Assembly (NCBI GenBank): GCA_019635715.1
Contig: JAHBYY010000043.1
Location: 1-38,913, forward strand
DNA: 38,913 nt
Direction: 5' to 3'
Origin: Rhizobiaceae bacterium
GTDB taxonomy: Bacteria > Pseudomonadota > Alphaproteobacteria > Rhizobiales > Rhizobiaceae
Made by a program: the position numbers and the translations under genes. This document shows positions 1 through 38,913 of this stretch, piece by piece (the first letter of the stretch is position 1; every line of letters starts with the position of its first letter). The notes under the pieces were generated by a model, which worked only from the letters and a program-made list of their open reading frames with translations, ran no database searches and was not told the origin of the DNA.

Positions 1-151
1 GCGGCATGGCCTCTGGCCGGGTGGCTGGATGGGGCTGTTCCGCGTGGTCCGCTGCGGTCCGGGAGGGACCGGCGGCATCGACAATGTGCCGATGCGGCTC
101 GAGGCGAGGCAGCGCTGGTTCACGCCGTGGCGGTACTGGCGACGGGCGTGA
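1..151 (+). CDS. yidD: YidD membrane protein insertion efficiency factor, C-terminal part
   Basis: Reading frame 2 of the first 151 bases is open from the window edge to a TGA at 149-151 and gives about 49 residues. It contains RHGLWPGGWMG, then a VVRCGPGGTGGIDNVP segment and a basic Trp/Tyr-rich tail (WFTPWRYWRR). This is the C-terminal pattern of the short YidD family, in which a Cys-containing segment ends in a G-x-D-x-VP motif. YidD is a small amphipathic, membrane-associated protein that assists insertion of inner-membrane proteins with YidC. The start lies upstream of the window, so the gene is partial. A yidD close to thrS is, from memory, a familiar rhizobial arrangement and supports the call. 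The longer overlapping frame that begins near base 6 is a shadow of this gene. Confidence 0.72.
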   Translation, partial: RHGLWPGGWMGLFRVVRCGPGGTGGIDNVPMRLEARQRWFTPWRYWRRA

Positions 152-266
152 AGCAGATGCCCGGATAGTATCGGCTACGAGATCTGATCGGAACGTATTC
201 GAAGTACAGCCGCCCCTTGCCCGTCAAGGAGGCGGAGGGTTAGCCTGTGACCCGGGGGGCATCGGC

Positions 267-1157
267 ATGCTCGGAAGACTTGCGAAGTATATCGCCCTGA
301 CCGGTGCGATCGCCGTCGCGGGACTGGTGATCGTCATTGCTGGTGCTGCCTATGCTCAGGGGCGATCCGATCGAATAGGCCCGGCGATCGTCGGCGCAAC
401 GATGACCTTCACCAGCCCGCTACTCTCGGGCTTATGGTTCTGGTGGAAGGGACGCCACGCGCGCAGGCGACGGGCGGCCATGCTCGCCGACCAGGCCGCC
501 AGCGTCAGGGCCCAGCAGGACGAGGAGCGGCAGAGGGATTTCCTCAGGCGCCGGTTTCTCGAACGGCAGAGGCTTCTCGATTCCGTTGACGGGCATCGTG
601 CCGCGCTGCGCCGCAACGTGGAGCGGGCCAAGGTCAGGAACGACTATGGGAGGATCGTTTCGGATTCGACGCATGACGCGATCGTCGAGTTCACCTCCAG
701 CATCGATCTCGATCGTGGCTTGATAAGTCTCGACGAGGCGAAGCTGCTGATCTTCGAGCAGATCGGGGTAAAGGCCGAAGAGGAGCGCAGCTCCGGGTTC
801 GATCCGTCAAACATCCCTTTCGACGGGCATTCATTCGAGAAATGGGTTGCCGATGCGCTGTCGCTGTACGGCTGGGAAGCCGAAGTGACGTCGCCGTCGA
901 TGGATCAGGGGATCGACGTCATCGCCACCCGCAACGGCAAGAAGGTCGGCATTCAGTGCAAGCTCTACAGCTCCGCCGTCGGCAATAAGGCCATCCAGGA
1001 GGCGCATGCCGGCAAGGCTTATTACGGGCTGGATGCCGTGGCGGTGGTGACCAGCTCGCAATATACCGCGAGCGCCAGGAGCCTGGCTGCCATGACCGGC
1101 GTGGGCCTTTTCTCGCATCACGACATACCGGCGCTGTACGAGATGCTGTTCCCCTGA
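267..1157 (+). CDS. Membrane-anchored Mrr-type restriction endonuclease-like protein
   Basis: Predicted 296-residue protein. Two hydrophobic segments near the N-terminus (about residues 8-28 and 41-57) are followed by an Arg/Glu-rich, probably helical linker (about 60-115) and a C-terminal nuclease-like domain (about 185-296). That domain shows the Mrr-type PD-(D/E)xK core: Asp217 in DQGIDVIA and the Gln230-x-Lys232 pair in IQCKLYS, followed by the family-typical helix and VVTSSQYT strand. Proteins with this domain cleave DNA, some of them modified DNA, but substrate and function here are unknown. I chose the ATG at 267, with a GGGGGGC stretch upstream, because the upstream open frame overlaps yidD and looks non-coding. 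The gene stands alone, with no methyltransferase or helicase beside it. It could serve defence or DNA turnover at the membrane. Confidence 0.7.
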   Translation: MLGRLAKYIALTGAIAVAGLVIVIAGAAYAQGRSDRIGPAIVGATMTFTSPLLSGLWFWWKGRHARRRRAAMLADQAASVRAQQDEERQRDFLRRRFLERQRLLDSVDGHRAALRRNVERAKVRNDYGRIVSDSTHDAIVEFTSSIDLDRGLISLDEAKLLIFEQIGVKAEEERSSGFDPSNIPFDGHSFEKWVADALSLYGWEAEVTSPSMDQGIDVIATRNGKKVGIQCKLYSSAVGNKAIQEAHAGKAYYGLDAVAVVTSSQYTASARSLAAMTGVGLFSHHDIPALYEMLFP

Positions 1158-1270
1158 GCCAGCGGAGCAAGCGGCCGATCGACGCCTTTTAATTGGACTG
1201 ATTTCGGCTTATGTCGGCGGCTCATCACCCACCCGCGCTCGTTTGCGGGACTGGATAGCAGGAGCAGATC

Positions 1271-3268
1271 ATGTCGAATTCCGTTTCCCTCACATTTCCC
1301 GATGGCTCCGTCCGCGACTACGACGCGGCGACGACCGGTCTCGCACTGGCCGAGTCGATCTCGAAGTCGCTCGCCAAGAAGGCGGTGGCCATCGCCCTCG
1401 ACGGCGAGCTTCGCGACCTCGCCGATCCGCTCGGCCGCTCCGGCAAGGTCGAGATCGTCACCCGCGAAGACCCGCGCGCGCTGGAACTGATCCGCCACGA
1501 CAGCGCCCATGTGCTGGCGGAGGCCGTGCAGGAATTGTGGCCGGGAACCCAGGTGACGATCGGCCCGGTGATCGAGAACGGATTCTACTACGACTTCGCC
1601 AAGAACGAGCCGTTCACGCCGGACGACTTCCCGGCGATCGAGAAGAAGATGCGGGAGATCGTCGGCCGCAACAAGCCGTTCGCCAAGAAGCTGGTGTCGC
1701 GCGACGAGGCCAAGCAGTTCTTCCGCGACAAGGGCGAGACCTACAAGGTCGAACTGGTCGACATGATCCCGGAAGGCCAGGACATCAAGTTCTATTCGCA
1801 GGGCGAATGGACCGACCTGTGCCGCGGCCCCCACATGGCATCGACCGGGCAGGTCGGCTCCGCCTTCAAGCTGATGAAGGTCGCGGGCGCCTACTGGCGC
1901 GGCGATTCCAACAATCCCATGCTGACGCGCATCTACGGCACGGCCTGGGCGACGCAGGAACAGCTCGACCACTACCTCCACATGCTGGAGGAGGCCGAGA
2001 AGCGCGACCACAGAAAACTCGGCCGCGAGATGGATTTGTTCCATTTCCAGGAGGAGGGGCCGGGCGTGGTGTTCTGGCATGCCAAGGGCTGGAAGATGTT
2101 CCAGAACCTGATCGCCTATATGCGCCGCCGGCTCGGAGACGACTACCAGGAGGTCAACGCGCCGCAGGTTCTCGACAAGAGCCTGTGGGAGACGTCCGGC
2201 CATTGGGGCTGGTATCAGGAGAACATGTTCGCGGTGAAGTCGGCGCATGCCTTCACGCATCCGGAAGACCCGGAAGCGGACCAGCGCATCTTCGCGCTGA
2301 AGCCGATGAATTGCCCCGGCCACGTGCAGATCTTCAAGCATGGCTTGAAGTCCTACCGCGATCTGCCGATCCGGCTTGCGGAATTCGGCAATGTCCATCG
2401 CTACGAGGCGTCCGGCGCGCTGCATGGCCTCATGCGTGTCCGCGCCTTTACGCAGGACGATGCGCACATCTTCTGCACCGAAGAACAGCTCGAGGCGGAG
2501 ATCCTGAAGATCAACGACCTGATGATGTCGGTCTACAAGGATTTCGGGTTCGACGAGGTGGTGGTCAAGCTCGCCACGCGGCCGGAGAAGCGCGTCGGCA
2601 CCGACGCCGCCTGGGATCACGCGGAGGACATCCTGCGCCGCGCGCTGGCCCGCATGGCGCGCGAGGACAACCGCATCAAGACCGGCGTGAACGAAGGCGA
2701 GGGCACGTTCTACGGGCCCAAGTTCGAATATACGTTGAGGGATGCGATCGGCCGCGAATGGCAATGCGGCACGACGCAGGTCGACTTCAACCTGCCCGAG
2801 CGGTTCGGGGCGTTCTATATCGGCTCGGATTCGGAGAAGAAGCAGCCGGTGATGGTGCATCGCGCCATCTGCGGCTCGCTCGAACGCTTCCTCGGCATCC
2901 TGATCGAGAGCCATGCCGGGCAGATGCCGCTGTGGTTCGCGCCGCTGCAGGTGGTGGTGGCGACGATCACCTCGGACGCCGATGCCTATGCCGTCAAGGT
3001 GGTGGAGACGTTGAAGCGGGCCGGGCTGAGCGCCGAGACCGATCTTCGCAACGAGAAGATCAACTACAAGGTGCGCGAGCACAGCCTGGCCAAGGTTCCG
3101 GTGATCCTGGTCTGCGGCAAGCGCGAGGCGGAAGAAGGCAGCGTCAACATGCGCCGGCTCGGGTCGCGCGACCAGCAGTCGCTGACGCTCGGCGACGCTC
3201 TGGCTCAATTGCTCGAAGAGGCGACGCCGCCGGACCTGAAGCGCGCGCGGCTGGACGTCGCCGCCTGA
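1271..3268 (+). CDS. thrS: Threonine--tRNA ligase
   Basis: 665 residues, normal full length. It charges tRNA-Thr with threonine in the cytoplasm. The domain order is complete: TGS domain (about 1-62), editing domain with the H76-DSA-H80 motif that clears mischarged seryl-tRNA, class II catalytic core, and C-terminal anticodon-binding domain (from about residue 560). The zinc ligands that recognise threonine can be placed at Cys348 (MNCPGH), His399 (QDDAHIF) and His530 (MVHRAI). Class II motif 2 is around [15 protein letters not shown]. The start is the ATG at 1271, preceded by GCAGGAGC. Nothing unusual is visible in the gene, and I saw no T-box or other leader in the 113 bases upstream. Confidence 0.97.
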
Positions 3269-3277
3269 CGGTGCACC

Positions 3278-3303
3278 AGGGCGCGGATGTCAGTCCGCGC
3301 CCT
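3278..3303. terminator. Hairpin between convergent thrS and the next gene
   Basis: Ten-base arms AGGGCGCGGA and TCCGCGCCCT pair perfectly around a 6-base loop. The hairpin begins 10 bases after the thrS stop, and its loop overlaps the stop codon of the opposite-strand gene. No U-tract follows on either strand, so it may act as a weak bidirectional terminator or an RNA 3' end stabiliser. Confidence 0.4.
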
Positions 3304-4258
3304 CCAGGGCCGTGGGGGCGCTCTCGTCGGCAAGCACCTCGACTTCCTGGTTCTCGCCGGCGACGACGGTGAAGTCGCGCTGATAGATGTGGTCGCGATT
3401 CTTGGCGACGATCGTGTAGTCGCCCTCCGCCAGCACCATCGTCGCATAGGCGCCGACGCTTTCGCGCACCGGATCGCCGGAGCCGGTCAGCACCGACCAT
3501 GACGTATCGGCGATCGCCTCGCCGCCGGCCTCGCGGACGAGTTTCATCGTCAGTTCGGCGGCGTGGTGCTCGACCGTCGCTTCGGTCAGCTTGCCGGATT
3601 CGACCTTGATGTCGGAGCGCACCACCGCGTTGACGCTCCCATAGGTCGAGACGACGTGGTAGGTGCCGGCATTCAGCCGCACGACGGATTTCGGCTTCAC
3701 GTCGGGCAGGATCAGCGCGCGGTCCTTGCCGTCGACTTCGTCGCCCTCGTAGATCGAAAAGCGCAGCTTGTCGTCGGGGATATGGTTGCCGCCGGAGTTC
3801 TCGGCGTTCAGCGTCAGCCCGCCCGCGTCGAGCACGAAGTCCTCGCGCTTGGCCGAAGTGCCCACCGAGATGCGCTTGGTGGCGCCTGCCCGGCCGTAGG
3901 AGGCATGCACGAGATACTGTCCGGGCATGAGGTCGAAGGACTGCGTGCCGCCTTTTGCCGAGGCGACAAGGCGCAGCTTGCCGTCCGGGCCGGGCTCGGT
4001 GTCGAAGACGCGCCAGATCAGGCCCCGGCTCACCTCCGGTCCGCTGGCGACAAGCTGTGCCGACAGGGTGATCCGCCCCAGCCCGGCGGTGGCGAGCGGG
4101 GATGTCTGCTGCGGTGCGGCGATCGACGGCGGCTCGGGCAGATCGAGGCGCGGCAGGCGGTCGCCGAAATCCTGCGCCCCGGCGGCGACGGACGAGCAGG
4201 CGAGGCAGGCGGTGGCGAGCGCCCGTGAAATCCGATAGAGGAGTCTGCCCGACAACAT
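3290..4258 (-). CDS. Secreted protein with three beta-sandwich-like repeats, unknown function
   Basis: 322 residues from the ATG at 4258. Residues 1-28 look like a signal peptide (basic start, hydrophobic stretch, AAGA cleavage region). A Pro-rich linker (about 35-60) follows. The mature part shows three tandem units of about 80 residues (about 61-146, 147-232 and 233-310). Each carries a strand with an aromatic residue, an L-x-PG-x-Y or L-x-AG-x-Y turn, then YG or an equivalent and a charged strand. This resembles carboxypeptidase-regulatory or Ig-like folds. I do not recognise a named family. It is convergent with thrS and divergent from the nitroreductase, so it is probably transcribed alone. 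A longer upstream frame (to 4432) exists, but it would overlap the nitroreductase and push the signal peptide inside. Confidence 0.7.
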   Translation of the reverse strand: MLSGRLLYRISRALATACLACSSVAAGAQDFGDRLPRLDLPEPPSIAAPQQTSPLATAGLGRITLSAQLVASGPEVSRGLIWRVFDTEPGPDGKLRLVASAKGGTQSFDLMPGQYLVHASYGRAGATKRISVGTSAKREDFVLDAGGLTLNAENSGGNHIPDDKLRFSIYEGDEVDGKDRALILPDVKPKSVVRLNAGTYHVVSTYGSVNAVVRSDIKVESGKLTEATVEHHAAELTMKLVREAGGEAIADTSWSVLTGSGDPVRESVGAYATMVLAEGDYTIVAKNRDHIYQRDFTVVAGENQEVEVLADESAPTALEGAD

Positions 4259-4382
4259 GTCCTGCCTTGAACCGCAAGGCAGCGGCAATTTCAAGGCCAA
4301 TATCCGCGCCGCGGCGCGCAGCAAGGCGGCGCTCCTGCCGGGGCGCCTCCCAGCCGGACTCCCGAACCGAACGAGACAGACC

Positions 4383-4973
4383 ATGGCATCCCCGATCATC
4401 GACTTCATGCTTTCGCGCGCGTCCGCGCCCATCGATCAACTGAAGGGCCCTGGGCCCGGCGACGCGGAAATCGCGACGATGCTGACGATCGCCTCGCGGG
4501 TGCCGGACCATGGACGCATGGAGCCCTGGCGCTTCATCCTCTATCGCGGCAAGGCACGCCAGGAGATCGGCGAGGCGCTCGTCGCGTTGATGGAGGCCGA
4601 AGAGGGCCCGCAGCCGGACGGCCGCAAGGACAAGGAACGCACGCGCTTTTCGCGCGCGCCGCTGGTGATCGGCGTTGTCTCCAGCCCGAAGGAGAATCTC
4701 AAGATCCCGCAGTGGGAGATGTTCCTGTCGGGGGGCGCGGCCGCCATGAACCTTTTGATCGCCGCGAACGGCCTCGGCTATGGCGCCAACTGGGTGACGA
4801 ACTGGTATTCCGAAAGCGCGGAAGGGCGCCGGCTGCTCGGCCTTGCACCGCAGGAGCGGGTGATCGGCTTCGTCCATATCGGCAATTTCGACGGCGAGAT
4901 CTGGACACGTCCGCGCCCCGACGTCTCGAAGCTCTATGCCGACTATACGGGGCCGTGGTCGCCTCCGGCCTGA
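4383..4973 (+). CDS. Nitroreductase family FMN oxidoreductase
   Basis: 196 residues, typical for small NfsA/YdjA-like nitroreductases. The family reduces nitro compounds, quinones or related substrates with NAD(P)H and FMN, usually as a dimer in the cytoplasm. Family features: an N-terminal helix region, then ASRVPDHGRMEPWRFIL, which matches the FMN-binding segment of YdjA-type enzymes, a central SGGAAAMNLLIAANGLGYGANWVT helix region, and a C-terminal HIGNFDGE strand. The physiological substrate cannot be read from sequence. I chose the ATG at 4383. The alternative at 4257 would add a basic leader that overlaps the divergent gene's start. Confidence 0.87.
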   Translation: MASPIIDFMLSRASAPIDQLKGPGPGDAEIATMLTIASRVPDHGRMEPWRFILYRGKARQEIGEALVALMEAEEGPQPDGRKDKERTRFSRAPLVIGVVSSPKENLKIPQWEMFLSGGAAAMNLLIAANGLGYGANWVTNWYSESAEGRRLLGLAPQERVIGFVHIGNFDGEIWTRPRPDVSKLYADYTGPWSPPA

Positions 4974-4976
4974 GCC

Positions 4977-5849
4977 TCAGAGGGTCCGGACAGCCCTGGC
5001 GATGAGTCGTTCGGCACGCCGCAGGTGAGGGCGGTCGTACATGCGGCCGCCGATGCCGAGGACGCCGGGATATCCGGCAGCGGCGAATGCCGCGACGATG
5101 GCGCGGGCCTCCTCCACGGTCTCTGCCGAAGGCGTGAACACCGCGTTGATCACCTCGACCTGATCCGGGTGGATCGCCATCTTTCCCGTAAAGCCGTCGC
5201 GCTCGGCGTCCAGACACTCGGCCCGGAGCCCCGCAGCATCGCGAAAATCGACGAAGACCGTGTCGATGGCCGCGACCTCGGCGGCCGAAGCCGCAAGCAG
5301 GGTCGTGGCGCGGGCCAGACGGAAGACGTCGGTATAGCGACCCGCGGGATCGCGTGTCGAACGCGCGCCGATGGCGGCGGACAGGTCCTCCGCGCCCCAG
5401 GTGAGGCCGGACAGGCGTGGATGACTTCGCGTGAATGAACCAGCGGCGAACAGGCCGGCGGGGGTTTCGGTGATGATCGGCAGGATCCGCGTCGCGCCGT
5501 CCTCGGTCCCGGCAAGCACCTCGGCGGCCCGCAGCGAGACGGACAGCCGCTCGACGTCGACGCTGCCGACCGTTTTGGGCAGCATGATGCCGGCGGGCCG
5601 CGATGCCAGGATCGCGTCGATGTCCTGCTGGATCAGCCCCGAGGCGAAATCGTTGACGCGGACGTAGAGGCGTTCGCGGGTTTGCGGCGAGACGCCTTTG
5701 ATGATTTCTGCGACGATCGCGCGCGCCGCCGGTTTGCTGTCTGCCGCAACCGAATCCTCCAGGTCGAGCAGGATGACGTCAGCCGCGCTGGCGAGCGCCT
5801 TCTCGATCTTCCGAAGTGAATCGCCGGGCACGAAAAGCAGCGAGCGCAT
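4977..5849 (-). CDS. CitE-type CoA ester lyase (HpcH/HpaI aldolase family)
   Basis: 290 residues. The family splits or joins malyl-, methylmalyl- or citramalyl-CoA type thioesters by Mg-dependent aldol chemistry. Visible landmarks are RSLLFVPG (2-9), LDLEDSVA with metal-site residues Glu31/Asp32, LPKT, the ITETPAGLF strand and TWGAEDLSAAIGA, all in the usual order. The ATG at 5849 lies one base from the stop of the MaoC gene upstream on the same strand, so the two genes are almost surely co-translated. That pairing is seen in itaconate/citramalyl-CoA breakdown and in malyl/methylmalyl-CoA steps of the ethylmalonyl-CoA pathway. The sequence does not decide between these. Confidence 0.88.
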   Translation of the reverse strand: MRSLLFVPGDSLRKIEKALASAADVILLDLEDSVAADSKPAARAIVAEIIKGVSPQTRERLYVRVNDFASGLIQQDIDAILASRPAGIMLPKTVGSVDVERLSVSLRAAEVLAGTEDGATRILPIITETPAGLFAAGSFTRSHPRLSGLTWGAEDLSAAIGARSTRDPAGRYTDVFRLARATTLLAASAAEVAAIDTVFVDFRDAAGLRAECLDAERDGFTGKMAIHPDQVEVINAVFTPSAETVEEARAIVAAFAAAGYPGVLGIGGRMYDRPHLRRAERLIARAVRTL

Positions 5850-5850
5850 C

Positions 5851-6306
5851 TCAGGCCTGGGGCCGCCTGAGCATCATGGTCTGGCGCAGGCAGCGCGCCA
5901 CCAGCACATCCTGCTGGTTGAAGGCGCTGTGGCGCATCTCGACGATGCCCCGGTCGGGCTTCGACCGGGACCCGCGCGCCGTGACGATTTCGGTCTCGAC
6001 GCGGATCGTGTCGCCGTGGAAGACGGGATGGGGGAACACGGTCTCGGTCATGCCGAGATTGCCGACCAGCGTGCCGAGCGTGGTGTCGTGGACGGAGATT
6101 CCGATCATCAGGCCGAGCGTGAACAGCGAATTGACCAGCGGACGCCCCCATTCGCTTTGCGCCGCGTAGGCGAAATCGATGTGCAGCGGCTGCGGATTGA
6201 GCGTCATGGTCGAGAACATCATGTTGTCGCTCTCGGTCACGGTCTTGCGCAGCGCGTGCCGGATCAGCAGCCCCGGCGTGCAGTCCTCGAGATAGAGCCC
6301 GGCCAT
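5851..6306 (-). CDS. MaoC-family hot-dog enoyl-CoA hydratase
   Basis: 151 residues, a single hot-dog domain. Known double-domain mesaconyl-CoA hydratases are about twice this length. The hydratase motif is N37-PQPLH42-ID44, followed by the long central helix (about 55-72). In classic (R)-hydratases the catalytic pair is Asp and His in a D-x-N-P-x-H pattern. Here the position five residues before the His is Asn37. That variant appears, to my knowledge, in MaoC proteins paired with CitE-like lyases. The likely role is hydration of a branched unsaturated diacid-CoA whose product the downstream lyase cleaves. The start is the ATG at 6306, followed by the MAGLYLEDC segment. Confidence 0.85.
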   Translation of the reverse strand: MAGLYLEDCTPGLLIRHALRKTVTESDNMMFSTMTLNPQPLHIDFAYAAQSEWGRPLVNSLFTLGLMIGISVHDTTLGTLVGNLGMTETVFPHPVFHGDTIRVETEIVTARGSRSKPDRGIVEMRHSAFNQQDVLVARCLRQTMMLRRPQA

Positions 6307-6432
6307 CACGTCCTCCGCTCTGCCGGCAGCCGCGCGGGCGGTTAAAAAACGTGGTGAACGCTTCGTAAACCTTTCCCGCCTACCGTTTCTGACGAGGGCG
6401 CCGTGTGTTTTCCGGCGAGTCAGGGCAGTTTG

Positions 6433-7653
6433 ATGGTTGTTGCGCAATTCCTGAAATGGATCAACACGGCCCGTGTCTCCGAGCGGGCGGCAGCGGCCAC
6501 GGCGCTGGCGAATGCCTTCATGTCCGGCGAGCTTCCCTTCGAGGACAGGTGCGCGGCCGAAGCGGCGCTGACGCTGCTGCTCGACGATCCGGCCTGGAAG
6601 GTGCGGCAGGCATTGGCCGAGGCGGTTTCGATGAGCCGGCATGCGCCGCCGCAGGTGGTGGCGGCCCTTGCCGCCGACCAGCCGGAAGTCGCCAGCATCG
6701 TGATCGCGCGTTCGCCGCTGATCTCCGACCTCGACCTGATCGACCGGGTCGCCGACGGAAGCGGGGCGACGCAGGTGCTGGTGGCGCGCCGGCCCGGCCT
6801 TTCCATGCAGGTGTCGGCCGCTCTGGCGGAAGTCGGCGAGGCGGAGGCCTGCCTGGCGCTGCTCGCCAATGGCGGTGCCGTCGTCGCATCGCTCAGCTTC
6901 CGTCGCATCGCCGAGCGTCTCGGCCACCTCGCGGCCGTGCGCGAAGCCCTGATCGCAGACCCGCGCCTGCCGGCCGATTCGCGCCACGCGCTGCTGGTGA
7001 AGGTCGCCGAGGCGCTGCGCCGCTCGCCGCTGGTGCTTGCTCTCATGGGAACCGCCCGTTCCGAACGGGTCATGCGCGACGCCTGTGTCAAGGCCTGCCT
7101 GACCGTCATCGATCGCACCGACCCGGACGAGCATGCGGCGCTGATCGAGCATCTGAGGCTGCGCGGCGACCTGACCGCCTCCTTCCTTCTGCGGACCGTC
7201 GCCCACGGCAAGATCGATTTCTTCGGCGCGGCGCTCGTCATCCTGTCCGGACAACCCGAGCACAGGGTCCGTTCGATCCTCTCCGGCGGCAGCGTCGCGG
7301 CGCTGCGGGCGCTTCTCGGCAACGCCTCGCTCGGCACCGGCACGCACGGCGTGATCGCCAGGGCGCTGATGGTCTGGCGCGACGTCGCCAAGGGCAAGCG
7401 CATCGCCGGCACGCAGGAAGTGTCGTGGCTCATGCTCGCCGAGATCGGCGGCCACACCGCCCAGGGCGAGCTTGCGACGCTGCTGAAGTCGATCCACCTC
7501 GACGCGCTGCGCGAGAATGCCCGGATGCATGCGCTCGCCCTCGCCGCGGAGGAAACTGCCCCGGTCGAGGCCGTGGAAGCCGCCGCGGCGGAACTCGTCG
7601 AGGCCACGGACCTGGTCGAGGTCGAGGACCGCGTCGAGGCGGTTGCAGCCTAG
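6433..7653 (+). CDS. DUF2336 domain-containing protein
   Basis: 406 residues, largely helical and Ala/Leu-rich with HEAT-like periodicity: LLLDDPAWKVRQALAEAVS, AADQPEVASIVIARSPLISDLDLI and IADPRLPADSRHALL. This repeated 'remaining elements decay, unit by unit' pattern is typical of the alphaproteobacterial DUF2336 family, whose biochemical role is unknown to me. The last 35 residues are rich in Glu, Val and Ala and look disordered or coiled. I chose the ATG at 6433. A GTG at 6403, with GAGGGCG upstream, would add 10 residues and cannot be excluded. It is divergent from the MaoC-CitE pair. Confidence 0.82.
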   Translation: MVVAQFLKWINTARVSERAAAATALANAFMSGELPFEDRCAAEAALTLLLDDPAWKVRQALAEAVSMSRHAPPQVVAALAADQPEVASIVIARSPLISDLDLIDRVADGSGATQVLVARRPGLSMQVSAALAEVGEAEACLALLANGGAVVASLSFRRIAERLGHLAAVREALIADPRLPADSRHALLVKVAEALRRSPLVLALMGTARSERVMRDACVKACLTVIDRTDPDEHAALIEHLRLRGDLTASFLLRTVAHGKIDFFGAALVILSGQPEHRVRSILSGGSVAALRALLGNASLGTGTHGVIARALMVWRDVAKGKRIAGTQEVSWLMLAEIGGHTAQGELATLLKSIHLDALRENARMHALALAAEETAPVEAVEAAAAELVEATDLVEVEDRVEAVAA

Positions 7654-7835
7654 CAGCCTGCTAAGTCAGGGCAGCTCATTGCCGCAGACGCGGATGCAGG
7701 CCATGTCGTGCACGACCGCAGGTTGATCCGATTCGGGTTCGCCAGGCCATTCTGATTGAAACCCGGCACATCGCGGCTCTATACGGGTATCGGTCGGCGA
7801 AGCGACCTCCAAGGCAACAACCCGGAAAAGCTGGA

Positions 7836-8636
7836 ATGAACAATGTGGCCGTCGAAAACTCCGACCTGCGGTTCGAGCGGCTGACCCTGGCCGACGTTTC
7901 GTCGCAGCGGATGCAGGATGAAGCCGCCGCGATCTTTGAACTGTTCGTCCAGCGCGAGGCCGAGTTCGGGGTCCACCCCTCCGTCGTGATCCACTATCCG
8001 GATATCGCGGACCGGTCGGACGCGGGATTCATCGGCGATGCCGCGCGATACATCGCGGCCCAGAGCGACGGTCTGTCCGCGGACGGGCGTCCGGCGGATC
8101 GCATCGTCGTGTTGACGACCTTCGGCGACCGTGTCGGACCGTCTCTCGTGGCGGCGGGCTTCAAATCCATCGAGATCGATATGCCGGCAGGGCCGGATCA
8201 CACCTTTGCCTTTACGCTCGACGCGACACCGCCGACGCCAGGCGGCCTCACCCTCTATGTCGAAGCGGTGGACGAGGCGGACGAGAAGATCAGGCCCGCA
8301 TTCGCGTTGAAGCTGACGGACAGCCAAGGCCGGCTGCACGGCGGGGCCTGCGGTTCCATCCATGAACGCGGCGGCAGGCGCTATGCCTATCTCGCGACGA
8401 TGACGACCGCGGCCGGGGCCGCCAGGGGATCCGGGACCCATCTTGCCGAGGAGCTCTTCCGGTTCCTGCGCGATCAGGGCGTGTCGACCATTCATCTTGG
8501 AACGCAAACCGCCGCCGCCTTCTATCAGAAGCTCGGCTTCAGGGTAGTCCACAGGCTGGTGCCTGGAATGCGGACACGCACGGAGGGCCGCAAGGAGATC
8601 ACGGACGACCTGGTCATGCTTGCCATGGATCTATGA
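7836..8636 (+). CDS. GNAT-family N-acetyltransferase
   Basis: 266 residues. The C-terminal half (about 175-255) has the acetyl-CoA-binding layout: a strand YAYLATMTTA, then the pyrophosphate loop AGAARGSGTHLAEELFRFLRD (a variant of the Q/R-x-x-G-x-G/A turn), and the FYQKLGFRVVHR strand typical of GNAT enzymes. The N-terminal 130 residues are less conserved and may bind the acceptor, which cannot be named. Its stop overlaps the stop of the convergent methyltransferase by a few bases. The 182 bases upstream hold no gene I can support. Confidence 0.75.
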   Translation: MNNVAVENSDLRFERLTLADVSSQRMQDEAAAIFELFVQREAEFGVHPSVVIHYPDIADRSDAGFIGDAARYIAAQSDGLSADGRPADRIVVLTTFGDRVGPSLVAAGFKSIEIDMPAGPDHTFAFTLDATPPTPGGLTLYVEAVDEADEKIRPAFALKLTDSQGRLHGGACGSIHERGGRRYAYLATMTTAAGAARGSGTHLAEELFRFLRDQGVSTIHLGTQTAAAFYQKLGFRVVHRLVPGMRTRTEGRKEITDDLVMLAMDL

Positions 8637-9422
8637 TCCGGACGGGCAATCGACGTGTTGGACCGGGGACCGCGCCACGATGATGATCTCCGGGCTCGTC
8701 GTGTCGTCGAAAGGACGCCGGTCCCAGTCGCCGTAGAGTTCGCCGGCGGCCAGTCCGGCGGCCTCCAGTAACGCAACCACCTCGGCGAGCGAGCGGAAGC
8801 GGAGCCAGGAACGTGCGACGCTCCGTTCTCCGTCGGCGAATGCGAAGTGGGTTTCGTAGGTGACGATGCCGTCGCTTTCGCCGACGACGTCATAATGCAC
8901 GGTGACCCGGCCCTGCGCCGGAAGGTCGAACGTCTCGCGGGTCTCCTTAGGGGTCCATTCAAGCCATTCCCTTACCAACGGATTGCGTGTCTCGAAGGCA
9001 AGGCGTCCGCCCGGTGCGAGACGCGTGGCGATGACGGCGAGGGTCGCCGCCGCGTCCCGGTCGTCGAGGAAGACCTGAAAGACGTTGCCGGTCATGATGA
9101 CGAGGTCGTAGACGGCCGCCGCCGGCAGGGACGACGCGTCGCCATCGATCCATGTCACAGCCTGGCCGCCGGGCCGGGCGCGGGCGATGGCCAGCATGGC
9201 GTGTGCCGGATCGTATCCGCTGACCATATGCCCCCGCGTGGCCAGGTCGCAGGCGAGCCGGCCTGTGCCGCAGCCCGCGTCGAGGATGCGCAGAGGCTCG
9301 GTGCTGGCCAGATCGAGGTAGAACCGGTCGACCTCGTTCAGCGGGTTCAGCGCGTCGTAGACGGCGGCAAGGCGCGGCGTGGTGTAGGCGGGGCAGGGGC
9401 TGCGATCACGGTCATCCTGCAT
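8631..9422 (-). CDS. Class I SAM-dependent methyltransferase
   Basis: 263 residues. SAM-binding motif I is ILDAGCGTGRLA (46-57). The acidic residue that holds the ribose is in VSGYDPAHAML, the WIDGDASSLP segment (motif II region) follows, and next come DLVIMTGNVFQVF and the LAPGGRLAFETRNP strand. This is the methyltransferase type-11/25 fold for a small-molecule acceptor that I cannot identify. I chose the ATG at 9422, with GGGGGAACG upstream. A GTG at 9440 would add six residues. It overlaps tail to tail with the GNAT gene. Confidence 0.85.
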   Translation of the reverse strand: MQDDRDRSPCPAYTTPRLAAVYDALNPLNEVDRFYLDLASTEPLRILDAGCGTGRLACDLATRGHMVSGYDPAHAMLAIARARPGGQAVTWIDGDASSLPAAAVYDLVIMTGNVFQVFLDDRDAAATLAVIATRLAPGGRLAFETRNPLVREWLEWTPKETRETFDLPAQGRVTVHYDVVGESDGIVTYETHFAFADGERSVARSWLRFRSLAEVVALLEAAGLAAGELYGDWDRRPFDDTTSPEIIIVARSPVQHVDCPSGS

Positions 9423-9714
9423 GAGACGTCGTTCCCCCACTCAGGAGAAATGAGAAATGGTAGTTGTTCGCCGGCAGCACCGGCAGCCCCGGCTGTGCCG
9501 GCCCGCCCAGCGGCTCGTAGACCGAGCTCTCGCAGACACGGTACAGGCCGTCAGGCGCGGGATGGTGGCCTCCCTGCCGAACGGGTCTTCCAGTTCTTTC
9601 GAAACGGCGCCTGGGCCGAAGAAGGTGCAGGCGATCAGCGCGGTGATCAGCGGTGTCGCCCAGCCGCTCGGCGCCTCAGATGTCCAGCTCTTGCGCGTCG
9701 GCGAACTCGGCACG
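9412..9714 (-). pseudogene. Possible frameshifted small exported-protein gene behind parE
   Basis: Between parE and the methyltransferase the minus strand carries two stretches with coding-like composition (third positions mostly G/C) in different frames. The first (about 9570-9660) reads a hydrophobic LITALIACTFFGPGAVSKEL and continues as EDPFGREATIP. The second (about 9414-9570) reads DGLYRVCESSVYEPL, then GGPAQPGLPVLPANNYHFSF, and stops with TGA at 9412-9414. One inserted base near 9570-9577 would join them into about 80 residues with a signal-peptide-like start. The only in-frame start for the first part is a GTG inside parE (9713). This may be a decayed gene or chance. I know no family for it. 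Confidence 0.28.
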
Positions 9715-11721
9715 CTCCTGGATGAAGCGGAAGCGGGCGTCGGCCTTGGTTCCCATCAGCGAATCGACCGCCGATTTCGTCGCCTCCGCGTCCTCGATCA
9801 CGTCGACCCGCAGCAGCGTGCGCTTCTTCGGATCCATGGTCGTCTCCTTGAGCTGCGCCGCCATCATCTCGCCCAGGCCCTTGAAGCGTCCGATCTCGAC
9901 CTTGCCGCGGCCGGTGAACTCGGACTTCAGCAGTTCGTCCTTGTGCGCGTCGTTGCGGGCATACATGACCTTGCCGCCCTGGCTGATGCGGTAGAGCGGC
10001 GGAACGGCCATGTAGAGATGGCCGTCGCGGATGAGCTGCGGCATCTCCTGGTAGAAGAAGGTGATCAGCAGCGAGGCGATGTGGGCGCCGTCGACGTCGG
10101 CGTCGGTCATGATGATCACGCGGTCGTAGCGCAGATCCTCGTCGCGATATTTCGCCCGCGTCCCGCAGCCGAGCGCCTGCGTCAGGTCGCCGATCTGCTG
10201 GTTGGCGGAGAGCTTGTCGCTGCCGGCGCTCGCCACGTTGAGGATCTTGCCGCGCAGCGGCAGCACCGCCTGGCTGGCGCGGTCGCGCGCCTGCTTGGCG
10301 GAGCCGCCGGCCGAATCGCCCTCGACGATGAAGATCTCGGCGCCCTGCGCGGCGCTCTGCGTGCAGTCGGCCAGCTTGCCCGGCAGGCGCAGCTTGCGCA
10401 CCGCGCTCTTGCGGCTGACCTCCTTCTCCTGGCGGCGGCGCACCCGCTCGTCGGCGCGGGCGATCACCCAGTCCAGCAGCTTCGAGGCTTCCTGCGGATT
10501 GTCGGCGAGCCAGTGGTCGAAGGCGTCGCGCACCGCGGTCTCGACGATGCGGATCGCCTCGACCGTGGCCAGCCGGTCCTTGGTCTGGCCGACGAATTCC
10601 GGCTCGCGGATGAAGACGGAGAGCATGCCTGCCGCCGAGATCATGACGTCCTCGGGCGTCACCACCGCGGCGCGCTTGTTGCCGGTGAGATCGGCGTAGG
10701 CCTTCAGGCCGCGCGTCAGCACGGCGCGGAAGCCGGCCTCGTGCGTGCCGCCCTCGGGCGTCGGGATCGTGTTGCAGTAGGAGTTGACGAATCCGTCGCC
10801 GCCGTACCAGGTCACCGCCCATTCGATCGAGCCGTGGCCGCCCTGCTTGTCGCTCTTGCCGGCGAAGACCTCGCGGGTGACCTGGAACTCGTCGCCGAGC
10901 GAGGCGATCAGATAGTCCTTCAGGCCGCCCGGGAAATGGAAGACGGCCTTTTCCGGCGTCTTGTCCTTGTCGCCGATCAGCTCGGGCGCGCAGGACCAGC
11001 GGATTTCGACGCCGCCGAACAGATAGGCCTTCGAACGCGCCATCTTGTAGAGCCGCGCCGGTTCGAACTTCGCCTCCTTGCCGAAGATCTCGGCGTCGGG
11101 ATGGAAGCGGATCTTCGTGCCCCGCCGGTTCTGGATGTCGCCGAGCTGTTCGAGCCCGCCCTGCGGCACGCCGCGCGAGAAGCGCTGGCGATAGAGCTTG
11201 CGCCCACGCGCGACCTCGACTTCGAGCATGTCGGACAGCGCATTGACCACGGAAACGCCCACGCCATGCAGGCCGCCCGAGGTCTCGTAGACCTTGGAGT
11301 CGAACTTGCCGCCGGCATGCAGCGTGCACATGATCACTTCGAGCGCCGACTTGGTCGGAAACTTCGGGTGCGGGTCGACCGGAATGCCGCGGCCGTTGTC
11401 GGTCACGGTCAGGAAGCCCTGTGCGTCGAGCTCGACCTCGATGAAGGTGGCGTGGCCCGCCACCGCCTCGTCCATCGAATTGTCGATGACTTCGGCGAAC
11501 AGGTGGTGCAGCGCCTTCTCGTCGGTGCCGCCGATATACATGCCCGGGCGGCGGCGGACGGGCTCCAGCCCCTCCAGCACCTCGATGTGGCTGGCGTCGT
11601 AGCCCTCGCTGCCGTCCTTGACGACCGGCGGCGCCTTGCGAGGCGACTTGGCCAGCGGATCGGCGGGCCGCGCGGCGGGGCGCGGAACCGTGGGCATGTT
11701 GGCGAAGAGGTCGTTGTCCAT
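9676..11721 (-). CDS. parE: DNA topoisomerase IV subunit B
   Basis: 681 residues from the ATG at 11721. A GTG at 11736 is an alternative start. This is the ATPase subunit of topoisomerase IV, which with ParC decatenates daughter chromosomes. The GHKL ATPase domain shows EVIDNSMDEA, DNGRGIP and the ATP-lid GGLHGVGVSVVNAL. A transducer domain follows, then a Toprim domain with EGDSAGG and DADVDGAHI. Length and the PLRGKILNVASAG segment favour ParE over GyrB, whose N-terminus and downstream KARFDKM-like segment differ. No parC is in the window, as is usual in Rhizobiales. Confidence 0.93.
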   Translation of the reverse strand: MDNDLFANMPTVPRPAARPADPLAKSPRKAPPVVKDGSEGYDASHIEVLEGLEPVRRRPGMYIGGTDEKALHHLFAEVIDNSMDEAVAGHATFIEVELDAQGFLTVTDNGRGIPVDPHPKFPTKSALEVIMCTLHAGGKFDSKVYETSGGLHGVGVSVVNALSDMLEVEVARGRKLYRQRFSRGVPQGGLEQLGDIQNRRGTKIRFHPDAEIFGKEAKFEPARLYKMARSKAYLFGGVEIRWSCAPELIGDKDKTPEKAVFHFPGGLKDYLIASLGDEFQVTREVFAGKSDKQGGHGSIEWAVTWYGGDGFVNSYCNTIPTPEGGTHEAGFRAVLTRGLKAYADLTGNKRAAVVTPEDVMISAAGMLSVFIREPEFVGQTKDRLATVEAIRIVETAVRDAFDHWLADNPQEASKLLDWVIARADERVRRRQEKEVSRKSAVRKLRLPGKLADCTQSAAQGAEIFIVEGDSAGGSAKQARDRASQAVLPLRGKILNVASAGSDKLSANQQIGDLTQALGCGTRAKYRDEDLRYDRVIIMTDADVDGAHIASLLITFFYQEMPQLIRDGHLYMAVPPLYRISQGGKVMYARNDAHKDELLKSEFTGRGKVEIGRFKGLGEMMAAQLKETTMDPKKRTLLRVDVIEDAEATKSAVDSLMGTKADARFRFIQERAEFADAQELDI

Positions 11722-11840
11722 GAAGTCGTCGGTCACGTGATTCGGTCTGGCGATAGTCGCATGAAACGCACTTGTCGACAGCAGTTCGCGATTCGTTCAC
11801 ACGGTCATCCAGCGTTATCTTCGCTGGAAGATGGTTACCC

Positions 11841-13010
11841 TCAGGTTGATGCCTGGGCGACCGCGCGCAGACGGTCACCGGCGATCGAGGCGAGCGCCAC
11901 GGCAAGCGCGATCAGCACCGTGCCGGCGCCGACATAGGGCAGAGCCGCATAGGAGAGCCCTGCCGAGATCGCCGCGCCGCCCAGCCAGGCGCCGGCGGCG
12001 TTGCCCATGTTGAACGCGCTCTGGTTGAGCGTCGAGGCGAGGTTCGGCGCCCCTTCCGCCGTCTGCATGACGCGCAGTTGCAGCGCCGGGATGGCGAGGA
12101 AGGTCAGCGCCCCCCAGACGAAGACGAGCGCCACCGTGGCGACCGGCTGCGTGCCGATCTCGGCGAAGATCACGAACATGACGACCAGTGCCGAGAACGT
12201 GCCGATCACCGTCGGCATCAGGCGGCGGTCCGCCAGCCTGCCGCCCAGGATGTTGCCGACGGTCATGCCCGCGCCGAACAGCAGCAGTACCCAGGTCACG
12301 TCTGGCGTCGACAGTCCGGAGACGCCGGTGAGGATCGGCTTGATATAGGTAAACACCGCGAACAGCGCGCAGGAGGACAGCGCCGAGGTGAGCATGGCAA
12401 GCCAGACCTGCAGGCTGCCGAGCACCCGGATCTCGCCGGCGATGCCCTTGCCGCTCGGCGGCGCGACGTTGCGCGGTACCAGCCAGGCGATCGATGCGAC
12501 GGAGACCAGGCCGATCAGCACCACCGCCCAGAAGGTCGACCGCCAGCCGAAGGCTTCGCCGAGCGCGGTTCCTGCCGGAACGCCGAGGATGTTGGAGAGG
12601 GTGAGGCCGGCGAACATGAGGGCCACGGCGCTGGCCTGCTGGTTGCGCGGCACGAGGCTCGCGGCGACGACCGAACCGATGCCGAAGAAGGCGCCGTGCC
12701 CGAAGGCGGTGACGACCCGGGCGACCATCAGCAGCCAGTAGTTCGGCGCTACCGCGCAGAGGAGATTGCCGACCACGAACAGCGACGCCAGCGCGATCAG
12801 CACCTGCTTGCGCGGCAGGTTCGCCGTCGCCAGCGCGATCACCGGGGCGCCGAAGACGACGCCGAGCGCGTAGCCGGTGACCAGAAGGCCCGCGGCGGGA
12901 ATCGATACGCCGAGATCGGCCGCCATTTCCGGCAGCAGACCCATGATGACGAATTCCGTGGTGCCGATGCAAAAGGAGGCGACGGCCAAGGCAAAGATCG
13001 GCAAGGGCAT
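11841..13010 (-). CDS. MFS exporter, DHA1 AraJ/YdhP-like
   Basis: 389 residues with about 12 membrane segments. The N-terminus (FCIGTTEFVIMGLLPEMAADLGVS) matches the DHA1 branch that includes AraJ and YdhP, with the conserved TEF-x-x-MGLLP signature of helix 1. The motif-A loop between helices 2 and 3 is reduced to ANLPRKQVL. Members export sugars, purine nucleosides or drugs with proton antiport, and the substrate is not predictable here. The start is the ATG at 13010. The ATG at 13043 would add an 11-residue polar leader that family members do not have. It lies downstream of the gcvP terminator hairpin and is probably transcribed separately. Confidence 0.88.
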   Translation of the reverse strand: MPLPIFALAVASFCIGTTEFVIMGLLPEMAADLGVSIPAAGLLVTGYALGVVFGAPVIALATANLPRKQVLIALASLFVVGNLLCAVAPNYWLLMVARVVTAFGHGAFFGIGSVVAASLVPRNQQASAVALMFAGLTLSNILGVPAGTALGEAFGWRSTFWAVVLIGLVSVASIAWLVPRNVAPPSGKGIAGEIRVLGSLQVWLAMLTSALSSCALFAVFTYIKPILTGVSGLSTPDVTWVLLLFGAGMTVGNILGGRLADRRLMPTVIGTFSALVVMFVIFAEIGTQPVATVALVFVWGALTFLAIPALQLRVMQTAEGAPNLASTLNQSAFNMGNAAGAWLGGAAISAGLSYAALPYVGAGTVLIALAVALASIAGDRLRAVAQAST

Positions 13011-13100
13011 GCTGGATTCACAGGCTTGAGGGCTCGCGACCATCGCATGTCCAGCGCAGGCGAGCAGCGCTCTTGTTGCAAAGCAGCAATGCGCAAATGA

Positions 13101-13131
13101 GGGAACCGCGGCGCGGGCCGCCGCGGTTCCC
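13101..13131 (-). terminator. Strong hairpin ending the gcv operon
   Basis: Arms GGGAACCGCGGCG and CGCCGCGGTTCCC form a nearly all-GC stem with a 5-base loop, starting 7 bases after the gcvP stop on the minus strand. The stem is followed by TCATTTG, a short imperfect T-rich run. This is a good candidate for an intrinsic terminator or 3'-end stabiliser separating gcvP from the MFS gene. Confidence 0.65.
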
Positions 13132-13137
13132 CCAGAG

Positions 13138-15945
13138 CTATTCCGCTGCCTGGTAGTCCGCCAGAGGCGGGCAGGAGCAGATCAGGTTTCGGTCGCCGGC
13201 GACGTTGTCGATGCGCGAGACCGGCGGCCAGTATTTTGCCGCGACATCCGGGTCGGAGGCCGGATAGGCGGCCTCGAGGCGCGAATAGGGATGGGTCCAT
13301 TCGCCGGCCAGGGCTTCGGTCGCCGGGTGGGGGGCATTGACCAGCGGATTGTCCGTCTTCGGCCATTCCCCGCTCGCCACCCTGGCCGCCTCGCGGGCGA
13401 TCGACGCCATCGCGGCGCAGAAGCGGTCTAGTTCCGCCTTGGGCTCCGATTCGGTCGGCTCGACCATCAGCGTGCCGGCGACCGGCCACGACATGGTGGG
13501 CGCATGGAAGCCGTAGTCGATCAGCCGTTTGGCGACGTCCTCGACGCTGATCCCGGCCTTTTCCTTGAGGACGCGGGTGTCGAGGATGCACTCATGCGCC
13601 ACCCGTCCGCTGCGGCCGGTGTACAGGATCGGATAGTCGGCTTTGAGCTTCTCGGCGATGTAGTTGGCATTGAGGATGGCCATCTCGGTGGCGTGCTTCA
13701 GCCCGGCCGCGCCCATCATCCGGATGTACATCCAGGTGATCGGTAGGATCGAGGCGCTGCCGAACGGCGCCGCCGAGACGGCATGGCCGGAGCCCTCCTC
13801 GACATGGCCGGGCAGGTAGGGCGCCAGGTGGGATTTGACGCCGATCGGGCCGACGCCCGGGCCGCCGCCGCCATGCGGGATGCAGAAGGTCTTGTGGAGG
13901 TTCATGTGGCAGACATCGCCGCCGATATCGCCCGGCCGGGCGAGGCCGACCAGGGCGTTCAGATTGGCGCCGTCGAGATAGACCTGACCGCCATGCCGGT
14001 GGACGATGTCGCAGACCTCGCGGATGCCTTCCTCGAAGACGCCATGGGTCGACGGATAGGTGACCATGACGGCGGCAAGCCTGTCGGAATGCTGCTCGGC
14101 CTTCGCCTTGAGATCGGCAATGTCGATGTCGCCGGCCTCGGTGCAGCGCACGACCACGACAGACATGCCGACCATGTTGGCGCTGGCCGGATTGGTGCCG
14201 TGTGCCGAGGAAGGGATCAGGCAGATCGTGCGGTGGGCGTCGCCGCGCGCCAGATGGTAGCGGCGGACGGCGAGCAGGCCGGCATATTCGCCCTGGCTGC
14301 CGGCATTCGGCTGCAGCGACACCGCGTCGAAGCCGGTGATCTCGGCGAGCCAGCCTTCCAGTTGCTTCGTCATCGTCCGGTAGCCGGACGCATGTTCGGC
14401 GGGCGCGAAGGGATGGAGATTGCCGACTGTCGGCCAGCTCACCGGCATCATCTCGGCCGCCGCGTTCAGCTTCATGGTGCAGGAGCCGAGCGGGATCATG
14501 GTACGGTCGAGCGCCAGGTCCTTGTCGGCCAGCCTGCGCAGATAGCGCATCATGTCCGTTTCGGAGCGGACATCCTGGAAGACCGGCTGCGACAGGAAGC
14601 TGCCCTTGCGCCGCGCAAGCGGCAGGGCGGATGCCGCCTCGTCGGGGGCCGTCGCGCCGAACAGCGCCGACAGGGCGGCGAGGTCGGCTTCGGTGGAGGC
14701 CTCGTCGAAGGCGATCGACAGGCGATGGTCGTCGATGACGCGCAGGATGCGCCCGTCCGTCTCGGCGGCCCGGGCGATTTCGGCCGCCCGGTTCGGCACG
14801 GTCGCGGTGACGGTGTCGAAGAAGGTCGACCCGGCGATTTCCAGGCCTGCCGCGGCAAGGCCCGCCGCGAAGCGCGCGGCGAGTGCGTGAACGCGGCCGG
14901 CGATCGCCTGCAAGCCCTGCGGCCCGTGCCAGATCGCGTAAGCGGCCGCCATGTTGGCGAGCAGCGCCTGGGCCGTGCAGATGTTCGAGGTCGCCTTCTC
15001 GCGGCGGATATGCTGCTCGCGCGTCTGCAGGGCGAGCCTGTAGGCGGGGCGGCCCTTGGTGTCGACGGACTGGCCGACGAGGCGTCCCGGCATGAGGCGG
15101 GTCAGACGGTCGCTGACTGCCAGATAGGCGGCATGCGGACCGCCATAGCCGATCGGCACGCCGAAGCGCTGCATGGAGCCGATCACCACTTCGACACCGT
15201 TCAGGGCCGGAGCCTGCAGCAGGGTCAGCGCCAGCGGGTCGGCATCGGCGATGACGACCACGTCGGCGGCTTTCGCCTTTGCAATCAGCGCTGCGAAATC
15301 GCCGAAGACGCCGTGCGTGTCCGGCCATGGCAGAATCAGCGCCGCGACCGTGTCGTCGATCGGGCCCGCGTCGATCGTGATGCCCAGCGGCTCCGCCCGG
15401 GTCCGCGCCACGTCGAGCACCTGCGGATGCAGGTCGCCGCCGAGCACGATGCGTGTCCGCTTCTCCTTGTGGTGGCGGAACGCGATGCCGATCGCCTCGG
15501 CGACGGCGGTGGCCTCGTCGAGCAACGAGGCCGAGGCCACCGGCAGCCCGGTCAGCTCGGTGACCAGCGTCTGGAAGTTGAACAGCATCTCCAGGCGGCC
15601 CTGGCTGATCTCGGCCTGGTAGGGCGTGTAGGCGGTGTACCAGGCGGGATTCTCGAACAGGTTGCGCTGGATCACCGGCGGCACGAGGCAGCCGTGATAG
15701 CCTTGGCCGATGAAGCTCTTGTGGACGATGTTGCCGCCCATGATGGCGCCGAGTTCGGCCAGCGCCTCGGCCTCGGTGGCGGGCGCCGGGAGATCGAGTG
15801 GGCGGCCGAGCCGGATCGACTGCGGCACCGTCTGCGAAACGAGGGTCTCGAGCGAGGGGACGCCGAGCGCGGCGAGCATCGAGCGGGTCTCGGCGGCGCG
15901 GGGGCCGATGTGGCGGCCGGCGAATTCGGAAGCGGGGAGCGTCAT
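13138..15945 (-). CDS. gcvP: Glycine dehydrogenase (decarboxylating), P-protein
   Basis: 935 residues, a full-length single-chain P-protein rather than the split GcvPA/GcvPB form. It decarboxylates glycine with pyridoxal phosphate and passes the aminomethyl group to the lipoyl arm of GcvH. The Schiff-base lysine is Lys685 in [16 protein letters not shown]. The Gly-rich segment and the [17 protein letters not shown] region that follow are typical. The N-terminal half carries the [18 protein letters not shown] and [15 protein letters not shown] landmarks. It is the last gene of gcvT-gcvH-gcvP, 9 bases after gcvH, and expression should follow the glycine riboswitch upstream of gcvT. Confidence 0.97.
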
Positions 15946-15954
15946 GCGGTCACC

Positions 15955-16323
15955 TCACGCGATCAGTTTTTCGTAGGCTGCCGCGTCGAGCAGGCCGTCG
16001 AGCTGGCTGGTGTCGGCGAGCTTCATCTTCCACAGCCATCCGTCGCCGGCCGGCGCGGAATTGACCAGCGCCGGGTCGGAGGAGAGCGCCGCGTTGGCCT
16101 CGACGATCTCGCCGTCGACGGGGGCATAGACGTCGGAGGCGGCCTTCACCGATTCCACGACGACCGCCGTGTCGCCGGTCTTGACGACCTTGCCGGCCTC
16201 CGGAAGCTCGACGAACACCAGGTCGCCAAGCTGTTCCTGGGCATAGTTGGTGATGCCGACGGTGGCGGTGTCGCCTTCCACCCGAATCCACTCATGATCC
16301 TGCGTGAAGTAGGTCTTCGACAT
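15955..16323 (-). CDS. gcvH: Glycine cleavage system H protein
   Basis: 122 residues, the normal size. This small carrier shuttles the aminomethyl group between the P, T and L proteins on a lipoyl arm. The lipoylated lysine is Lys60 in [16 protein letters not shown]. The TQDHEWI start and the [18 protein letters not shown] strand are standard. It lies 5 bases after gcvT and 9 before gcvP, in one transcript. Confidence 0.97.
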
Positions 16324-16328
16324 GGGTC

Positions 16329-17429
16329 TTATCCTTTGCGGTAGCGATGGGGGGTGAAAGGAAGGCTGTGGACGTCGACGGGAACCTTGGTGCCGCGCAC
16401 GTCGGCGAAGATTCGGGTTCCCGCGGACGCGAGAGAGGTGGAGACATAGCCGATCGCCACCGGATGGCCGGCGGACGGGCCGAAACCTCCGGAGGTGACG
16501 CGGCCGACGGGATTGCCCGCCTCGTCCGTCAGCGTGGCGCCGCCGCGCACCGGCTGGCGGCCGTCCGGCTTCAGCCCGACGCGGCGCTGCGCCGGTCCCT
16601 TGTCGAGGGCGGCGGAGAAGGCGCTGGCGCCTTCGAAGCGTCCGCCCTCCCTGAGCGATTTGGGGATGGCCCAGACAAGTGCCGCTTCGACCGGATCGGT
16701 CTCTTCGGTGATGTCGTTGCCGTGCAGGCAGAGCCCGGCTTCGAGCCGCAGGCTGTCGCGGGCCGCCAGCCCGATCCACATCAGCCGGTCGTCGGCCAGC
16801 AGCCGTTCGGCCAGATCCGCCGCATCGGAAAGCGGTACGGCGATCTCGAAGCCGTCTTCCCCGGTGTAGCCGGAGCGGGTCATGAACCAGCCGGGCTGGG
16901 GTTCGAAGCCGGTCATGAAGGTCAGCCCGGCGGCATCGATGCCCGACCTGGCCACGATGTCGGCGGCGTCGGGCCCCTGGATCGCCAGGAAGACGCGATC
17001 GAGCGGCGTCACCGCCGCATTCAATCCGGCAGCCAGCGCCTTCAGCCGCGCGCCGTCCTTGTCGGCGTTGCCGGCATTGGCCACCACCATGAAGCGATGG
17101 TCGCCGAGTCGCGTGACGATCAGGTCGTCGATGATGCCCGCGTCGGCGTTCAGCAGGAGCGTGTATTTCGACTGGCCGCGCGACAGTGCGCTGGTATCGA
17201 GCGGGCAGGCGGTTTCGAGCAGCCGTCCCGCATCGGGCCCTTCGATCTCGAACAGCTTCATGTGGGAGATGTCGAACAGGCCGGCGTGCTGACGCGTATG
17301 GAGGTGCTCCTTCAGCACGCCCGGCGGGTAGGTCAGCGGCATCGACCAGCCGGCGAAGGCACCGAAGCGCGCGCCGGCGGATTTGTGGAGGTCTTCGAGG
17401 GGGAGGGATTTCAGGCCGTCATCGGTCAT
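16329..17429 (-). CDS. gcvT: Aminomethyltransferase, glycine cleavage T protein
   Basis: 366 residues from the ATG at 17429, with GGAGA upstream on the minus strand. It transfers the methylene group from the GcvH aminomethyl-lipoyl arm to tetrahydrofolate and releases ammonia. Family signs are the [21 protein letters not shown] region, the folate-site segment [13 protein letters not shown], and the C-terminal barrel with [10 protein letters not shown] and [11 protein letters not shown]. The frame stays open far upstream through the riboswitch, but that part is RNA and not protein. First gene of the operon. Confidence 0.96.
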
Positions 17430-17479
17430 GGCTTCTCCAGAGCGCACACATTCGACCGCCGGAATGGCGGCCCTATGAG

Positions 17480-17670
17480 TGCCCCTCTGTCTGAAGCCTG
17501 AGAGACTCGCGCAGCCGGAACTCTGTCGACTGCACTTACACCTTCGGCGCGGGGAGACCCCCGACTTTCCAGAGCGTCCTGACCGGTTGCGGTTCTTTTG
17601 CCTGAGAGATTTCGGGCTGTTTCCCCTTCGGCGGCAGCAAAAGCTGCTCTCTCCCGCGAACCGGCGGGAC
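17480..17670 (-). promoter_or_regulatory. Tandem glycine riboswitch upstream of gcvT
   Basis: Two glycine aptamers lie head to tail on the minus strand. Aptamer 1 (about 17584-17667) reads CGGGAGAGAGC, then GCCGAAGGGG, then ATCTCTCAGGCAAAAG. Aptamer 2 (about 17482-17577) reads a CGCTCTGG stem, GCGCCGAAGGTG, GTCTCTCAGGC and CAGACAGAGG. These are the conserved CGAAGG and CUCUCAGG elements of the class. The linker is about 7-10 bases. The end of aptamer 2 lies about 50 bases from the gcvT start, so glycine probably controls translation or early termination. In known gcvT cases it switches expression on. Confidence 0.93.
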
Positions 17671-17849
17671 CCCTTGCGAAGCCCCGGACGTGGCATGTGT
17701 ATCCGAGGCCGGCGGCGTTGTCACCCCGGGTGCCGTTGAGGAAGGCAAATCGTAACCAAGCCTGTTTCGGCTTTCGTTACGCGGCTCGGCTAGGGTCGAC
17801 GGAATTTGCCATGTCCGGGGCGTCCGGTCGCGAGCGATGGGGTAGGGCT

Positions 17850-18845
17850 ATGGGTGACAAGGACATGCGGGCCGACGATGCGGGCATGGCGATCCGGGAC
17901 GCCATCACCGAAGCGGACGTCCTCGAAATGCGGCGGACGGTCTATCCCGACGGCGTGGTGACGCGCAGCGAGGCGGAACGCCTGTTCGCCCTGGATGCGG
18001 CGTCTGGCGCGGTTTGCGAGGGCTGGAACCGGTTCTTCGTCGAAGCGGTCACCGACTACGTCGTCCACCAGGAAAGGCCAGCCGGACACATTTCGGAGGA
18101 CAATGCGGACTGGCTGATACGCATGGCGACGCGCGACGGCGTCGTGCAGACCTCGACCGAGCTCGAACTCCTGGTGACCGTCCTGGAGAAGGCGGCCTCA
18201 TCGCCCGAGCGCCTCGGCGCTTTTGTGCTGGCCCAGGTGGCGGCCGCGGCGGTGGAGGCCAGCGGTCCCCTTGCACGGGCCGACAAGCCGGCCGGGATGA
18301 TCGACGGCGAGGAAGTGGCGCTGATCCGGCGCATCCTGCACGCCGGCGGCGGCGACGGGAACATCGGCATCACCCGCGCCGAGGCCGAGGTGCTGATGAC
18401 CATCAACGAGGGCACCGACCCGTTGCTCAACGACCCGTCCTGGAACGAACTTTTCGTCAAGGCGATCTGCAGCCATGTGCTCGGGCCGTCCGGACACACG
18501 ACTTCGAGCCGCGAGGACGCGCTGCGCCGCGAAGCCTTCCTCGATGCGGCGCCGAGCGTCGGCGGGTTCCTGTCGCGCATGGTTTCCGGCGGGCTGGGCG
18601 CGGTGGTCGATGCCTACGCCACCGAACGCGGCACCGAGGCGGCCTGGTCCCGGCGCAATGCCGAGAGGGCGGCGCAGACCGCCGCCGCGGAGGCCGTCGA
18701 TTCGGGCGAGGCGGAATGGCTGGCCGGCAGGCTCGGCACCGGACGATCGCTCCAGGAGAACGAGCGCACTCTGCTCCTGGCCATCAAGGCGTCTGCCGGC
18801 GAGGTTCATCCTGCGTTGCAGCCGTTGCTGCGGCAGGTCGCCTGA
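17850..18845 (+). CDS. Internally duplicated hypothetical protein (TerB-like/EF-hand-like pattern)
   Basis: 331 residues, no signal peptide or membrane segment, acidic. The protein contains a visible tandem duplication. Residues about 27-92 and about 159-228 align: both start with an Arg-rich helix and a D/G-rich turn (YPDGVVTRSEAE versus GDGNIGITRAEAE). Both then carry W-N-x-x-F-V-x-A (WNRFFVEAV versus WNELFVKAI) and a GH-x-S segment. A third DGVVQTSTELELL turn lies at 96-109. The D-x-x-V/I-T-x-x-E turns recall EF-hand or TerB helices, but canonical calcium-loop residues are not all there. I do not recognise the family. The ATG at 17850, with GGGGTAGGG upstream, was chosen over the ATG at 17811. 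Confidence 0.72.
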   Translation: MGDKDMRADDAGMAIRDAITEADVLEMRRTVYPDGVVTRSEAERLFALDAASGAVCEGWNRFFVEAVTDYVVHQERPAGHISEDNADWLIRMATRDGVVQTSTELELLVTVLEKAASSPERLGAFVLAQVAAAAVEASGPLARADKPAGMIDGEEVALIRRILHAGGGDGNIGITRAEAEVLMTINEGTDPLLNDPSWNELFVKAICSHVLGPSGHTTSSREDALRREAFLDAAPSVGGFLSRMVSGGLGAVVDAYATERGTEAAWSRRNAERAAQTAAAEAVDSGEAEWLAGRLGTGRSLQENERTLLLAIKASAGEVHPALQPLLRQVA

Positions 18846-18848
18846 CCC

Positions 18849-19250
18849 TCAGCGGCCGTCGCCGGAGGCCGGTCGCCGGCGGTCCAGTTCCGCCTCGAGG
18901 CGGTGGATCAGCGCGCCCGATTCGACGTGCAGAAGCTTGAGACGGTCGAGCCGCGCCGCGGCCTCGTCGTCGTCGAATTCCTCCCTCGGGCCATTGCCGA
19001 TCCCGTGCAGGAGCCATGACAGGCTGACGTTGAACATTCCGGCCAGCATCGAGAACCGCGCAGCGCTCGGCTGGGACCGGTCGCGCTCCCAGGCTTCGAT
19101 GCTCGAGATCTTCACGCCGAGCCGCCAGGCGGTCGTTCTCACGCTCAGCCCCGAGGCTGCGCGGGCCCGGTAGAGCCTGCCGCCGATCGTGTCGTCGTCC
19201 GGGATTCCGTCGTAGATGGTCGCGGTGTTCGGCACCGTTTCTGCCTCCAT
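18849..19250 (-). CDS. XRE-family DNA-binding regulator
   Basis: 133 residues. A helix-turn-helix of the Cro/C1 type occupies about residues 21-80: GGRLYRARAASGLSVRTTAWRLGVKISSIEAWERDRSQPS, then LAGMFNVSLSWLLHG, which is the standard end of the domain. The C-terminal 45 residues are acidic and Leu-rich (LDRLKLLHVESGALIHRLEAEL), probably a dimerising coil. It ends 4 bases after the convergent unknown gene. The start is the ATG at 19250. A longer upstream frame runs through a repeat-rich, AT-rich stretch and is unlikely. Its targets are unknown. Confidence 0.85.
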   Translation of the reverse strand: MEAETVPNTATIYDGIPDDDTIGGRLYRARAASGLSVRTTAWRLGVKISSIEAWERDRSQPSAARFSMLAGMFNVSLSWLLHGIGNGPREEFDDDEAAARLDRLKLLHVESGALIHRLEAELDRRRPASGDGR

Positions 19251-19373
19251 GTCTCGATGGGATTGGGTCGCCTTGCAGCCCGCCGAACATGGCCGCGTCG
19301 CTCCCCGAGCACAACCGCCTTGCCCGAAATTCCGTGCAAACTGCTGTAATATATAAAGAAAAACTTGCTCTAA

Positions 19374-19476
19374 TGCATGTCGCCCGAAAGTGGGAACCGG
19401 TTTCGGGACAACGACATGCATCAAACCAAGAACTTAATGCGCTGCGCCTGAGTCCAATTGGACGCGACGCGCTTTA
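19374..19476. repeat. Rhizobial mosaic-type intergenic palindromes (two modules)
   Basis: Module 1 (19374-19420) is a long hairpin whose arms begin GCATGTCG and end CGACATGC, with inner arms CCCGAAAgtgggaaCCGGTTTCGGG. Module 2 (about 19433-19476) pairs TTAATGCGCTGCGCC... with ...CGACGCGCTTTA around the centre GTCCAATTGGAC. Both match, from memory, abundant palindromes in intergenic DNA of Mesorhizobium and relatives. The final TTA of module 2 (19474-19476) is the TAA stop codon of the oxidoreductase gene on the minus strand. Confidence 0.72.
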
Positions 19477-20262
19477 GATGCCACCGAACCAGTCGTAGCC
19501 GCGATCTTCCCAATAGCCGCCACGACCCAGGCCCATCGTGGCGAAGCTGTCGACCAGTTCGATGGCGCGGATGAATTTGGGCATCTTGTAGCCGAGTTGG
19601 CGCTCGACCCGGACGCGCAAAGGCGCGCCGTTCGAGACCGGCAGCGGCGCACCGTTGAGGCCATAGGCCAGGATCGTCTGAGGGTGCCTGGCATCGATCA
19701 GGTCGATCGAGCCGTAATATTTGACGCTGCCCGAGAGGCCGCGCTCGATCGTGTCCATACAGTGGAACACCACGTAGCGGGCCTGCGGCTTCGGCATCGC
19801 CTGGTCCAGGACGAGTGCCAGCGGCGCGCCGGTCCATTTGGCGATGCAGCTCCAGCCTTCGACGCAATCGTGGCGGGTGATCTGGGTGCGCGACGGCATG
19901 GCCTGCAGTTCGGCCAGGCCGAGCGAGAGCGGCCGTTCGACGAGACCGGTCACTTCGAGCCGCCAGTCGGCGAAACTCGCGGACTGCAGCGACTTGTAGT
20001 CCTCGTCGCTCGGCGTGATGACGCCGTTCGGCTTCTGCGGCTGTCGGATATCCGCCTCGCTGAACTCCTGCGCCAGCGAATCGCTGCCGGCGATCAGCCT
20101 CTGGATCCGGTAGGTCAGGCCGTTGGCGCTTTCCAGGACGTCGCGCAGGCCTCCGTCGCGCGGCAATCCATCCAACACGTCGCAGCCGGCGAGCGCCAGG
20201 CTCGACCCGCCAAGGGCGGCAGCGGTCAGGAACTTTCTACGGTTGATGGTGAACCCGGCCAT
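19474..20262 (-). CDS. Tat-exported molybdopterin-dependent oxidoreductase (sulfite oxidase/MsrP family)
   Basis: 262 residues. The N-terminus has a twin-arginine motif (NRRKFLTAA) and a lipobox-like LALAGC with Cys27, so the mature protein is probably periplasmic and perhaps lipid-anchored. The Mo-ligand cysteine is Cys133 in RHDCVEGWSC, which is the sulfite-oxidase-fold signature. The C-terminus carries NGAPLRVRVERQLGYKMPKFIRAIELV. Relatives include MsrP (YedY), which repairs oxidised methionines, and sulfite dehydrogenases. The partner gene immediately upstream encodes a b-type cytochrome, one base apart, so electrons probably pass to the membrane through it. The substrate is not certain. 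Confidence 0.85.
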   Translation of the reverse strand: MAGFTINRRKFLTAAALGGSSLALAGCDVLDGLPRDGGLRDVLESANGLTYRIQRLIAGSDSLAQEFSEADIRQPQKPNGVITPSDEDYKSLQSASFADWRLEVTGLVERPLSLGLAELQAMPSRTQITRHDCVEGWSCIAKWTGAPLALVLDQAMPKPQARYVVFHCMDTIERGLSGSVKYYGSIDLIDARHPQTILAYGLNGAPLPVSNGAPLRVRVERQLGYKMPKFIRAIELVDSFATMGLGRGGYWEDRGYDWFGGI

Positions 20263-20263
20263 T

Positions 20264-21145
20264 TCAGGCTCCTTCCCGTCCCGAGGACGTAGTGGGCTGG
20301 GGCGGGTCGGTGCGGTACCAGCCGGTGACGATCGAGCGCAGTTCGTTGAGCGGTCCGGCCGCGACGATCATCAGTATGTGGATGATGAAGAAGCCGACCA
20401 GCAGAAGCATCACCCCGAAATGGATCGTTCGCGCCGTCTGGCGACCGCCGAGCAGTTCCGGCAGCCAGGGCAGGGCGGCATTCATCGTGGGAGACATGGC
20501 AAGGCCCGTCGCGATGATCAGCGGCAACAGCACGAACAGCACGCCGCCATAGGCGAGCTTCTGCAGCGTGTTGTAGTCGCGCTGATGGTGGAAGCGCAGG
20601 CGCGCGTGGTCGGCGATGTCGCGCGGCAGGTTGCGTATGTCGCGCAGCCTCGGCAGCAGGTCGCGCACCAGATGGCCGTTGAGCAGGCTTCCCAGCAGCC
20701 AGCCGATCAGCGTGATCGACAGAATCCAGGCGAAGAAGAAATGCACGACCCGGCCGGTGCCGAGATCCTGATAGGACGGGATCGTCGCCCAGGACGGGAA
20801 GCCGCGCGCGGCCGGCTTGTCGCGGTAGGTCGACAGGCCGAGGACGCCGGTGGTGTCGAAGCGGTGGCCGAAGATCGTCGTGGTGCCGACCGGCCCATCG
20901 GGCGTGTTTTCCGCGCGCATCGACAGCACCGAATTGTCGAAGCCGAAGCCGGACTGGTCGCCGATGTAGAGGGTCGGATGGGCGTTGAAGATCTGCAGGC
21001 CCGACAGCAGCAGGAAGAACAGCGCCACGGCCCATATCCAGTGCGTCAGCCGCGTCCACAGCCGCTGGCGGTAGATCAGCCCGCCGCGCGCCGGTTTCGG
21101 CGCGGTCTCCGTCATGTCCGACGGCATCGCAAGCCTGGAAGCCAT
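20264..21145 (-). CDS. Cytochrome b561-type membrane partner of the oxidoreductase
   Basis: 293 residues with four to five membrane helices. Haem-ligand histidine candidates are His35 in LTHWIWA, the His in RVVHFFFAW, the one in TIHFGVML and the one in FIIHILMI. The pattern fits the Ni-hydrogenase/formate-dehydrogenase type cytochrome b561 (PF01292-like), not the MsrQ/YedZ flavocytochrome family. A large periplasmic loop (about 55-120) lies between helices 1 and 2. The start is the ATG at 21145, with a clear GGAGGGG ribosome-binding site 3 bases upstream. Co-translated with the molybdopterin enzyme, it likely carries electrons between that enzyme and the quinone pool. Confidence 0.86.
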   Translation of the reverse strand: MASRLAMPSDMTETAPKPARGGLIYRQRLWTRLTHWIWAVALFFLLLSGLQIFNAHPTLYIGDQSGFGFDNSVLSMRAENTPDGPVGTTTIFGHRFDTTGVLGLSTYRDKPAARGFPSWATIPSYQDLGTGRVVHFFFAWILSITLIGWLLGSLLNGHLVRDLLPRLRDIRNLPRDIADHARLRFHHQRDYNTLQKLAYGGVLFVLLPLIIATGLAMSPTMNAALPWLPELLGGRQTARTIHFGVMLLLVGFFIIHILMIVAAGPLNELRSIVTGWYRTDPPQPTTSSGREGA

Positions 21146-21351
21146 CTGCCCCTCCGTTTCGGGTCGCGCCGGTGCGGCGCAGTCTATCGCTATACGGGCT
21201 GTCGGGGCGGACTGTTTCGCCGCGCCGATGACAAATTCGTGCGCGGTGCGCGGCCTGCGCCGCCGCGGGCGAGGAGGTGGCAGCGGTGCGGGGGCGCTGA
21301 TAGCTTCAGGTCGGACTTTTCGTGCGATTCGCAGCCGGCAGGATTGACAGC

Positions 21352-22485
21352 ATGGACCTTCCCTTCGACCTCGGGCGCGGCCCGGCCGCGTTCGGCCACC
21401 GCTTCCTGATCGGCCTGCAGCAGAGCCCGGTGCTCGGCGACCATGACAAGCGGCTGCTGTCGCTGCTCAGGCCGGCCGGCGTGGTGCTGTTCCGCGCCAA
21501 TTTCCTCGCCGACGCGCCCTATGAGGAATGGCTCGCCAGCCATGCGCGCCTCATCGCCGATGTCCACGAATACATCGGACGCGACGAGGTGCTGATCTGC
21601 ATCGATCACGAGGGAGGCGGGGTGCTGCGCCCGCCGGCGCCGATCACGCCGTTCGCCTATGCCCAGGACTGGCCGCGCGAGGCCGCCGGCGTCGGCAGGG
21701 CGATGGGCGTCGAGCTCCGCTCGCTCGGCTTCAACGTGAATTTCGCACCGGTCGTCGACATCCATTCCAACCCCGCCAATCCGGTGATCGGGCGGCGCTC
21801 CTTCGGCCCGACGCCGGAGATCGTCGTCGATGCGGCGCGCGCCTTCCTCGACGCCATGCAGGCCGAAGGCGTTCTGGGCTGTCCCAAGCATTTCCCCGGC
21901 CATGGCGACGCCAGCGTCGACTCGCATTACGAACTGCCGGTCATCGACATCGACGAGGCGACGTTCCGGGCGCGCGAGCTGCGGGCGTTCCGGCCGTTCA
22001 GCGACGCCCGCACGCGGATGATCATGACGGCGCATATCGTGCTGCCGCGGATCGATCCGGGCGTCCCGGCGACCATGTCGCGGCGCTTCCTCACCGACAT
22101 CCTGCGCAAGGAGCTGGGATTCGCCGGCGTGGTGGTCAGCGACGACCTCGGCATGAAGGCGATCTCCGCCCGGCTGGACAGACCGGAAACCTCTCTGGCG
22201 ATCGTCGATGCGGCCTGCGACCTGATGTGCATGTGCGCCTATTTCGGCGACACCTCGATCATTCTGCGCATGATCGACCATGTGATGGACGGCCTGAAGC
22301 GGAAGGTTCTGACCGAGGACCGGCTCGCCGAGTCGCATGCGCGGGTCGCGGCGCTGCTGGCGGATGCGCCGAGATACGAGGTGCGGCCGCTCGGCGACCG
22401 GGTGTTCGAGGAACATGCGGCGCTGGCGCCGCTCAGACCGCGCGGCACGCCGAACACCGGCCATGGCGGGGCCGCCAAGATCTGA
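21352..22485 (+). CDS. Glycoside hydrolase family 3 enzyme, NagZ-like
   Basis: 377 residues, a single GH3 barrel the size of bacterial NagZ. The KHFPGHGD motif (Lys179-His180) and the SDDLGM motif with nucleophile candidate Asp264/Asp265 are intact. NagZ removes N-acetylglucosamine from cell-wall fragments in the cytoplasm. Two features differ. The usual D-x-EGGRV-x-R segment reads IDHEGGGVLRP, so its first Arg is missing. The enzyme also sits apart from the scpA/scpB neighbourhood where the rhizobial NagZ normally lies. It may therefore be a paralogue with another sugar preference. The start at 21352 follows GCAGGATTGACAGC. Confidence 0.84.
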   Translation: MDLPFDLGRGPAAFGHRFLIGLQQSPVLGDHDKRLLSLLRPAGVVLFRANFLADAPYEEWLASHARLIADVHEYIGRDEVLICIDHEGGGVLRPPAPITPFAYAQDWPREAAGVGRAMGVELRSLGFNVNFAPVVDIHSNPANPVIGRRSFGPTPEIVVDAARAFLDAMQAEGVLGCPKHFPGHGDASVDSHYELPVIDIDEATFRARELRAFRPFSDARTRMIMTAHIVLPRIDPGVPATMSRRFLTDILRKELGFAGVVVSDDLGMKAISARLDRPETSLAIVDAACDLMCMCAYFGDTSIILRMIDHVMDGLKRKVLTEDRLAESHARVAALLADAPRYEVRPLGDRVFEEHAALAPLRPRGTPNTGHGGAAKI

Positions 22486-22491
22486 ACGGCC

Positions 22492-23124
22492 TCAGCTTCC
22501 CAGCGATACTGCGAGGTTGACGGCGGCCGCCACGATGACGGCGTTGAAGAAGAACGACACGACGGCGTGCGGAAGGTTGATCTTGCGCATGTCGGTCGTG
22601 GTGAGCGCGGTGTCCGACGTCTGGGCCGTCATGCCGATGACGAAGGCGAAATAGAGGAAATCGTAGCCGCACGGCTCCTTCGTTCCGGGAAAATCCAGCC
22701 CTCGCGACGGGTTGTCTCCCTGTTTGCCGCCGTCCCAATACAGGTGGGCGTAGTGGATGGCGGCCATGGCGTGGATCGTCGCCCAGCCCAGCGTGACGGA
22801 GGTCAGGGCGAGCACCAGCTCCACAAGGCGAGGCGACGGCCGCTCGTTGATGATCTGGAAGAGCGAACCGGCGGCCACCGCCGCCGCGCCGACCGTCACC
22901 AGCAGGATCACGGCGGCCGGCAGGTCCTGGCCTCTGGCGTGGGCTCGCAGATAGGCGGGCGTCAGTCGCGGCATGAGCCAGGCGATCTGGACCAGATAGG
23001 CGGCGAAGAAGGCGTTGGCGCCGATTTCCGCGGCCAGCCCGGGTGCTGCCAGCGCCGCGGCGACGAAGGCGCCTATGCCGATGCCGGCCGCCGCGGCGAA
23101 GGAGGTGTAGCGGTTGCGGGTCAT
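22492..23124 (-). CDS. DUF1345 integral membrane protein
   Basis: 210 residues with about five hydrophobic helices. The segment SVTLGWATIHAMAAIHYAHLYW and the later DFLYFAFVIGMTAQTSDT are hallmarks of DUF1345, a family of inner-membrane proteins with no assigned function. Its start codon overlaps the stop of the YaiI-like gene in an ATGA, so the two are translated together. It converges with the GH3 gene. Confidence 0.85.
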   Translation of the reverse strand: MTRNRYTSFAAAAGIGIGAFVAAALAAPGLAAEIGANAFFAAYLVQIAWLMPRLTPAYLRAHARGQDLPAAVILLVTVGAAAVAAGSLFQIINERPSPRLVELVLALTSVTLGWATIHAMAAIHYAHLYWDGGKQGDNPSRGLDFPGTKEPCGYDFLYFAFVIGMTAQTSDTALTTTDMRKINLPHAVVSFFFNAVIVAAAVNLAVSLGS

Positions 23125-23588
23125 CGCGCCGCCGCGACAGCGCGGCGTGCGACCAGATCGAGCGCGCCGAGGAAGCGCGAGCGGTCCTCGCGGGTGAAAC
23201 CGGCATTGTAGCCCTTGCTCTCTCCCGTCTCGCGCAGATGCTGCTTCAGGTCGCGCATCGCCACTGCCATGCCGATGTTCTCACTGGTGAACGGCTTGCC
23301 GGTCGGGCCGAGCACATGCGCGGCGAGCGTCACGGCGCGGGCGGCGAGCGGGATGTCGGCGGTGACGACGATGTCGTTGGGCCTGGTGTTCTCGACGATC
23401 CAGTCGTCGGCCGCGTCGGCGCCCTTCGGCACGACGACGTTGCGGATCATCGGATCGCGCGACGGGCGCAGTCCGCCGTTCGACACGAAGGTGACGACCA
23501 GCCCGAAGCGCTCGGCGACCCGCACCACCTCGTCCTTGACGGGGCAGGCATCGGCGTCAACCAGGATGGCAGGGTTCGAGCTGGTCAT
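23121..23588 (-). CDS. YaiI/YqxD family protein (UPF0178, PIN-like)
   Basis: 155 residues, the usual size. The family signature is clear: an ILVDADACPVKDEVVRVA start, FVSNGG, DDWIVENTRPNDIVVTADIPLAARA and the C-terminal RDRSRFLGALD. These proteins have a PIN-like fold with acidic residues that could hold metal (Asp in VDADACP, the DD pair, Asp in TADIPLA), but a nuclease activity is not established. The start is the ATG at 23588. It overlaps DUF1345 by 4 bases. Confidence 0.9.
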   Translation of the reverse strand: MTSSNPAILVDADACPVKDEVVRVAERFGLVVTFVSNGGLRPSRDPMIRNVVVPKGADAADDWIVENTRPNDIVVTADIPLAARAVTLAAHVLGPTGKPFTSENIGMAVAMRDLKQHLRETGESKGYNAGFTREDRSRFLGALDLVARRAVAAAR

Positions 23589-23703
23589 GGCAATCGATCC
23601 GGTCAAGCAGATGTCGGCGCGCATTCGCCGCGATGTTCGGCTTGCGGCGACGCCATGGCAATGACGCGCAATCCGCGCGCCCGCAAGGGGCCCGTGCCGG
23701 AGT

Positions 23704-24681
23704 TCACCCCGGCGGGAGGGCGAACAGGAAGGTCTTGAGCCGGGTCTCGTATTCGCCGGGATCGATCTTCCACGATTTGATATGGTCGGCCGCGGTCCTG
23801 ACATAGGTCGTCGAGCCACCGCGTGCCTCAGCCAGGCCGTCGCTGGTCGCCACCGGCACGATCCGGTCGGCACTGCCGTGCGACAGAAACAGCGGCCCGG
23901 GGAATGCCGCGACTTCCGGCGTCACGTCGGCCTGCGACAGGTCTATGGAGTTGCGCCGGCCCTCGATCTTCAGCGCCACGGCGGCGACGGTGCGGGGCAG
24001 GGGAATTCCCCGTGCCCTCAGGATGGCTGCGAGCGTCGCCGCCAGGTCGATCATCGGTGCGTCCAGCACCAGGGCGTCGATATCCGCGGCCTGCGACGAC
24101 CGCCGCAGGAACTGGCCGACGATCGCGCCGCCCATCGATTCGGCCACGAGCACGATCGACCGCGCGCCGCCTTCGCGGGCGAAACGCACGGCCGCGTCGA
24201 GGTCCCGCCATTCGGTCAGACCAAGCGCGTATCGGCCATCGGGCGCGGCAGGGGCTTCCGGATCGCCGCGATAGGAGATCATCAGGGTCGGCAGGCCCAG
24301 GGACCGGAGGGCCGGCAGGAAGCGATAGCCATTTTCCCGCCGCCCGCCGATGCCGTGCACGAAAATGGCCCAGCGGTCGCCCGACCGGGTCTCCGGCGCA
24401 ACGAGCCAGGCCGGTGTCGGCCCGAGCTCGCCGGCCAGGTCGACCGCCTGGAAGGGATAGCCGAAGGCCAGCAAGGGGTCGCCGGAATAGCCGATATCCT
24501 CGGGGCGTCCGGCCGCCGGCTCGCCGACGCCCTGGGCAATCGGCGAGCCGATGGTGAGAACCCTGTCGGCAAAGCCGGCGACGGTCCAGACGAGCAGCGC
24601 GAAGCAGCACAGCACCGCCACGACGAAGCCGCCCCCCGCCCAGGCAAGGCGGCGTCGCCATCGGGGGGGAGGCCTGGTCAC
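23704..24681 (-). CDS. Alpha/beta hydrolase with N-terminal membrane anchor
   Basis: 325 residues. A single hydrophobic segment at about 14-38 anchors it or acts as an uncleaved signal. The hydrolase fold has an oxyanion segment FVHGIGG (108-113), the nucleophile elbow ESMGG with Ser182, an acid in HGSADRIVP (Asp272) and His300 in [10 protein letters not shown] serine hydrolase of unknown substrate, probably an esterase. Its start overlaps the end of gfa by 4 bases (ATGA). It occupies the place where a formylglutathione hydrolase might be expected, but the membrane anchor and the missing GHSMGGHGA elbow argue against that enzyme. Confidence 0.8.
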
Positions 24682-25253
24682 GCCGGAAGCGCCCCGGATT
24701 TCTTGGCCGTCCAGGTGGCGACGTAATCCATCAGGCCCGGCGAGAGACAGTCATAGGGTTCGAGCCCGATGGTCCTGAGCTGGGCGCGAACGCCGTCCAT
24801 GCGCGACGGATCGACGCCCGACTCGATGATCGACGACACGAAGGCCGCGAAGCCGGGCGGCGACCAGCCGCTTTCGGAGAAGCGTTCGGGATGGATGAAG
24901 CTCAAACCCTTGAACGGGTGATCGCGTTCGACCGGGCCGTGCATGTGGACGCCGCAGCCGGTGCAGGCATAGCGTTGGATGAGCGCGGCCGGGTCGACCA
25001 CCTTGAGCTTGTCGCCGTTCTCGCTGACGCTGACATCGCCGGTACCGGCGACGGCGACGACGGAAAACTTCGCGCCATCGGGCTTCCAGCATTTCGTGCA
25101 GCCGCAGGCGTGGTTGTGGGCGATCTGCCCCTTCACCTTCACCTTTACCGGTCTGCTGGTGCAGGCGCAGACGAGCGTGCCGCCGGAAAATCCGGCCGCC
25201 TCTTTCGGCAAGCCATTGTCGATCGCGGGATGCAGTGACTCTTTCGCGGTCAT
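24678..25253 (-). CDS. gfa: S-(hydroxymethyl)glutathione synthase
   Basis: 191 residues, full length. Gfa is a zinc protein that binds glutathione and is credited with speeding condensation of formaldehyde with glutathione, the first step of the glutathione-linked formaldehyde route. The zinc cysteines are visible: Cys29/Cys31, Cys50/Cys52/Cys55 in HACGCTKCW, and Cys97/Cys100 in YACTGCG. It lies downstream of the class III alcohol dehydrogenase, which oxidises the product, and is separated from it by two long hairpins. It is translationally coupled to the alpha/beta hydrolase. Confidence 0.92.
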
Positions 25254-25332
25254 CAGGATTTCCTCCCATCAGGCCGGCGTACCGGATCGGACGCGCCGGT
25301 GACGGGAGCCTACGCCCGAAGCGTCTTCGCGC

Positions 25333-25412
25333 CTAGTGGAACGAATTTGACATTCGCGTTCCACCTCGACATCAGGTGGAACAGGTGAATGTCAAATTCA
25401 AAGTTCCACTAG
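25333..25412. repeat. Long palindrome 1 between class III ADH gene and gfa
   Basis: An 80-base hairpin with three perfect stem segments: CTAGTGGAAC/GTTCCACTAG (25333-25342 and 25403-25412), GAATTTGACATTC/GAATGTCAAATTC (25343-25355 and 25387-25399), and GTTCCACCT/AGGTGGAAC (25358-25366 and 25374-25382), with a 7-base loop. It lies between the two genes of a likely transcript. It shares its end sequence with the next element, which suggests a repeat family. It could attenuate or stabilise RNA. Confidence 0.75.
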
Positions 25413-25425
25413 AATCATATACTTG

Positions 25426-25498
25426 CTATTGGTCCTTTGATTCCGACATTTGCCCGACCTGGCCATATCAGCGGGAAGCAAATGTCGGAATCGGACCA

Positions 25499-25502
<4 letters not shown>
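25426..25502. repeat. Long palindrome 2, overlapping the ADH stop codon
   Basis: A 77-base hairpin. Outer arms CTATTGGTCC/GGACCACTAG (8 of 10 paired), then ATTCCGACATTTGC/GCAAATGTCGGAAT (25440-25453 and 25478-25491) perfectly paired, and a loop of about 24 bases. Its right end CCACTAG repeats the end of palindrome 1. The CTA at 25499-25501 is the minus-strand TAG stop of the alcohol dehydrogenase, so the element edge sits exactly at the gene end. Confidence 0.72.
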
Positions 25503-26626
<1,124 letters not shown>

Positions 26627-26709
26627 CTCGGGCTTCCTTCCGATTGTGTGCTTTGGTTCCAGATTTTTCAGGATTCCGGGGGACAGGCAAGCCCGACGCG
26701 CCTGCCGAG

Positions 26710-26831
26710 CAGGGTGATCGCATATGGCGACGGGCTGGCGGGTCTGCAACTGCCGCCGCCGCCCCCTCCAGGGCGAGCCGCCGGCCTCGCCCTGGAGGGG
26801 GCGGGGGGTAGCACCAAATGCGATTGCCCTG
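26710..26831. mobile_element. Miniature inverted-repeat element, copy A
   Basis: 122 bases between the dimethylformamidase-like gene and the class III dehydrogenase. Terminal inverted repeats of 14 bases: CAGGGTGATCGCAT at the left and ATGCGATTGCCCTG at the right, differing at two positions. The centre is a perfect 16-base stem (26762-26777 with 26786-26801, arm CCCCCTCCAGGGCGAG) around an 8-base loop. Flanks CCTGCCGAG (26701-26709) and CCTCCTGAG (26832-26840) agree at 7 of 9 bases, as an aged target duplication would. No protein is encoded. Copy B lies at 37944-38058. Confidence 0.72.
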
Positions 26832-26856
26832 CCTCCTGAGGGGGGCGTGCGAGCCG

Positions 26857-28437
26857 TCAGCCGAGGAAACGGCGCAGCACGTTGGCGGTGAGCCGGGAGG
26901 CGACGGCGTCGAGCAGCAGGCACGAGCCGTAGGCGATCGAGGAGGCCGAGAAGACCGCGCCGCCGCCCCGCGCCTCGTAGATCGCCATGTCGGCGCCGCC
27001 CTCGTCGGGGTTGAGGCCGTGCGCCAGCACGATCGTCCCGGGCGGCGAGAATTCGGAGATCTTGTCCATCTCATGGCCCGATGCGCCGCCCGGACAGCGC
27101 GTATTGAGCGTCTCCCGGCCGAAGATGTCGCCCTTGCCGACGCCGGTGCCCTCGAACACCCAGTGGTCCGGCTCGACGACCTCGTAGGGCGCGCCGGTCA
27201 TGACGCCGGCATGCGTATAGACCACCCCGAGCAGATTGGCTTCGCTCTCGACCCGCGCGTGGAAGCGGCTCTCGGTCAGCCCGGCTGCGACCCGGTCACG
27301 CTCGTTGCCGTTCCGGCACAGGATGGTGTCGCCGTGGATCTCGACCTCGCAGTTCATGCCGTTGCCGCCGAGATAGACGAGGCGCCCGCCTTCCTCATGG
27401 ACCCATTTCTTGACCCTGAAATACATGTCGCGCGTCCAGTATTCCGGATGGGTGCTCATCACCAGAACGTCGTAGCGGCCGAGGTCGAACTGGCCGTGGT
27501 GGATATGAGTCTCGGCCCAGAAATCGTAGTCGAAACCTTCGCGCTCCAGCCAGCCGAGAACGCGCCACTCGGCAGGCGCCGCGCCGCAGGCGTATCGCCC
27601 GGCGATCATGTCGGTGACCTGCGCATCGAGCGGCACGTCGTTGATCCATTCGGGCCGGTCGAAGCTCAGCGGATCGTAGTCCTCCGCCAGGTAGTCGATG
27701 TGATCGGCGATGTTGTAGCGGTCTAGGTCCTGCCGCGAATTGACGGTCGGCACGGCCGGCAGACGGATCGGATTCACGTAGTTGTTGCGCCCGCCGAACA
27801 CGTTGTAGGCGTTCCACCGGACGTTCGAGGCGAGCACGGCGACGCGGCTTTGCGGTTCCCTCGGGGCGACGATCCACGGAAAGGCGAATGTCCTGCCGCT
27901 GCGGGTGCGGATGTGGAAGTAGTGCAGGCCGCTGCGCTCCGGCGCGGCGATGTCCTGCCTGTAGATGGGATTGCCGTAGCCGATCCGGTTCCAGCGGACG
28001 CCGGTCTGCGAGAAATCCTCGTCCGGCAGGAGCTGGATGCAGGCGCGGGGGCCGAACTCGTCGAAGGCGCCGACGTCGCGCACGCGCTCCTTCTCGAGGC
28101 CGTAGCGCCACAGTTCGAGATGATAGGGCTCGGCCGAATGGACCCGGAACTCGGCGCGCTCGCCGGCGCGAACCCATTTCGGCCAAGCATAGCCGAGCGG
28201 ATCGTCGGAAAGCAGCCGGAATTGCAATGGCTGCTCGACGGGCAGTTCGACGTCCGAGTGCTTCGCGCCATAGCCCGGCTTGGCGAAGGAAAAGCGGTAC
28301 TTGCCCGGAGCGAGGTCGAGGCGGATCGCGCCGCTCACCGCCGTACGCGTCACCAGCGCCTGGCTGCCGCCGGTCACCTCGACCAGCACGTCGGCGAGCG
28401 CCGCATACCGTTCGTCGCTGACATAGCCGATGATCAT
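26857..28437 (-). CDS. N,N-dimethylformamidase large-subunit-like protein
   Basis: 526 residues from the ATG at 28437, with CGGGAGGA upstream on the minus strand. Residues about 1-75 look like a beta-sandwich ([33 protein letters not shown]). The rest resembles the large C-terminal domain of the DmfA2 subunit of N,N-dimethylformamidase: [16 protein letters not shown] (about 205-220), [24 protein letters not shown] (about 311-334) and [13 protein letters not shown] (about 355-367). Authentic DMFase splits dimethylformamide to formate and dimethylamine and holds iron through two Tyr and one Glu. Tyr333 and Glu364 are candidates, but I cannot align them here. No small subunit is visible nearby. 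Upstream dyads are at 28474-28503. Relatives of unknown substrate are widespread, so formamidase activity is only a guess. Confidence 0.72.
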
Positions 28438-28473
28438 ACCGAAATCCTCCCGTTGGGCCGAAAGCCGATCCAA

Positions 28474-28503
28474 TTCGATCAAGCGAAGATCGAACGATGT
28501 TCG
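28474..28503. promoter_or_regulatory. Dyad symmetry in the divergent promoter region (possible operator)
   Basis: Two overlapping dyads: TTCGATC-N7-GATCGAA (28474-28494, perfect 7-base arms) and CGAAC-GAT-GTTCG (28491-28503). They lie about 40-65 bases before the dimethylformamidase-like start and on the opposite side of the pccA promoter region. The arrangement fits a dimeric regulator site, but no regulator gene is adjacent. Chance is possible in this DNA. Confidence 0.3.
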
Positions 28504-28657
28504 TAGCTTGTGGCCAGGGTCGCAGTTCATGGGAGCGGATTTGATCAAATATGTCAACCGCGGCGCAGGCCGATGCCGGGCGATCGCGGCGCGCGCCCTT
28601 GAGCGATCAACCCGCAGCGCTTAAGACCGGGCATCGCCAGAGGGAGGCAGCACCGGC

Positions 28658-30670
28658 ATGTTCGCAAAAATCCTCATCGCCAACCGCGGCGAGATCGCGT
28701 GCCGGGTGATCAAGACGGCGAAGCGAATGGGGATCGCTACCGTCGCGGTCTTTTCCGACGCCGACCGCGACGCCGTGCATGTGGCGATGGCCGACGAGGC
28801 CGTGCATATCGGTCCGGCGCCCGCCGCGCAAAGCTATCTCGACGCCGAGAAGATCATCGCCGCAGCCAGGCAGACCGGCGCGGAGGCCGTCCATCCCGGC
28901 TACGGATTCCTCTCCGAACGTGCCTCGTTCTGCGCCGCGCTGGAGGCGGCGGGCATCGTCTTCATCGGCCCCAAGGTCAAGGCCATCGAGGCGATGGGCG
29001 ACAAGATCGAGTCGAAGAAATTCGCCAACGCGGCGAAGGTCTCCACCGTTCCGGGCTTTCTCGGGGTGATCGAGGATGCCGGACATGCCGAGCGGATCGC
29101 CGGCGAGATCGGCTACCCGGTGATGATCAAGGCGTCCGCCGGCGGCGGCGGCAAGGGAATGCGCATCGCCTGGTCGGCGGACGAGGTGCGCGACGGTTTC
29201 GACCGGGCGCGATCCGAGGCGAAGAGTTCGTTTGGCGACGACCGCGTCTTCATCGAGAAGTTCGTCGTCGAGCCGCGCCACATCGAGATCCAGGTGCTGG
29301 CCGACGCCAATGGCAACGCGATCTATCTCGGCGAGCGCGAATGCTCGATCCAGCGCCGCAACCAGAAGGTCGTGGAGGAGGCGCCGTCGCCGTTCCTCGA
29401 TGCGAAGACTCGAAAAGCCATGGGCGAGCAGGCGGTGGCCCTTGCCAGGGCGGTCGACTATCAGAGCGCCGGCACGGTCGAGTTCATAGTCGACAAGAAC
29501 CGGAATTTCTATTTCCTTGAAATGAATACGCGATTGCAGGTCGAGCATCCGGTGACCGAGTTGATCACCGGCATCGATCTTGTCGAGCAGATGATCCGGG
29601 TGGCGGCCGGGGAATCCCTGAGAATCAGGCAGGAAGATGTGGAGCTGAACGGCTGGGCGATCGAAAGCCGCCTCTACGCCGAGGATCCCTATCGCAACTT
29701 CCTGCCGTCGATCGGCCGGCTGACGCGCTATCGGCCGCCGGAGGAGGGCCGTTTCGGCGAGGTGATCGTGCGCAACGACACCGGCGTGACCGAAGGCTCG
29801 GAGATCTCCATGTTCTACGATCCGATGATCGCCAAGCTCTGTACCTGGGCGCCGGGCCGGGCCGAGGCGATCGACGCCATGTCGGACGCGCTGGACGAGT
29901 TCGTCGTCGACGGCATCGGCCACAACATCCCGTTCCTCGCGGCCCTGATGGCGCATCCCCGCTGGCGGTCGGGCGACCTGTCGACCGCCTTTATCGCCGA
30001 GGAGTATCCGGACGGGTTCTCGCCGATGCAGCCGGCGGAGAACGAGAAGGCGGTCATCGCCTGCGTCGCCCTCGCGGTCGAATTGCTGCGCCGCGATCGT
30101 CTGGACCGGCTTGCGGGACGCCTGGCGCCGCATCCAGGGACGCTTCAGGCCGAGTGGGAGGTGAAGATCGACGGCGACTATCTGCCGTTGAGGCTGGGAG
30201 AGGGCATCGTGTCGATCCCGATGGAGATCGACATGGCGGTGAACGGAGGCAAGCCGCTGGCGGTCGCATCGGGATGGAGGCCGGGCGAGGCGGTCTGGCG
30301 TGGCAGCGTCGGCGGCCGTTCCGTGTCGGCCCAGCTCCGGCCCATTCAGAACGGCATGCGGATCGACTGGAAAGGCCTGTCGGTGACGGCGCGCGCCATG
30401 CTGCCGCGCGTCGCGGCGCTCGACAGGCTGATGCCGGTCAAGGTGCCGCCGGACACGTCGAAGATGCTGCTCTGTCCGATGCCGGGCCTGGTCGTCTCGA
30501 TCGCCGTGGGCGAGGGGCAGGAGGTCAAGGCCGGCGACGTGCTGACCGTGGTCGAGGCGATGAAGATGGAGAACGTGCTGCGCGCCGAGCGCGACGCGGT
30601 GGTCTCGAAGGTGAACGCCAAGCCCGGCGACAGCCTGGCGGTGGATGCGGTGATCATGGAGTTTGCCTGA
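28658..30670 (+). CDS. pccA: Propionyl-CoA carboxylase biotin-carrying alpha subunit
   Basis: 670 residues. Biotin carboxylase domain (about 1-450) with the ATP-grasp Gly-rich loop KASAGGGGKGMRI, ERECSIQRRNQKVVEEAPS and FLEMNTRLQVEHPVTE. Next comes the PCC-specific BT domain (about 460-595), and then a biotinyl domain with the biotinylated lysine Lys636 in VEAMKMENV. The BT segment and the LLCPMPGLVVSIAVGEGQEVKAGD sequence favour PccA over AccC or MccA. It carboxylates propionyl-CoA to methylmalonyl-CoA together with PccB, which is not in this window. The next gene begins directly after the stop. Confidence 0.93.
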   Translation: MFAKILIANRGEIACRVIKTAKRMGIATVAVFSDADRDAVHVAMADEAVHIGPAPAAQSYLDAEKIIAAARQTGAEAVHPGYGFLSERASFCAALEAAGIVFIGPKVKAIEAMGDKIESKKFANAAKVSTVPGFLGVIEDAGHAERIAGEIGYPVMIKASAGGGGKGMRIAWSADEVRDGFDRARSEAKSSFGDDRVFIEKFVVEPRHIEIQVLADANGNAIYLGERECSIQRRNQKVVEEAPSPFLDAKTRKAMGEQAVALARAVDYQSAGTVEFIVDKNRNFYFLEMNTRLQVEHPVTELITGIDLVEQMIRVAAGESLRIRQEDVELNGWAIESRLYAEDPYRNFLPSIGRLTRYRPPEEGRFGEVIVRNDTGVTEGSEISMFYDPMIAKLCTWAPGRAEAIDAMSDALDEFVVDGIGHNIPFLAALMAHPRWRSGDLSTAFIAEEYPDGFSPMQPAENEKAVIACVALAVELLRRDRLDRLAGRLAPHPGTLQAEWEVKIDGDYLPLRLGEGIVSIPMEIDMAVNGGKPLAVASGWRPGEAVWRGSVGGRSVSAQLRPIQNGMRIDWKGLSVTARAMLPRVAALDRLMPVKVPPDTSKMLLCPMPGLVVSIAVGEGQEVKAGDVLTVVEAMKMENVLRAERDAVVSKVNAKPGDSLAVDAVIMEFA

Positions 30671-30671
30671 A

Positions 30672-31349
30672 ATGGTGGCTGCGCTGGGCCAGGCGGCGGT
30701 GCTCTTCGATCTCGACGGGACGCTGACCGACCCCTTCGTCGGCATCACGCGGTCGATCGACTACGCCTTGACCGGCCTCGGCCGTGTCTCGCCGCCGCCG
30801 GAGGATCTGCGCTGGTGCATCGGGCCGCCGTTGCGCGCGTCGTTCCAGGTCCTGCTGGACACGGAGGACGACGCGTCGCTGGCAGAGGCGGTTCGGCTCT
30901 ACCGAGAGCGCTACGCCGACCTTGGCAAGTTCGAGAACACGCTGATCGACGGTATCCCGGACACTTTGGCTGTTTTGCACGGGAAGGGCGCCTACCTCTC
31001 CGTCGCGACTTCGAAGCTGAAGACCTATGCCGGCGAGATCGTCGAGCATTTCGGTCTGCGCGGCTGGTTCCACGTCGTGCACGGCAGCGAACTCGACGGC
31101 AGGAACTCGGCAAAGGCGGATCTGATCGGCCATATCCTGACCGCCGAAGGGATCGATCCGCGCCGCAGCGTGATGATCGGCGATCGCTCCCACGATGTGG
31201 TCGGGGCGGCCGCGCACGGCATTCCGACGATCGGCGTCGCCTGGGGCTATGCGGTGCCGGGCGAGCTGGAGGAGGCGGGCGCGGTGGCAATCGCGCACCG
31301 CCCCGACGAATTGCCGGTTCTGATCGACGGCGTCCTGCGACGTTCGTGA
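30672..31349 (+). CDS. HAD-superfamily phosphatase (Gph-like)
   Basis: 225 residues. HAD motif I is VLFDLDGTLTD (nucleophile Asp13, acid Asp15), motif II VATSK (Ser/Thr 113-114), motif III lysine in NSAKAD (Lys148), motif IV MIGDRSHDVVGA (Asp171, Asp175). The cap domain (about 20-90) is helical, as in phosphoglycolate phosphatases and beta-phosphoglucomutases, so it is a phosphatase of small phosphorylated metabolites. The ATG at 30672 begins one base after the pccA stop, so it is co-transcribed and probably coupled. Convergent with the NTF2-like gene. Confidence 0.88.
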   Translation: MVAALGQAAVLFDLDGTLTDPFVGITRSIDYALTGLGRVSPPPEDLRWCIGPPLRASFQVLLDTEDDASLAEAVRLYRERYADLGKFENTLIDGIPDTLAVLHGKGAYLSVATSKLKTYAGEIVEHFGLRGWFHVVHGSELDGRNSAKADLIGHILTAEGIDPRRSVMIGDRSHDVVGAAAHGIPTIGVAWGYAVPGELEEAGAVAIAHRPDELPVLIDGVLRRS

Positions 31350-31358
31350 GCCGGTCGG

Positions 31359-31730
31359 CTACACCTGCGCATAGAAAGTCTTGTTGACTATCTGCCAGCG
31401 CATGCCGTCGTTCAGCAGCGTCAGATAGTCGGTGAACCGCACGCCGAAGTAGTCGTCGGCAAGCTTCACCAGGGCGATGTCGCCCGCGACGTCGGTCGAC
31501 AGAATCTCCCAGTAGTACGGCTCATTCGCCGGGGCCGCTCCAGCTTTCTCGCATGCGGCGATAAATTCCTCCAAGGACGACCATTCGAGGCTACCTTCCC
31601 AGTGGCCGATTACATTGGCCTTCGGGTGGAACGCCCTGCGAAGCTGGTCCGGATTTGCGAAGATCATTCCGTCGAGATAGTCGCGGACCGCCCGTTCGAC
31701 TGCCTGTAGCTCTCCACTCGTTTGGGACAT
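31359..31730 (-). CDS. NTF2-like family protein
   Basis: 123 residues, one small cone-like alpha+beta domain: a helical start VERAVRDYLDGMIFANPDQLRRAFHP, a sheet strand ANVIGHWEG, then YWEILSTDVAGDIALVKLADDYFGVRFTDYLTLL and MRWQIVNKTFYAQV. This is the pattern of the SnoaL/nuclear-transport-factor-2-like or lumazine-binding-like group, which covers isomerases, stress proteins and proteins without known activity. No catalytic residues can be assigned with confidence. It ends 9 bases from the convergent HAD gene and diverges from dnaE. Confidence 0.78.
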   Translation of the reverse strand: MSQTSGELQAVERAVRDYLDGMIFANPDQLRRAFHPKANVIGHWEGSLEWSSLEEFIAACEKAGAAPANEPYYWEILSTDVAGDIALVKLADDYFGVRFTDYLTLLNDGMRWQIVNKTFYAQV

Positions 31731-31894
31731 GGTCGGTCGACCTTCCTCACATTCTGTCGTGTCGATTTCGCCTGCGCATGGCCTGATGGCGGAGATAGTT
31801 GGGGGTGGCCAGGCTCGGCGAGCATTGTTACTGGACTTGCGGCAGGCAGTCCAAAATTATGTTGCCTTGCGGCGAGTCAGCATAGGGTAAGGCA

Positions 31895-34800
31895 ATGGCG
31901 AGCGACAGACCACCGCGCGATCCGCTGAAGCGTGAGGCGCAGGCTCGCGACAAGGCCGCTACCCCCGCCGCGGTCGCCCGCCCGTTCGTGCACCTGCGCG
32001 TCCACTCGGCCTATTCCCTCCTCGAAGGAGCGCTGCCGGTCGGCAAGATCGTCGGACATGCGCTGAAGGACCGCGCACCGGCGATCGCCATCACCGACAC
32101 CAACAACTTGTTCGGGGCGCTCGAATTCGCCAACAAGACGACGAAGGACGGCATCCAGCCTTTGGTCGGCTGCCAGTTCGACCTGGCCTTCGGCGGCGAG
32201 CCGGTGGAGGGCAGCCGGGGCGGACAGCGCCGCGCCGGCGTCGAACACAATCCGCTGGTGCTGCTGGCGGCGACCTCCGAGGGCTACGCCAATCTCGTGC
32301 GGCTGGTCAGCCGCGCCTATCTCGACGGCCCGCCGGGCGAGGCGATCCGCGTCTCCAGCGAATGGCTCGAGGAGTTGGGCTCCGGGCTGATCTGCCTGAC
32401 CGGCGGGCCGCGAGGGCCGCTCGGCGCGGCGCTGAAGTTCGACCATGCCGACCTTGCCGAGAGCCGGCTGCTGAGGCTCAAGGCGATCTTCGGCGACAGG
32501 CTCTATGTCGAGCTGGAACGGGTCGGCGGCTGGGACCGTCGCCTGGAGGCGGCGATGGTCGACCTTGCCTATCGCCACGAACTGCCGCTGGTCGCCACCA
32601 ATGAGGCATTCTTCTCGTCGCGCGACGATTTCGAGGCGCACGACGCGCTGATCGCCATCGCCGAAGGGTCGGTCGTCGCGTCGGACGACCGCCGCCGCCT
32701 GTCGCCGGACAACTACCTGAAGAGCCAGGCCGAGATGTCGTTGCTGTTCGCCGATCTGCCGGAAGCGATCGACAACACGGTCGAGATCGCCATGCGCTGC
32801 TCCTACTATCCGAAGAAGCGCGCGCCGATCCTGCCGCGCTTCACCGGCAGCGGCGACGACGCCGAGCGCGCCGAGGTCGAGGAACTGCGCCGCCAGGCGC
32901 GCGAAGGGCTTTCGACGCGCTTCGCCACCGTCGGCATGACGGAGGGCTATACGGAGGATCAGTACCGCGAACGGCTGGAGTTCGAGCTCGGCATCATCGA
33001 GCGCATGAAGTTTCCCGGCTACTTCCTCATCGTCGCCGACTTCATCAAATGGGCGAAGGCGCATGGCATTCCGGTCGGTCCGGGGCGCGGTTCTGGTGCG
33101 GGCTCGTTGGTCGCCTACGCGCTGACCATCACCGACATCGACCCGCTGCGCTTCTCGCTGCTGTTCGAACGCTTCCTCAACCCCGACCGCGTGTCGATGC
33201 CGGACTTCGACATCGACTTCTGCCAGGACCGCCGCGAAGAGGTGATCCGCTACGTTCAGTCCAAATACGGGCGCGACCAGGTCGGCCAGATTATTACGTT
33301 TGGTACTCTTCAAGCCCGCGCGGTGCTGCGCGATGTCGGCCGCGTGCTGCAGATGCCGTATGGGCAGGTCGACCGGCTGTGCAAGATGGTGCCGCAGAAC
33401 CCGGCCAACCCCGTCAAGCTCGCCGACGCCATCGCCAACGAGCCGCGCTTCGCCGAGGAGACGGAGAAGGAGCCGATCGTCGCCACGCTGCTCGACATGG
33501 CGCAGAAGCTCGAGGGGCTCTACCGGCACGCTTCGACCCATGCCGCCGGCATCGTCATCGGCGACAGGCCTCTGTCGGAATTGGTGCCGATGTACCGCGA
33601 TCCGCGCTCCGACATGCCGGTGACCCAGTTCAACATGAAGCTGGTGGAGGAGGCAGGGCTGGTGAAGTTCGACTTCCTCGGCCTGAAGACGCTGACCGTG
33701 CTGGAGACGGCGGTGAAGCTGATCCGCCGGCGCGGCATCGACATCGACCTGGCGAAATTGCCGCTGGACGACCCGAAGACCTACGAGATGCTGTCGCGCG
33801 GCGAGGTGGTCGGCGTCTTCCAGGTGGAATCGGCGGGCATGCGCAAGGCGCTGATCGGCATGAAGCCGGACCGCATCGAGGACATCATCGCGCTGGTGGC
33901 GCTCTACCGGCCGGGGCCGATGGAGAACATCCCGACCTACAATGCCCGCAAGCACGGCGAGGAGGAGATCGCCTCGATCCATCCGATGATCGACCATCTG
34001 GTGAAGGAGACGCAGGGCGTCATCGTCTACCAGGAACAGGTGATGCAGATCGCGCAGGAACTGTCGGGCTATTCGCTCGGCGAGGCCGACCTGCTGCGCC
34101 GCGCCATGGGCAAGAAGATCCGCGCCGAGATGGACGCGCAGCGCGTGCGTTTCGTCGAGGGCGCGGTGAAGAACGGGCTGACCAAGCCGCAGTCCGATTT
34201 CATCTTCGACCTGCTGGCGAAGTTCGCCGACTACGGCTTCAACAAGAGCCACGCGGCTGCCTACGCCGTCGTCTCCTACCAGACCGCCTATCTGAAGGCG
34301 CATCATCCGGTGGAGTTCCTGGCCGCGTCGATGACGCTCGACATGAGCAACACGGAGAAGCTGGCGGATTTCCGCCAGGACGCGCTCAGGCTCGGCATCG
34401 ACGTCGTGCCGCCATCGGTGCAGACCTCGTTTCGCGACTTCGAGGTCGACGGCAACCGCATCTTCTACGCGCTGGCCGCCATAAAGGGCGTCGGCGATGC
34501 CGCCGTCCATCACATCGTCGAGCGGCGGGCCGAGCGTCCGTTCGACAGCCTGGAGGATTTTGCCCAGCGGATCGACCCGAAGATCGTGGGAAAGCGCGTC
34601 TTCGAAAGCCTGATCCTGGCCGGTGCGCTGGATTGCTTCGGCAAGGACCGGGCCGTGCTGTTCGCCGGCGTCGAGGCGATCATGGCGGCGGCTTCGTTCG
34701 CTCACTCGAACGCGACGAGCGATCAGGCCGACATCTTTCTGATGTGCGCCGCGGTTTCGAAGCCCGAAGCGATCCGGCTGCCCGCCGTCGACCCCTGGCT

Positions 34801-35422
34801 GCCGGCAGAACGCCTGCACAAGGAGTTCCTGGCGGTGGGCTTCTATCTGTCGGCGCATCCGCTCGACGAATACAGAGCCGCGCTGACCAAGATGCGGGTG
34901 CAGAGCTGGAGCGATTTCTCCATCGCGGTGAAGCGCGGCGCGACCGCCGGGCGGCTTGCCGGAACCGTGACGTCCAAGCAGGAGCGCAAGACACGCACCG
35001 GCAACAAGATGGGCATCGTAATGTTCTCCGACCAGTCCGGCCAGTTCGAGGCGGTGATGTTCTCCGAGACGCTGGCGCAATATCGCGACCTGCTGGAAGC
35101 GGGCCGCTCGGTGGTGCTCACGGTCGCTGCCGAGAATCGCCCGGAAGGCGTCAGCCTGCGCATCCAGACGGCCCAGTCGCTGGAGGACGAGGCGAGCAAG
35201 GTCCAGAAGTCGCTGCGCATCTATGTGCGCGATGCGGCGCCGCTGGGGACGCTGGCGTCGCAGCTCGGCGTGCGCGGCGACGGGCAGGTGAGCTTCATCG
35301 TGCTGAAGCCGGACGCCGCCGGCGAGATCGAGGTGTCGCTGCCGGACCGCTATCGCATCTCGCCGCAGATCGCGTCGGCCATGCGCGCCGTTCCGGGCGT
35401 GGTCGAGGTCGAACTGGTCTGA
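31895..35422 (+). CDS. dnaE: DNA polymerase III subunit alpha
   Basis: 1175 residues. The main replicative polymerase. A PHP domain at the start (FVHLRVHSAYSLLEGA) is followed by the polymerase core: PGRGSGAGSLVAYALTI and the metal site PDFDIDF with Asp437, Asp439 and Asp441. The fingers, Lys-rich region and tandem HhH follow (LVEEAGLVKFDFLGLKTL, VFQVESAGMRKALIGMKP). The C-terminus carries the HhH/OB-fold region with the SFREFE-like segment, and then GRLAGTVTSKQERKTRTGNKMGIVMFSDQSGQFEAVMF, which is the OB fold. The ATG at 31895 lies downstream of GTAAGG. No frameshifts. Confidence 0.97.
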   Translation: MASDRPPRDPLKREAQARDKAATPAAVARPFVHLRVHSAYSLLEGALPVGKIVGHALKDRAPAIAITDTNNLFGALEFANKTTKDGIQPLVGCQFDLAFGGEPVEGSRGGQRRAGVEHNPLVLLAATSEGYANLVRLVSRAYLDGPPGEAIRVSSEWLEELGSGLICLTGGPRGPLGAALKFDHADLAESRLLRLKAIFGDRLYVELERVGGWDRRLEAAMVDLAYRHELPLVATNEAFFSSRDDFEAHDALIAIAEGSVVASDDRRRLSPDNYLKSQAEMSLLFADLPEAIDNTVEIAMRCSYYPKKRAPILPRFTGSGDDAERAEVEELRRQAREGLSTRFATVGMTEGYTEDQYRERLEFELGIIERMKFPGYFLIVADFIKWAKAHGIPVGPGRGSGAGSLVAYALTITDIDPLRFSLLFERFLNPDRVSMPDFDIDFCQDRREEVIRYVQSKYGRDQVGQIITFGTLQARAVLRDVGRVLQMPYGQVDRLCKMVPQNPANPVKLADAIANEPRFAEETEKEPIVATLLDMAQKLEGLYRHASTHAAGIVIGDRPLSELVPMYRDPRSDMPVTQFNMKLVEEAGLVKFDFLGLKTLTVLETAVKLIRRRGIDIDLAKLPLDDPKTYEMLSRGEVVGVFQVESAGMRKALIGMKPDRIEDIIALVALYRPGPMENIPTYNARKHGEEEIASIHPMIDHLVKETQGVIVYQEQVMQIAQELSGYSLGEADLLRRAMGKKIRAEMDAQRVRFVEGAVKNGLTKPQSDFIFDLLAKFADYGFNKSHAAAYAVVSYQTAYLKAHHPVEFLAASMTLDMSNTEKLADFRQDALRLGIDVVPPSVQTSFRDFEVDGNRIFYALAAIKGVGDAAVHHIVERRAERPFDSLEDFAQRIDPKIVGKRVFESLILAGALDCFGKDRAVLFAGVEAIMAAASFAHSNATSDQADIFLMCAAVSKPEAIRLPAVDPWLPAERLHKEFLAVGFYLSAHPLDEYRAALTKMRVQSWSDFSIAVKRGATAGRLAGTVTSKQERKTRTGNKMGIVMFSDQSGQFEAVMFSETLAQYRDLLEAGRSVVLTVAAENRPEGVSLRIQTAQSLEDEASKVQKSLRIYVRDAAPLGTLASQLGVRGDGQVSFIVLKPDAAGEIEVSLPDRYRISPQIASAMRAVPGVVEVELV

Positions 35423-35486
35423 CGTCTGGCATCGGTGGTTCTGCCGCGCTATGCAGCGGGCGACACCGAACTCGAAGGAGAATGCG

Positions 35487-36335
35487 ATGAGCCATCCGGC
35501 TTTGACGGCAGGCGCCGTCGCCGTCGTCACGGGCAGTGCCGGCGGCATCGGGCTCGCGGCGGCGACCCGCTTCGCCGAGCTCGGCCTGAAGCTGTGCCTG
35601 GCCGACCGCGACGCTTCGCGCCTGGCGTCGGCGGAAGACGCAGTGAAGGCCGCGGCACCCGGCGCCGACGTGTTCTCCCGCGTCACCGACGTGAGCCGGG
35701 CAGAGGACATCGAGGCGCTGGAGGCGGTGGTCCGCGCACGCTTCGGCGGAACCGACGTCCTGATGAACAATGCGGGCATCCAGCCGGGCAGCTCGATGTT
35801 CGGCCCGTCGGAGAACTGGCATAGCGTGCTCGATGTCAATCTCTGGGGCGTCGTCAACGGCAGCCGGATCTTCGCGCCCCACATGATCGCGCGCGGCCGG
35901 CCGGGCCTCATCATCAATACCGGTTCCAAGCAGGGCATCACCACCCCGCCCGGCGATCCCGCCTACAACGTCTCCAAGGCAGGGGTTAAGGCCTTCACCG
36001 AGGCGTTGCAGCACGAGTTGCGCAACACGCCGGGCGCGCAAATCTCGGCGCATCTCCTGATCCCCGGCTTCGTCTTCACCGAGCTCACCCGCAACGGCCG
36101 CATCGAGAAGCCGACGGGGGCCTGGACGCCGCAGCAGACGGTCGATTTCATGCTGGAAAGCCTGGCGCGGGGCGACTTCTACATACTCTGCCCGGACAAC
36201 GATGTGCCGCGCGCGCTCGACGAGCGGCGTATCCTGTGGGCCGCCGGCGACATCGTCGAGAACCGGCCGCCGCTGTCGCGCTGGCACGGCGGCTATGACG
36301 ATGCGTTCGCGGATTTCGCCAAGCGGCGGAGCTGA
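35487..36335 (+). CDS. Short-chain dehydrogenase/reductase
   Basis: 282 residues with a strong ribosome-binding site AAGGAG 6 bases before the ATG. Rossmann motif TGSAGGIG (15-22), NNAG, and the catalytic Tyr160-x3-Lys164 (YNVSK) are complete, so it is an active-looking NAD(P)-dependent oxidoreductase. The substrate is not evident. It starts 64 bases after dnaE and is probably transcribed on its own or by readthrough. Confidence 0.88.
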   Translation: MSHPALTAGAVAVVTGSAGGIGLAAATRFAELGLKLCLADRDASRLASAEDAVKAAAPGADVFSRVTDVSRAEDIEALEAVVRARFGGTDVLMNNAGIQPGSSMFGPSENWHSVLDVNLWGVVNGSRIFAPHMIARGRPGLIINTGSKQGITTPPGDPAYNVSKAGVKAFTEALQHELRNTPGAQISAHLLIPGFVFTELTRNGRIEKPTGAWTPQQTVDFMLESLARGDFYILCPDNDVPRALDERRILWAAGDIVENRPPLSRWHGGYDDAFADFAKRRS

Positions 36336-36434
36336 GCGCGTTTCTCGCCCGCTGCGAGCGGGTGGCGCGCCGGCGCGACGGCGACTATATGGAGGCCGAC
36401 GCAACCGCATCGCAGCGCTGGGCCGCAGCCAGGC

Positions 36435-37424
36435 ATGAAACACGACCCGACCCTCGCCGTCGCGCCGATGATCGACTGGACGGACCGGCACTGCCGGTTC
36501 TTCCATCGGCAACTGACGCGGCGCGCCCGTCTCTATACCGAGATGATCGTGGCGGACGCCGCCGTTCACGGCGATCGCCTGAGGCTGCTGGGTTTTGACG
36601 CCGCCGAACATCCGGTGGCGCTGCAGCTCGGCGGGTCGGATCCGGCGAAGCTGGCCGAGGCAGCGCGCATCGGCGAGGGCTTCGGCTATGACGAGATCAA
36701 CCTGAACTGCGGCTGCCCGTCGGACCGTGTGCAGTCGGGCACATTTGGCGCGTGTCTCATGAGGACGCCCGAGGTGGTCGGCCGCTGCGTCGAGGCGATG
36801 AAACACGCGGTCGGTCTGCCGGTGACGGTCAAATGCCGGATCGGCGTCGACGACCAGGATAGCGGGCCGGCGCTGGATGCGCTTGCCGACGCGGTATTCT
36901 CGGCCGGCTGCGACGGCCTCTGGGTGCATGCGCGAAAAGCCTGGCTGCAAGGGCTGAGCCCGAAGGAGAACCGCGAGATCCCACCGCTCGACTATGGTCG
37001 CGTCGGGCGGCTGAAGGCGCGAATGCCGGACCGCTTCATCGGCATCAATGGCGGCATCGGCTCGCTTTCGGAGGCCGCCGACCATCTTCGGCACCTCGAC
37101 GGCGCGATGATCGGGCGCGCCGCCTATCAGACGCCCGCCATGCTGGCCGCCGTCGATGGACTGCTCGAAGGAAAGCCCAACCCGGAGACCGACCTTTTCG
37201 CCCTGCTCGAACCGATGGCCGACTATGCGGCGCGTCACATTCATGCCGGCGGGCGGCTGTCGCATGTGGCGCGTCACATGGTCGGGCTGTTTCATGGCCG
37301 CGCAGGCGCCCGCCGCTTCAGGCAGATCCTGTCCGAGGATGCCGCGAAACCCGGGGCAGGGGTCGAGGTGCTGCGCCGCGCCTTCGCCGCGGTCGCCGAG
37401 GCCGAAGCCGCGCGCGCCGCCTGA
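36435..37424 (+). CDS. dusA: tRNA-dihydrouridine synthase A
   Basis: 329 residues. The enzyme reduces uridine to dihydrouridine at the D-loop (positions 20/20a) with FMN. The TIM-barrel opens with VAPMIDWTDRHCRFFHRQL, which is the DusA subfamily signature. The catalytic cysteine is Cys94 in NLNCGCPSDRV, and the C-terminal helical tRNA-binding domain includes YAARHIHAGGRLSHVARHMVGLFHG. It ends 15 bases from the convergent DUF779 gene. Confidence 0.93.
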   Translation: MKHDPTLAVAPMIDWTDRHCRFFHRQLTRRARLYTEMIVADAAVHGDRLRLLGFDAAEHPVALQLGGSDPAKLAEAARIGEGFGYDEINLNCGCPSDRVQSGTFGACLMRTPEVVGRCVEAMKHAVGLPVTVKCRIGVDDQDSGPALDALADAVFSAGCDGLWVHARKAWLQGLSPKENREIPPLDYGRVGRLKARMPDRFIGINGGIGSLSEAADHLRHLDGAMIGRAAYQTPAMLAAVDGLLEGKPNPETDLFALLEPMADYAARHIHAGGRLSHVARHMVGLFHGRAGARRFRQILSEDAAKPGAGVEVLRRAFAAVAEAEAARAA

Positions 37425-37439
37425 GGCCGCGCCGACCCG

Positions 37440-37796
37440 TCAGTTGCCGGGCACGGCGCAGATCGCCGAGCGGGTCAGGAATCGCCTCTCGCGGCCATTG
37501 TCGAGCGAGAACATTCCGCCGCGGCCGGGAACCACGTCGAGGATCAGGTCGGTGTGCTTCCAGACCTCGAACTGCGACTGCGAGATGTAGACCGGCGTCT
37601 CGCCGATCGTGCCGAGGAGCACGTCGCGATCGCCGACGATGAAATCGCCGCGCGGATAGCACATCGGCGACGAGCCGTCGCAGCAGCCTCCCGACTGGTG
37701 GAACAGCACAGGGCCATGGTCGGCGACGATCTCGTCGAGCAGGGCGATGGCGGCCTGCGTGGCGGAGACTTTGTCGAGCGCGATGCGTTGGGACAT
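37440..37796 (-). CDS. DUF779 protein, aldehyde dehydrogenase companion
   Basis: 118 residues. Cysteine pattern GGCCDGSSPMCYP with Cys38, Cys39 and Cys46, followed by beta strands VYISQSQFEVWKHTDLILDVV and GMFSLDNGRERRFLTRS, is the DUF779 signature. Such genes are commonly found directly downstream of ethanol/acetaldehyde-type aldehyde dehydrogenases, and here the aldehyde dehydrogenase lies upstream on the same strand. The biochemical role is not known; metal binding through the cysteines is possible. Confidence 0.85.
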   Translation of the reverse strand: MSQRIALDKVSATQAAIALLDEIVADHGPVLFHQSGGCCDGSSPMCYPRGDFIVGDRDVLLGTIGETPVYISQSQFEVWKHTDLILDVVPGRGGMFSLDNGRERRFLTRSAICAVPGN

Positions 37797-37822
37797 GGGT
37801 GGCTCCGGAGTTGTGGCCAGCG

Positions 37823-38079
37823 TTCCTCTCCCCGCCACTTGCGGGGAGAGGATGCCGGCAGGCAGGTGAGGGGCGGCGCCGGCGCTGCAACGATTGCGCT
37901 GCCCCTCATCCGTCACGCCGCGACACCTTCTCCCCGTGAACGGCAGGACTATCGCATATGGCGGTGGGCAGCGGGTCGGCGGCTGCCTACCCCAACCCCC
38001 ACCAGGGCGAGCCACCGGTCTCGCCCTGGTGGGGGTTGCCTCAAATGCGATTTCCCTCCGTGAACGGGGAGAAGGAAAA
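37823..38079. repeat. Composite intergenic repeat between DUF779 and ALDH genes
   Basis: Two hairpins of rhizobial repeat type. Hairpin 1: CTCTCCCCGC/GCGGGGAGAG at 37826-37850. Outer arms GGTGAGGGGC (37865-37874) and GCCCCTCATCC (37900-37910) then pair. Hairpin 2 was originally CCTTCTCCCC-GTGAAC-GGGGAGAAGG. Its left half is at 37926-37943 and its right half at 38058-38075, now split by the element at 37944-38058. No gene is seen in this stretch. Confidence 0.7.
37944..38058. mobile_element. Miniature inverted-repeat element, copy B, with 9-bp duplication
   Basis: 115 bases. The left end CAGGACTATCGCAT and right end ATGCGATTTCCCTC are inverted repeats with about four mismatches, clearly related to copy A. 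The inner stem pairs 37994-38011 with 38020-38037 (18 bases, arm AACCCCCACCAGGGCGAG). The element interrupts the loop of a hairpin repeat and is flanked by the perfect 9-base direct repeat CGTGAACGG (37935-37943 and 38059-38067). No protein is encoded, so a transposase elsewhere would be needed. Confidence 0.8.
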
Positions 38080-38087
38080 GGCGCTCC

Positions 38088-38913
38088 TCAGAAGAAGCCG
38101 AGCTTCTTCGGGCTGTAGCTGACCAGAAGGTTCTTGGTCTGCTGATAATGGTCGAGCATCATCTTGTGGGTCTCGCGCCCGATGCCGGACTGCTTGTAGC
38201 CGCCGAAGGCCGCATGGGCGGGGTAGGCGTGGTAGCAATTGGTCCAGACGCGGCCTGCCTGGATGGCGCGGCCGAAGCGGTAGGCACGCGTCCCGTCGCG
38301 CGTCCAGACGCCGGCGCCGAGGCCGTAGAGCGTGTCGTTGGCCACCGACAGGGCCTCGTCGTCGTCCTTGAAGGTCGCGACCGAAACCACCGGTCCAAAA
38401 ATCTCCTCCTGGAAGACGCGCATCTTGTTGGTGCCCTTGAATACGGTCGGCTGCACGTAGTAGCCGCCGGCCAGGTCGCCGGGCAGCTCGCTGCGGCCGC
38501 CGCCGGCCAGAACCTCGGCACCTTCCTGTTTGCCGATGTCGAGATAGGAGAGAATCTTCTCCAACTGCTCCGACGAGGCCTGCGCACCGATCATCGTCGT
38601 CGGGTCGAGCGGATCGCCCTGAACGATGGCGTCGACCCGCTTCAGCGCTTTCTCCATGAACTTGTCGTAGATCTTCTCGTGAACCAGCGCGCGGCTCGGG
38701 CAGGTGCAGACCTCGCCCTGGTTGAGCGCGAACATGACGAAGCCTTCGATCGCCTTGTCGAGGAAGTCATCGTCCTCGGCGGCGACGTCCTGGAAGAAGA
38801 TGTTCGGGCTCTTGCCGCCCAGTTCCAGCGTCACCGGGATCAGGTTCTGGCTTGCATACTGCATGATCAGCCGGCCCGTCGTCGTCTCGCCGGTGAAGGC
38901 GATCTTGGCGATA
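38088..38913 (-). CDS. NAD-dependent aldehyde dehydrogenase, C-terminal part (ExaC/AldB-like)
   Basis: The C-terminal 274 residues of an aldehyde dehydrogenase whose start is beyond the right edge. The catalytic Glu is in [12 protein letters not shown] and the catalytic Cys in GEVCTCPSR, then a long [10 protein letters not shown] segment and the C-terminal [37 protein letters not shown] motif. CTCPSR and HAYPAH are typical of the ExaC/AldB/AcoD acetaldehyde/short-aldehyde branch. It lies upstream of DUF779 on the same strand, about 290 bases away across repeats. The two are probably co-expressed. Confidence 0.9.

Follow-up and report, generated by a model that had tools for sequence, protein, structure and literature searches.

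The interrupted repeat and its locus

The window, that is the whole stretch of 38,913 nucleotides analysed here (contig JAHBYY010000043.1 of a Rhizobiaceae bacterium), contains a mosaic repeat that begins at position 37824. On one side of it is a gene for a DUF779 protein (Pfam 2e-44), on the other a gene for an aldehyde dehydrogenase (Pfam 4e-79). This host repeat carries two hairpins, the second of which is split by an insertion. The features are the following, with the basis of the reading in brackets:

37824..37943, + strand: host mosaic repeat, made of the first hairpin (37824-37852), the body and the left half of the insertion-bearing second hairpin (paralogue alignment)
37926..37935, + strand: left arm of the host hairpin split by the element, CCTTCTCCCC (direct reading, repeat search, uninterrupted copies)
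37934..37943, + strand: left copy of the target-site duplication (TSD), CCGTGAACGG (direct reading, family statistics)
37944..38057, no strand: very probable MITE of 114 bp, without room for a transposase (sequence reading, relatives in its own and other genomes)
37944..37960, + strand: left terminal inverted repeat CAGGACTATCGCATATG, one mismatch to the family repeat CAGGGCNATCGCATNTG
37993..38038, no strand: perfect inverted repeat of 19 bp inside the element, a core module common to several relatives
38042..38057, - strand: right terminal inverted repeat CAAATGCGATTTCCCT, two mismatches over 17 bases to the family repeat, the missing terminal G being one of them
38058..38067, + strand: right copy of the TSD, CCGTGAACGG (direct reading, family statistics)
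38066..38075, + strand: right arm of the host hairpin split by the element, GGGGAGAAGG (direct reading, repeat search, uninterrupted copies)
26710..26831, no strand: another copy of the element, 122 bp long, whose flanks show no clean TSD (8/10 at best)

The original prediction held that the element splits the host hairpin at its loop, and both direct reading and a repeat search bear this out. Uninterrupted, the hairpin (CTTCTCCCCGTGAACGGGGAGAAG) is present in six exact copies elsewhere in the same genome and, when up to two mismatches are allowed, in 12 places including these six. The half of the host repeat adjoining the element matches 33 times in this genome, a count that includes the query and its reverse match, and one uninterrupted paralogue (L341, G000:C54) aligns across the joined window flanks from the first hairpin to past the second. 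An orthologous empty site was not found in the three congeners searched, because the neighbouring DUF779 gene is absent from all of them. In the more distant genome G067, a similar uninterrupted hairpin is seen by eye at the corresponding place, but it counts as weak support, the local alignment of the joined window flanks scoring only 46. In a genome of another genus (G077, L189), the corresponding intergenic region holds different C-rich/G-rich palindromes, so that this spacer may collect repeats repeatedly.

An Rfam scan of the region returned weak matches only, far below gathering scores, and the 150-base unit composed of hairpin and insert had no match in the plasmid collection. The 122-bp copy at 26710-26831 has good ends. 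It overlaps a 474-aa ORF in its upstream part, ahead of the alcohol dehydrogenase domains, which start further in.

Ends of the element and target-site duplication

A perfect 9-bp duplication and inverted-repeat ends had been predicted for the insertion. The direct repeat is indeed perfect, but the 9-base match (CGTGAACGG at 37935-37943 and 38059-38067) is part of a 10-bp duplication, CCGTGAACGG, and in the 51 copies analysed below this length alone is distinctive. The tenth base, a C on each side, is counted in the duplication because the last base of the element, which is G in the family, is absent from the window copy; the duplication being 10 bp, the element itself corresponds to 37944-38057, or 114 bp. 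As to the ends, CAGGACTATCGCATATG on the left and CAAATGCGATTTCCCT on the right both agree with the family repeat CAGGGCNATCGCATNTG; they are imperfect inverted repeats, and the right one lacks the terminal G.

Copies of the element were paired by requiring two adjacent ends at most three mismatches from the pattern, separated by 60-420 bp, with flanking sequence of 40 bp available; single ends were dropped. This gave 51 copies, the window copy included, of which 22 are from its own genome and 29 from others. A second set consists of 30 filtered pairs from 80 fetched loci of named genomes, the scan having given at least 115 stretches. When lengths of 6-14 were compared in the 51 paired copies, only 10 bp stood out: mean identity at this length was 0.64, compared with 0.43 between flanks of different copies, and 16 of the 51 reached a match of at least 9/10 against 2.1% of cross-paired controls, while at lengths 6-9 and 11-14 at most two of the 51 copies reached the threshold. 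These values allow no slack at the edges. With two bases of edge slack, a TSD of at least 9/10 is present in 20 of the 51 (8 of the 22 copies from the same genome and 12 of the 29 others; 4.1% in cross-paired controls) and the remaining 31 are without one; the window copy then scores a 10/10 TSD with a 12-bp stem. The second set gave a TSD of at least 9/10 in 20 of 30, compared with 2.1% in the control. In L103, L116, L224 and L260 the flanks are inverted copies of each other and not direct duplicates, as would result if imperfect palindromes had been corrected; this reading was rejected, since 4 of 81 copies is near the cross-paired control of 2.5-2.8%.

A family of short elements with common ends

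The exact end pattern CAGGGCNATCGCATNTG is found 30 times in the genome of the window and 48 times in a congener (G003). It occurs in 10 of the 61 genomes scanned, that of the window included, and the reversed control pattern in none of the 61. BLAST with the element gave 39 matches in its own genome at E ≤0.1 among the 40 of 61 candidates that were scored, fragments and reverse matches of the inner palindrome included. The 51 paired copies fall mainly into two length classes, 12 measuring 110-143 bp and 37 measuring 179-219 bp, the last two being of 240 and 280 bp. Their inner palindromic cores vary. In L010, L033, L091 and L125, conserved ends enclose different inner modules (a GAGCCACCGGTCTC core, a CCCCTCCCC...GGGGAGGGG unit and a GGAATCCAGAG...CTCTGGATTCC unit), as if inner cores had been exchanged between these copies.

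The exact end pattern was also encountered in records named Nitrospirae, Acidobacteriaceae, Magnetococcales, cyanobacteria and Planctomycetota (L211-L290), where some pairs carry perfect 10-bp duplications (L256, L268, L274, L285). A pair of ends 3.6 kb apart in G036 was considered as a possible IS and discarded: its ORFs look by eye like ordinary metabolic genes, and each end starts a separate short repeat.

ISAs1 elements bearing the same or similar ends

The ends of the short elements lead to a transposase family. In L083, the same end adjoins the end of an ISAs1 transposase gene (NF033564, 4e-34). L145 and L146 are ISAs1 elements of 1127 bp with the same ends and a 10-bp duplication, in a target that is not in a hairpin. 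L232, from a Pseudomonadales MAG, is an element of 1228 bp with the same ends, a 370-aa transposase ORF (PF13808 4e-25, PF01609 1e-20) and a 10-bp duplication, in a target that looks palindromic by eye. Elements bearing these ends thus encode a transposase recognised by ISAs1-type models (NF033564, PF13808, PF01609), the window element itself encoding none. Members of the ISAs1 family generate TSDs of 8-10 bp, a range that includes the 10 bp of the window element's family. An ISAs1 match is present in 24 of 297 genomes of the bacterial family. The 85%-complete assembly that contains the window has no ISAs1 match, nor did a PF13808 search give one, and the window element is therefore taken to be non-autonomous, that is a MITE. 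It is short (114 bp) and without a transposase gene, members of its family end in inverted repeats and make a TSD whose length is fixed, and its ends are common to autonomous elements, all in other genomes (L083, L145, L146, L232 and, less exactly, ISRm21-type loci).

A search of plasmids for ISAs1 gave 336 places in 240 records, including elements annotated as ISRm21 of Sinorhizobium meliloti. Twelve plasmid loci of this type, only some of them annotated ISRm21, were fetched (three from Rhizobium and nine from S. meliloti). Like the window family, ISRm21 and its relatives in Sinorhizobium and Rhizobium have closely similar ends, CAGGGGAATCGCAT(A/T)TA and CATATGCGATAGCCCTG, in 10 of the 12 loci, and like the window element they display a 10-bp TSD, often at the axis of a C-rich/G-rich palindrome. 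They differ in size and coding capacity, since ISRm21-type elements are about 1127-1166 bp with a transposase gene whereas the window element is 114 bp without. The 10-bp duplication is perfect in 11 of the 12 loci; in the twelfth (L331), no left end was found within two mismatches. Seven of these 11 lie by eye in palindromes, which amounts to 6 of 10 distinct sites as two loci have identical flanks.

For two of the palindromic ISRm21-type sites, other strains have the empty site with an unbroken hairpin. Here 80% or more of the joined flanks is found at a single place in 33 records for one site and 39 for the other, with best identities of 99.7% and 100%; among the matches listed, 12 for each site, these are single pieces. 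The site of L333 is also uninterrupted in L335. The result was poor for the Rhizobium CIAT894 site, where only one record out of 53 spans 80% or more of the joined flanks, with 87.3% identity over positions 1-266 of 300.

In another genome, G133, all seven fetched ISAs1 flanks (7 of 17 candidates having been scored) are half-palindromes, as judged by eye on one side each. In G295, ISAs1-type ends of different sequence (CAGGGGAATCGCAGATA) adjoin half-palindromes in both loci fetched (L180, L181), again by eye, which suggests that the palindrome preference may extend beyond this ISAs1 subgroup.

Several findings support the proposal that the element had transposed into another repeat: the TSD, the paralogues of the host repeat that have no insert, the large family with the same ends, and the ISAs1 elements with closely similar ends, the same TSD length and sites that are empty in other strains.

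Palindromic targets

The stem centred on the target was measured after deletion of the element and one duplicate, sites 45-350 bp away serving as background. A centred stem of at least 6 bp is present in 19 of the 51 copies (37%), the background being 4.5%; in the second set the figures are 10 of 30 copies and 4.7% (binomial P 3e-13 and 7e-7, both approximate as the copies are related). Copies therefore lie preferentially at one point of a palindromic repeat, as do those of REP-targeting ISs. The whole genome, of 4.57 Mb, has no more than 19 exact palindromes of the form CTCCCC-N6-GGGGAG.

A C-rich/G-rich consensus is common to the target sites, in which the TSD starts with C on the left and finishes with G on the right. 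When the right halves were re-dealt among the 40 copies with a good duplication, the mean stem fell from 5.47 to 4.32 ± 0.20 and none of 500 re-deals reached the observed value, so the targets are palindromic one by one, past their shared consensus. Stems of at least 7 bp were likewise in excess (13 observed, compared with a mean of 6.4 and a highest value of 12, n=40). On the other hand, the observed numbers of stems of at least 6 bp (18 of 40 and 29 of 81) were each equalled by the highest of 500 re-deals, so that part of the pairing is due to the shared consensus.

The preference for palindromes, as anticipated, is supported statistically, but 32 of the 51 copies have no stem of at least 6 bp. 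Perfect TSDs are found in non-palindromic DNA (L027, L250, L262, L268, L274), which makes the palindrome a preference and not a requirement. The original prediction proposed to look in other copies for a 9-base duplication and a hairpin target: of the 51 copies, the window copy included, 20 have a 10-bp TSD of at least 9/10 and 19 a stem of at least 6 bp.

How the palindrome may be chosen

Very probably, the 114-bp element is a MITE derived from an IS of the ISAs1 family close to ISRm21; it would have been mobilised in trans and joined at the axis of the palindrome with a 10-bp stagger. An ISAs1 transposase, for which the 85%-complete assembly offered no source, would be supplied in trans and bind the 17-bp ends. 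It would then excise or copy the element, by a cut-and-paste or a copy-paste pathway, and join it to an intergenic C-rich/G-rich palindrome whose strands are cut 10 bp apart on either side of the dyad axis. Filling of the gaps would finally yield the 10-bp direct repeat. The dyad-symmetric target may be recognised by the symmetric transposase complex itself, and we consider recognition of duplex DNA more likely than that of an extruded cruciform.

A transposase with a preference for structure would instead attack a palindrome extruded as a cruciform, or the loop of a hairpin formed in single-stranded DNA such as the lagging strand. Targets that are palindromic one by one, the use of arms of differing sequence, and a TSD that covers the loop and a few stem bases on each side all agree with such an attack. 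A 10-bp direct duplication, however, is what staggered cutting of duplex DNA is expected to produce, perfect TSDs occur at non-palindromic targets, and the shared consensus could be used by a protein that reads sequence; we regard this reading as rather unlikely. Less probable still is an indirect attraction, in which a host protein bound to the palindrome, such as gyrase or IHF, or local supercoiling would draw the transposase. REP repeats do bind proteins such as gyrase or IHF in enterobacteria, yet the position of the insertions at the axis, together with their constant stagger of 10 bp, favours a direct reading of symmetry.

Random insertion followed by survival in intergenic palindromes only would fit the impression that many copies are intergenic; it is very improbable and strongly disfavoured by the local background, in which stems as long as those found at 37% of the targets are so scarce, and by the small number of exact palindromes in the genome. 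Finally, the 150-nt unit folds as a single continuous hairpin (DNA fold z of -10.9 against its own shuffles), but the idea that it is one long conserved palindromic repeat is refuted by the host hairpin standing alone in its six exact copies, by element copies in many differing surroundings and by a 10-bp match that is a property of matched flanks; nowhere was the whole unit seen conserved in many loci without empty sites.

Relation to known systems

The preferred reading, insertion of an ISAs1-derived MITE at a palindrome axis, has precedents among ISs. Tobes and Pareja (2006, PMC1525189) describe, in the passages concerned, ISs specific for palindromic repeats, with ISPsy8 at the symmetry axis of the REP hairpin and ISRm22 at the axis of palindromy, and Table 1 of that paper lists ISRm21 on pSymB with two of three copies associated with REPs. 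In the same passages, the REP-specific type 1 elements, with 100% of copies in the repeat, belong to families IS3, IS110 and IS4, and direct repeats are of 3 bp (ISPsy8), 6 bp (ISRm22) or absent (ISPa11). The window element shares with these REP-inserted ISs its location in palindromic repeats and differs from what is described there by its family and its 10-bp TSD. Neither does its family show the exclusive association of type 1 elements, given the copies without a stem and 4 of 11 intact ISRm21-type loci lying outside palindromes by eye. The term ISAs1 does not occur in the text of PMC1525189, and its passages on REP-inserted ISs contain no discussion of MITEs.

In the relevant part of PMC3733652, REP dimers located inside palindromes (GTAG/CGTC repeats) are reported. 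As in the window, small repeats are nested there in small palindromes; those repeats are of the REP type, unlike the window element with its ISAs1 ends, and the term ISAs1 does not occur in that text either. No ISAs1-derived MITE in palindromes was found in the open-access literature, as judged by titles and the beginnings of abstracts. Insertion of ISs into palindromic repeats has thus already been published, and ISAs1 together with its MITEs constitutes an addition.

It is conceivable, though doubtful, that transposases of this ISAs1 subgroup, together with their MITEs, read dyad symmetry (hairpin or cruciform) and not sequence, so that unrelated palindromic repeats would serve as a common landing pad across many bacterial groups and nested repeats would be built up. 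The present analysis ties a class of short repeats of Rhizobiales genomes to a named transposase family and provides an insertion rule for them, a 10-bp stagger often placed at a palindrome axis. With ISRm21 or another small IS, it also becomes possible to test directly whether sequence or structure guides the targeting of palindromes. Nesting of this kind is one route by which mosaic intergenic repeats grow.
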